Shown: one piece after another, positions 1 to 51,699 of the stretch
Position numbering within the stretch: position 1 is the first letter of the stretch
How the letters are laid out: the number at the start of each line of letters is the position of its first letter
NCBI GenBank assembly: GCA_024639965.1
Contig: JAHEGC010000001.1
Location: forward strand, 22,660-74,358
Reading direction: 5' to 3'
Length of the DNA: 51,699 bases
Origin: Micrococcales bacterium
GTDB taxonomy: Bacteria; Actinomycetota; Actinomycetes; Actinomycetales; Microbacteriaceae
Translations under genes and position numbers: made by a program
Notes under the pieces: model-generated
The model's database searches: none
The model's input: the letters and a program-made list of their open reading frames with translations, nothing else
Told to the model about the DNA's origin: nothing

Positions 1-170
1 TTCGATCCCAGTATCGCCCACAAAAGAATGTTTCTGTCGAATACGTGACGACGATTGAGTCCGCAGGACTCCATCGCTGGTTCGATCCCAGTATCGCCCA
101 CCAAATCAATTGGCTGTCGAATACGTGACGACGATTGAGTCCGCAGGACTCCATCGCTGGTTCGATCCCG
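1..170 (+). repeat. 80-bp tandem repeat carrying tRNA 3' ends (about 2.5 copies)
   Basis: Positions 34-89 and 114-169 are identical over 56 bases, and 1-21 are identical to 81-101, so the period is exactly 80. Each unit has a near-perfect hairpin (52-76 and 132-156; about ten base pairs, one T-C mismatch, loop GCA) followed by a tRNA-like T-arm. In the middle copy, 76-103 reads as a full T-stem (GCTGG / CCAGT, G-T at the base), T-loop TTCGATC, acceptor strand ATCGCCC, discriminator A and encoded CCA. The first copy ends CAA instead of CCA, and the last copy diverges right after the T-loop. No matching 5' acceptor strand (GGGCGAT) lies inside the window, so no complete tRNA is present. The array may continue to the left of position 1. 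Confidence 0.85.
76..103 (+). other. tRNA 3'-end fragment (T-arm, acceptor strand, CCA), probably valine type
   Basis: The stem GCTGG/CCAGT, loop TTCGATC, acceptor strand ATCGCCC, discriminator A and CCA fit tRNA positions 49-76. The acceptor would pair with GGGCGAT, which I associate from memory with actinobacterial tRNA-Val; the identity is inference. The D-arm and 5' acceptor strand are missing, and the bases upstream form a stem with the wrong loop size for an anticodon arm, so this is a remnant or copied end and not a functional tRNA gene. Confidence 0.6.
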
Positions 171-189
171 CAAAGAATTCGCCGGTCGA

Positions 190-216
190 TAGACTGGGGC
201 TTCGCGTTCCAAGGAG
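190..216 (+). promoter_or_regulatory. Putative thrS -10 hexamer and Shine-Dalgarno site
   Basis: TAGACT at 190-195 fits the TANNNT form of actinobacterial -10 boxes. AAGGAG at 211-216 lies seven bases before the GTG at 224. No convincing -35 hexamer is visible. The Shine-Dalgarno site decides the thrS start; the longer in-frame reading from 110 would translate the tandem repeat. Confidence 0.4.
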
Positions 217-223
217 TTCATTC

Positions 224-2206
224 GTGTCCGAAGCCATCACGTTGTCCGAAGTGTCGGACGGGTTCGGGCTTTTCGCCGACAAGACGATTGTCGCGATGCG
301 CGTCAACGGCGAACTCCGCGATCTCGCCCACAAGGCACAGTCGGGCGATGTGGTCGAGGGCGTCCCGATTGACTCGGCGGACGGCCTCAATATTCTTCGC
401 CACTCCACGGCCCACGTGCTCGCCCAGGCAGTTCAGCGCGTCAACCCCGACGCGAAGCTCGGGATTGGACCACCCGTCACCGACGGCTTCTATTACGACT
501 TCGACGTCGAGAATCCGTTCACTCCGGAGGACCTCGCCGTTCTCGAAAAGGAGATGAACCGAATCGTGCAGTCGGGCCAACGTTTCATGCGCCGTGTGGT
601 GACGGACGATGAGGCTCGCGCGGAACTCGCCGCAGAGCCCTACAAACTCGAACTCATTGGGCTCAAGGGCGGCAACACTGGAGACGACAACGAAAACGTC
701 GAGGTGGGTGGCACCGAACTCACGATTTACGACAACGTCGATCCGAAGACGGGCGAGACCGTCTGGAAGGATCTCTGCCGGGGGCCTCACCTTCCCAACA
801 CCCGCATGATCGGTCAGGGGTACAAGCTGATGCGGGCGGCCGCGGCCTATTGGCGGGGTTCGGAGAAGAACCCGTCGCTGCAACGAATCTATGGAACGGG
901 CTGGCCGTCGAAGCAGGAGCTTCGCGATCACATCGAGCGTCTTGAGGAGGCGTCGAAGCGCGATCACCGCCGCCTCGGTGCCGAACTCGACCTGTTCTCG
1001 TTCCCGGACGAAATCGGTTCGGGCTTGGCCGTGTTCCACCCTAAGGGCGGAATCATTCGTCGCACGATGGAGGATTATTCGCGCGAACGCCACGAACACG
1101 CCGGGTATGAGTTTGTCTATTCGCCGCACATCACCAAGCAAAACCTGTTCGAGGTGAGCGGTCACCTCGGTTGGTACAAGGAGGGGATGTTCCCCCCGAT
1201 GCACCTCGATGAGGTTCGCAACGAGGCGGGTGAGATTACCCGTGCGGGTGTCGACTATTACCTCAAGCCGATGAATTGCCCGTTCCACATTCTCATTTAT
1301 CGCTCGCAGGGTCGGTCCTATCGCGATCTGCCGATGCGTCTCTTCGAATTCGGTGGGGTCTACCGTTACGAGAAGTCGGGCGTGGTCCACGGTCTCACCC
1401 GAGTCCGCGGAATGACGCAAGACGACGCTCACATCTTCACCACGCCCGAGAAGATGGAAGAGGAGCTCACGGGTGTACTCGACTTCGTTCTTTCGCTCTT
1501 GCGCGATTACGGCCTCAACGATTTCTACTTGGAGCTCTCGACTCGCGACGGTTCGGACAAATTCGTCGGGTCCGACGAACTCTGGAACACCGCGACGGCA
1601 ACGCTCGAGAAGGTCGCCAACGATTCGGGGCTCACACTGGTGCCCGACCCCGGTGGGGCCGCCTTCTACGGGCCGAAGATTTCCGTGCAGGCTCGAGACG
1701 CCATCGGTCGAACCTGGCAAATGTCAACGATTCAACTCGACTTCAATCTCCCCGAACGATTCGGCCTCGAGTACACCGCCTCGGACGGTTCCCGTCAGCG
1801 ACCGGTGATGATCCACCGAGCGCTCTTCGGGTCTGTCGAGCGTTTCTTCGGTGTTCTTCTCGAGCACTACGCGGGCGCATTCCCCGTTTGGCTCGCGCCC
1901 GTTCAAGCGGTGGCGGTTCCCGTGGCGGAGGAATACGCCGATTACCTCGCCCACGTCGTAAGCCAAATGAAAGCCGCGGGCATTCGTGCCGAACTAGACG
2001 CGTCGGATGACCGAATGCAAAAAAAGATTCGCAATCACACCTTGGCCAAGGTCCCCTTCATCGTTATCGCGGGGGAGGAAGATCGAGCGAACAATGCCGT
2101 CTCCTTCCGTTACCGAAACGGTGAACAAGAAAACGGAATTCCCCTGGCGCATGCCATCGATCGCATCGCTGAAGCGATTCGAAGCCGGTCGACGGATCTC
2201 GCGTGA
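224..2206 (+). CDS. thrS: Threonyl-tRNA synthetase
   Basis: Cytoplasmic class II synthetase that charges tRNA-Thr and clears mischarged Ser-tRNA. The 660 residues read, in order: TGS domain (about 1-60), editing domain with HSTAH and the CRGPH cysteine/histidine site, catalytic core with motif 2 ([12 protein letters not shown], then HGLTRVRGM) and motif 3 ([12 protein letters not shown]), and a C-terminal anticodon-binding domain. The start is GTG 224, because AAGGAG sits seven bases upstream and the protein then begins directly at the TGS domain; an in-frame TTG at 110 would add 38 residues encoded by the tandem repeat. Its stop overlaps the start of the HIT-family gene (GTGA), so the two are likely co-transcribed. 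Confidence 0.96.
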
Positions 2207-2736
2207 CGGAAGCGGAGTCGAGCGAACTGTTCGCGGGTGACCCCGACGGCATGGAGCGCTTATGGACTCCTCACCGCCTCGTGTATCTCAACAAGGAAGA
2301 CGGTCGGGTCGGTTGTCCGTTCTGCGCGGCGCTAGGTCGTAGTGACGAGGACGGCCTCGTCGTTCATCGGGGCGAGCACGCGTACGTGATCCTCAATCTC
2401 TATCCCTACAACTCGGGACACCTCATGGTTTGCCCCACTCGCCACGTCGCGACGTACGACCTCGCGACTCCAGAGGAGGTCGCGGAAATCGGTGCGCTGT
2501 CACAAATCGCAATGCGCGTTCTTCGTGACGCGACGGGGTGTGTAGGTTTCAATCTGGGAATGAACCAGGGCGAAGTGGCTGGGGCGGGTGTCGAAGATCA
2601 CCTGCATCAGCACATTGTTCCCCGCTGGAGCAATGACGCGAATTTCTTCCCCATCATCGCGAAAACCAAAGCGATGCCGAGACTTCTTGGGGAGATGCGC
2701 GAACTGCTGGCAAACCACTGGCCTGCTGAGTCGTAA
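2203..2736 (+). CDS. HIT-family nucleotide hydrolase/phosphorylase (Ap4A-type)
   Basis: Histidine-triad protein of 177 residues. The triad reads [10 protein letters not shown] near residue 128, preceded by the typical [14 protein letters not shown] strand; a CPFC pair near residue 38 may bind zinc. Relatives at the same locus in actinobacteria, such as mycobacterial Rv2613c, act on Ap4A, and aminoacyl-tRNA synthetases are a source of Ap4A, so coupling to thrS by a 4-base overlap (GTG at 2203) makes sense. The exact substrate is inference. The next gene is pdxS only 44 bases later; the phosphatidylinositol synthase, acyltransferase and mannosyltransferase genes usually found here are absent. 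Confidence 0.88.
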
Positions 2737-2773
2737 ACTAGAGGAACTGCCCAATCGGGCTTTGTCAAGGAGA
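2734..2773 (+). promoter_or_regulatory. Putative pdxST -10 box and Shine-Dalgarno site
   Basis: TAAACT (2734-2739) starts with the TAA stop of the preceding gene. A small hairpin GCCC-AATC-GGGC follows at 2749-2760, then AAGGAGA at 2767-2773, seven bases before the pdxS ATG. No good -35 hexamer is visible at 16-18 bases. Confidence 0.35.
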
Positions 2774-2780
2774 GATAGTC

Positions 2781-3671
2781 ATGGCGGAAAAGACCGTCGG
2801 AACACCGCTCGTCAAGAGCGGACTTGCTGAAATGCTCAAGGGCGGCGTCATCATGGATGTCGTCACCGCGGATCAGGCGAAGATTGCCGAGGATGCGGGA
2901 GCGGTCGCTGTTATGGCGCTCGAGCGTGTCCCCGCCGACATCCGTTCACAGGGCGGCGTTGCGCGCATGAGTGACCCCGATCTCATCGACCAGATCATCG
3001 CGGCGGTGTCTATTCCCGTCATGGCGAAGGCGCGAATCGGCCACTTTGTCGAAGCGCAGGTCTTGCAGTCGCTCGGTGTTGACTACATCGACGAGTCCGA
3101 GGTTCTCTCGCCCGCCGATTATGTCAACCACATCGACAAGTGGCCCTTCACGGTGCCGTTCGTCTGTGGTGCAACCAACCTTGGTGAGGCGCTCCGCCGC
3201 ATCACTGAGGGTGCGGCGATGATCCGGTCCAAGGGCGAGGCCGGCACGGGTGACGTCTCCGAAGCCACCAAGCACATTCGCACCATCAAGGGCGAAATCG
3301 CGGCATTGTCGGCGAAGTCGGACGATGAGCTCTATGTCGCCGCGAAGGAACTTCAGGCACCTTACGAACTCGTTCGCCAGGTCGCCCGCGACAAGAAGCT
3401 TCCCGTGGTCCTGTTCGTCGCCGGTGGCGTTGCCACTCCGGCGGACGCGGCGATGATGATGCAGTTGGGTGCTGACGGAGTATTCGTGGGCTCGGGCATC
3501 TTCAAGTCGGGCAACCCCGAAGCGCGCGCGAAAGCCATAGTCCAGGCCACGACGGCGTACACCGATCCGGCGGTCATCGCTCAGGTCTCACGTGGTCTCG
3601 GTGAGGCGATGGTGGGTATCAACGTTTCCGACGTCCCCGCGCCGCACCGCCTCGCCGAACGTGGCTGGTAA
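2781..3671 (+). CDS. pdxS: Pyridoxal 5'-phosphate synthase, lyase subunit
   Basis: PdxS makes PLP from ribose 5-phosphate, glyceraldehyde 3-phosphate and ammonia; the ammonia comes from PdxT, with which it forms a 12+12 complex. The 296-residue (beta/alpha)8 barrel is full length. It shows the Schiff-base aspartate ([12 protein letters not shown]), the catalytic lysine in MAKARIGH, the second lysine in RSKGEAGTG, and the phosphate-binding loop [12 protein letters not shown]. Start ATG 2781 has a strong Shine-Dalgarno site. The pdxT start lies 11 bases inside its 3' end, so the two subunits should be translationally coupled. Confidence 0.97.
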
Positions 3672-4263
3672 ACCGCCCGTAATCGGTGTCCTCGCCCTTC
3701 AGGGCGACGTTCGCGAACACGAGCAGGTTCTCGACGCTCTGGATGTTGCACATCGTCAGGTCCGTCTCGCGGGTGACCTCGACGGTCTCGACGGGCTCAT
3801 CATCCCTGGCGGTGAATCGAGCGTTATCGACAAGCTCTCGCGAATTTTCGATTCTCGCGATGCCGTCGTGTCCGCCATTCGGGGTGGCATGCCCGTGCTC
3901 GGTACGTGCGCCGGCCTCATCCTGCTCGCCGACACCCTGGTCGGAGCAATCGACGGCCAACAGACATTCGGCGGTTTGCCCGTCACCGTCGAACGCAACG
4001 CGTTCGGTGGACAGGTCGAATCTTTCGAGACGGTGATCGACATGCCGACCATTGGGGGCGAGCCCGTTGCTGCAGCGTTTATTCGAGCACCGATCATTCG
4101 CGATGCCGGAGGCGCCGACGTGCTCGCGACCCTGCCCAACGGAGACGTCGTCGGCGTGCGATTCGGGAACTGTGTGGGCATCTCCTTCCATCCCGAAGTA
4201 ATCGGGGAAACCCGCGTGCATCGTTGGTGGCTAGACGCGGTCGTGACGCCCGCGCAACGGTAA
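3661..4263 (+). CDS. pdxT: Pyridoxal 5'-phosphate synthase, glutaminase subunit
   Basis: Class I (triad) glutamine amidotransferase that supplies ammonia to PdxS. It has 200 residues from GTG 3661 (start [15 protein letters not shown]). Visible are the PGGESS loop, the nucleophile in GTCAGLILL and the histidine/glutamate pair in SFHPEV near the C-terminus. The GTG was chosen because the family begins right before the IGVLALQG strand; it overlaps pdxS by 11 bases. The open frame extends upstream but without homology there. Confidence 0.95.
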
Positions 4264-4266
4264 CCT
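4261..4266 (+). promoter_or_regulatory. Putative -10 box of the yebC gene
   Basis: TAACCT (TANNNT form) begins with the TAA stop of pdxT. The yebC ATG is 28 bases downstream with GAGG at 4285-4288. No clear -35 hexamer. Confidence 0.3.
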
Positions 4267-4294
4267 TGAACGCATCAGAAACGTGAGGTAGTAC

Positions 4295-5056
4295 ATGTCC
4301 GGACACTCCAAATGGGCGACAACCAAGCACAAGAAGGCCGCCATTGACGCGAAGCGCGCGAAGTCGTTCGCCAAGCTCATCAAGAACATCGAAGTCGCGG
4401 CGAAGACGGGGGGCGCCGATCTCTCGGGCAATCCGACCCTCGCGGACGCGATCTACAAAGCGAAAAAGACGAGCGTTCCCAACGACAATATTGACCGTGC
4501 CGTCAAGCGCGGAGCGGGACTTTCCGGTGAGTCCGTCGACTACATGACCATCATGTACGAAGGCTACGGAGCAAACGGCGTCGCGCTGCTCATCGAGTGT
4601 TTGACCGACAACAAGAACCGCGCGGCCGCCGAGGTGCGCACGGCGATGTCGCGTAACGGCGGCACGATGGCCGATCCCGGTTCCGTCGCCTACAACTTCA
4701 CGCGCAAGGGTGTGATCTCGATCACCAAGACGGACGGTGTCACGGAGGATGACATCCTTCTCGCAGTCCTCGACGCCGGCGCGGAAGAGGTCGTCGATCA
4801 GGGCGGTGGATTTGAGGTAATCACTGAGACAGCGAATTTGGTGCAGGCGCGCGTCGCACTCCAAGAGGCCGGGCTCGATTTTGACTCGGCGGAGGCCGCA
4901 TTCGTGCCCGCCATGTCGATTGACGTTGATGCGGCGACCGCGCGCAAGGTTTTCTCGCTCATCGACGCCCTCGAAGACCTAGACGATGTACAGAACATCT
5001 ATGCGAACTTCGCACTCTCTCCCGAGGTTCAGGCCGAACTCGAAGCCGACGAGTAA
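4295..5056 (+). CDS. yebC: YebC/PmpR family translation/regulatory protein
   Basis: A 253-residue protein with the family N-terminus [14 protein letters not shown] and the conserved [14 protein letters not shown] segment. Family members have been described as transcriptional regulators and, in other bacteria, as factors that help ribosomes through proline-rich stretches; which role applies here cannot be read from sequence. It directly precedes ruvC with no intergenic base, the usual bacterial yebC-ruvCAB arrangement. Start ATG 4295 with GAGG seven bases upstream. Confidence 0.95.
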
Positions 5057-5602
5057 GTGACGCGAATCCTCGGAGTCGACCCCGGTCTCACCCGTTGCGG
5101 TGTCGGTGTCATCGACACGGGGAGGGGGCGCGACGTGCGCTTCGTCGCTGTTGACGTCGTTCGAAGCGACACAGGGGAGGCGCTAGAACACCGTTTGCGA
5201 ATAATTCGTGATGGGCTCGTCGAACTGGTCGATCGGTTGAAGCCGGACGTCCTCGCCATCGAGCGCGTCTTCGCACAACACAATGTCCGGTCAGTGATGG
5301 GCACCGCTCAGGTCGCGGGGCTGGCGCTTCTCATCGCGGCCGACCGTGGAATCCCTGTCACGCTTCACACTCCGAGTGAGGTGAAGGCGGCAGTCACGGG
5401 ATACGGGCGCGCCGACAAGAAGCAGGTGACGGCGATGGTGCAGCGCATCCTCACGCTCGATGCACCGCCCAAACCCGCCGATGCCGCGGACGCCCTGGCG
5501 CTGGCGATTTGTCACGCGTGGCGTGGGGGGGATTCTCCGTCAGGAGGCGAGACGCCCGCTCAGCGCGCGTGGCGCGACGCTCTCAACGGCTCGCGCTCGT
5601 AG
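5057..5602 (+). CDS. ruvC: Crossover junction endodeoxyribonuclease RuvC
   Basis: Holliday-junction resolvase, an RNase H-fold nuclease that cuts junctions bound by RuvAB. It has 181 residues from GTG 5057, immediately after the yebC stop. Acidic active-site residues are seen in [10 protein letters not shown] (first Asp), LAIERVF (Glu), and in the C-terminal helix ([13 protein letters not shown]). The last 25 residues are a variable extension. Confidence 0.96.
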
Positions 5603-5605
5603 GCT
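5600..5605 (+). promoter_or_regulatory. Putative leaderless -10 box of ruvA
   Basis: TAGGCT starts with the ruvC stop TAG, and six bases separate it from the ruvA ATG at 5612. No Shine-Dalgarno site lies between, which fits a leaderless transcript. Coupling to ruvC translation is the alternative. Confidence 0.35.
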
Positions 5606-5611
5606 GACCTC

Positions 5612-6175
5612 ATGCTCGCAACCGTCCGTGGAACGGTGTCGTCGACGGGGTCGAACGATGCCGTCATCGATGTGCACGGTGTGGGGTTCCACCTCAACGT
5701 CTCCCGACACCTCGCGGCCTCTCTGCGCGTGGGTGCGGACGCGACGTTGCACACCGTTTTGATTCCGCGTGACGACGAATGGTTGCTGTACGGGTTCGCG
5801 ACCGCAGCCGACAAGTCGGTTTTCCAAACCTTGCGCGGGGTGACGGGGGTGGGTCCGCGCACGGCGTTGGCAATTCTCGAAACCATGTCGCTCGACGAGA
5901 TCGCGGAAGCGGTGGCGAGCGCCGATGATTCACGCTTCCGTTCGGTGCCCGGCATCGGCCAAAAGACCGCGTCGCTCATCATTGTCAGTCTGTCGGGCAA
6001 ACTCCCGCATTCCGGCGGCTCCGACACCTCCGCTCTCGTTGATGCGCTCGTCGGGCTCGGTTGGGCGGAGAGTGCCGCTCGAGATGTCGCGCGCGACGTG
6101 ATTCGGGAGCTTCCCGACTCCTCGGTGTCCGATCGAATTCGACGTGCTCTACAGGCCTTGGGAGGCACCGCGTGA
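5612..6175 (+). CDS. ruvA: Holliday junction branch migration protein RuvA
   Basis: Tetrameric junction-binding protein that loads the RuvB motor. The 187 residues cover the three family domains: an OB-fold (1-62), the two helix-hairpin-helix motifs of domain II ([14 protein letters not shown] and [14 protein letters not shown]), and the C-terminal three-helix domain that contacts RuvB ([13 protein letters not shown]). No Shine-Dalgarno site precedes ATG 5612; see the -10 hexamer six bases upstream. It overlaps ruvB by four bases. Confidence 0.96.
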
Positions 6176-7155
6176 CCGATCCCAATGACGAGGACATCGT
6201 CTTCGAGGGCGCACTGCGTCCCGATACCCTCGGAGAGTTCGTCGGCCAAGAGCGAATCCGCGCGCAACTTCAGATTTTGCTCGGAGCGGCCCGCAAGGAG
6301 TCGCGACAACCCGACCACATTTTGCTCGCGGGGCCACCCGGGCTCGGCAAAACGACTCTAGCGATGATTGTGGCGCACGAATCGGGGTCGCCCTTGCGGT
6401 TGTCCAGCGGTCCGACCATAACTCACACCGGCGATCTCGCGGCCCTACTCTCCGCGTTGTCGCCGGGTGACACGCTGTTCATCGACGAGATTCACCGCTT
6501 GCCGCGTGCGGTGGAAGAGATGTTGTATCTCGCGATGGAGGATTTCCGAATCGACATCATGGTGGGGAAGGGTCCGGGTGCGACCACCGTACCGCTCGAC
6601 ATCGCTCCCTTCACTCTCGTCGGTGCGACGACGCGCTCGGGAATGTTGCCCGCCCCACTGCGCGATCGTTTCGGGTTCACCGCACATCTCGAGTATTACG
6701 ACGCCTCCGAGATTGAACGTGTCGTGGAGCGCAGCGCCGGTTTGCTGGGCCTCGAACTGGATGGCGATGCGATCGTGGAACTCGCCCGTCGCTCGCGCGG
6801 GACCCCGCGTATCGCCAATCGCCTGTTGCGTCGGGTACGCGACTACCTCGTGGTTCACGAGCGAGGAGGATCCCACGACGCAATTCGGGCGGCACTCATG
6901 CTCTTCGATATCGATGAGCACGGGCTCGACCGGCTGGACCGTGCGGTGATGACCGCTCTTGTGGACCAATTTCGGGGCGGGCCTGCGGGTATCTCAACAC
7001 TCGCTTCCGCGGTAGGCGAGGAGAAAGACACGATCGAGTCGGTCGTCGAACCGTATCTCGTGCGCGTCGGCCTGATCGCGCGCACTCCCCGCGGAAGAAC
7101 CGCGACTCCCGCCGCGTGGCAGATGCTCGGAAGGGCTCAGCCCAGCGGTCTATGA
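6172..7155 (+). CDS. ruvB: Holliday junction branch migration helicase RuvB
   Basis: AAA+ motor that drives branch migration with RuvA. 327 residues from GTG 6172; GGAGG lies at 6161-6165 and the start overlaps the ruvA stop (GTGA). Visible are Walker [10 protein letters not shown], Walker [10 protein letters not shown], the sensor region [19 protein letters not shown] with the arginine finger, and a C-terminal winged helix ([17 protein letters not shown]). The open frame reaches upstream inside ruvA but homology starts only at about 6190. Confidence 0.97.
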
Positions 7156-7197
7156 TGGGAGGGTTGTGTTCCCACCCAGAAAGGTCGGTCTCTGACC
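7151..7197 (+). promoter_or_regulatory. yajC leader with putative -10 box
   Basis: TATGAT at 7151-7156 overlaps the ruvB stop. AAAGG (7180-7184) is the likely ribosome binding site, at an unusually long distance from ATG 7198. GGTC (7183-7186) and GACC (7194-7197) can pair and would shorten that distance. No -35 hexamer is obvious. Confidence 0.3.
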
Positions 7198-7542
7198 ATG
7201 GATCCCATTCAACTTGGCATGATTGCCGTTCTCGTGCTCATGGTCGTCTTCATGTTCCGCAACTCGCGCAAGCAGAAGGCCGACCGCGAGGCGTTGCAGT
7301 CGAAAATCGTCAAAGGCGCGTCGATTATGACCACCTCGGGAGTTTTCGGCACCATCGTGTCGATGGATGACGTTGAAAACGAGGTTGTCATCGAGAGCGT
7401 CCCCGGAACCAAACTTCGTCTGCACCGCCAGGCTATTGCCAGCGTGGTCGAAAAGAAGTCCGCGACAAGTGCAACTCCCGCTTCGAAGCCGGCCGCAACG
7501 AAGGCCGCCGCGAAACCGGCGACGAAGCCCGCCGCCAAATAG
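7198..7542 (+). CDS. yajC: Preprotein translocase accessory subunit YajC
   Basis: Small single-span membrane protein of the SecDF-YajC complex. In 114 residues there is one N-terminal membrane helix (about residues 3-20) followed by basic RNSRKQK, then the small conserved domain (GVFGTIVSMDDVENEVVIE), and a low-complexity Ala/Lys/Pro tail after about residue 85 (repeated AAKPATKPAAK-like units). It precedes secD by 29 bases, the standard order. Confidence 0.93.
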   Translation: MDPIQLGMIAVLVLMVVFMFRNSRKQKADREALQSKIVKGASIMTTSGVFGTIVSMDDVENEVVIESVPGTKLRLHRQAIASVVEKKSATSATPASKPAATKAAAKPATKPAAK

Positions 7543-7571
7543 ATTCTGTAAGCCCCTAACGAAGGACCTCC

Positions 7572-9350
7572 GTGGCCACCTCGAGCACTTCCAGCCGCGC
7601 CATCCGGGCGCTTGTCTGGCTCCTCGTTCTTTTCGCGGCGTTTGGCGCACTCATCACGAGCGGAGCGCTGTGGAGCGGAGGCTCGTGGGCTCCTAAACTG
7701 GCGCTCGATCTCGAGGGTGGCACCCAGATTATTCTGGCTCCGCAAATTGCCGAGGGTACGCAGCTCACCACGGAAGAACTCACTCAAGCGGTCGGTATCA
7801 TTCGACAGCGCGTGGACGCCACGGGTGTAAGCGAAGCCGAAGTCAGCACTCAGGGCGGGTCGAACATCGTCGTCTCAATCCCGGGAACGCCCGATCAGGC
7901 AACACTCGATCGCATCCGTTCTTCGGCCAAGCTCGAGTTCCGGGCGGTTCTCATCACCGCCGCGACTGCCGAGTTGGACGCGGCCGCGAAATCCTACGAC
8001 GCGTCCCCCTCGTCGTCTGGCGGATCGAAGAAGCCCTCGGGTGGCAAGACCGCCGAAAACGCGACCATACCGGCCACCGCGGAAGAGGCGGCGAGCGGTC
8101 GGCCGCCGATTGGTTGGCCTTCTCCGACGGAAACTCCCGTTGACGGAAGCGATCTCAACTGGATCACCCCCGAGCTCTACCAGACGTATCTCCACAACTC
8201 GTGTGATGAACTCGATGCCGCGGGCGCGAACATCGCTGACCCAACCCAGCCGCTCGTGGTTTGTTCCGACGACCAGGTCGCGAAGTACATTCTCGGTCCG
8301 GTAGAGGTCGACGGTGCGATGGTCTCGAACGCACAGGGCGGCACGCTCTCCGGTGCCAACGGCGCCACGACGAACGAGTGGGCGGTCTACCTGACGTTCA
8401 ACGCGGAGGGAACCACTGCGTTCGCCGATGTGACGAGCCGCCTCACCACGCTTCAGGGGGCACGCAATCAGTTCGCGATCGTCCTTGACGGAAAGGTCAT
8501 CTCCGCTCCGCGAACCATGGCGGCCATTCCCGACGGTAAACCGCAGATTTCTGGTTCGTTCACTGAAACGTCGGCAAAGGCTCTCGCGGATCAGCTCAAG
8601 TTCGGTGCGCTGCCCATCGGTTTCGAAGTCCAGTCGAGCGACACGGTCACACCGACGCTCGGTGTGGCGCAACTCGAGAGCGGGCTGATCGCCGGCGCCA
8701 TCGGAATGCTGCTCGTCATCATCTACTCGGTCGTTCAATACCGCGCACTGTCGATCGTGACCATCTCCTCGCTGCTTGTCGCGTTCGGATTCACCTACCT
8801 CGTCATCACCTATCTGTCGCAGGCGAACGGTTATCGACTCTCGCTCGCGGGTGTCGCCGGACTCATCGTTTCCATCGGTATCACCGCCGACTCCTTCATC
8901 GTCTATTTCGAACGAATCCGTGACGAACTTCGCGAAGGTCGATCACTCACCTCCGCGATCGAGACGGGATGGTCGCGCGCGCAGCGAACAATCATCGTCT
9001 CCGACGTCGTCAACCTGCTCGCGGCGGTCATCCTCTTCGCACTTGCGGTCGGAAACGTGAGAGGGTTCGCGTTCACGCTCGGCGTCACGACGATTGTCGA
9101 CCTCGTCGTCGTCATGCTTTTCACTCACCCGCTACTCCAGCTCCTGTCGCGAATGCGGTTCTTCGCGTCGGGACACCCGGCGAGTGGGCTCAACCCCAAG
9201 GCGCTCGGTGCGGTCTATCGAGGTCGCGCGAAGTTCGTGGTGGACGAGCGCGTCCCCGCAGCGAAGCGCGGCAAGTCCTCCAAGGAAGCGCACAAGCGCC
9301 AAACCATCGCGGAACGTCGCGCGGCTGAAGCGAACGGAGGAGACCAATAA
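7572..9350 (+). CDS. secD: Protein translocase subunit SecD
   Basis: Membrane protein that uses the proton gradient to help pull exported proteins through SecYEG. It has 592 residues from GTG 7572, with GAAGGA at 7561-7566. There is one N-terminal membrane helix (about 9-31), a large extracytoplasmic domain (about 40-360) with a Ser/Gly-rich insertion near 135-160, and a C-terminal block of five helices (from about 370) with the family motif GIEF-like SecD/F core seen as AGLIVSIGITADSFIVYFERIRDE-type sequence. The basic tail RGKSSKEAHKRQ is cytoplasmic. Its TAA overlaps the secF ATG by one base. Confidence 0.95.
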   Translation: MATSSTSSRAIRALVWLLVLFAAFGALITSGALWSGGSWAPKLALDLEGGTQIILAPQIAEGTQLTTEELTQAVGIIRQRVDATGVSEAEVSTQGGSNIVVSIPGTPDQATLDRIRSSAKLEFRAVLITAATAELDAAAKSYDASPSSSGGSKKPSGGKTAENATIPATAEEAASGRPPIGWPSPTETPVDGSDLNWITPELYQTYLHNSCDELDAAGANIADPTQPLVVCSDDQVAKYILGPVEVDGAMVSNAQGGTLSGANGATTNEWAVYLTFNAEGTTAFADVTSRLTTLQGARNQFAIVLDGKVISAPRTMAAIPDGKPQISGSFTETSAKALADQLKFGALPIGFEVQSSDTVTPTLGVAQLESGLIAGAIGMLLVIIYSVVQYRALSIVTISSLLVAFGFTYLVITYLSQANGYRLSLAGVAGLIVSIGITADSFIVYFERIRDELREGRSLTSAIETGWSRAQRTIIVSDVVNLLAAVILFALAVGNVRGFAFTLGVTTIVDLVVVMLFTHPLLQLLSRMRFFASGHPASGLNPKALGAVYRGRAKFVVDERVPAAKRGKSSKEAHKRQTIAERRAAEANGGDQ

Positions 9351-10351
9351 TGTCGTCCATCACCCAGTTCGGTAACCGCCTCTACACGGGCGAACGCAGC
9401 ATCAACTTCATCGGTCGTCGCGTGTTGTGGTACATCATCTCGTCGGCTGCCATCCTCCTCGCGGTCGGTATCACCACTCTCCGCGGCGGTTTCACCTTCG
9501 GAATCGAATTCCGCGGTGGCTCGGAGTTCCAGGTCACGAACTCCGCGAGCACATCGATTCAGACCGCCGAGGAGACGGTTCACTCCTCGGTGGGAACCGA
9601 CGCGGCCGCCAAGGTATCCATCGTCGGTGGCAGCACCGTTCGCGTGCAGACCGATCAACTCACGACGGAGCAGTCCGACGGCCTGCGCGCCGATCTCGCC
9701 GATGCCTATGGTGTGTCGATCGACGAAGTGACCCAATCCTTCATCGGGGCCACCTGGGGCGCGGACATCACCAGTCAGGCTCTCCGTGCACTGCTCATCT
9801 TCCTCGTTCTGGTCAGCGTGGTCATGTCGGCGTATTTCCGCACTTGGAAAATGTCTGTTGCCGCGATCGTTGCCGTCGTGCACGACCTCGTCATCACCGC
9901 TGCCGTTTACGGAGCGTTGGGCCTGGAGGTCACACCCGCCGCCGTCATCGGCCTCCTCACCATCCTCGGATATTCGCTCTACGACACCGTCGTCGTGTTC
10001 GACAAGATTCGTGAGAACACCGCTATCGCCTATGACGAGTCGAATCGAACGTTCGCACAGTCTGTGAACCTCGCGGTGAACCAGACACTGGTGCGATCCA
10101 TCAATACGTCCGTGGTCGCGGCACTTCCCGTGGCGTCGATTCTCTTCATCGGTTCGATGCTTCTCGGCGCAGGAACACTTCGAGACATCGCGCTCGCACT
10201 GTTCGTGGGAATTTTGTCCGGCGCATATTCGACCATCTTCATCGCGGCTCCGCTCTACGCGCAGCTGCGCGAGGGGGAGTCGGAGAGCGCCAAACAGGGC
10301 AAGCCGAAGCGTGAAGAGATCGTTAGGAACTCGTCGGGCGCGGTCCGCTAA
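9350..10351 (+). CDS. secF: Protein translocase subunit SecF
   Basis: Partner of SecD with six predicted membrane helices. In 333 residues there is an N-terminal helix (about 25-45), the diagnostic GIEFRGGSEF motif at the start of the extracytoplasmic domain, and five C-terminal helices with AVVHDLVITA and YDTVVVFDKIREN. The start at ATG 9350 shares one base with the secD stop, so expression should be coupled. The tail is charged (ESAKQGKPKREE). Confidence 0.95.
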   Translation: MSSITQFGNRLYTGERSINFIGRRVLWYIISSAAILLAVGITTLRGGFTFGIEFRGGSEFQVTNSASTSIQTAEETVHSSVGTDAAAKVSIVGGSTVRVQTDQLTTEQSDGLRADLADAYGVSIDEVTQSFIGATWGADITSQALRALLIFLVLVSVVMSAYFRTWKMSVAAIVAVVHDLVITAAVYGALGLEVTPAAVIGLLTILGYSLYDTVVVFDKIRENTAIAYDESNRTFAQSVNLAVNQTLVRSINTSVVAALPVASILFIGSMLLGAGTLRDIALALFVGILSGAYSTIFIAAPLYAQLREGESESAKQGKPKREEIVRNSSGAVR

Positions 10352-10362
10352 TTCGGCTCGCC

Positions 10363-10380
10363 TACACTGAGGAGTAGGAG
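10363..10380 (+). promoter_or_regulatory. Putative rel -10 box and Shine-Dalgarno site
   Basis: TACACT at 10363-10368 has the TANNNT form; the purine-rich stretch ending in AGGAG (10376-10380) is six bases before ATG 10387. No -35 hexamer is clear. It would uncouple rel from the secretion genes. Confidence 0.35.
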
Positions 10381-10386
10381 GGCGCT

Positions 10387-12648
10387 ATGTCGGAACCGCA
10401 GAATACGGGGGCTCTTTCCCGTTTTGCGCTACTACCGCGCCTGTTCTCTCGGTCTGAAACCGGGGGAGTGCTCGAGAAAATCCTTCGCTCGCTCAAACAA
10501 TCCAATCCTCGCGCAGATGTAGCCGTGGTCGAACGGGCCTATCAAGTTGCGAAAAGAGCCCACGAGGGCCAACTTCGCCGTTCGGGAGAGCAGTACATCA
10601 CCCACCCTCTTGCCGTTGCTGAGATTCTGTGCGAGCTCGGGATCGGCACGAAAACCATCGCGGCGGCACTCCTCCACGACACGGTTGAAGACACTCCCTA
10701 CACACTCGATGACGTGCGCCGAGATTTTGGCGATGAAATCGCGCTTCTCGTGGACGGTGTCACCAAACTCGACAAACTGAAGTACGGCGACGACGCTCAA
10801 GCCGAAACAGTGCGCAAGATGGTGGTGGCGATGTCGCGCGATATCCGGGTGATCCTCATCAAACTCGCCGATCGACTCCATAATGCACGAACCTGGGGAT
10901 TTGTCGACCCAGCATCGGCCGAACGCAAGGCGCGCGAGACCCTGGAAATCTATGCGCCGCTCGCACATCGGCTCGGTATCCAGACGATCAAGTGGGAGTT
11001 GGAAGATCTGTCCTTTGCGGTTCTTCACCCCAAGTTGTACGTCGAAATCGACTCGCTAGTGCGGGAACGTACACCCGAGAGTGAACGGTTCGTCAACGAC
11101 ATCATCGACCAGATTGCGAGCGACCTGAAATCCGCGCGGGTCAAAGCACAGGTGATGGGTCGCCAAAAACAGCACTATTCGATCTACCAAAAGATGATTC
11201 GCCAATCACGCGACTTCCAGGACATCTACGATCTCACCGGTGTTCGCATTCTTGTCGCCTCGATCCGCGATTGTTACGCGGCACTCGGAGCGGTCCACGC
11301 CCGCTGGAATCCAATGCCCGGTCGATTCAAGGACTACATCGCGACGCCGAAGTTCAACCTGTACCAGTCGCTCCACACCACGGTGTTCGGTCCCGACGGC
11401 AAGGCGGTCGAGATTCAGATTCGCACGTACGACATGCACAAACGTGCAGAATACGGCGTCGCCGCACATTGGAAGTATAAGGAGCGACAAACGCTCGGCC
11501 TGTCATCGAAGTCGAACGACGAGATGCTTCCCGACGAGAACATGGCGTGGCTCGCACACATCACGGACTGGGAGGCGGAAACCGAGGACCCGTCGGAGTT
11601 CCTCGACACCCTTCGGTACGAGATCGGTGCCAAAGAGGTTTATGTCTTCACACCCAAGGGCAGGGTGATCGGTCTGACCGCTGGTGCAACTCCTGTCGAT
11701 TTCGCCTACGCGGTTCACACCGAAATCGGCAACCGCGTGATGGGCTCGAAGGTCAACGGACGGTTGGTGCCACTCGACACGCAACTCGGCTCGGGGGACA
11801 CCGTGGAGGTTCTCACCTCGAAAAACCCGGACGCCGGGCCGAGCCAGGACTGGCTTAACTTTGTGACGACCCAGCGCGCGCGATCGAAAATTCGCGGTTG
11901 GTTCACCAAGGAGCGTCGCGATGAGGCCATCGAGAGCGGTCGCGACGCACTCGCGAAGGTGGTTCGCAAGAAGAATCTCAGCCTCACGCGGGTGCTTTCC
12001 GCACAGAACCTCACGTCGGTCGCGACCGCGCTCAAGTTCGAAAATGTCGAGGCGCTTTACGCGGCGCTCGGTGAGGGTCACGTATCGACCCAGTCAGTCC
12101 TCGAAAAGATCATGGCAATCGTGCGCGATCACGAGAGCGACGAGGACGCCGACAACTTCATCGTGCCCACGAAGAAGCCCACCATGGGCGGCACCAGCGA
12201 TTCGGGTGTGTTGGTGAGGGGTGCGGCCGACATCCTCGTGAAACTCGCGAAGTGTTGCACGCCGGTACCCGGCGACGACATCGTCGGTTTCATCACCCGC
12301 GGCAACGGTGTGTCGGTCCACCGCGGAGATTGCCCGAATGTCAAGGGCTTCGACGGCGAGTTAGAGCGCATGATCGAGGTCGAGTGGGCTGGCACCTCTC
12401 AGGGCGTCTTCCGAGTTCACATTCAGGTCGAGGCGCTCGACCGGTCGGGGCTGCTCTCGGACATCACCCGCGTGCTCTCGGAACACCACGTCAACATCCT
12501 CACCGCAACGGTGCAAACCGACTCTCAACGCTTGGCGACGTCGCGATTCGTGTTCGAAATGTCCGATACAACCCATCTGGATCGCGTGCTTCAAGCGGTA
12601 CGGCGAATCGATGCCGTCTACGACGTCTACCGCGTGAACGCGGGGTAG
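10387..12648 (+). CDS. relA: Bifunctional (p)ppGpp synthetase/hydrolase Rel
   Basis: Stringent-response enzyme that makes and degrades (p)ppGpp on the ribosome. The 753 residues contain the HD hydrolase domain with intact LLHDTVEDT (residues about 95-103), the synthetase domain with RFKDYIATPKFNLYQSLHTT (RXKD form, as in bifunctional Rel), a TGS domain (VYVFTPKGRVIGL), the conserved-cysteine region (KCCTPVPGD) and a C-terminal ACT domain. Both halves look active. It converges on the DUF349 gene with three bases between the stops. Confidence 0.97.
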   Translation: MSEPQNTGALSRFALLPRLFSRSETGGVLEKILRSLKQSNPRADVAVVERAYQVAKRAHEGQLRRSGEQYITHPLAVAEILCELGIGTKTIAAALLHDTVEDTPYTLDDVRRDFGDEIALLVDGVTKLDKLKYGDDAQAETVRKMVVAMSRDIRVILIKLADRLHNARTWGFVDPASAERKARETLEIYAPLAHRLGIQTIKWELEDLSFAVLHPKLYVEIDSLVRERTPESERFVNDIIDQIASDLKSARVKAQVMGRQKQHYSIYQKMIRQSRDFQDIYDLTGVRILVASIRDCYAALGAVHARWNPMPGRFKDYIATPKFNLYQSLHTTVFGPDGKAVEIQIRTYDMHKRAEYGVAAHWKYKERQTLGLSSKSNDEMLPDENMAWLAHITDWEAETEDPSEFLDTLRYEIGAKEVYVFTPKGRVIGLTAGATPVDFAYAVHTEIGNRVMGSKVNGRLVPLDTQLGSGDTVEVLTSKNPDAGPSQDWLNFVTTQRARSKIRGWFTKERRDEAIESGRDALAKVVRKKNLSLTRVLSAQNLTSVATALKFENVEALYAALGEGHVSTQSVLEKIMAIVRDHESDEDADNFIVPTKKPTMGGTSDSGVLVRGAADILVKLAKCCTPVPGDDIVGFITRGNGVSVHRGDCPNVKGFDGELERMIEVEWAGTSQGVFRVHIQVEALDRSGLLSDITRVLSEHHVNILTATVQTDSQRLATSRFVFEMSDTTHLDRVLQAVRRIDAVYDVYRVNAG

Positions 12649-12651
12649 CCT

Positions 12652-13848
12652 CTAGCCGATTGCGGAGAGCCAATCGCGCTTTGCCGCGATTTCGGCTTCG
12701 ATCGCCGACTTTTCGGCGGGAGTTCCGGCAGCCTTGGCCTTCGTTTCGAGATCCGCAATCGCGGACTCGACCTGTGCGGCAAAACCCTCTCGGAGAGCCA
12801 CCTTGGCGGGGTTGGTGCGGTCGAGGTGCTCAGCTTCGAGTGCACGGACGTGCTTTTCGATGGCACGCCAAGAATCGTTGATTCGACGTTCATCCGCCCG
12901 TGCGACCTGTCCGATTCCGTCCCACTTGGTTCGCAGTTCACGGAACTTCTTTTTCGCGGACTCCACCTCGGTGTCCTTCACGATGCCCGCGTATTCCGAC
13001 AGGAGGGCATCTTTCGCTGCGAGATTGGTGTTCCACTCTTCAGCGCCGGCGCTGTACAGAACGTCACCCGCCGCTTTGAAGCGGTCCCACAGTTGATTGT
13101 CGAGTTGGCGACCGGCGCGCGGAGCCTTCTTCCAATCCTCCAGAAGACGACGGTATTCCCCGATACCGTCCGCACCCCGAGGAGCGAGCGCCTCCGCCTT
13201 TTCGCAGAGTACTGTTTTCGCGCTCTTCGCTTCCTTATCGGCCGCGTGCTTCCCTTGGAAATATGTGCGCTGAGCTTTGTCGAAAGTGTTGCGAGCTGTC
13301 TTGAAGCGGTTCCACAGTTCATCGGCAATTTTCTTGGGCACTCGGAACTGTTGCTTCTGTTCGTTCTTCCACGCCTCGAAGAGGTCGGCGAATTCCTTCT
13401 GAGCGTTACGCCAGTGAATATCGCCCGAAATAAGTGCAGCAATCGCTTCGGCACGGTCCACAATGGCCGTCCGAGCGGCAATCGTAACCTCGATCGCCTC
13501 CTTGGAAGCCGCGTCCTGCTTCTCTTTGAGCCCGGCGATACCTTCGGCAATCGCAGCAACGCGCGCGCGCAAAGTCGGGATATCACCGACGGCGTGAGGC
13601 TCGGTCAACGCGACAACGAGAACCTCGACGGCCTTCTGAATGTCCCGCGCCGAGGCGTGGGCTTTCGAACGTTGTTCGAGGAGGGACACTTGGGCTTCGA
13701 GATCCGCGTAGCGCGTTTCGAAGAGCGCCAGGGCCTCCTCGGGGGATGCGGCGTCGACGACCTGGCCGACGTTTCGCCAGCCTCCGTCGTTGACGGAGAC
13801 GGTCCCATCGGCGTCTACACGACCCCACTTGTTCTTGGATTCAGCCAC
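12652..13848 (-). CDS. DUF349 domain-containing protein
   Basis: The only reverse-strand gene here. It encodes 398 residues, almost entirely helical and charged, with repeated DUF349-type units, each with a spaced Trp/Arg/Phe pattern (for example FEAWKNEQKQ..ELWNRFKTARNTFDKAQRTYF and LEDWKKAPRAGRQLDNQLWDRFKAAGDVLY). No membrane segment or catalytic motif is seen, and the molecular function of the family is not established. The GTG at 13848 was chosen (protein starts VAESKNKWGRVD); a reading from 13863 adds five residues. TACGCT lies six bases upstream of the GTG, a leaderless pattern, and there is no Shine-Dalgarno site. Confidence 0.88.
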   Translation of the reverse strand: MAESKNKWGRVDADGTVSVNDGGWRNVGQVVDAASPEEALALFETRYADLEAQVSLLEQRSKAHASARDIQKAVEVLVVALTEPHAVGDIPTLRARVAAIAEGIAGLKEKQDAASKEAIEVTIAARTAIVDRAEAIAALISGDIHWRNAQKEFADLFEAWKNEQKQQFRVPKKIADELWNRFKTARNTFDKAQRTYFQGKHAADKEAKSAKTVLCEKAEALAPRGADGIGEYRRLLEDWKKAPRAGRQLDNQLWDRFKAAGDVLYSAGAEEWNTNLAAKDALLSEYAGIVKDTEVESAKKKFRELRTKWDGIGQVARADERRINDSWRAIEKHVRALEAEHLDRTNPAKVALREGFAAQVESAIADLETKAKAAGTPAEKSAIEAEIAAKRDWLSAIG

Positions 13849-13922
13849 CCGACAAGCGTACACAGGGGCGACGCGTCACGCATACCAATCGGCAGGCGAC
13901 CTCCGCGCCTATCATGGGGAAG
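13849..13922. promoter_or_regulatory. Divergent promoter region between DUF349 gene and rarA
   Basis: On the reverse strand TACGCT (13860-13855) is six bases before GTG 13848. On the forward strand TATCAT (13910-13915) is seven bases before GTG 13923. Both fit TANNNT -10 boxes of leaderless transcripts; neither gene has a Shine-Dalgarno site. -35 hexamers are not recognisable. Confidence 0.45.
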
Positions 13923-15224
13923 GTGCTGGGTGAAAAATCGTTGTTCGCGGGCGCGGGCCCGCTGGCGGTTCGCATGCGTCCGACGTCAATCGATGAGGTC
14001 GTCGGTCAGCAGCATTTGCTGGGAAGCGGTTCTCCTCTCCGGCACCTTGCCACTCCCGACGCATCGAGTGGCGTGTCCGTCATACTCTGGGGGCCGGCCG
14101 GTACGGGTAAGACAACACTGGCGCACGTCGTAGCTCGGTCGTCCCACCGACGCTTCGTCGAACTTTCCGCGGTTACGGCGGGTGTTCGAGACGTCCGCGC
14201 GGTGATGGAGGAGGCCCTGTCGCGAACGAGCGATGGCGGTGAACCGACTTTGTTGTTTCTCGACGAAATCCATCGCTTCACGAAAGCTCAGCAGGACGCG
14301 CTTCTTCCCGGGGTCGAAAACGGATGGGTCACGCTCATCGCCGCGACCACGGAGAACCCCTCGTTCAGTGTCATCACGCCGTTGCTCTCACGCTCACTCC
14401 TCCTCACCCTGCATCCACTCACCGATGAGGACGTGGCCAGCGTCATCGACCGAGCAGTCGTGGCGCCCCAGGGGTTGGCGGGAACCGTGTCGATCGACGA
14501 CACAGCACGAGCCGCTGTCGTGCGTCTATCGAGCGGAGACGCGCGTCGCGCGCTGACCGCGCTCGAGGCGGCCGCCAACATGGTGGGCAAAGGAGGCGTG
14601 ATCACCGATGCCGTCGTCGCGGAAGCCAGCGATCGGGCTCTTCTTCGATACGACCGCGACGGCGACGAGCACTACGACGTCATCAGCGCGTTCATCAAAT
14701 CGGTGCGGGGGAGCGATGTCGACGCGGCGTTGCATTACCTCGCGCGCATGATCGAGGCCGGCGAGGACCCCCGGTTTATCGCTCGTCGCATCATTATTCT
14801 TGCCGCTGAGGATATCGGAGTGGCTGACCCGTCGTGCCTCACCATCGCCGTTGCGGCGGCGGACGCGGTGCAGTTCATCGGCATGCCGGAGGGTCGCATT
14901 CCCCTCGCCGAGGCCACCATTCACCTCGCGCTCGCCCCGAAATCCAATACGGTGATCGCCGCAATCGACTCCGCGATTGCTGATGTGCGCGCCGGCAACT
15001 TTGCTCCCGTGCCCCGGCACCTTCGGGACGCCCATTACGTTGGCGCGAAAAAGTTGGACCACGGCAAAGGCTACAAGTACCCCCACAATCTTCCCGGGGG
15101 CATCGCCGCGCAGTCCTATCGAGACGGAAACGACGCGATTTACTACGTGCCGAGTGGTCACGGTCGTGAACAGGAGCTCCGTGAGCGTCTCGAACGGATT
15201 CGGACCGCGCTCGACGGTTCGTGA
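13923..15224 (+). CDS. rarA: Replication-associated recombination protein RarA (MgsA)
   Basis: AAA+ ATPase acting at stalled replication forks. It shows Walker A GPAGTGKTT, Walker B LLFLDEIHRF, sensor 1 IAATTENPSF, the RARA-type C-terminal part (IARRIIILAAEDIGVADP) and the end motif YPHNLPGGI. GTG 13923 gives 433 residues and fits the leaderless -10 box; ATG 13914 would add three residues but lies within that hexamer. It is divergent from the DUF349 gene. Confidence 0.94.
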   Translation: MLGEKSLFAGAGPLAVRMRPTSIDEVVGQQHLLGSGSPLRHLATPDASSGVSVILWGPAGTGKTTLAHVVARSSHRRFVELSAVTAGVRDVRAVMEEALSRTSDGGEPTLLFLDEIHRFTKAQQDALLPGVENGWVTLIAATTENPSFSVITPLLSRSLLLTLHPLTDEDVASVIDRAVVAPQGLAGTVSIDDTARAAVVRLSSGDARRALTALEAAANMVGKGGVITDAVVAEASDRALLRYDRDGDEHYDVISAFIKSVRGSDVDAALHYLARMIEAGEDPRFIARRIIILAAEDIGVADPSCLTIAVAAADAVQFIGMPEGRIPLAEATIHLALAPKSNTVIAAIDSAIADVRAGNFAPVPRHLRDAHYVGAKKLDHGKGYKYPHNLPGGIAAQSYRDGNDAIYYVPSGHGREQELRERLERIRTALDGS

Positions 15225-15393
15225 ATGGTGAATCCACAGCGATTCTGTTAGGGTTTCAATACCACTTGTGGTGATGAGCGTGCGGCTGCGTTCCCATCGC
15301 GAGATACGGTGCCTTTAGCCGGCGTCGGCCCCTCTAGTTTTCTCCCCTTTGTCGGGGGAGTTGCCCGTTGTAACCATTCACGTAAAGGACACT
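15225..15393 (+). promoter_or_regulatory. rpsD leader with promoter-like hexamer and hairpins
   Basis: TAGGGT at 15249-15254 could be a -10 box; TGGTGA at 15226-15231 is a poor -35 at 17 bases. The predicted transcript would begin at a perfect small palindrome ACCAC-TT-GTGGT (15261-15272). A second hairpin CTCCCC...GGGGAG occupies 15342-15360, and AAAGGA (15384-15389) is the ribosome binding site. S4 is known to repress its own mRNA in other bacteria, so this 140-base leader may be an S4 target; the fold here is not one I recognise. Confidence 0.4.
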
Positions 15394-16023
15394 ATGTCTG
15401 ACAAGAACCGCACTCGCGCGAAGGTTCGCCTTTCGCGTGCACTGGGAATTCCGCTGACGCCGAAAGCCGCTCGCTTGATGGGCGAGGGCGCGTTCCCTCC
15501 CGGTCAGCACGGCCGAACCAAGCGCAAATCCGAGGGCGACTTTGCTCTCCGCCTTCGCGAGAAGCAGCGCCTTCGTGCCCAGTACAACATTCGCGAAGCC
15601 CAGATGCGCAACACCTTCAACGAGGCACGCCGCACGCAAGGCCTCACGGGTGAGAACCTCGTCGAACTCCTCGAGATGCGCCTCGACGCACTCGTGCTCC
15701 GTTCGGGATTCGCGCGCACCTCGGCGCAGGCGCGCCAGATGGTCGTGCACCGCCACATCCTTGTCGACGGACACATCGTCGATCGTCCGTCGTTCCGTGT
15801 CAAGCCAGGCCAGATGATCCACGTCAAGGAACGTAGCGAGGCCACCCCGTTGTTCCAGGACGCCGCCATCGGTGTTCACCGCGACGTACTTCCCCAGGTT
15901 CCCGAGTACCTCGACGTTTCTCTCGAGAAGCTGCAGTCGCGACTCGTTCGTCGTCCGAAGCGCGCCGAGGTCCCCGTGACCTGCGATGTTCAGCTCGTCG
16001 TCGAGTATTACGCAGCCCGCTAA
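15394..16023 (+). CDS. rpsD: 30S ribosomal protein S4
   Basis: Primary 16S rRNA-binding protein of the small-subunit body. It has 209 residues from ATG 15394, with AAAGGA five bases upstream. Visible are GQHG(R)TKRKSEGDF, the S4 RNA-binding domain (LRSGFARTSAQARQMVVHRHILVDGHIVDRPSF) and the C-terminal VVEYYAAR. There is no N-terminal CxxC zinc site, so it is the zinc-free form. A strong hairpin terminator follows. An upstream GTG in frame at 15349 would add 15 residues without homology and has been rejected. Confidence 0.97.
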   Translation: MSDKNRTRAKVRLSRALGIPLTPKAARLMGEGAFPPGQHGRTKRKSEGDFALRLREKQRLRAQYNIREAQMRNTFNEARRTQGLTGENLVELLEMRLDALVLRSGFARTSAQARQMVVHRHILVDGHIVDRPSFRVKPGQMIHVKERSEATPLFQDAAIGVHRDVLPQVPEYLDVSLEKLQSRLVRRPKRAEVPVTCDVQLVVEYYAAR

Positions 16024-16067
16024 AGCCCAACCGAAAGGGGTGGGCTCACACGAGTCCGCCCCTTTCG
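16024..16067 (+). terminator. rpsD hairpin terminator with an alternative fold
   Basis: CGAAAGGGG at 16032-16040 pairs perfectly with CCCCTTTCG at 16059-16067, and the inner part continues with GG/CC and CTC/GAG around an ACAC loop. An alternative hairpin pairs AGCCCA (16024-16029) with TGGGCT (16041-16046); the two cannot form together. There is no T-run after the stem, which is common in actinobacterial terminators. Confidence 0.65.
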
Positions 16068-16075
16068 CATTCCCG

Positions 16076-16098
16076 TAAACTTGTGGAGACCCAAGGAG
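16076..16098 (+). promoter_or_regulatory. Putative -10 box and Shine-Dalgarno site for the small gene and alaS
   Basis: TAAACT at 16076-16081 follows the terminator. AAGGAG at 16093-16098 is five bases before ATG 16104. No clear -35 hexamer (the expected place is in the terminator stem). Confidence 0.4.
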
Positions 16099-16103
16099 AG
16101 TTC

Positions 16104-16292
16104 ATGAAGTCGTTCGGATGGTTCGTTGTCGGTGTCGTATCCGGTCTTGTCGCAGGCCACCAGGTCGCCAAGACGCCCGCGGGCAAGGCTATTGTCGCCG
16201 AACTGACCGCGATCGGTCGCGAATTCACGAACGGCGTCAAGGAGGGTTACGCGGAGGGTTCCGCGAAACCCATTCCCAAGGCGAAGTCGTAG
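16104..16292 (+). CDS. Small single-span membrane protein, unknown function
   Basis: A 62-residue protein starting MKSFGWFVVGVVSGLVAG: one N-terminal membrane helix (about residues 3-18), then an amphipathic stretch and a basic C-terminus ending PKAKS. ATG 16104 was chosen because of AAGGAG five bases upstream. It sits where many actinobacteria have a short membrane protein of the DUF6167 kind between rpsD and alaS; the match is by position and topology only, and this version is shorter. The neighbouring DUF948 gene often found there is absent. It ends six bases before alaS. Confidence 0.75.
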   Translation: MKSFGWFVVGVVSGLVAGHQVAKTPAGKAIVAELTAIGREFTNGVKEGYAEGSAKPIPKAKS

Positions 16293-16298
16293 CGCACG

Positions 16299-18956
16299 GT
16301 GGAAACCGCCGACATCCAGCGTCGCTGGCTCAATTTCTTCGAGGGCAACGGGCACACGGTCGTTCCGTCGGCCTCGCTCGTTTCGGACGATCCGTCTTTG
16401 CTGTTCACGGTCGCGGGTATGGTTCCTTTCATCCCGTATCTCACCGGCGTCGTGCCAGCGCCGTTCCCTCGCGCCACCTCGGTGCAAAAGTGCATCCGCA
16501 CCCTCGACATCGAAGAGGTCGGTAAGACGACCCGACACGGCACGTTCTTTCAGATGAACGGAAACTTCTCGTTCGGCGACTATTTCAAGGAAGGCGCAAT
16601 CGGATACGCCTGGGACCTCCTGACGAGTTCAGAGAGCGACGGCGGACTCGGATTCGATGAGAAGAACCTCTGGGTCACGGTGTACGAAGAGGACGACGAA
16701 GCGATCGAATTGTGGAAGAAGATCGCCGGCATCCCCGAAGACCGCATTCAGCGCTTCGGGAAGACCGATAACTTCTGGTCGACCGGTCAAACCGGACCGG
16801 CCGGACCCTGTTCCGAGATCTACTTTGACCGTGGACCGAAGTACGGCCCCGAGGGCGGCCCCGCGGTCGACGACACGCGCTACATCGAGATCTGGAATCT
16901 CGTGTTCATGCAGTACCTCATCTCCGACGTGAAGTCCAAGACGGAGTTCACCATTGACGGCGATCTCCCTCGAAAGAACATCGACACCGGAATGGGCATG
17001 GAACGCGTCGCGTTCATCAAGCAGGGCGTCGAGAACATGTACGAGATCGACCAGGTTCGCCCGGTTCTTGACCGTGCGGCTGCTCTGTCGGGTCGCCGCT
17101 ACGGAGCGAACCACGAGGACGACGTGCGCATGCGCGTTGTCGCCGACCACATTCGCTCCTCACTGATGCTGATGAGTGACGGGGTTACCCCGTCCAACGA
17201 AGGCCGCGGGTACATCCTGCGCCGCTTGTTGCGCCGGTCAATCCGAGCCATGCGCCTCCTCGGCGTTGATGCGGCAACGTTCTCCGAGCTGTTCGCCGCG
17301 TCGCGTGATGCGATGAAGGGTTCGTACCCCGATGTCAATCACCACTACGACCGAATCGCGCGCACCGCCCTCGGGGAGGAAGAGGCGTTCCTCCGCACGC
17401 TCGTCGCGGGCACGCAAATTCTTGACCTCGCCGTCAGCGAGCAGAAGGCCGCGCACGCGAGCGCTCTCGGGGGTGACACCGCGTTCCTTTTGCACGACAC
17501 CTACGGTTTCCCCATCGACTTGACCATGGAAATGGCCGACGAGGCGGGTCTCGCGGTGGATCGCGGCGTTTTCGACACGCTGATGCGCGAGCAGAAGGAC
17601 CGCGCCAAGGCCGATGCGAAAGCGAAAAAGGGTTCGCTGGCCGACGTATCGGTCTACGGCGAGTTCCGTAAGGTTGGCGAAACCATCTTCACCGGGTACG
17701 ACGACCTCTCAACCGAAACCAGCGTGATCGGAATCGTTCGCGACGGAATTTCCGTGTCGTCGGCGTCGCTGGGTGACATTGTCGAACTTTTCGTGCGCGA
17801 AACGAGCTTGTACGCGGAAAGCGGTGGACAAGACGCCGACGAGGGAACAATCGTCGGTGCGAACTTCACCGCGGAAGTTTTGGATGTCCAGCGCCCCGTC
17901 AAGGGGCTCATCGCCCACACCGTGCGCATCACGGACGGTGAGGTGGGAGTCGACGACGTCGTGACCACAATCGTCGATGTCGTGTATCGCCGTCGTGCGG
18001 CCGGAGCGCACTCGGCAACCCACCTCGTGCACGCAGCACTGCGCCAAACGCTCGGACCCGACGCACATCAGGCTGGCTCGTACAACAAGGCGGGGTACAT
18101 GCGTTTCGACTTCGCATGGAACCAGGGGCTCTCAGCAGCAACACGGTCCGAGATCGAGAACATCGCGAACAACGCCATCACCGACAACCTCGAGGTACAA
18201 ACGCGCATCATGTCGCTCGATGAGGCGAAGGATTCTGGTGCAATGGCCCTCTTCGGCGAGAAATACGGCGACACCGTTCGAGTCGTCGACATCGGTGGTC
18301 CCTGGTCGCGCGAACTCTGCGCGGGTACGCACGTGACCCGTTCGAGCGAGGTCGGTTTGATTAATCTGGTAGGCGAGGCGAGTATCGGATCGACCAATCG
18401 CCGCGTCGAAGCGCTCGTCGGAGTCGATGCATTTGCATCCTTCGCCGCGGAACGCGCTCTCGTCGCGGAGCTGACATCGTCGCTCAAGACGCCTCGTGAT
18501 GCTCTGCCCGCACGCATCGCTGAGATTCTGGAACAGCTCAAGTCCGCCGAGAAATCGATCGCAAACTACCGTGCAGCCCAGGTTCGCGAACGCGTGCCCG
18601 CGCTCGTGGCCACCGCGGTGGCGCTCGGCTCGGTCACGGCGGTCATTGACAACGTCGGATCCCTTGATTCGGTCGACTCGCTGCGTCAACTTGTCACCGA
18701 CGTGCGTGATCGTCTCGGCACTGTCGCTTCGGTCGTCGCTCTCGGCGCGGAAGTCGACGGTAAAGCCGCGGTGATCGTCGCAACCTCACCGTTAGCGCGA
18801 GATGGCGGTGCCCACGCGGGCAACCTTGCCAAGCAGGCTGCCGGCATTCTCGGCGGTGGTGGAGGCGGACGCGACGACCTCGCGCAGGGTGGCGGCGGAA
18901 ACGTCGACCTCATCGCCGCCGCCCTCGACGACATCAGCACGGCGCTCAAAGGCTAG
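16299..18956 (+). CDS. alaS: Alanyl-tRNA synthetase
   Basis: Class II synthetase that charges tRNA-Ala and hydrolyses Ser- and Gly-tRNA-Ala. The full 885 residues contain the catalytic core (FEGNGHTVVPSASLV; RTLDIEEVGKTTRHGTFFQM), the tRNA-recognition helix region, the editing domain with zinc ligands HSATHLVH and CAGTH, a coiled segment, and the glycine-rich C-Ala domain (GGGGGGRDDLAQGG). Start GTG 16299 is six bases after the preceding small gene; no strong Shine-Dalgarno site is visible, so coupling to that gene is likely. The ruvX GTG follows two bases after its stop. Confidence 0.97.
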   Translation: METADIQRRWLNFFEGNGHTVVPSASLVSDDPSLLFTVAGMVPFIPYLTGVVPAPFPRATSVQKCIRTLDIEEVGKTTRHGTFFQMNGNFSFGDYFKEGAIGYAWDLLTSSESDGGLGFDEKNLWVTVYEEDDEAIELWKKIAGIPEDRIQRFGKTDNFWSTGQTGPAGPCSEIYFDRGPKYGPEGGPAVDDTRYIEIWNLVFMQYLISDVKSKTEFTIDGDLPRKNIDTGMGMERVAFIKQGVENMYEIDQVRPVLDRAAALSGRRYGANHEDDVRMRVVADHIRSSLMLMSDGVTPSNEGRGYILRRLLRRSIRAMRLLGVDAATFSELFAASRDAMKGSYPDVNHHYDRIARTALGEEEAFLRTLVAGTQILDLAVSEQKAAHASALGGDTAFLLHDTYGFPIDLTMEMADEAGLAVDRGVFDTLMREQKDRAKADAKAKKGSLADVSVYGEFRKVGETIFTGYDDLSTETSVIGIVRDGISVSSASLGDIVELFVRETSLYAESGGQDADEGTIVGANFTAEVLDVQRPVKGLIAHTVRITDGEVGVDDVVTTIVDVVYRRRAAGAHSATHLVHAALRQTLGPDAHQAGSYNKAGYMRFDFAWNQGLSAATRSEIENIANNAITDNLEVQTRIMSLDEAKDSGAMALFGEKYGDTVRVVDIGGPWSRELCAGTHVTRSSEVGLINLVGEASIGSTNRRVEALVGVDAFASFAAERALVAELTSSLKTPRDALPARIAEILEQLKSAEKSIANYRAAQVRERVPALVATAVALGSVTAVIDNVGSLDSVDSLRQLVTDVRDRLGTVASVVALGAEVDGKAAVIVATSPLARDGGAHAGNLAKQAAGILGGGGGGRDDLAQGGGGNVDLIAAALDDISTALKG

Positions 18957-18958
18957 TC

Positions 18959-19405
18959 GTGCGCTCGGGCGTGCGGATTGGAGTCGACGTGGGGAAATCC
19001 CGTGTCGGGGTCGCGCGAAGTGATAGCGCCGGGCTGATGGCAGTGCCCGTGGTCACGCTGTCGCGGGCGACGGCGCTGGACGAACTCGACGTCCTGGCTC
19101 GTGATTACGATGCGATTGAGTTCGTCGTGGGACTCCCCACCAATCTTTCGGGTGGCGAAACGCCATCGACCGCGGATGCCCGCGACTTCGCCAAGGCGCT
19201 TCATGAACGGACGCAGATTATCGTCCGACTCGTGGACGAGCGCCTGACCACGGTCTCCGCGCAATCCGCGCTTCACGCTGCGTCCCACGACACGCGATCG
19301 AGCCGAGCCGTCATAGACCAGGTGGCGGCCACGCTGCTGCTCGACACTGCACTCGATGCCGAACGCGCTGGCAATAAACTAGGTGAAACTCTGGGGGAAT
19401 CATGA
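18959..19405 (+). CDS. ruvX: RuvX/YqgF family Holliday junction resolvase-like protein
   Basis: RNase H-fold protein of 148 residues with the family motifs GVDVGKSRVGVA (first Asp), VVGLPTNLSGGE, VDERLTT (Glu) and the C-terminal DQVAATLLLDTAL. Family members have been linked to pre-16S rRNA end processing and to recombination; the role here is not decided by sequence. It sits between alaS and mltG as in most Gram-positives and overlaps mltG by four bases (ATGA). Confidence 0.93.
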   Translation: MRSGVRIGVDVGKSRVGVARSDSAGLMAVPVVTLSRATALDELDVLARDYDAIEFVVGLPTNLSGGETPSTADARDFAKALHERTQIIVRLVDERLTTVSAQSALHAASHDTRSSRAVIDQVAATLLLDTALDAERAGNKLGETLGES

Positions 19406-20514
19406 CCGAATCACGCCGCGAATCACGCGATCAGATCTCGAAGAAGCGTCGCACAATCGTCGCGGGGGTGCTCATCGGGTTGCTCGTGCTCGGCGGCGGT
19501 GGAGCGTGGGCCGTGTGGTCCCTCTACGAAAGCAAGGTTCGTCAGATTTTCGGCATGCCGATGAACGACGATTTTCAGGGCGAGGGCACGGCGCCTGAAA
19601 TCCAGGTCACGGTTTCGGAGGGCGACTACGGTGATGCGATTGCCCAGAAGCTCGTCGATGCCGGTGTCACCAAATCATTCGATGCGGTCTATCGTCTCCT
19701 TCTCGCCGATTCCTCCATCGTCTTCACCCCCGGGGTTTATTCGATGAATACGGGCATGAGTGCCTCGGCGGCCATCGCGATTCTGTCGGACGCGTCCAAC
19801 CGCGTCACGCTCAAGGTGACGATCCCCGAAGGGACGGTCATCGATAAGACCTTCGCGCTTCTCGCCGAGGGCACGGGCATTCCGCGCGCCGAGTTCGACA
19901 CCGCCGGCGCGGACCCGACGAAGTACGGGTTGCCGAAGCAAGCGCCGTCGCTGGAGGGGTTCTTGTTCCCGGCGACCTACGAGTTCAACCCCTCCGACAC
20001 CGCAGTCACCGTGCTGCAGCGCATGGTGGACGAAATGAACACGCGTCTCGATGCGCTGGGTGTTGACGCTAAGGACCGTTACGACGTCGTCACCTTTGCG
20101 TCCATCGTGCAGCGCGAGTCGGGGAGTGTGACGGGTGACTTTGCCAAGGTCGCACGCGTGTTCCAGAACCGTCTCGACGAAGGATGGAAGTTGCAGTCGG
20201 ATGCGACGGTCGCCTACGGCACGGGAAACCTCGATACCGTGTGGACGACCAACGAAGAGCGAGCGGACGCGGGCAATTTGTACAACACGTACGTTCACCC
20301 TGGTTTGCCCGTTGGTCCGATCGGTGCACCTGGCGATGTAGCCCTGCAGGCGGTTCTCAAGCCAGCGGACGGTCCGTGGTTCTATTTCGTTCCGGTCAAT
20401 CTCAAGACGGGTGAGACCGTCTTCTCGGAGACGGCTGCTCAACACGCCGCGGCCGTGACGGAACTGCACGCCTGGTGTGATGCGAGCAAGGAGAACGCGG
20501 CGTACTGTGGCTAG
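19402..20514 (+). CDS. mltG: Endolytic murein transglycosylase MltG
   Basis: Membrane-anchored enzyme that cleaves nascent glycan strands and sets their length. The 370 residues contain a short basic cytoplasmic tail, one membrane helix (about 19-41), and the extracellular YceG domain with the catalytic glutamate in ASIVQRES (E239) and the conserved NTYVHPGLPVGPIGAPG segment. The C-terminus has two cysteines ([15 protein letters not shown]) outside the conserved domain that could form a disulphide. Start ATG 19402 overlaps the ruvX stop, with GGGGGAA upstream. Confidence 0.95.
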   Translation: MTESRRESRDQISKKRRTIVAGVLIGLLVLGGGGAWAVWSLYESKVRQIFGMPMNDDFQGEGTAPEIQVTVSEGDYGDAIAQKLVDAGVTKSFDAVYRLLLADSSIVFTPGVYSMNTGMSASAAIAILSDASNRVTLKVTIPEGTVIDKTFALLAEGTGIPRAEFDTAGADPTKYGLPKQAPSLEGFLFPATYEFNPSDTAVTVLQRMVDEMNTRLDALGVDAKDRYDVVTFASIVQRESGSVTGDFAKVARVFQNRLDEGWKLQSDATVAYGTGNLDTVWTTNEERADAGNLYNTYVHPGLPVGPIGAPGDVALQAVLKPADGPWFYFVPVNLKTGETVFSETAAQHAAAVTELHAWCDASKENAAYCG

Positions 20515-21325
20515 CCGTTACGCAGTCCTGGGGAGCCCGATCGGGCACTCACTGTCACCGGTACTCCATCGAGCAGCCATCGCCGCACTGGGCATCGACG
20601 CGACATACGAATCGTTTGACGTCACCGAGGTCGCATTCCCGGGATTCCTTGGCGGATTAGAAGAGGACTTCGGTGGTCTTTCGCTGACCATGCCGCTGAA
20701 ACAGGCGGCACGCCCGTTCCTGACCAATCAATGCCACATCTCGGTACTGACCGGTTCTGTCAACACAGCAGTTCGCACTCCCGAGGGTTGGCACGGCTTC
20801 AACACCGACGTCTGGGGTGCGACCCAGGCAATCACGCGGTCACTCGGTTCGGAATTCCGACACGCGGTGCTCCTCGGCGGGGGGGCGACGGCCGCGTCCC
20901 TCGTCGTCACCGCACACGACCTCGGAGTGGACCAACTCGATGTCGTTGTGCGCGACGTGTCCCGCGCGACACCGGTGATCGAACTCGCCCGTCACTTGGG
21001 TATGACGGTGACCGTTGCGAACTTTGGGCAACCTCTCGAGTCGGCGGACATCCTGATGTCGAGCCTCCCCAACACCGCTGAGCTCGCGCCCGAACACGTC
21101 GACGCGCTGGATGCCGCGTGCCTCTTCGATGTGGTCTATTCGCCGTGGCCGAGCGCCCTCGGGCGCGAATGGGCTTCGCGCTCCCTGCCCGTTGCCAACG
21201 GATTGTCGATGTTGCTGATGCAAGCACTCCGCCAGGCCCGGATCTTTTACGGCGACGGCGTCGACGAATCGCTGCCTGACGAGGACCTCGTGCTGACGGC
21301 GATGCGCGCCTCGGTTGGTCTCTAA
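20507..21325 (+). CDS. aroE: Shikimate dehydrogenase
   Basis: NADP-dependent reduction of 3-dehydroshikimate to shikimate. 272 residues with shikimate-site SPIGHSLSP, the catalytic lysine in LTMPLKQ, the asparagine in GSVNTAV, the aspartate in GFNTDVWG, a dinucleotide loop [10 protein letters not shown] (slightly off the usual GxGGAxxA) and the closing [17 protein letters not shown] 20507 gives the family-typical N-terminus and overlaps mltG by 8 bases. AAGGAG at 20488-20493 is 13 bases upstream, somewhat far; ATG 20480 is the alternative (nine extra residues). Confidence 0.92.
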
Positions 21326-21354
21326 CGCCTGAAGCGTCTGGAACAATAGACACC

Positions 21355-22548
21355 ATGCGCTGGTTGACTGCGGGTGAGTCCCACGGCCCCGAACTCATCG
21401 GAATCGTCGAGGGTCTTCCTTCGGGCATCCCCGTATCGATTGAGGCGATTCAGGCTGATCTTGCCCGTCGCCGTCTCGGTTACGGTCGCGGTGCGCGCAT
21501 GAAATTCGAGGCGGACGAGGTTCACATTTCGGGCGGAGTTCGTCACGGTCTAACGATGGGAAGCCCCGTCGCGTTGCGAATCGGAAACACGGAATGGCCC
21601 AAGTGGATCGACGTGATGAGTCCAGCCCCCGTCGGTCCCGAGGTTCTCGAGAGCGGCCGTGGCGCTGCTCTGACACGACCACGACCCGGGCACGCCGATC
21701 TCGCCGGAATGCAGAAGTATGACTTTGACGAGGCGCGGCCGGTTCTCGAGCGCGCGTCGGCCCGAGAAACGGCCACCCGGGTTGCGCTCGGCGCGGTCTG
21801 CCGAGCGTTCCTTGCGGAGCTGGGCATCGAAGCAGTCGCGCACACGGTGTCCATCGCCGAGGTTGCGGTTCCCACCGGTTCTCCGGTGCCACGGCCGCGC
21901 GATGTTGACGCGCTCGACGCCGACCCGTTGCGATGTTTTGACGCAGACACGTCGGCGGCGATGGTCGCACGAGTGGACGCCGCACACAAGGACGGCGACA
22001 CGCTCGGTGGCATCGTCGAGATCGCGGTTTACGGTCTCCCCGCCGGTCTCGGATCCTACGTTCATTGGGATCGCCGCTTGGATTCGCGACTCGCTGCTGC
22101 GCTCATGGGTGTGCAAGCGATCAAGGGCGTTGAGGTGGGCGACGGATTCGAAACCACGCGTCGACCCGGGAGTGAAGCTCACGACGAGATCGTCAACGGT
22201 GATGGACTCGAACGCCTCAGTGACCGTGCCGGGGGTATCGAAGGCGGCATGTCGACGGGTCAGGTACTGCGTGTTCGCGCCGGAATGAAGCCGATTGCCA
22301 CCGTGCCCCACGCGCTTCGGACGGTCGATGTCGCGACGGGGGACGAAACGACGGCTCACCACCAGCGCTCCGACGTTTGTGCGGTGCCGGCAGCGGGAGT
22401 CGTCGCCGAGGCGATGGTTCTCCTTGTTATCGCCGAAGCGGTGCTCGAAAAGTTCGGCGGCGACTCCGTTGGCGAAACGAAGCGCAACATCGATTCCTAT
22501 CTCGCTGCTATCCCCGAATCTCGCCGAACCAAGCGAGACCTGCCGTGA
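21355..22548 (+). CDS. aroC: Chorismate synthase
   Basis: FMN-dependent final step to chorismate. The 397 residues have the signature regions [24 protein letters not shown] at the N-terminus, [34 protein letters not shown], and [11 protein letters not shown]; this is the longer actinobacterial form. No Shine-Dalgarno site precedes ATG 21355; AACAAT seven bases upstream is a weak leaderless -10 candidate. It overlaps aroK by four bases (GTGA). Confidence 0.96.
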
Positions 22549-23042
22549 GTCCCATCGCGGTCCTCATCGGACCGCCCGCCGCGGGAAAGTCGAAACTCGG
22601 CAAGCGCGTAGCGCGAATCCTCGGAGTTGGTTTTGTCGATACCGACAAGATCGTCGCCGCGGAACACGGTTCGATTCCCGAAATTTTCGAACGTCTCGGC
22701 GAAGCGCAGTTCCGAATCTGGGAGCGCGAGGCAGTCGTCTCCGCCCTGTCGAGCGATGGAGTAGTCGCACTCGGCGGTGGCGCGATCGTGGACCAGCGCA
22801 CTCAGGCGGATCTGGCTGGCCATCGCGTTGTGCTCGTTACGGTGTCACGGGACGCCGTCGAGTCCCGACTTGACACGGGTTCTCGACCACTTCTCACGGG
22901 CGGCATCGATGCGTGGTCGCAACTTGTCGCCGCTCGGCAAGGAATCTATTCGGAACTCGCCGACATCGTCGTTGACACGAGTGTCGGACCGATGGACACC
23001 CATGCCGAGAATCTGGCCGCACAATTGGGGAGTCCCTCGTGA
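22545..23042 (+). CDS. aroK: Shikimate kinase
   Basis: ATP-dependent phosphorylation of shikimate. With the GTG at 22545 (overlap with aroC) it is 165 residues, normal for the family. Visible are the P-loop GPPAAGKS, the shikimate-binding DTDK and FRIWERE arginines, the GGGA loop and the lid arginine in [10 protein letters not shown] four-base overlap joins it to aroB. The upstream open frame inside aroC has no homology. Confidence 0.95.
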
Positions 23043-24112
23043 CGGCGACCGTCATCATCACGGGAAGCACGCCGTACGAGGTGGTCATCGGCGCCGGTAT
23101 TCGGGAACAGCTCGTCGACCGACTCGGCGGAGGAGTTGATAAGGCACTCCTGATTCACGCGTCCGTCATGCGGGGCGAGGCCGACCGAATCCGCGAAGCG
23201 TTAGCGGGGACGATAACCGTCCTGCTCGCGGAGATTCCCGACGCCGAAGAGGCGAAACGCGTCGAGGTTGCGGCGTGGTGTTGGGAATTGATGGGGCAGC
23301 ACGACTTCACGCGCTCCGACGCGGTCATTTCGCTGGGCGGAGGCGCCACCACCGACCTCGCCGGTTTCGTCGCGGCGACCTGGCTTCGCGGCGTCCGCAT
23401 CGTGCACATCCCGACCACGGTGCTCGGCGCGGTCGATGCCGCAGTCGGAGGCAAGACGGGAATCAACACTGCCGAGGGGAAAAACCTCGTCGGTGTGTTT
23501 CACGCCCCTACCGCGGTGCTGGTCGATACCGAGTTGCTCGCCACCCTCCCGCAAACGGAGGTGCGCACCGGCTTCGCCGAGATTGCGAAAGCGGGGTTCA
23601 TCGCCGACACGACGATTCTCGATCTGCTGGAAAACGACATCGAGGGTTGCCTCGACCTCACGAGCGACGTCGCCTCCGACGTTGTGCGCCGAGCGATCCA
23701 GGTGAAGGCGACCGTCGTCTCCGAAGATTTCACCGAGCAGGGGTTGCGCGAGATTCTCAATTACGGTCACACGCTCGGTCACGCAATCGAACTCGCCGAG
23801 CGCTACACCTGGCGTCATGGCGTTGCGATTTCCATCGGCATGATGTTCGCCGCCGAACTGTCACGCCTCACCCGCTCCCTCAGCGACGCCGAGGTCGAAC
23901 GGCACCGACTGATTTTGGGCGAACGCTTGGGCCTCCCGCTCACGTACGATGCGTCGCGGTGGGACACACTGCGACAATCCATGAACCGTGACAAGAAGGC
24001 TCGCGGATCCTCACTGCGCTTCGTGTTGCTCGATGCAATCGGTCGTCCGGTCGTAACACCGGTCGCGGACGACTCCGTGCTCTTCGCCGCGTACGCGGAA
24101 ATCGCTGGATAG
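23039..24112 (+). CDS. aroB: 3-Dehydroquinate synthase
   Basis: NAD- and metal-dependent cyclisation of DAHP to 3-dehydroquinate. The 357 residues show GGGATTDLAGFVAATWLRG (NAD site), the VDAAVGGKTGIN substrate/metal segment, and metal-ligand histidines in LNYGHTLGHAIE and TWRHGVAISIGM. Start GTG 23039 overlaps aroK. Its TAG stop forms the first half of the hexamer TAGGCT before aroQ. Confidence 0.96.
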   Translation: MTATVIITGSTPYEVVIGAGIREQLVDRLGGGVDKALLIHASVMRGEADRIREALAGTITVLLAEIPDAEEAKRVEVAAWCWELMGQHDFTRSDAVISLGGGATTDLAGFVAATWLRGVRIVHIPTTVLGAVDAAVGGKTGINTAEGKNLVGVFHAPTAVLVDTELLATLPQTEVRTGFAEIAKAGFIADTTILDLLENDIEGCLDLTSDVASDVVRRAIQVKATVVSEDFTEQGLREILNYGHTLGHAIELAERYTWRHGVAISIGMMFAAELSRLTRSLSDAEVERHRLILGERLGLPLTYDASRWDTLRQSMNRDKKARGSSLRFVLLDAIGRPVVTPVADDSVLFAAYAEIAG

Positions 24113-24115
24113 GCT
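24110..24115 (+). promoter_or_regulatory. Putative leaderless -10 box of aroQ
   Basis: TAGGCT begins with the aroB stop and is six bases before the aroQ ATG. No Shine-Dalgarno site fits in the interval. The same TAGGCT plus six bases arrangement precedes ruvA. Confidence 0.35.
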
Positions 24116-24121
24116 AGAACA

Positions 24122-24559
24122 ATGACCTCCATCCTCGTTCTCAACGGGCCGAACTTGTCGCGTTTGGGCAGCCGGGAACCCGATGTTTACGGGACGACAA
24201 CGTGGTCGGAACTGTCCGAATCATTGAGTTCGTCCGCGGAATCGGGGGAGTCCATTGACGTTCGTCAAACGAACGACGAGGCCGAATTGATCGGATGGCT
24301 CCACGAAGCGGCCGATACGAACGCCGAGGTTGTTTTGAACCCCGCGGCGTTCACGCATTACTCCTATGCGTTGCGCGATGCGGTTGCCGTTGTCACCTCC
24401 GCCGGCTTGCCCGTGGTGGAAGTGCACATCTCCAACCCGCACGCGCGGGAGGAATTCCGTCACACATCCGTCATTTCGGGCGTTGCGACGGGAGTCATCG
24501 CCGGTTTCGGCGTCGACTCGTATCACCTGGCTCTCGCCGCATTGCGCGCTCGCCGATAA
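24122..24559 (+). CDS. aroQ: 3-Dehydroquinate dehydratase, type II
   Basis: Dehydrates 3-dehydroquinate by the trans mechanism; dodecameric in relatives. The 145 residues have [17 protein letters not shown] (catalytic Tyr/Arg), [17 protein letters not shown] (Asn/His), [20 protein letters not shown] (His and Arg) and [11 protein letters not shown]. It completes the local aroE-C-K-B-Q set; DAHP synthase and EPSP synthase are elsewhere. The efp gene follows 20 bases later with its own ribosome binding site. Confidence 0.96.
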
Positions 24560-24579
24560 CACGACACGAAGGAAACACC

Positions 24580-25143
24580 ATGGCAACCACGAACGACATC
24601 AAGAACGGCAGCGTGCTCTCCCTCGACGGCGGACTGTGGGCCGTCATCGAGTTCCAGCACGTCAAGCCGGGCAAGGGAGGCGCGTTCGTTCGCACCAAGC
24701 TCAAGAACGTCATGACGGGCAAGGTCGTGGACCGCACGTTCAACGCCGGAACCAAGATCGACTTCGAAACGGTCGACCGTCGCGACTTCCAGTACCTCTA
24801 CCAGGACGGCTCGGGGTTTGTGTTCATGGACCTCACCGACTACGACCAGATCACGCTGACGCCAGCTCAGGTGGGCGATGCCAAGAACTTCATGTTGGAG
24901 AACCAGAACGTTCAGATTGCGTTGAACAACGACCTGCCCCTCTACGTTGAGCTACCGACCTCCGTAATTCTCGAGATCACCTACACCGAACCGGGCCTTC
25001 AGGGCGACCGTTCGACGGGTGGCACCAAGCCCGCGACGGTTGAAACGGGACTCGAGATTCAGGTGCCACTGTTCCTCGAACTGGGCACCAAGGTCAAGGT
25101 CGACACCCGCGACGGCTCATACCTCGGTCGCGTCACCGACTAG
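24580..25143 (+). CDS. efp: Elongation factor P
   Basis: Binds the ribosome between P and E sites and relieves stalling at polyproline. It has 187 residues in three domains: KOW-like N-domain (1-65), OB domain (about 66-127) and C-terminal OB domain. The tip loop reads VKPGKGGAF with lysine 32; the actinobacterial form is described as PGKGP and active without lysine modification, so the glycine at 34 is a deviation. ATG 24580 with AAGGA at 24569-24573; the frame is open far upstream but without homology. It shares one base with the nusB start. Confidence 0.96.
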
Positions 25144-25550
25144 TGTCCGCTCGCACCAAGGCGCGTAAGGCCGCGTTCGATCTGCTCTACGAAGCGGAAC
25201 AGCGGGGTCGTAATCTGGCGCAAGCGTTGAACGCTTTTGACACCCGCCAAGCGGCCAAGCTGCAATCACTGTCCGAGGCCGACTACGTGCGTTCGATTCT
25301 GGCGGGGCTTGACACGAACGGCGCGGCAATCGATGCGGAGATTTCGGGCGCGCTGCGAAATTGGACGCTCGAACGGCTGTTCCCGGTGGACCGAGCCATT
25401 TTGCGGATCGCCGTGTGGGAACTGCGCCACACCGACACCCCCAGCGACGTCGTGCGCTCCGAGGCGTTGTCGCTGGCCGCCGATTACGGTTCCGATGACG
25501 CAGTGTCCTTCATCGGCGGGGTGCTCGGGTCGCTCACAAAGGCACCCTGA
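25143..25550 (+). CDS. nusB: Transcription antitermination protein NusB
   Basis: All-helical RNA-binding partner of NusE (S10), needed for rRNA antitermination. 135 residues with the family start ARTKARKAAFDLLYEAE and the C-terminal GSDDAVSFIGGVLGSL. The GTG start overlaps the efp stop by one base, the common efp-nusB pairing. Confidence 0.95.
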   Translation: MSARTKARKAAFDLLYEAEQRGRNLAQALNAFDTRQAAKLQSLSEADYVRSILAGLDTNGAAIDAEISGALRNWTLERLFPVDRAILRIAVWELRHTDTPSDVVRSEALSLAADYGSDDAVSFIGGVLGSLTKAP

Positions 25551-25558
25551 ATCTCCGC

Positions 25559-25616
25559 TACACTGTGAGAAATCAATCCTTTAAAGCCGTCCTGTGAGGC
25601 GGGAAAGGAGGCGGGG
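25559..25616 (+). promoter_or_regulatory. pyr operon promoter-like box and PyrR-binding RNA leader
   Basis: TACACT (25559-25564) is a possible -10 box. Downstream, CCTTT (25578-25582) can pair with AAAGG (25604-25608), and an upper stem GCC (25586-25588) pairs with GGC (25598-25600) around the loop GTCCTGTGA. This matches the known PyrR target (CCUUUAA... GUCCNGNGAGGC ...AAGG). The 3' arm is itself the Shine-Dalgarno AAAGGAGG (25604-25611), five bases before the pyrR ATG, and no terminator follows. PyrR binding would therefore block translation, as proposed for mycobacteria. Confidence 0.82.
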
Positions 25617-26141
25617 ATGACGCGTATCGTCCTCAGCAAGCCCGACATCGACCGGGCGCTCAAGCGCATAGCCCATGAAATCGTCGAATCTCAGCGCGGC
25701 GAATCGGGACTCGTGTTTCTCGGAATTCCCACTCGCGGAATCCACCTGGCTCAACGGTTAGCGGCACTCGTTGCCGAGATCGAACCGCAGGACGTTTCGG
25801 TGGGAACGCTCGACGTGACGATGTTTCGCGATGATCTCGCGGCGAAGTCAACTCGCATGACTGTTCCCACGGAAATCCCGGCATCGGGTGTCGACGGTCG
25901 CACCGTCGTTCTTGTCGATGACGTGCTCTACTCCGGCCGGACAGCGCGGTCGGCGCTCGACGCGCTCACCGCAATTGGTCGGCCGTCGATTGTGCGGCTC
26001 GCCGTGCTCGTCGACCGCGGCCACCGTGAACTCCCCATCCGGGCCGATTTCGTGGGCAAGAATCTCCCCACGTCGACGAGCGAACGCGTCAATCTCTCAC
26101 TCGTGGAATCCGATGGGGTGGATGAGGTGAGTATCGCGTGA
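25617..26141 (+). CDS. pyrR: Pyrimidine operon regulator PyrR (uracil phosphoribosyltransferase fold)
   Basis: UMP/UTP-sensing RNA-binding protein that represses the pyr operon; some also have weak UPRT activity. The 174 residues show the PRPP motif [13 protein letters not shown], the early [14 protein letters not shown] loop, and [18 protein letters not shown] typical of PyrR. It is the first gene of the operon, directly after its own binding site. It overlaps pyrB by four bases. Confidence 0.96.
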
Positions 26142-27079
26142 AGCACCTTCTCAGCACCCGCGATCTTTCGCGCGACGACGCCGTGGCGATTCTCGACACC
26201 GCACTCGACATGGCGGAAGTTCGTCAACGCGACGTCAAAAAGCTCCCGACACTGCGTGGAAAGACAGTGGCCAATGTCTTCTTCGAAGACTCCACGCGCA
26301 CCCGTTTATCCTTCGAAGCGGCGGCACTCGCCCTCTCCGCCGATGTGACGACATTCACCGCCCAGGGTTCGAGTGTGTCCAAGGGGGAGAGCCTCAAGGA
26401 CACCCTCCAGACCATCGAGGCGATGGGGGCGGACTTCATCGTTTTGCGCCATCAGCACTCTGGAGCGGCACAGGCGGTTGTCGACAATCGTTGGGTCGAC
26501 GCTCACATGATCAACGCGGGTGACGGCACGCACGAACACCCGACCCAGGCGCTTCTCGATGCCATGACAATGCGGTCGCGCCTCAAGGGCGACGCGGCCC
26601 GAGGTTCGGATCTCGACGACATTTCCATCACCATCGTCGGCGATGTCGTGCACTCCCGGGTAGCACGGTCTAACGCCTGGCTCCTTCACACACTCGGCGC
26701 CTCCGTCACGTTCGCTGCTCCGCGCACTCTCATTCCGCGCGGCATCGACCACTGGGGCGCGAAAGTCGTCGACACGCTCGATGAGGCCCTCGACGAACGA
26801 CCCGACGTCGTGATGTGCCTCCGCATTCAACGGGAACGAATGTCGAGTGGATTCTTCCCCTCCGAAACCGAATATTCGACCGTCTGGGGAATGACTCCGG
26901 CACGACTCGCGGCGCTTCCCGATACGTCGATTGTCATGCATCCCGGTCCGATGAACCGCGGGCTCGAAATCGCGGGTTCCGTCGCCGATTCGGCACAATC
27001 GACGGTGACCGACCAGGTCACCAACGGAGTCGCAACGCGAATGGCCGTTCTCTATCACCTGATGGGAGCCGACTCATGA
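26138..27079 (+). CDS. pyrB: Aspartate carbamoyltransferase catalytic subunit
   Basis: Condenses carbamoyl phosphate with aspartate. 313 residues with the carbamoyl-phosphate loop [20 protein letters not shown] (catalytic Lys from the neighbouring subunit), [13 protein letters not shown] and HPGPMNRG. No regulatory pyrI gene is present, as usual in actinobacteria. The start is GTG 26138, overlapping pyrR; the stop overlaps pyrC. Confidence 0.97.
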
Positions 27080-28380
27080 GCATCGTGATTCGCGGAGCGA
27101 GCCTCTGTGGTGAGACGTCGGCCGACATTCTCATTGAGAACGGCGTCATCACCGATGTCGGCACCGTTTCCGTGCGGGCCACGCGCGTCATCGACGCGAA
27201 CGGGCTCATCGCACTTCCCGGTCTGGTAGACCTTCACACACATCTGCGCGAGCCAGGAGGTGAAGGCGCCGAGACGATTCTGAGCGGTTCCCGCGCCGCG
27301 GCGAGTGGCGGCTTCACCGCGGTCCACGCGATGGCGAACACCAATCCCGTTGCGGACAATGCGAACATCGTCGAACGTGTGCAGGAGCGCGGACGACAGG
27401 CGGGCTACGTCGAAGTGCGGCCGATTGGTGCCGTCACGAAGAATCTCGAGGGGGAACAACTCGCCGACATTGGCGCGATGGCCCGCAGCACGGCACGAGT
27501 GACGGTGTTCTCCGATGACGGGAAGTGTGTGGGGGACTCTCTTCTCATGAGGCGGGCACTCGAGTACGTCGCCACGTTTGGGGGCGTTGTCGCCCAACAC
27601 GCTCAAGACCCACGTCTCACCATTGACGCACTCGTCAACGAGGGACCAGTGTCTGCCGATCTCGGTTTGCGCGGCTGGCCAAGCGTCGCCGAAGAATCGA
27701 TTATTGCGCGTGACGTCCTTCTCGCGGAGTACGTCGGCGCGCGTCTTCACATCTGTCACCTCTCGACGGCAGGCTCGGTCGACGTCATTCGCTGGGCCAA
27801 AAAACGTGGCATAGCGGTCACCGCCGAAGTCACCCCGCACCACCTGATGTTGACGGATGAGACGGTGCGCAGCAATTCTCCGATCTTCAAGGTGAACCCT
27901 CCCTTGCGCACTGCTGAGGACGTCGAAGCGCTCCGCGCGGCCGTCGCCGACGGCACGATTGACATCGTCGCCACGGATCACGCCCCGCACGCGAGTGCCA
28001 CGAAGGATTGCACATGGCATGACGCGTCCTTTGGCATGGTGGGGCTCGAATCGGCGCTTCCCGTCGTGCTCGCCACGCTCGTCGAACCGGGTCACGTCTC
28101 CTGGAAAGACGTGGCGCGCATCATGTCGACTACTCCCGCGACAATCGGACGGGTCCACGGGTACGACGCACCGCTCGTGGTTGGGTCTCCCGCACACATC
28201 ACCCTCGTCGACCCGACCTCCCGCGGAACGTGGTCGACCGATCGTCTGGAAGGCCTGTCGACGAACAGCCCCTATCTCGGAATCGAACTCCCGGGTCGCA
28301 TCGTCGGCACACTTTTCAACGGAACAGAAACCGTGGTCGACGGAACACTCGTCGACGCGGAAGCGCTAAGGAAACCATGA
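27076..28380 (+). CDS. pyrC: Dihydroorotase (class I)
   Basis: Zinc amidohydrolase that cyclises carbamoyl aspartate. 434 residues from ATG 27076 (overlap ATGA with pyrB). Metal ligands are seen in [10 protein letters not shown], in the VVAQHAQD and ICHLSTAGS histidines, and in ATDHAPH (Asp). The FSDDG motif is that of the long class I enzymes. The frame is open further upstream within pyrB without homology. Confidence 0.96.
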
Positions 28381-29504
28381 ACAACGACACCACACTGATT
28401 CTGGAGGACGGCCATCGATTCGACGGCGTCAGTTTCGGCGCCCGCGGCGAACGCATCGGCGAAATCGTTTTCCAAACGGGCATGAGCGGTTACCAAGAGA
28501 CGCTGACCGACCCGTCCTATGCCGGGCAGATCGTGGTGCAGACAGCACCCCACATCGGAAACACGGGGATGAATGAGGCCGATGAGGAGTCCCGTCGAAT
28601 CTGGGTCGAGGGATACGTCGTTCGAGACCCCGCTCGGCGCGCGTCCAATTTTCGGTCCGAGCGCACCTTAGACGACGACCTTATCGCCGGAGCCGTCGTT
28701 GGAATCTCGGGAATCGACACTCGAGCGATCACGCGCATCATTCGCGAATCGGGGGCGATGCGCGCCGGAATATTCCCCCTCGACGGGCGGTCAACCGAAC
28801 AGTACGTGGACGCCGTCATCACCGCACCGACGATGTCGGGTCGCAATCTCTCCACCGAAGTGTCCGTTGACAGCGCGTACATCGTCCCCGCCGTGGGCGC
28901 GTCGATCGGCACTCTGGCCGTGCTCGACCTCGGGGTCAAGCGGGCGACGCTCCATCACCTCGCCACGCGCGGATTCGACGTGCACGTCATTCCGCAGTCG
29001 GCGTCACTCGACGACATTCTCGCCATCGACCCCGTTGCCGTCTTCTATTCGAACGGGCCCGGCGATCCGAGTGCCTCCGGACGACACGTGGAGATACTTC
29101 GCGGAGTCCTCGAGCGAAAGATTCCGTTCTTCGGTATCTGTTTCGGCAACCAACTCCTCGGCCGTGCACTCGGGTTCGAGACGTACAAACTCAAATACGG
29201 TCACCGCGGCATCAACCAACCGGTGCTCGACAAGGCGACGGGTCGAATCGAAATCACCGCGCACAACCACGGGTTCGCGGTCGAAGCACCCACCGAGGGC
29301 GTCGTTGACTCCCCGGCAGGGTTTGGCAGAGTCGAGGTGAGCCACGTGGGTCTCAACGACAACTGCGTCGAAGGGCTCCGTGCACTCGACATCCCCGCGT
29401 TTTCCGTTCAGTACCATCCCGAGGCGGCCGCCGGTCCGCACGATTCCACGTACTTGTTCGATCGATTCCGCGAGCTGGTCGTGGCCGGAAAGGCGGCGAA
29501 GTAA
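28377..29504 (+). CDS. carA: Carbamoyl-phosphate synthase small subunit (glutaminase)
   Basis: Supplies ammonia from glutamine to CarB. 375 residues from ATG 28377 (overlap with pyrC). The N-terminal CPSase domain has [20 protein letters not shown], and the C-terminal triad amidotransferase has FYSNGPGDP, the nucleophile in [10 protein letters not shown], and YHPEA. A one-base overlap (TAATG) links it to carB. Confidence 0.97.
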
Positions 29505-32500
29505 TGCCTAAGCGCGCCGACATTCACTCGGTTCTCGTGATCGGATCCGGACCCATCGTCATTGGCCAAGCGGCCGAATTCGATTACTCGGGCACCCAGG
29601 CCTGCCGTGTGCTGCGCGACGAGGGCATCCGTGTGATCCTGATCAACTCCAACCCCGCAACGATTATGACGGATCCCGATTTCGCCGACGCGACCTATAT
29701 CGAACCGATCACGACCGCAGCGATCGAGGCAATCATCGCAAAGGAAAAGCCCGACGCGATTCTCCCCACGTTGGGCGGACAGACTGCGCTCAATGCGGCC
29801 ATGGCGCTGCACGAGGAGGGAATTCTCGCGAAATACAGTGTCGAACTCATCGGTGCCAAGTTTGAGGCGATTCAGCGCGGCGAGGACCGTCAAATATTCA
29901 AGGACCTCGTCATCGACAGTGGCGCCGACGTGGCGAAGAGTGTCGTCGTCTCCACGATTGAGGGTGCCCTCGAGTTTGTCGCGGAGACGGGTTACCCCGT
30001 CGTCATTCGTCCGTCATTCACGATGGGGGGACTCGGTTCTGGTTTTGCGTACGACGAGCTCGAACTCCGTCGGATGGTTTCCAACGGTCTCCATGAGAGC
30101 CCGACGAGCGAAGTGCTCCTCGAGGAGTCGATTCTCGGTTGGAAGGAGTACGAACTCGAGCTGATGCGCGACACCTCCGACAACACCGTCGTCGTGTGTT
30201 CGATCGAGAACATCGACCCCGTCGGAGTGCACACGGGGGATTCGTTGACCGTCGCGCCAGCACTGACGCTGACCGACCGCGAGTATCAGAACCTCCGCGA
30301 CATCGGAATTCGTATCATTCGTGCCGTCGGAGTCGATACGGGAGGTTGCAACATTCAGTTCGCGATTGACCCGGTCGACGGTCGCGTGATCGTGATTGAA
30401 ATGAACCCTCGCGTCAGTCGATCGAGTGCTCTCGCGTCGAAGGCGACGGGTTTCCCCATCGCCAAGATTGCGGCGAAGCTTGCAATCGGTTATCGACTCG
30501 ACGAAATCCCCAACGACATCACGGGAGTCACTCCGGCGTCGTTCGAGCCCACCCTCGACTACGTCGTGGTCAAGGTCCCGCGCTTCGCGTTCGAAAAGTT
30601 CCCCGAAGCCGACACGACGCTAACGACCACCATGAAGAGTGTCGGCGAGGCGATGGCGATTGGACGCAACTTCACGACGGCATTGCAGAAGGCACTTCGC
30701 TCGCTCGAAAAGCGGGGGAGTTCGTTCCACTGGAACGGCGAGCCGGGTGACCGCTCGGCCCTCATCGCTGAGTCGCGGAAACCCACTGACGGTCGCATCG
30801 TCACGGTGCAGCAGGCCATGCGCGCGGGCGCGTCCGTGAGCGACCTGTTCGATGCCACGGCCATCGATCCGTGGTTCCTCGATCAGATCGCTCTCATCAA
30901 CGAGGTCGCTGAGGAACTCCGCCACACCGCGATGAACCCCGACGCAATCCGTCACGCCAAGAACCACGGGTTCTCGGACGCGCAACTAGCTCAGATCTGG
31001 AACCTCACCGAGGACGAAGTGCGTGCCTTCCGAATCGCGGAAGGCATCCGGCCCGTCTTCAAGACCGTCGACACGTGTGCGGGAGAGTTCCCGGCACTCA
31101 CGCCGTATCACTATTCCTCGTACGACTGGGAGACGGAAGTCATACCGTCCGACCGCAAAAAGGTCGTGATCATCGGATCGGGGCCTAACCGAATCGGGCA
31201 GGGAATCGAGTTCGATTACTCCTGCGTGCACGCATCGTTCGCCCTCGCCTCAGCGGGTTACGAAACCATCATGATCAACTGCAACCCGGAGACCGTGTCG
31301 ACGGATTACGACACGAGTGATCGCTTGTACTTCGAACCGTTGACACTCGAGGATGTCCTCGCGGTCATCGACGCGGAGAGCGCGAGTGGGGAGATCGTCG
31401 GCGCCGTTGTTCAGCTGGGCGGTCAAACCGCTCTCGGTCTCGCGCACGGGCTCGAGCAGAACGGAGTGCGAATCCTCGGAACCACTCCCGACGCCATCGA
31501 CATCGCCGAGGAACGTGGGCGTTTCGCCGACGTCCTCGACCGGTTCGACCTGGTCGCGCCACGCAACGGAATCGCGACTGACGTCGAGTCAGCGATCGCA
31601 GTGGCCGCCGAGGTGGGATTCCCCGTTCTTGTCCGTCCGTCCTACGTATTGGGTGGGCGCGGCATGGAAATCATCTACGACGCGGAGTCGATTCGCGATT
31701 ATTTCCGTCGCATCGCGGATTCGGCGATTATCGGTCCCCATGCACCGTTGCTCGTTGACCGTTTCCTCGAGGACGCAATCGAGATCGACGTCGATGCCCT
31801 GTTCGACGGCGAGCGTTTGTACATCGGCGGAATCATGGAACACATCGAAGAGGCCGGCGTTCACTCGGGTGACTCGGCGTGCACCCTTCCGCCGGTGACA
31901 CTCGGGTCGACGGTCATTGACCGCGTCATCGACGCAACGCGGTCCATTGCGACCGGGATCGGCGTTCGCGGTCTTCTCAACGTGCAGTTCGCGGTGTCCG
32001 CCGGCGTTCTCTACGTTCTCGAAGCGAACCCGCGGGCGAGCCGTACTGTGCCGTTCGTCTCGAAAGCGATGGGAACACAACTCGCCAAGGCGGCGTCGCT
32101 GATCATGGTCGGGCGGTCCATCGCCGACCTCATCGCGAGTGGACACCTCCCCGAACACGACGGTTCGCGCGTGCCCGCGACCGCGCCCGTGTCGGTCAAG
32201 GAAGCGGTTCTTCCGTTCAAGCGATTCCGCACGGTAGAGGGTCGGGTCGTCGACTCCGTTCTCGGCCCGGAAATGCGCTCCACCGGAGAAGTGATGGGAA
32301 TCGACCGCAATTTCCCGCTCGCGTTCGCCAAGAGTCAGGATGCGATTGGCGGGTTGCCGACGTCGGGTGTGGTGTTCGTCTCCGTCGCCGACCGCGACAA
32401 GCGTTCCATCGTCCTCCCCGTCGCTCGTCTCGCGCAGATGGGGTTCACCGTTCTCGCGACCGGCGGCACCGCGGAGATTCTCGCACGCAATGGAATCCCC

Positions 32501-32779
32501 GTCACCACGGTGCTCAAACACTTCGAGAGCGCCGATGGCGAACGTTCGGTCGTCGACATGATTCGGGCAGGAGAGGTCGACCTCATCATCAACACGCCCT
32601 CCGGCCGGAGTGCACGCGCGGACGGGCAGGAAATTCGCCGCGAAGCGGTCGCCGCGGACAAGCCGCTGGTCACCACAATCGCTCAGGTGAGCGCCGCGGT
32701 TTCGGCGATGGAAACCGCTGGTGCACCCATCTCGGTGCGCTCGCTCCAGGAATACGCGGCGGATCGAGCGAGTTGGTGA
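29504..32779 (+). CDS. carB: Carbamoyl-phosphate synthase large subunit
   Basis: Makes carbamoyl phosphate from bicarbonate, ammonia and two ATP for both the pyrimidine and arginine pathways. 1091 residues: two homologous ATP-grasp halves (first from [18 protein letters not shown], second from [18 protein letters not shown]), the oligomerisation domain between them, and a C-terminal MGS-like allosteric domain ([20 protein letters not shown], residues about 960-1075). Both halves keep their [15 protein letters not shown]- or [15 protein letters not shown]-type motifs. Confidence 0.98.
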
Positions 32780-33585
32780 GTGGACTCAGCGTCACGTTCG
32801 AGGCGATTCGCGCCTCGTTCGGCCCGCTCTGTGTAGGGATTGACCCGTCCCGCGACAGTCTTCATTCCTGGGGCCTCCCCGACACCCCGGACGGCGCACT
32901 CGAGATGTCGCTCGGCGTTATCGACGCCGCGTCGGGTCGAGTGGGAATCGTCAAACCGCAGGTTGGTTATTTTGAACGATTCGGCGCGGAAGGCTTTCGG
33001 GCTCTGGAAAGCGTCTTCTCCGCGGCTCGTACCGCCGGTCTGCAGATCATCGCCGACGTCAAACGAGGCGACATCGGATCAACCATGGAGGGCTACGCGG
33101 AGGCGTGGCTCGGCGACGGACCTCTGGGGTCCGACGCCATGACGGTGAGCCCCTATCAGGGGTTCGGCGCGCTCGAGCCTGCTTTCGTCGCTGCGGAAGC
33201 TCGTGGGTCCGTTGCCTTCGTGCTCTGCGCGACCTCCAACATCGACGCGGCAACAGTGCAGGCAGCTCGTCACGGCGACCGAACCCTCCCCGCCGAAATT
33301 GCTCTGCTCGCTCGGGAGCGCAGCAATAACGACTACACCGTCGGTCTCGTCGTGGGAGCCACCCGGTCGCTGGCGGAGAGCGGGTTGACGGAAGAAAATC
33401 TCGTCGAATCTCTCATCCTCTCGCCGGGATTCGGCGCACAGGGCGCGGCACTCGGCGACCTCACCTCGATTTTTGGTCGTGCGTCGTCCTGGGTAATCCC
33501 GTCAGTGAGTCGTAGCGTCCTGCGCGGCGGTCCCGATGGAGTCGCCACCGCGATTGAGTCGCACCTCGCGGAACTGGGCCGTTAA
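32776..33585 (+). CDS. pyrF: Orotidine 5'-phosphate decarboxylase (type 2)
   Basis: Decarboxylates OMP to UMP. 269 residues from GTG 32776 (GTGA overlap with carB). It belongs to the longer PyrF-2 family: [16 protein letters not shown] at the start, the catalytic [18 protein letters not shown], and [10 protein letters not shown] near the C-terminus. It closes the pyr cluster; pyrD and pyrE are not here. A one-base overlap links it to the gmk fusion gene. Confidence 0.95.
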
Positions 33586-34463
33586 TGCTGGATCCACACG
33601 AGGCCTCCACGATCGCCATCGAACGTCGACGCGCCCGGGCGGCGGTGAAGCGATCGATCGCCACGGGGGATCGGGAGCCGCTCGCGGTCGCCCGCGTCGC
33701 GTGGGATATCGAGAACTCCGTAGAAGCCAGTTTGCGCATCACCGAATTCCTCGGCGCGATTCCGGGAATCGGAGCCATCAAGATTCCCCGAATCCTCGCC
33801 ACACTCGATATCTCCGAGCGCAAACGGCTCGGCGCGCTGGGGCGACACCAGATCGAGGCTCTTGGCGCCTGGCTTCGAGCTCGCCCCTCGTCGGCGGGCC
33901 TCGACATCGCGCAGGGCAAACTCGTTGTCGTCGCGGGTCCGACGGCGGTGGGCAAGGGAACCGTGCTCGCCCGTATCCGCGAACTGCACCCCGAAGTCAA
34001 ATTTTCCGTTTCCGCGACGACGCGATCCCCCCGACCGGGCGAGGTCGACGGGGTCCATTACTTCTTCGTGAGCGACGCGCGCTTCGATGAACTCGTGGCA
34101 ACGAATCAGATGCTCGAGTGGGCGGTGGTCCACGGGCACAATCGATACGGCACGCCGCGTGAGCCGATTGATGACGCGATTCGTCGCGGCGACAGCATCA
34201 TCCTGGAAATTGACATTCAGGGCGCCCGCCAGGTGAAAGCGGCGATGCCCGAGGCGATTCTGGTCTTCCTTCTTCCACCCTCGTGGGAGGAACTCGTCCG
34301 CCGGCTCGAGACGCGCGGCACGGAGGGTCCCGAGGAACAGGCTCGACGCCTGACGACGGCAAAAGTTGAGTTCGACGCCCAACATGAGTTCGACGTCGCG
34401 ATTGTCAACGACAATGTCGATGTCGCGGCCGAAGCCGTCGTACAATTGATGTCTATTGACTAA
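33585..34463 (+). CDS. gmk: Fusion protein: mycobacterial-type integration host factor (mIHF) domain plus guanylate kinase
   Basis: A single frame of 292 residues holds two parts that are separate adjacent genes in most actinobacteria. Residues about 8-98 look like mIHF/sIHF: basic helix [12 protein letters not shown], then [21 protein letters not shown] (the S13-like helix-two-turn-helix) and [20 protein letters not shown]. Residues about 110-290 are guanylate kinase: P-loop GPTAVGKGT (118-126), [21 protein letters not shown] for GMP binding, YGTPREPI, and DIQGARQVK. The kinase makes GDP from GMP; mIHF is a nucleoid DNA-binding protein. ATG 33585 shares a base with the pyrF stop. A start inside the frame producing kinase alone cannot be excluded. 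Confidence 0.92.
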
Positions 34464-34486
34464 GTCGGAAGGCGCGTGACGCGAAC

Positions 34487-34729
34487 ATGAGCAAGGGAAT
34501 TATCGAACCCCCCATCGACGAGCTTCTCTCGAGGGTTGACTCCAAGTACCAGCTCGTCATCGTCGCGTCCAAGCGCGCACGTCAAATCAACGACTATTAC
34601 GCGGAGCGTGCCGAAGGCACCGTCATCACCGCGGGTCCGCTCGTCGAATCGACTATCGACGAAAAGCCGCTGACCATCGCGATGCGCGAGATCAACGAAG
34701 GGCTCGTGGAGATCGCTCCCGGCGTTTAA
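34487..34729 (+). CDS. rpoZ: DNA-directed RNA polymerase omega subunit
   Basis: Small RNA polymerase assembly subunit. 80 residues with [27 protein letters not shown] and the end [10 protein letters not shown]. It lies 23 bases after gmk; GGAAGG at 34466-34471 is too distant for a good ribosome binding site, so translation may depend on gmk. The gmk-rpoZ-coaBC order is conserved widely in bacteria. Confidence 0.95.
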
Positions 34730-34730
34730 C

Positions 34731-35918
34731 GTGTCCACCCGTCGCCCACGAGTCGTTGTTGGGCTCACGGGAGGTATCGCGGCATACAAGGTCGTGAGCG
34801 TCGTTCGTGAACTCGTTCGCCTGGGCGCCGACGTTCATGTCGTCCCGAGCGAATCGGCGCGTGAGTTCATTGGATTGGCCACGCTCGAAGCACTGAGCCG
34901 CAATCCCGTGCACACATCGATTTTTGATGAGGTCTCCGAGGTGAGACATGTCGCGCTCGGGCAGTCTGCGGACGTTGTGCTCGTCGCTCCAGCGACGGCG
35001 AACACGCTTTCCGCACTTGCCGAAGGCCGGGGTGATTCGCTTATTCTCACGACCATCCTTGCGACGCACGCTCCCGTGATCGTCGCCCCAGCAATGCATA
35101 CCGAGATGTGGGAGAACGCCGCAACGCGTGCGAATGTGGCAACGCTGCGCGCTCGCGGCATTCGTTTCGTCGGTCCCGTCGAGGGACAACTCACCGGAAT
35201 TGATTCCGGTGTCGGTCGTCTCGCCGACGTCGACGACATCGTCTCCGCGGTGTGGTCGGCCACCGCAGAAAAGGACCTGCTCGGCCGTCGAATCCTGGTC
35301 TCCGCGGGGGGAACTCGTGAGCCGATCGACCCCGTGCGCTACATCGGAAACAAATCGACGGGACACATGGGGGTTGCCCTCGCGGAGGACGCGCGCGACC
35401 GCGGCGCCATCGTCACCCTCATCGCGGCGCACCTAGAAGTGGACACTCCCACGGGTGTCGAGGTCGTCACTGTTTCCACAGCGAATGAGATGCGCGACGC
35501 CGTCTTCGCTCGTTTCGACGACTGCGACGCGTTCCTGGCGGTCGCGGCAGTGTCTGATTTTCGGGTGGCCAATCGGTCCGTGTCAAAGTTGAAGCGCGAA
35601 GCGGGAAGTCCCGAGCTGGTGCTCGAGCCGAATCCCGACATCCTTCGTGAAGCGGTCGAGCGTCGAACCAACCAGTTCATCGTCGGTTTCGCCGCGGAAA
35701 CCGACGATGCGGACTTTCTCACACTCGCCGCTGCGAAGGCGCGCCGTAAGGGCGCGTCGGTGCTTGTCGCTAATCTGGTGGGAGAGTCGCGCGGCTTCGG
35801 GAATATTGCCACGAACGTCGTGTTTCTCAACAGTGAGGGTGACATCCTCGATGAGGCCGACGGGTCGAAGCGAGATGTTGCTCACCGCATCCTCTCCCTT
35901 GTCAGCCGACAGAAATGA
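34731..35918 (+). CDS. coaBC: Bifunctional phosphopantothenoylcysteine decarboxylase / phosphopantothenate-cysteine ligase
   Basis: Two consecutive coenzyme A steps. 395 residues: the N-terminal flavin decarboxylase CoaC ([12 protein letters not shown], the histidine in [21 protein letters not shown], and [13 protein letters not shown]) and the C-terminal CTP-dependent ligase CoaB ([33 protein letters not shown]). GTG 34731 begins one base after the rpoZ stop. It overlaps metK by four bases. Confidence 0.96.
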
Positions 35919-37099
35919 GTGCCATGAGCCTCCGTTATTTCACCTCCGAATCCGTCACCTCCGGTCATCCCGACAAACTGTGCGATCAGCTCTCCGACGC
36001 AATTCTCGACGCGATCCTCGAGCAGGACCGTGACGCGAAAGTCGCCGTCGAGTGTCTCGCGTCGGGAGGGCTCATTCACGTTGCCGGTGAGGTGACGACC
36101 GAGGGCTACGTCGACATCGACCGCATCATCCGTCAGGTGATTCTCGATGTTGGGTACGACTCCGCCGACGTCAACTTCGACGGTAGAACCTGCGGCATCA
36201 TGTTGTCCATCGCCGAGCAGTCCGCGGAGATCAACACCGCGGTCGTCGGGGGCGATGACCTCGGAGCCGGCGATCAGGGGATCATGTTCGGATATGCCTG
36301 TACCGAAACACCCCAGTACATGCCCGCCCCCATCTTCCTCGCCCACCGTCTCGCGGAACGGCTGGAACTCGTTCGCAAGGACGGAACACTCGGCTATCTC
36401 CGCCCCGACGGCAAAACTCAGGTCACGGTCGGTTACGACGGCACGATCCCCGTCAGCGTCACGGCTGTCGTTGTGAGCACGCAACACGCGCCGTCTTTTG
36501 CTGGCGAAACGGTGAGCCAGGATCGCATCCGAGCGGATGTCATCGAACACGTCGTCACCCCCGTACTCGCCGATTCCAACCTCGACCACTCGGATGTCAC
36601 CTTCTTCATCAACCCGTCGGGATCCTTCGAAAACGGGGGTCCGGGAAGCGATGCCGGTCTCACGGGTCGCAAAATCATCGTCGACACCTATGGCGGCGCT
36701 GCACGTCATGGTGGCGGAGCCTTCTCCGGTAAGGATCCCTCCAAGGTCGACCGTTCGGGAGCCTACGCAATGCGCTGGGTGGCCAAGAACGCGGTGGCAG
36801 CGGGTCTCGCGGATCGCCTCGAGGTGCAGGTCGCCTATGCGATCGGTGTCGCGCAGCCCATTGGTCTTTACGTGGAAGCGTTCGGCACGGAAAAATATCC
36901 ACTCGACGCGATTCGTCAGGTTCTGGAGTCCGTGTTTGACCTTCGGCCCTCCGCGATCATCCGCGACCTCGACCTCACCGGTCGTCGGTTTAGAGAGACG
37001 GCGGCCTACGGACACTTCGGTCGCGAGGGTGACAACTTCACCTGGGAGCGTCTCGACCGTGTCGGCGCAATCACGAAGGCGATAGCCGAACTCTCGTGA
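35915..37099 (+). CDS. metK: S-adenosylmethionine synthetase
   Basis: Makes SAM from methionine and ATP. 394 residues with [18 protein letters not shown], the [12 protein letters not shown] loop and [22 protein letters not shown] 35915 overlaps the coaBC stop (ATGA); an in-frame ATG at 35924 would remove three residues and is also possible. It is followed by priA five bases after the stop. Confidence 0.97.
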
Positions 37100-37103
37100 C
37101 GAC

Positions 37104-38945
37104 ATGACGGTGACGGTTGCGCAGGTGCTCGTCGAATCGCCTATTCCGCGACTCGACCGCCTGTTCGATTATTCCGTTCCTGAGGAGCTCGCCGAGCATG
37201 TGGTAATCGGTGGACGCGTCTCCGTCCCGCTCGGTCGGGGCGGAACCCGGCTGGTCAATGGTTACGTGGTGAGCGTTGGTGGCGAGCCCACTCCTGGCGT
37301 CGCGCTCGCTCCAATTGGGAGCGTTCTCGGGTCGATGCCGGTGTTGACGCCCGCACTCTGGACGTCGATACGCCAACTCGCCGATCGCAACGGCGGCAAT
37401 GCGGCCGACATCCTCCGCGTCGCGATTCCCAAACGGGCGGTTCGCACCGAGAAAGGCCGAACTATTCCTCCGCGGCCACCGGTCACACCATCGCCGTCCT
37501 CCCGCGTTGTGCTGCCGCTCGATTGTGGAGTCGTCCGAACCTCCAACGGTCCAACCATGCGGGCCTGGGAGCAGCTCGCGGAGCGCGTTCGCGAAGCACA
37601 CGGGGGAGTAGTCGTCGTGATGCCCGATTGGCGAGATGTCGCGCTGATGAGCCGTGCTCTCGGCGATGTGGCTCACACCGTGTGGGACACCACGGCGACA
37701 CCGTCGGCACGTTATTCGCGCTACCTCGATGTACTCGCCGGAGATTCACGGGTCGTCGTCGGCACTCGTTCGGCGGTCTACGCTCCCGTTGTCGATCTTG
37801 AACTGCTCATCGTCGTCGGAGAGAACGATCCTCTTCTCGATGAGCCTCACGCCCCCTACGTCCACTCCCGCGACGCGGCGCTCATGCGTAACGCGGTCGA
37901 AGGGGGCACACTCGTGTTCGCGTCGTTCACTCCGTCGGCCGAATTGCAGCGCTTCGTGGAGATGGGTTTCGCGGAGCGAGCCGAAGGCGTGACCCGCCGA
38001 CCCTCGGTTGTTATTGCGAACGATCCGCCCGGCGAAGGCTTTTCGTCGTCGGCCCGCATCCCGTCGAGTGCCTGGAGACAGGTGCGCGGCGCACTCGACG
38101 GCGGACCCGTGCTCGTTCAGGTCGCACGGCCGGGGTACAGCCCGCTCGTGCTGTGTAAGGCCTGTAGGACGCCTCATCGCTGTGCCCAGTGTCGCAACCC
38201 GCTGTCGGGTTCGCGGGAAGGTGCAATCGGCTGTCGGGTGTGTGGTGCGAAACCGTTAGGTCTGCGTTGCGGACACTGTGGCGGTCGCGACCTACAGTGG
38301 TCGGGCGTGGGATCCGTTCGCACGGCCGTGGAACTGGGCCGTGCATTTCCGGGGGTGCCCGTCATTCTCGCGGATGGGGATCATCGAGAACTCGAAATTC
38401 CGCGTAAGCCGTGTCTCGTCGTCTCGACCCGAGGAGCCGAACCCATCGTTGACGGCGGCTACGATGCCGTTCTCATCGTTGATGGCGAGCGTGAACTCGC
38501 TCGACCCAGCCTTCGGACAACGGAGGATTGCCTGAGGTGGTGGGGGAACGCGGCATCCCTCGCTGGCGACGAGGCCACCGTCGTCATTGCCAACATCGAG
38601 GGTGCATTCGCCACGGCGTTCGCGACCCGAGCGTGGGACCGAATCGTCGAAGAAGAATTGCGAGAGTTACGCGCGCTCGGTTTCCCCCCGGTGTCGAGGG
38701 CAATCACGATCCGCGGCTCCGCAACCGATCTGCTTGCGGTAAGGGGCATCGCCGAGGTCGCGGCGCACCGAATTCTCGGTCCCATGGACGAGAACGGCGC
38801 CCAACGCATGACGGTTCTCGCCGATTACCGTTCAGCACCTGAGACGGTCGCGGCGCTGCGGGCTTTCGTCGTCGCAGCGAGTTCCACCACCGTGCGTATC
38901 CACTGCGACGACCCCACCGCATTCGATGAACCCGCCGTCGACTGA
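37104..38945 (+). CDS. priA: PriA-like replication restart protein lacking helicase motifs
   Basis: 613 residues related to primosomal protein PriA. The N-terminal DNA-binding domain (RLDRLFDYSVPEEL, VPLGRGGTRLVNGYVV) and the cysteine-rich region with paired motifs CKAC, CAQC, CRVC and CGHC (zinc sites) are present. No Walker A loop is seen at the usual place, and the DEAH box is replaced by VVGENDPLLDEPHAPYVHSRDAALMRN-type sequence. Actinobacterial PriA proteins are generally described as lacking detectable helicase motifs, so this is a lineage trait. It probably acts as a fork-binding or structural factor. Confidence 0.9.
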   Translation: MTVTVAQVLVESPIPRLDRLFDYSVPEELAEHVVIGGRVSVPLGRGGTRLVNGYVVSVGGEPTPGVALAPIGSVLGSMPVLTPALWTSIRQLADRNGGNAADILRVAIPKRAVRTEKGRTIPPRPPVTPSPSSRVVLPLDCGVVRTSNGPTMRAWEQLAERVREAHGGVVVVMPDWRDVALMSRALGDVAHTVWDTTATPSARYSRYLDVLAGDSRVVVGTRSAVYAPVVDLELLIVVGENDPLLDEPHAPYVHSRDAALMRNAVEGGTLVFASFTPSAELQRFVEMGFAERAEGVTRRPSVVIANDPPGEGFSSSARIPSSAWRQVRGALDGGPVLVQVARPGYSPLVLCKACRTPHRCAQCRNPLSGSREGAIGCRVCGAKPLGLRCGHCGGRDLQWSGVGSVRTAVELGRAFPGVPVILADGDHRELEIPRKPCLVVSTRGAEPIVDGGYDAVLIVDGERELARPSLRTTEDCLRWWGNAASLAGDEATVVIANIEGAFATAFATRAWDRIVEEELRELRALGFPPVSRAITIRGSATDLLAVRGIAEVAAHRILGPMDENGAQRMTVLADYRSAPETVAALRAFVVAASSTTVRIHCDDPTAFDEPAVD

Positions 38946-38963
38946 AACAATGGAGAAATGGCG

Positions 38964-39860
38964 ATGAGAGTGGTGTTCGCGGGAAGCCCCGCTGTTGCCG
39001 TTCCCTATCTCGACGCGCTCGTCGCTGCGGGTTTCGATGTCGTCACCGCAATTACCCGCACTGATTCACCGCAGGGCAGGAAACGCGTGCTGCGCGCCAC
39101 TCCGGTTGCCGACGCGGCGGAACGTCTGGGCGTGTCCGTAATCAAGACCAACAGTCTTCGTGGCCTCGACATTCCCGACTGCGAGGTCGCTGTCGTCGTT
39201 GCGTACGGGGGTTTGGTGCCCCAGCGCCTGTTGGAACGGCCCGTTCACGGGTGGCTCAACATGCATTTCTCGGTTTTGCCCGAATATCGCGGCGCTGCGC
39301 CCGTGCAGCGCTCACTCTGGGACGGCAACGACGCCGGTGGTGTCACGATATTTCAACTTGTCGAGCAACTCGACGCAGGTCCCGTGTTGTTGACTCGGCG
39401 TCTGAGCTATCGCGACGACGAAACGGCGACCGAAGCGTTGCACCGCTTTGCCCGTGAGACGACGGACGAACTCGTCGGGACACTCCGTCTCGTCGAAGTG
39501 GGCGCTCTGCACCCCGTTGACCAGGTTGGTGAGCCCTCGTTTGCCCCGAAATTCAGCCGTAGTGAGGGACGAGTGGATTGGACCCTTCCCGCGCAACTGA
39601 TCGCTCACCGTATCCGCGCGGTGACGGAGGAGCCGGGCGCGTACACCGTACTTGGTGAACTCACCCTGGGCATTGTTCGCGCGCGGGTCGGCGACAGCGC
39701 GCACGGCATGCCCGGTTCGGTGTCGTTGGTGGGAGCCGATGTGGTGGTGGGAACGGGTGAGGGAACCATCGTGCTCGAGACGGTGAAGCCCGCGGGAAAA
39801 ATCGCCATGTCGGCGGTCGATTGGTTCCGCGGACTCCGCGGCGCGGTGACGTTCGAATGA
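38964..39860 (+). CDS. fmt: Methionyl-tRNA formyltransferase
   Basis: Formylates initiator Met-tRNA using 10-formyl-THF. 298 residues with MRVVFAGSPAVAVPYL, the catalytic region WLNMHFSVLPEYRGAAPVQ (Asn and His), and LDAGPVL (Asp), followed by a C-terminal OB-like domain. ATG 38964 is preferred because GGAG at 38952-38955 is eight bases upstream; ATG 38958 is only two bases from it. Its stop overlaps the rsmB start (ATGA). Confidence 0.95.
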   Translation: MRVVFAGSPAVAVPYLDALVAAGFDVVTAITRTDSPQGRKRVLRATPVADAAERLGVSVIKTNSLRGLDIPDCEVAVVVAYGGLVPQRLLERPVHGWLNMHFSVLPEYRGAAPVQRSLWDGNDAGGVTIFQLVEQLDAGPVLLTRRLSYRDDETATEALHRFARETTDELVGTLRLVEVGALHPVDQVGEPSFAPKFSRSEGRVDWTLPAQLIAHRIRAVTEEPGAYTVLGELTLGIVRARVGDSAHGMPGSVSLVGADVVVGTGEGTIVLETVKPAGKIAMSAVDWFRGLRGAVTFE

Positions 39861-41185
39861 TCTCCGCCGCCCGAGTTCTCGCGCTGGACATCATCGCCGA
39901 CGTCAACGACAACGACGCCTACGCCAACATCGTGTTACCCCGCGCGTTGCGGGAGAACGAATTCGATCCGCGGGACGCCGCTCTCGCGACAGACCTCACC
40001 TACGGAGCACTCCGTTGGCAAGGATTTATCGATGCCGTTTTGGCACGGTGCGTCACCGGGGGAGTGAATCGCATCGATCTCGACATTCTCGAGGTGCTCC
40101 GAGTCGGTACCTACGAGCTCGTGATCCGTGACGCTGCTCCGCACGTGGTCAACGAGTGGGTCGACATCGCCAAGCGTCGCGTTCGCCGAGCAAGCGGCCT
40201 CGTCAACGCCGCGCTTCGCCGCGCATCGGAGCGTTCCCTCGGGCAATGGCGGGACGTCCTCGCCAACGAACTTACGGGTGACGCGCTACTCGCGGCCGAG
40301 TATTCACATCCCGAATGGATCGTGCAGAAACTCCGCGCCATCCTTGGGGATGACCTCATCGCCGCTCTCGACGGCAATAATGCCGTTCCTCATCCCACCT
40401 ACATTGCGCTTCCAGGGGTCGGAGAGGTTCCACCCGACTCCCTGCCCACCGCTCACTCGCCCTTCGGCTTCACTATGGGATCGGGCAATCCGGCGAAGGT
40501 TCGAGGTGTCTCTCACGGAGCGGTTCGCGTCCAGGACGAAGGGTCCCAACTCGCGGCACTTGTGCTGGCACAGGTTGAACCAATCGCCAGCGGCGAGCGC
40601 TGGCTCGACCTCTGTGCGGGTCCGGGCGGCAAGACAGCCCTACTCGCCGCGGTAGGCCTCCCTGCCGGTGTGACACTCACGGCCAATGAGATTCATCCTC
40701 ACCGCGCTGAACTTGTGCGTCAGTCGCTCGCGCCATGGGGAGGGATCGTTGACGTCATCGAGCATGACGGTAGGGATTTCGGTCGCGACCACGCCGGTCA
40801 GTTCGATCGTGTCCTCGTCGACGCGCCGTGCTCCGGAATCGGTGCGCTGCGCCGACGGCCCGAGTCGCGCTGGCGAAAGGCGGCGAAGGACCTGGACGAT
40901 CTCGTTCCGTTGCAACGCGCTCTTCTGGAATCGGCGCTCTCGACGGTCCGTCCTGGAGGGGTTGTGGCGTATGTGACGTGCTCGCCTCTTGCCGAAGAGA
41001 CGGTCGAGGTGGTTGATGCCGTCATCGCGGGACATCCCGATGTCGAACTCATCGATACGCCATCGGTTCTGCGGGGAATTGCCCCTGACATGGTGGGAAT
41101 TGACCGTGGTCGTGCGGTGCAACTCTGGCCCCACCGTCACGACACCGATGCGATGTTTGTGCAGTTGATTCGTCGAACGCGATAG
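39857..41185 (+). CDS. rsmB: 16S rRNA m5C967 methyltransferase RsmB
   Basis: SAM-dependent cytosine-5 methyltransferase. 442 residues: an N-terminal NusB-like RNA-binding domain (about 1-135; ATDLTYGALRWQGFID) and a C-terminal methyltransferase domain with the SAM site WLDLCAGPGGKTALLA, the motif IV cysteine in VDAPCSGIGALRRRPESRW and the catalytic cysteine in VTCSPLAEET. ATG 39857 overlaps fmt. The TAG stop is the start of TAGCCT before rpe. Confidence 0.95.
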   Translation: MISAARVLALDIIADVNDNDAYANIVLPRALRENEFDPRDAALATDLTYGALRWQGFIDAVLARCVTGGVNRIDLDILEVLRVGTYELVIRDAAPHVVNEWVDIAKRRVRRASGLVNAALRRASERSLGQWRDVLANELTGDALLAAEYSHPEWIVQKLRAILGDDLIAALDGNNAVPHPTYIALPGVGEVPPDSLPTAHSPFGFTMGSGNPAKVRGVSHGAVRVQDEGSQLAALVLAQVEPIASGERWLDLCAGPGGKTALLAAVGLPAGVTLTANEIHPHRAELVRQSLAPWGGIVDVIEHDGRDFGRDHAGQFDRVLVDAPCSGIGALRRRPESRWRKAAKDLDDLVPLQRALLESALSTVRPGGVVAYVTCSPLAEETVEVVDAVIAGHPDVELIDTPSVLRGIAPDMVGIDRGRAVQLWPHRHDTDAMFVQLIRRTR

Positions 41186-41188
41186 CCT
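41183..41188 (+). promoter_or_regulatory. Putative leaderless -10 box of rpe
   Basis: TAGCCT starts with the rsmB stop and is seven bases before the rpe ATG at 41196. No Shine-Dalgarno site is present in the gap; no -35 hexamer is clear. Confidence 0.35.
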
Positions 41189-41195
41189 GACCGCA

Positions 41196-41861
41196 ATGAG
41201 CATTCGCATCAACCCGTCGATTCTCAGCGCGGATTTCGCCAACATGGCGCACGACCTGGGGCTCATCGAGAATGCGGACTTTGCCCACGTCGATGTGATG
41301 GACAACCATTTCGTGCCGAATCTCACGTTCGGTCCTCAGATGGTGTCGCGAATCAAAGCGACCAGTCCGGTTCCGCTCGACGTTCACCTCATGATTGCCG
41401 ATCAGGATCGCTGGGCGCCGGGGTATGCCGAACTCGGCGCCGAATCCGTCACACTTCACGTGGAAGCGACAGTCGACCCGGTAGCAACGGCGAAACGAAT
41501 TCGAGAAATCGGAGCGCGCGTCGGTCTAGCGCTCAAGCCGGCGACGCCGTTCGCCGCCGTGGAGGAAATCGCCGCGCACTTTGACCAAATCCTGGTGATG
41601 ACCGTAGAGCCGGGGTTCGGCGGGCAATCGTTCATGGTCGACCAAATGGCGAAGGTGTCGCAGGTCGCGGCTTTCCGTTCCACCACGGGGGTCAACCTGT
41701 GGATTCAGGTCGACGGTGGAGTTGACGCGAACACGATTGCGATCGCCGCCGAGGCGGGCGCCGACACCTTCGTTGCGGGCTCTGCCGTGTATGGCACGGA
41801 CAATCCGGCGTTGGCGGTCGAGAATCTCCGTAAGATTGCCCGAGAACATTCGCACCACTAG
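41196..41861 (+). CDS. rpe: Ribulose-phosphate 3-epimerase
   Basis: Interconverts ribulose 5-phosphate and xylulose 5-phosphate in the pentose phosphate pathway. 221 residues with INPSILSADFANM, FAHVDVMDNHFVPNLTFGP (metal His/Asp), LDVHLMI, MTVEPGFGGQSFM, QVDGGVDANT and VAGSAVYG. The start has no Shine-Dalgarno site, see the -10 candidate. The next gene follows eight bases after its stop. Confidence 0.97.
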   Translation: MSIRINPSILSADFANMAHDLGLIENADFAHVDVMDNHFVPNLTFGPQMVSRIKATSPVPLDVHLMIADQDRWAPGYAELGAESVTLHVEATVDPVATAKRIREIGARVGLALKPATPFAAVEEIAAHFDQILVMTVEPGFGGQSFMVDQMAKVSQVAAFRSTTGVNLWIQVDGGVDANTIAIAAEAGADTFVAGSAVYGTDNPALAVENLRKIAREHSHH

Positions 41862-41868
41862 GAGCCTC

Positions 41869-42228
41869 ATGAATAAGCCCGAAATCGATCCGCCGATGAG
41901 TCCGGCCCCCGCTGAACTCGTCATCGAAGACATCACCGTCGGTGATGGTGCTGAAGCAACTCCTGGCGCGAACGTCACCGTCCACTACGTCGGCGTTGAT
42001 TACGAGACCGGCGAACAATTTGATGCCTCGTGGGATCGCGGGAGCAGCATCGAATTCCCGCTCAACGGTCTCGTGCGCGGTTGGCAAGAGGGCATCCCGG
42101 GGATGAAGGTCGGTGGGCGCCGCACCCTGATTTGCCCTCCCAACTGGGCTTATGGGCCTGCCGGTAGCGGTCATCGTTTGTCGGGTCAGACCCTCATCTT
42201 CGTCATCGATCTTCTCGAGGTCCGCTAA
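41869..42228 (+). CDS. FKBP-type peptidyl-prolyl cis-trans isomerase
   Basis: 119 residues forming one FKBP domain after a short N-terminal tail. Conserved parts are VTVHYVGVDYETGEQFDASWDRG, FPLNGLVRGWQEGIPGMKVGGRR, LICPPNWAYG and LIFVIDLLEV. No signal peptide is seen, so it is cytoplasmic. ATG 41869 has GGAG at 41861-41864, which overlaps the rpe stop; the open frame extends upstream inside rpe without homology. Confidence 0.94.
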   Translation: MNKPEIDPPMSPAPAELVIEDITVGDGAEATPGANVTVHYVGVDYETGEQFDASWDRGSSIEFPLNGLVRGWQEGIPGMKVGGRRTLICPPNWAYGPAGSGHRLSGQTLIFVIDLLEVR

Positions 42229-42233
42229 CCGCT

Positions 42234-42239
42234 TAAGAT
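42234..42239 (+). promoter_or_regulatory. Putative leaderless -10 box of hisE-hisG-hisF-hisI
   Basis: TAAGAT is seven bases upstream of the hisE GTG at 42247. The gap (TGGTGGG) is G-rich but is a poor and too-close Shine-Dalgarno site. This would be the promoter of the his-trp stretch. Confidence 0.4.
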
Positions 42240-42246
42240 TGGTGGG

Positions 42247-42510
42247 GTGAAGACATTCGACGACCTGTACGCGGAACTAATTCGAATTCGCGACGAGCGC
42301 CCCGAGGGAAGCCGGACCGTCGCGGAGCTCGATGCCGGCATTCACGCAATCGGGAAAAAGATCGTTGAGGAGGCGGCCGAGGTGTGGATGGCCGCCGAAC
42401 ATCAATCCGACGCCGAAACGGCGGAGGAAATCTCGCAGCTTTTGTATCACCTCCAGGTCCTCATGGTCGCAAAGGGCTTGACACTCTCCGACGTGTACGC
42501 GACCCTCTGA
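42247..42510 (+). CDS. hisE: Phosphoribosyl-ATP pyrophosphatase
   Basis: Second histidine step, hydrolysis of PR-ATP to PR-AMP. 87 residues with the MazG-like all-alpha fold motif [16 protein letters not shown] and [19 protein letters not shown]. It is a separate protein from HisI here, as in other actinobacteria. Start GTG 42247; 13 bases separate it from hisG. Confidence 0.95.
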
Positions 42511-42523
42511 CCGAAGGCTGACC

Positions 42524-43363
42524 GTGTTGAAAATCGCGATTCCCAACAAGGGAACACTCTCCGACACCGCAGTCGACATGCTCGTGGAAGCGGGATACGT
42601 GGGTCGTCGCGACCCACGAGCGCTGCACGTCATCGATGAGCGGAATCAGGTCGAGTTCTATTTCCTTCGCCCCCGCGACATCGCGACCTACGTCGGTTCC
42701 GGAGCGCTCGACGTCGGCATCACCGGTCGGGATCTCCTCCTTGACTCAGGAAGCGATGCCCAGGAACTCGACTCACTCGGTTTCGGTGGTTCGACATTCC
42801 GGTTCGCTGCTACGCCGGGACGATTCACCGATGTCAGACAACTTTCGGGGGTCCGCGTCGCCACATCGTATTCACGACTAGTAGGCGATTTTCTGCAGTC
42901 TCATGGTGTGGACGCAACACTCGTTCAACTCGACGGCGCTGTCGAATCCGCGATTCGTCTGGGAGTCGCCGATGCGGTCGCCGACGTCGTGTCGACTGGA
43001 TCAACACTCAAGTCGCAGGGTCTTGAGGTGTTCGGGCCCGTGATTCTCCAATCGATGGCGGTACTCGTTTCCGCGAACCCGAGTCTGGAGGGAATCGATG
43101 TCCTCCGTCGCCGCTTGGCCGGTGTGAAGGTCGCCCGCGACTTCGTTCTCATGGATTACGACCTTCCCGCCTCGCTCATCGACCGCGCCAGCGTGATCAC
43201 CCCTGGGCTCGAATCGCCCACCGTGTCACCACTGCGCGACGCTGATTGGGTTGCCGTTCGTGTGATGGTTCCGAAGTCCGAGATGAATCACGTCATGGAC
43301 GAACTCTATGAACTCGGAGCCCGCGCGATCCTCGTCAGCGAAATTCACGCGGCACGGATCTGA
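42524..43363 (+). CDS. hisG: ATP phosphoribosyltransferase (long form)
   Basis: First and committed histidine step. 279 residues: periplasmic-binding-like catalytic domain ([49 protein letters not shown]) and a C-terminal ACT-like regulatory domain (about 205-279) that binds histidine for feedback inhibition, so no HisZ partner is required. GAAGG at 42513-42517 precedes GTG 42524; TTG 42527 is a weaker alternative. Confidence 0.96.
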
Positions 43364-44127
43364 TGACCCTCGCGGTTCGCGTCATTCCCTGTCTCGACGT
43401 CGCGGACGGTCGTGTTGTCAAGGGAGTGAACTTTCAGAACCTTCGCGATTCGGGGGATCCTGTCGAGAGGGCGACCGAGTACTACCGTCAGGGCGCCGAC
43501 GAAATTACATTCCTCGACGTGACGGCCACGGTGGACAATCGTTCGACCATGTACGAGATCGTGGAACGAACGGCGGAAACACTCTTCATCCCGCTGACGG
43601 TCGGCGGGGGAGTTCGAACGTCCGACGACGTCGCGCGATTGCTCGGGCACGGAGCGGACAAGGTGGGAGTCAATTCCGCCGCGATTGCGCGACCGAACCT
43701 TATCGACGACATCGCCGCGCGATTCGGTGCTCAGGTTCTGGTCCTGTCTCTCGACGTCGCTCGTTCGAGCACAACCCCAAGCGGATGGGCGGTCACGACG
43801 CACGGGGGACGAACCGTGACCGACATCGATGCGATCGCTTGGGCTACAGAATCGGTGCGTCGCGGTGCCGGAGAGATTCTCGTCAACTCGATCGACGCCG
43901 ATGGCACGAAGGACGGGTTCGACTGTCCACTGATATCAGCGGTTCGCGAGGTTTCGTCGGCGCCCGTCGTTGCTTCGGGCGGCGCGGGACGTCTCGAGCA
44001 CTTCGCCCCCGCCGTTCGCGCGGGTGCCGACGCCGTTCTCGCCGCTAGTGTTTTTCACAACGGCGACATCACGGTCGGCGAAGTCAAGGCCGTTCTTGCG
44101 GCGGAGGGATTCGAGGTGCGCGCGTGA
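43363..44127 (+). CDS. hisF: Imidazole glycerol phosphate synthase cyclase subunit
   Basis: (beta/alpha)8 barrel that forms IGP and AICAR with ammonia from HisH. 254 residues with the catalytic aspartates in [18 protein letters not shown] and LVLSLDVAR, plus [10 protein letters not shown] and [11 protein letters not shown] phosphate loops. The ATG shares one base with the hisG stop. hisH and hisA, often its neighbours, are not in this window. Confidence 0.97.
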
Positions 44128-44450
44128 CGATCGACGACATCACTTTCGACGAACGCGGTCTCGTTCCCGTCGTCGTGCAGGAGGACGGATCGGGCGAGGT
44201 ACTCATGCTCGCGTACATGAACGACGTGGCCATCCGCCGCACTCTTGCGGAAGGTCGCGCGGTGTATTGGAGCCGATCTCGCCAGGAGTACTGGCGCAAG
44301 GGCGACACTTCGGGCAACGTTCAAAACGTGGTGTCGGTGCATATCGACTGTGACGGTGACGCGCTCCTGCTCAGCGTGGAGCAAGTCGGGCCCGCTTGTC
44401 ACACGGGCACCCACTCCTGTTTCGATGAATCTCGGCAGGTCTCGCCGTGA
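44124..44450 (+). CDS. hisI: Phosphoribosyl-AMP cyclohydrolase
   Basis: Third histidine step. 108 residues with the metal and substrate motifs [40 protein letters not shown] and the cysteines in [13 protein letters not shown] 44124 overlaps hisF and its stop overlaps trpE by four bases, so the his and trp genes form one transcription unit. Confidence 0.96.
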
Positions 44451-45958
44451 CCACCACGCGCGACGAATTCACACGTCTGCTCGAGGCGGGACCCGTCGCA
44501 ACCGTCATCCGCTCAGTCTTCGTCGACGCGGTATCGCCCGTGTCGTTGTACGCCCACCTCACTGGCGCACGCCCCGGTACATTCCTCCTCGAATCGGCGG
44601 AACAGGGTGGCATCTGGTCGCGCTATTCCTTCGTCGGTCTCTCGTCGTGGGGTTGCCTCTCCGAGAACAACGGCGAAACGGTATGGCTCGATTACGGTCT
44701 TTCCGCCTCGGATGCCTTCGGTGGAGCGATCCCGGACACCCGGTTGAGTGCTCTCGACACTCTCTATGCGAAGTGGGCCTCCCCGGCGCCAGTGGAATTG
44801 CCCCCTTTGACCAGCGGTCTCGTTGGCTACCTGGGGTGGGACACCGTCCGCGAAATCGAAAACCTTCCCGACGCGCCCGTCGACGAATCGGGCGTACCCG
44901 CACAATCACTGCTCTTCGTCCGTGACCTCCTGGTGCTCGACCATCGCACCTCGCTCATCCACGTTGCGACGGCGGTGCTCGCCACCGATGACGTCGACGC
45001 GTTATGGGTCGCCGCCCAGGAACGCCTCGACGAACTCGTCGCGTCTCTGGGAACCGCTATTCCGCTCGCACCACTCGCTCCGCCTGTCGTTGACGAGCCG
45101 ACTGTCCGACATCGAACCGACAAGCGGGCGTTCCTGGACGCGGTCGACCGTTGCCACCATTACATCCGTGAGGGAGACATTTTTCAGGTGGTCATCTCCC
45201 AGCGTTTCGACGCCGAGCTCACCGCGACGGCGAGCGACGTGTACCGAATGCTCCGCGCGCTCAACCCGTCGCCGTACATGTACCTCCTGTCCCTCGAGGA
45301 TGCGACGGGACGTGAATTTTCCGTCGTCGGATCCTCACCCGAAGCGCTCGTCAAGGTTGTCGACGGTCGGGTGTTCAGCCATCCCATCGCCGGTAGCCGG
45401 CCGCGCGGGGTGACACCGGAACTCGACGTGCAGCTCGCCGAAGGACTTCTGGCCGATGAGAAGGAACGCGCCGAGCACCTCATGCTGGTCGATCTCGCCC
45501 GCAACGACCTGTCGCGCGTCTGCACACCGGGGACCGTCGAAGTGACGGAATTCATGGCCGTTGAGCGGTTCTCGCACATCATGCACCTCGTGTCGAGTGT
45601 CGAAGGCGATCTCGCGGCGGGCGCGACTCCGATCGATGTCTTTCGGGCGACCTTCCCTGCCGGAACTCTGTCGGGGGCACCGAAACCTCGTGCGCTCGAG
45701 ATAATCGATGAACTCGAACCCGCCGGTCGTGGTGTTTACGGGGGAGTTGTGGGTTACATCGGCTTCGGTGGTGATTCCGACCTCGCCATCGCGATTCGTA
45801 CCGCCGTCATCGTCGGTGACACCGCCACGGTTCAGGCCGGCGCGGGCATCGTTGCAGATTCCGTTCCCGAGAACGAATTCGCGGAAACCGTGACGAAGGC
45901 GTCGGCGCCCCTTCGGGCTGTCGCCGCGGCGAACGCACTGCGCCCCGCACTAGACTGA
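44447..45958 (+). CDS. trpE: Anthranilate synthase component I
   Basis: Converts chorismate to anthranilate with ammonia or a TrpG partner. 503 residues with the N-terminal tryptophan-binding LLES motif ([13 protein letters not shown]), [59 protein letters not shown] and the C-terminal [16 protein letters not shown]. It is thus expected to be feedback inhibited. No leader peptide or attenuator can exist upstream because its start overlaps hisI. trpG, trpD and trpF are not in the cluster. Confidence 0.96.
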
Positions 45959-45970
45959 TTGCGTAGGAGG
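45951..45970 (+). promoter_or_regulatory. Putative -10 box and Shine-Dalgarno site before the HGxxPAAW gene
   Basis: TAGACT (45951-45956) overlaps the trpE stop. AGGAGG (45965-45970) is a strong Shine-Dalgarno site nine bases before ATG 45980. This may give extra expression of the small gene and trpCBA. Confidence 0.35.
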
Positions 45971-45979
45971 AACCACACG

Positions 45980-46204
45980 ATGAACGATGCACACGACCCC
46001 GGACACGGATCGTCTCCCGCTGCGTGGACCGGCATGATCATCATGCTGGTCGGCTTCAGTGCCGGAACCCTTTTCTTCTGGTTTGACCAAGCGGCCCTCG
46101 TGTGGGCGAGCGCTTCCCTTCTCGCAATCGGCCCCATCGTCGGAACCGTCATGGCTAAAGCCGGCTATGGCGTCGGCGGGTCGAAGACCACGGCCACCCA
46201 CTAG
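45980..46204 (+). CDS. HGxxPAAW-type small membrane protein, unknown function
   Basis: 74 residues with the family motif GHGSSPAAWTG at residues about 7-17 and two hydrophobic helices (about 17-37 and 41-61), ending with a short polar tail. Proteins of this kind are commonly found between trpE and trpC in actinobacteria, but their function is not known to me; the linkage suggests, without proof, a role near tryptophan synthesis. ATG 45980 has a strong AGGAGG upstream. It ends two bases before trpC. Confidence 0.87.
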   Translation: MNDAHDPGHGSSPAAWTGMIIMLVGFSAGTLFFWFDQAALVWASASLLAIGPIVGTVMAKAGYGVGGSKTTATH

Positions 46205-46206
46205 TC

Positions 46207-46983
46207 GTGCTGGACGGGTTGACCGCCGGCGCACTCGACGACGCGGCCACGCGTCGGGTAACGGTGTCCTATGCCGACATCGAACGTCGCGCCACCGCGA
46301 CTCCGGCGCCCGTCGATGCCTATCGGGCGCTCGCCCCAACCAGTCACATACGGGTGATTGCCGAGATCAAACGCTCGAGTCCGTCCAAGGGCGCTCTGGC
46401 GGCAATTACCGATGCACCCGCTCTCGCCCGGGCTTACGCCGAGGGTGGCGCTGATGCGATTTCGGTTCTCACCGAGGGTCGACGCTTCGGCGGTTCGCTG
46501 CGCGATTTGGAGGCGATTCGCGACGCCGTTCCGACGCCACTCCTTCGCAAAGATTTCATCGCCGAGGAGTACCAGATTCTCGAAGCTCGAGCGTTCGGTG
46601 CTGACATCGTTCTGCTGATCGTTGCCGCTCTGGAGCAACCGTTACTCGCACGACTACACGACTTTGCCCGAGAACTCGGACTCTCCGTTCTTGTCGAAAC
46701 GCACACCGCAGATGAGGTGCGCCGTGCGCACGATATTGGCGCCGGCATCATCGGGGTCAATGCGCGCAATCTCTCGACGTTTGAACTCGATCGAACGCTC
46801 TTCGGTGAGGTACGCCCCCTCATTCCCGAGGGCGTCATCGCGGTCGCCGAATCGGCCGTACAGTCGATTGACGACGTTCGTGCATATCGTTCTGTTGGTG
46901 CTGACGTCGTTTTGGTGGGCGAAGCGCTCGTCACCACGGGCAACCCCAGTGAAACCGTTCGAGAATTCAGGAGTGTGAGCTAA
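46207..46983 (+). CDS. trpC: Indole-3-glycerol phosphate synthase
   Basis: Ring closure of CdRP to indole-3-glycerol phosphate. 258 residues with the catalytic lysine in [12 protein letters not shown], the second lysine in [43 protein letters not shown] and [11 protein letters not shown]. It is not fused to TrpF; in many actinobacteria the HisA homologue (confusingly called PriA) does both HisA and TrpF reactions, which would explain the missing trpF, though hisA is outside the window. GTG 46207 start; one-base overlap with trpB. Confidence 0.96.
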
Positions 46984-48182
46984 TGAGTCTGCGCGATGAA
47001 ACCGGTCCTTATTTCGGTGAGTACGGAGGTCGCTTTGTCCCGGAGTCGCTCATCGCAGCGCTCGACGAGCTCACCGATGCCTACCTCGCCGCGAAGCACG
47101 ACCTGATCTTCCAAGCGGAACTCGCCGAGCTGCATCGCTCGTACACGGGTCGGCCCTCGATAATCACCGAGGCTCATCGCTTCGCCGCTCTCGCTGGCGG
47201 CGCACGAATACTCCTCAAGCGCGAAGACCTCAATCACACGGGATCCCACAAGATCAACAACGTTCTGGGTCAGGCACTCCTTGCGAAGCGCATCGGAAAG
47301 ACGCGCCTCATCGCCGAGACGGGAGCGGGGCAACACGGTGTCGCCACCGCGACCGCCGCCGCGTTGATGGGAATGTCGTGTGTCGTTTACATGGGTGAGG
47401 TCGACACCGAACGTCAGGCGCTCAACGTCGCGCGGATGAAGTTGCTCGGTGCTGAGGTCATTCCCGTGACGCACGGCTCCCGCACGCTCAAAGACGCGAT
47501 CAACGAAGCGATGCGTGACTGGGTGACGAACGTGGAGAACACGCACTATCTCCTCGGCACGGTGGCCGGGCCGCACCCGTTCCCCGTGATGGTGCGCGAC
47601 TTCCATTCGATCATTGGAAACGAAGCTCGGGCGCAACTTCTCGAGTCGGAGGGAAGACTCCCCACCGCGGTCGCCGCCTGTGTCGGCGGTGGTTCCAACG
47701 CGATGGGCATATTCCACGCGTTCCTCGACGACGAGGTTGCCCTCTACGGTTTCGAAGCGGCCGGAGACGGAATCGATACTCCCCGCCACGCGGCCACGCT
47801 GGAACGCGGTCGTCCCGGTGTACTTCACGGTGCAAAGACGTACGTTTTGCAAGATGAGGACGGTCAAACAATCGAGTCGCACTCGATCTCGGCCGGTCTC
47901 GACTATCCGGGAGTCGGACCCGAACACGCCTGGCTGCGTGATTCCGGTCGCGCCGAATACCTCGGAGTGAGCGACGCCGAGGCCATGCAAGCACTGTGGG
48001 ATCTGTCCCGAACCGAAGGCATCATCCCTGCGATCGAAACCGCGCATGCGCTGGCAGGTGTGCTCACTCTCGCGCGAACGATGAACCCCGACGACATCAT
48101 TCTGGTCAACCTGTCCGGTCGCGGCGACAAGGACATGGAAACCGCCGCGCGCTATTTCGGATTGCTCGAGGACAAGGCATGA
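46983..48182 (+). CDS. trpB: Tryptophan synthase beta subunit
   Basis: PLP enzyme that joins indole and serine. 399 residues with the PLP lysine in [14 protein letters not shown], the catalytic glutamate in [15 protein letters not shown], the phosphate loop [10 protein letters not shown], and [10 protein letters not shown]. It is the TrpB1 type that works with TrpA. ATG 46983 shares a base with trpC; its stop overlaps trpA by four bases. Confidence 0.98.
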
Positions 48183-48973
48183 CGTCGCGCGTAGAGGCGG
48201 TCATCGACGCGGCGAAGTCCGCGGGTCGCGGTGTATTCGTTGGATATCTTCCCGCGGGATTCCCGTCGATCGACGAGTCGGTCGACGCGCTCTTAGCACT
48301 CGCGCGAAACGGCGCCGATGTGATCGAACTCGGTGTGCCCTACTCCGACCCCGTAATGGATGGCGTGGTCATCCAGCGTGCGACCAATCGCGCGCTCGAG
48401 AAGGGATTCAAACTCTCGGCGCTGTTCGAGATTCTCCGTCGCGCCACGGCCGAAATCGACGTTCCGATTCTGGTGATGACTTATTGGAACCCCGTCGTTC
48501 AGTATGGAATCGAGCGATTTGCGTCGGACCTTGCTGCCTCGGGTGGTTCGGGTCTCATCACTCCCGATCTGATTCCGGACGAAGCGGAGGAGTGGATCGC
48601 GGCGAGTGACCGGCATGGACTCGACCGCATCTTTCTCGCCGCGCCCTCGTCAACAGATGAACGTCTCCGCAGTGTTATCGAGAGTTCGCGGGGCTTCGTC
48701 TATGCGGTTTCCACAATGGGCATCACGGGCGCTCGCGCCGACGTGGACTCGGCCGCTCGCGCACTCGTCGCACGCCTGCACTCTCAGGGTGCCTCGCGGG
48801 TTTGCGTCGGTGTCGGGATTTCCACCGCCGACCAGGTGCACGACGTGACTGGCTACGCAGATGGCGCGATCGTGGGATCGCACCTCGTGGCAACGCTCGA
48901 CGAGCACGGTCTCGACGCCCTGGGCGAGCAGACGTCGATTCTCGCGACGGGTCTCCTCAACGCCCGCAAGTAG
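48179..48973 (+). CDS. trpA: Tryptophan synthase alpha subunit
   Basis: Releases indole from indole-3-glycerol phosphate and channels it to TrpB. 264 residues with the catalytic acids in [48 protein letters not shown] and [14 protein letters not shown] 48179 overlaps trpB (ATGA); the frame is open further upstream in trpB without homology. The stop TAG is the start of TAGGCT before lgt. Confidence 0.96.
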
Positions 48974-48993
48974 GCTTTTACTCGTCGAAAGGA
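48971..48993 (+). promoter_or_regulatory. Putative lgt -10 box and Shine-Dalgarno site
   Basis: TAGGCT (48971-48976) starts with the trpA stop; AAAGGA at 48988-48993 is four bases before ATG 48998. No clear -35 hexamer. Confidence 0.35.
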
Positions 48994-48997
48994 CATC

Positions 48998-49987
48998 ATG
49001 ATCTCCGCCAGCATCCCTTCTCCGCCCTACGAATGGCAATCGTTCAACGTTGGTGAGCTACTGCGTTCGTGGGGAGCGTCGTGGGCGACCTGGGATCTCT
49101 CGATTCACGCCTACGCGCTGTGGATTCTGCTGGGAATCATCGTCGGACTGGTCATCACGAACCGCCGTCTCGTTGCCCGTGGCGTGGAATCGTGGCTCAT
49201 TCTCGACGTCGCTATCTTTGCGGTTCCACTGGGCATCATCGGTGGGCGCGCGTATCACGTGCTCACTCACCCTGCCGATTATTTCGCCGGTCAAGACCTG
49301 GTCCACGTCCTGTACGTGTGGGAGGGCGGAATGGCAATCTTCGGCGCCCTCATCCTCGGTGGGGCCGGTGCATGGATTGCCTGTCGTTTCGCTGGCCTCC
49401 GGTTTGTGACGCTGCTGGACGCGATCGCGCCGGGACTTCTCATCGCCCAGGCGATTGGCCGCCTCGGAAACTACTTCAACCACGAACTTTTCGGCGGTCC
49501 GACCGACCTTCCCTGGGGTCTGGAGATTGAATCGTCGAACCCCGCGTTCCCGCTCGGCCTTCCCGAGGGGACGTTGTTCCACCCCACGTTCCTCTACGAA
49601 TCCCTGTGGAATTTCCTCGGTGCGGTGGTGCTCGTCTGGGCCGGTAGGAAGTTCACCCTGCACTGGGGCCGCACGTTCGGGCTTTATTTGGTCTGGTACG
49701 GAGTCGGTCGCGTGGCCATCGAAAGCATGCGACTTGACCCGAGTGAGTCCTTCCTCGGCATTCGTGTCAACGTGTGGGCTGCGGTCGGTGCGGTTATTCT
49801 CGGTGTGCTGATCGGTGAGATTCAGCGCCGTCGTCATACTGGTTTGGAACCGAACGCTTACGTCGCGGGGCGGGGACCGAGTGCCGCGAAATCGGTAGAA
49901 TCGAAGAACACCTTCACCGCGAAGGAACTCGCCATCGATGTCGAGCCCATCGCGACCAAGTCGGGGGCCACAAGCACCAGGCGCTAG
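48998..49987 (+). CDS. lgt: Prolipoprotein diacylglyceryl transferase
   Basis: Integral membrane enzyme that attaches diacylglycerol from phosphatidylglycerol to the lipobox cysteine. 329 residues with about seven membrane helices and the family signature GRLGNYFNHELFGGPTDLPWG (arginine and the key NYFN region), HPTFLYES, and GVGRVAIESMR. After about residue 275 a polar cytoplasmic tail follows (ends KSGATSTRR), typical of actinobacterial Lgt. The next gene, gltB, begins 70 bases later; that gap has only a short CGCTC-CAT-GAGCG hairpin at about 49988-50000. Confidence 0.96.
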   Translation: MISASIPSPPYEWQSFNVGELLRSWGASWATWDLSIHAYALWILLGIIVGLVITNRRLVARGVESWLILDVAIFAVPLGIIGGRAYHVLTHPADYFAGQDLVHVLYVWEGGMAIFGALILGGAGAWIACRFAGLRFVTLLDAIAPGLLIAQAIGRLGNYFNHELFGGPTDLPWGLEIESSNPAFPLGLPEGTLFHPTFLYESLWNFLGAVVLVWAGRKFTLHWGRTFGLYLVWYGVGRVAIESMRLDPSESFLGIRVNVWAAVGAVILGVLIGEIQRRRHTGLEPNAYVAGRGPSAAKSVESKNTFTAKELAIDVEPIATKSGATSTRR

Positions 49988-50057
49988 CGCTCCATGAGCG
50001 TTCCGTTGTGTTGATCGAGGGCCGACGTCGTCCCCCCAATTCGGAAGGACGTTGCCC

Positions 50058-51699
50058 ATGGTCGGCCCCTTTGAGCGCTTCAGTGCGATTCCCGCGGCGA
50101 CGGGTCTTTACAACCCTGCCGACGAAAGGGATTCGTGTGGGTTCGCGATGGTGGCAACGATGCGCGGCACGCCCGGACACGACATCATCGACATCGCCCT
50201 GTCTAGCCTGCGTAATCTCGAGCACCGTGGTGCGGTCGGTTCTGATGCCGGTACCGGTGACGGAGCGGGAATTCAAGTTCAGATGCCCGACGGGTTCTTC
50301 CGTGCCGTTCTTCCGTTCGCGCTTCCACCCGTCGGTTCGTATGCGGTCGGACTCGCGTTTCTCCCGCTCGTCCCAGGCGTTCGAGCACTCGAGAAGAAAC
50401 GCATCGGCGAAATCGCCGAACAGGAGGGCCTGACGGTACTCGGATGGCGCGACGTTCCGACCGATCCGGAGCACCTGGGTGCCCTCGCCCGTGAGGTGAT
50501 GCCCGCCTTCGAGCAACTCATCGTCACGGACACGCGTGGGTCAACGAGCGGCATCGCTCTCGACCGACTCACATTCCGTTTGCGCAAACGTGCCGAGCGA
50601 GAACTGGGAACCTATTTCCCGTCGCTTTCGAGCCGTACCCTCGTCTATAAGGGCATGGTTACGACGTTGCAGCTCGAACCGTTCTTCCCCGACCTCTCGG
50701 ACGTGCGCATGGAATCGGAACTTGCGCTCGTGCACTCGCGCTTTTCCACCAACACCTTTCCGTCGTGGCCCCTCGCCCAGCCGTTCCGATTCATCGCGCA
50801 CAACGGAGAGATCAACACCGTGCGCGCGAACCGCAACTGGATGCGCGCGCGACAGTCGCAACTGAATTCGGACGCTCTCGGTGATCTCGCACCGCTCTTC
50901 CCGATTGTCACCGAGGGGGCAAGCGATTCCGCGTCGTTTGACGAGGTCGTTGAGTTGCTGGAACTCTCGGGTCGGTCGCTCCCACACGCGATCATGATGA
51001 TGGTCCCCGAGGCGTGGGAGAACGATGACGCCATGGAACCCCGTCGTCGCGACTTCTATCGGTATCACGCGTCGCTCATGGAACCGTGGGACGGCCCCGC
51101 GGCCCTCGCCTTCTCCGACGGAACGATCGCTGGCGCGACCCTCGATCGCAACGGGCTTCGACCCGGACGTTTCCTCGTGACGGACGACGGGCTCGTCGTC
51201 ATGGCGTCCGAGATCGGCGTGTACGACGTCGACCCCTCGAAGGTGATCCGAAAGGGTCGCCTCCAACCGGGTCGCATGTTCATCGTCGACACCGCGGCGG
51301 GTCGAATCATCGAAGACGACGAGATCAAATCCCAGATCGCCTCGCTCGAGCCTTGGGGCGACTGGGTTCGGGCCAACGCAATTGAGCTCGGCGAGCTCCC
51401 GTGGCGCGAACACGTCGTCCACACCGCGCCGTCGGTTCGTCGACGACAGAAGACGTTCGGGTACACCGAGGAAGAGATTCGTCTTCTCGTTGCGCCGATG
51501 GCTCAATCGGGCGCGGAACCGCTCGGTGCGATGGGTTCGGACACACCGGTCGCTATTCTCTCGGACCGCCCGAGACTACTGTTCGATTACTTCACCCAAC
51601 AGTTCGCCCAAGTGACCAACCCCCCGCTCGACTCCATCCGCGAGGAAGTCGTGACGTCGCTTCACGTCGGGCTCGGGCCGGAGCGAAACCTGCTCCACG
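50058..51699 (+). CDS. gltB: Glutamate synthase (NADPH) large subunit, 5' part
   Basis: Transfers the glutamine amide to 2-oxoglutarate, giving glutamate. The frame is open to the window end (about 547 of roughly 1500 residues). The N-terminus [20 protein letters not shown]... is a 26-residue propeptide; cysteine 27 in ERDSCGFAM is the expected N-terminal nucleophile of the class II amidotransferase after cleavage. Further motifs are [58 protein letters not shown], and DRNGLRPGR. The synthase and FMN/Fe-S parts lie beyond 51699. ATG 50058 has GGAAGGA at 50043-50049. Confidence 0.96.

Follow-up and report, generated by a model that had tools for sequence, protein, structure and literature searches.

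A family of hairpin modules behind tRNA genes in a freshwater bacterial group resembles scars or landing sites of inserting DNA

The stretch of DNA analyzed here (51,699 nucleotides, referred to below as the window) opens with the 3' end of a tRNA-Val(GAC) gene on the forward strand. This remnant (positions 1-20) comprises the T-loop, the 3' strand of the T-stem, the 3' strand of the acceptor stem and the discriminator base, and it is recognized by ARAGORN, by Rfam and by the overlap at a scaffold seam described below. It is followed on the same strand by a tandem repeat with a period of 80, in which both copies contain an exact 56-base core (34-89 and 114-169). Unit A carries a 25-nt hairpin with a single mismatch, CGATTGAGTCC-GCA-GGACTCCATCG (52-76), and unit B carries a hairpin of the same sequence (132-156). 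A copy of the tRNA-Val(GAC) 3' end (77-103) comes directly after hairpin A and consists of the T-arm (77-91) and the 3' acceptor strand with an encoded CCA (92-103). The T-arm copy behind hairpin B is truncated to CTGGTTCGATCCC (157-169), where the array ends. These measurements reproduce the period, core, hairpins and T-arms reported in an earlier sequence-only reading of this DNA, as well as its observation that one unit retains the full acceptor strand with CCA.

Upstream of hairpin A lies a TGTCGAATACGTGA segment (35-48, forward strand, assigned partly by eye) that looks like the T-arm copied in inverted, degenerate form. The segment is nearly identical in another genus (genome G207). The downstream neighbor of the array is thrS (224-2206, forward strand), identified by Pfam as the gene for threonyl-tRNA synthetase. 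It has a GTG start preceded by AAGGAG at 211-216. When the 51.7-kb window is searched for hairpins with an 11-bp stem, a three-base loop and at most one mismatch, only those of the two units and one at position 46027 are recovered.

ARAGORN finds no complete tRNA within the window. The earlier statement to that effect is correct for the window and misleading as biology, because the window edge cuts through tRNA-Val(GAC). Extension to the left, a check proposed in the same reading, reveals the complete gene by both ARAGORN and Rfam (L003 5388-5460; G000:C26:22387-22458). It lies together with the genes for tRNA-Val(CAC), tRNA-Gly(GCC) and tRNA-Cys(GCA) to the left of a 100-N scaffold gap (L003 5561-5660), and the window begins directly to the right of this gap. 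Positions 1-121 are identical to the 121 bases immediately left of the gap. Two further seams in this genome (C30 at Val-TAC and C23 at Leu-CAG) also combine 100 N with a dovetail overlap of exactly 121 nt. Because these seams share the same overlap, the repeat across the gap most likely represents an unmerged contig overlap with no extra biology, and a real duplication was rejected on the recurrence of this overlap at three seams. The merged locus most likely reads as one complete tRNA-Val(GAC), two 80-bp units and thrS. False duplicate tRNA genes (Val-TAC, Leu-CAG) result from such seams (L003 5561-5660, L241 899-998, L256 935-1034).

A seam with a 121-base overlap at the window edge might suggest that the entire repeat is an assembly artefact, as the sequence-only reading had cautioned. 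This is scarcely credible. Units A and B have different spacers and both reside on a single contig stretch. Moreover, related units are present in independently assembled genomes, including the two-contig genome G010. The same reading had also allowed that the repeats might simply end an ordinary tRNA array in which complete genes span them. This is not the case here, since the 5' two thirds of a tRNA are missing from the units and the hairpin takes their place.

Comparisons with other genomes, mostly metagenome assemblies, indicate that these units belong to a family of modules in this freshwater bacterial group, and the modules have the appearance of scars left by, or landing sites for, DNA inserted at tRNA genes. 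Each module, 66-93 bp in length, has a spacer and then a 25-nt hairpin that leads into a copied 3' end of the local tRNA. The hairpin has an 11-bp stem and a three-base loop, mostly with the apex AGTCC-RCN-GGACT. Additional module sites in the window's own genome are located behind Val(CAC), Ala(GGC), which has three units, and Val(TAC), which has a variant hairpin. Tails with modules are present at four of its approximately 42 tRNA genes, as counted in a census that required a 12-base copy and missed Val(TAC), which was then found by eye. Further short tails may exist in this genome.

A covariance model of the 25-nt hairpin was searched over 15 genomes of the genus. Nearly all matches at E<=7e-4 are in tRNA tails, and those in the window's own genome are in tRNA tails only. 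Within the genus, sites are found at Arg(CCT) in nine genomes and at Val(TAC), Val(CAC), Ala(GGC), Ala(CGC) and a tRNA-Ile without a T-arm. Two other genera possess the same hairpin type, at Val(GAC) in G207 and at Gly(CCC) in G298. The hairpin type is thus seen behind Arg, three kinds of Val, two kinds of Ala, the Ile gene without a T-arm and Gly, each time with the local 3' end. The Ile case is a tRNA-Ile(GAT)-like gene in G014 that lacks the T-arm and is followed by a family hairpin (L159, reverse strand, around 1749).

The 37 tabulated units contain 31 distinct hairpins, which adopt Watson-Crick pairs at 325 of 341 stem positions (95%) even though the lower stem varies. Their 25-nt length is constant, and the loop is RCN in all but one of the 31. 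Two-sided stem changes occupy 33 cells, compared to 9.5 in shuffles, in a 17-sequence alignment that includes some units related by descent. The non-Watson-Crick pairs are three G-T and five A-C, so that a wobble bias characteristic of an RNA strand is absent, although these numbers are small. This pattern shows that a palindrome is maintained. It does not imply RNA as the level of selection, because shared descent and DNA-level correction of palindromes can mimic compensation.

The junction between hairpin and tRNA copy is precise. In 16 of 18 tabulated cases the 3'-end copy begins at the first base past the hairpin, and its first bases, depending on the tRNA, are the T-arm letters CTCC, CCCC, CTGG or CGAG. 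A direct repeat of the tRNA 3' end, as expected for tRNA-targeting elements, is present; it runs variably past the tRNA end and totals 12-66 bp. The purest example is the third unit behind Ala(GGC) in the window's own genome, where only a single base and the 25-nt hairpin lie between two 66-bp copies. At Gly(CCC) in G298, from another genus, a 56-bp exact repeat encloses 42 nt plus the hairpin. A strict pattern for Val(GAC) tails recovers them in four genera and in 6 of 398 genomes of the family, with a common junction base and unrelated hairpin sequences; an inverted copy of the T-arm is present as well in three of these genomes.

As a rule, each 3'-end copy agrees with the tRNA beside it, down to lineage-specific acceptor sequences. 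For example, the Arg acceptor copy reads CAGCGGC in G004, G007 and G013, and CAAGGGC in G005, G008 and G014. Repeated renewal or homogenization of the copies is therefore implied. Terminal units are often degenerate. Some tails have additional structure. The Val(GAC) tails of G187 (L194), G268 (L192) and G697 (L193) place an inverted T-arm copy before the hairpin and 3'-end copy, and the tail in G187 has three units. In these three genomes and in E. coli, the 3'-end copy can form an outer helix with a complementary stretch upstream; this was rejected as a general module feature. A different tail lies behind tRNA-Lys(TTT) in G010 (L272 199-340), where a hairpin of terminator type is accompanied by a tRNA segment in inverted orientation, a long stem and the Lys 3' end in copy.

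Modules are gained and lost between relatives. The interval between tRNA-Val(GAC) and thrS holds no units in G001, G002, G006, G008 and G012, two in the window's own genome and three of another type in G010. Gene content at module loci varies as well. At Arg(CCT) in G013, a segment of approximately 1.9 kb with three ORFs is located between units 3 and 4, and it includes an Amidase_6 gene that is absent from all other genus genomes searched. This is the one clear case of cargo between repeats; the window locus has none. A gene of the fn3 type lies behind the Arg units in some relatives and not in others, and the genes behind Ala(CGC) differ among relatives. By analogy, such variable gene content is the behavior of additive flexible islands. 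As described in the available portions of the respective reports, tRNA-fragment direct repeats mark the cassette ends of additive flexible genomic islands in Ca. Actinomarinales (PMC7771536) and the ends of inserted cassettes in Methylophilaceae (PMC10872708). At two loci, Val(GAC) and Val(TAC), conservation of the downstream genes makes it unnecessary to invoke cargo, which speaks against the insertion reading there.

In bacteria, mobile DNA lands mainly at the 3' ends of tRNA genes, and repeats of tRNA fragments serve as marks of past insertions. We tentatively favor the explanation that the modules are scars, left at insertion or attachment sites by flexible DNA that targets tRNA genes, and have been amplified in tandem, because the junction is fixed, many tRNA genes are each followed by their own 3' end, units turn over between relatives and one locus carries cargo. 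DNA with the hairpin as its right end would join a tRNA gene at a point within the T-stem. An intact tRNA would remain on the left, while on the right the 3' end that had been displaced would come to lie directly behind the hairpin, giving junctions analogous to attL and attR in elements that target tRNA genes. Tandem units could then result if such events recurred or if 3'-end copies recombined unequally, and genes might occasionally be carried between them.

Such a process would amount to site-specific recombination at the hairpin as the element end, with a putative recombinase acting in trans. A PF00589 search, which addresses the tyrosine type only, detects just two tyrosine-recombinase genes in the window's own genome (94% complete). 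These are probably XerC and XerD, and the search reveals no dedicated recombinase beyond these two Xer-like genes. Searches of viral contigs with two patterns found no phage attP; three loose matches were read as chance, and none has the Val(GAC) form. The cargo evidence also comes from a single case that could reflect homologous recombination, which weighs against insertion scars. Nor would a recombinase site that acts simply as double-stranded DNA be expected to show compensated changes in its stem. It is conceivable, though very doubtful, that the module is a structure-defined insertion site, in which a folded single-stranded 25-nt palindrome is used by a putative host recombinase, perhaps Xer. 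This arrangement would permit integron-like addition of cassettes at tRNA ends with no dedicated integrase.

When the sequence was first read, it was suggested that a tRNA locus had been duplicated in tandem or that integration at a tRNA end had left remains, and both ideas are still live, with support from the relatives in each case. Duplication would proceed by replication slippage or template switching that copies a tRNA 3' end with its flank. The hairpin would be a product or promoter of this process, and neither an element nor a function would be involved. Several units are indeed plain tandem repeats (Ala unit 1 and Val-CAC in the window's own genome, Arg in G014), and the inverted T-arm copies of G187, G268 and G697 fit template switching. 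Palindrome correction can give stems a compensated appearance, and the lack of wobble bias and the unrelated hairpins at the same junction in other genera are in keeping with this account. However, independent slippage would not readily produce a fixed junction or, across eight tRNA species, a common apex and an exact length of 25 nt, and the hairpin-model matches are restricted to tRNA tails. Slippage is the main rival explanation, possible but unlikely.

The modules might instead be RNA tails similar to RtT, which would be predicted to be co-transcribed with the tRNA and to yield tRNA-like small RNAs or steer 3' processing. The E. coli tyrV/rttR locus is built on the same plan, with tandem units that end in the local tRNA-Tyr 3' end, and for this reason RNA and DNA readings of the module both remain. 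The maintenance of the hairpin as a structure and the CCA encoded in unit A are also compatible with an RNA tail. Against it, the modules have no Rfam match, the 3' end decays in terminal units, many relatives have no units at all and the wobble bias is missing. We regard this function as distinctly unlikely. Far less probable is a leader that controls the adjacent synthetase gene thrS by sensing or processing tRNA, another suggestion of the sequence-only reading. The array does end approximately 40 bases upstream of the thrS ribosome-binding site. However, the genes that lie beyond the modules at other tRNA genes are quite different, and the tRNA-Val(GAC)-thrS arrangement lacks any unit in most relatives examined. 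A T-box upstream of thrS, already discounted in that reading, was rejected here because Rfam gives no match in a stretch covering window positions 1-841 and because modules occur without thrS. Intrinsic terminators, defined as G+C-rich hairpins followed by a T run, are absent from window positions 1-400, and this candidate was set aside for want of a T run.

What distinguishes these loci is a conserved hairpin that is fused base-exactly to tRNA fragments at many tRNA genes, and the genomes concerned encode almost no recombinases themselves. The module offers a sequence handle on gene gain and loss at tRNAs in streamlined aquatic bacteria, and it could also account for RtT-like repeats elsewhere.

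Several known systems resemble the modules in part. A literature search on RtT or on repeats 3' of tRNAs returned nothing directly useful. The distal repeats of E. coli tyrT/tyrV (RtT, RF00391) are likewise tandem units located 3' of a tRNA, each ending in its 3' end, and hairpins are found in both. However, the E. coli units are 178 bp long and are associated with tRNA-Tyr, and the 3'-end copy has its complement in a GGGGAAGGAT strand of the unit, whereas the modules described here are 66-93 bp, have a 25-nt hairpin that abuts the copy and follow many tRNAs. RF00391 has no match at E<=1 in L003 or at E<=0.1 in L080, L087 and L155. Membership in this family was rejected because the E. coli control (L188) gives three matches of 134-138 bits and the window locus gives none.

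REP and BIME elements, which are mobilized by RAYT proteins, are also short palindromes with compensated stems. Unlike them, the modules are confined to tRNA tails in the genus. A REP/RAYT origin was rejected, as Y1_Tnp (TnpA-REP) is found in none of the 15 genus genomes and the hairpin matches in the window's own genome are not dispersed. Dispersed look-alike 25-nt hairpins, such as CGAAACAGTCCACTGGACTGTTTCG, occur in rumen Selenomonadaceae/Schwartzia MAGs (L199-L222) and in Ca. Sumerlaeota (L202, L215), with no tRNA near the palindromes in either group. The selenomonad palindromes are usually embedded in a larger structured repeat. The search pattern itself required the shared bases, so this likeness does not establish common descent. 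Genome G212 (L160-L166) has several dispersed hairpins with a GGTCCACTGGACC apex that lie away from tRNA genes and are partly in tandem (L165).

Additive flexible islands and tycheposons differ from the modules in that most units here have no genes and no dedicated integrase was seen. The conserved 25-nt hairpin before the tRNA copy is a further distinction, at least in relation to the available portions of PMC7771536 and PMC10872708, which do not mention one for additive islands. What those accounts do describe, a partial tRNA 3' end repeated at the end of each cassette in streamlined aquatic bacteria, is the feature that these systems share with the modules.
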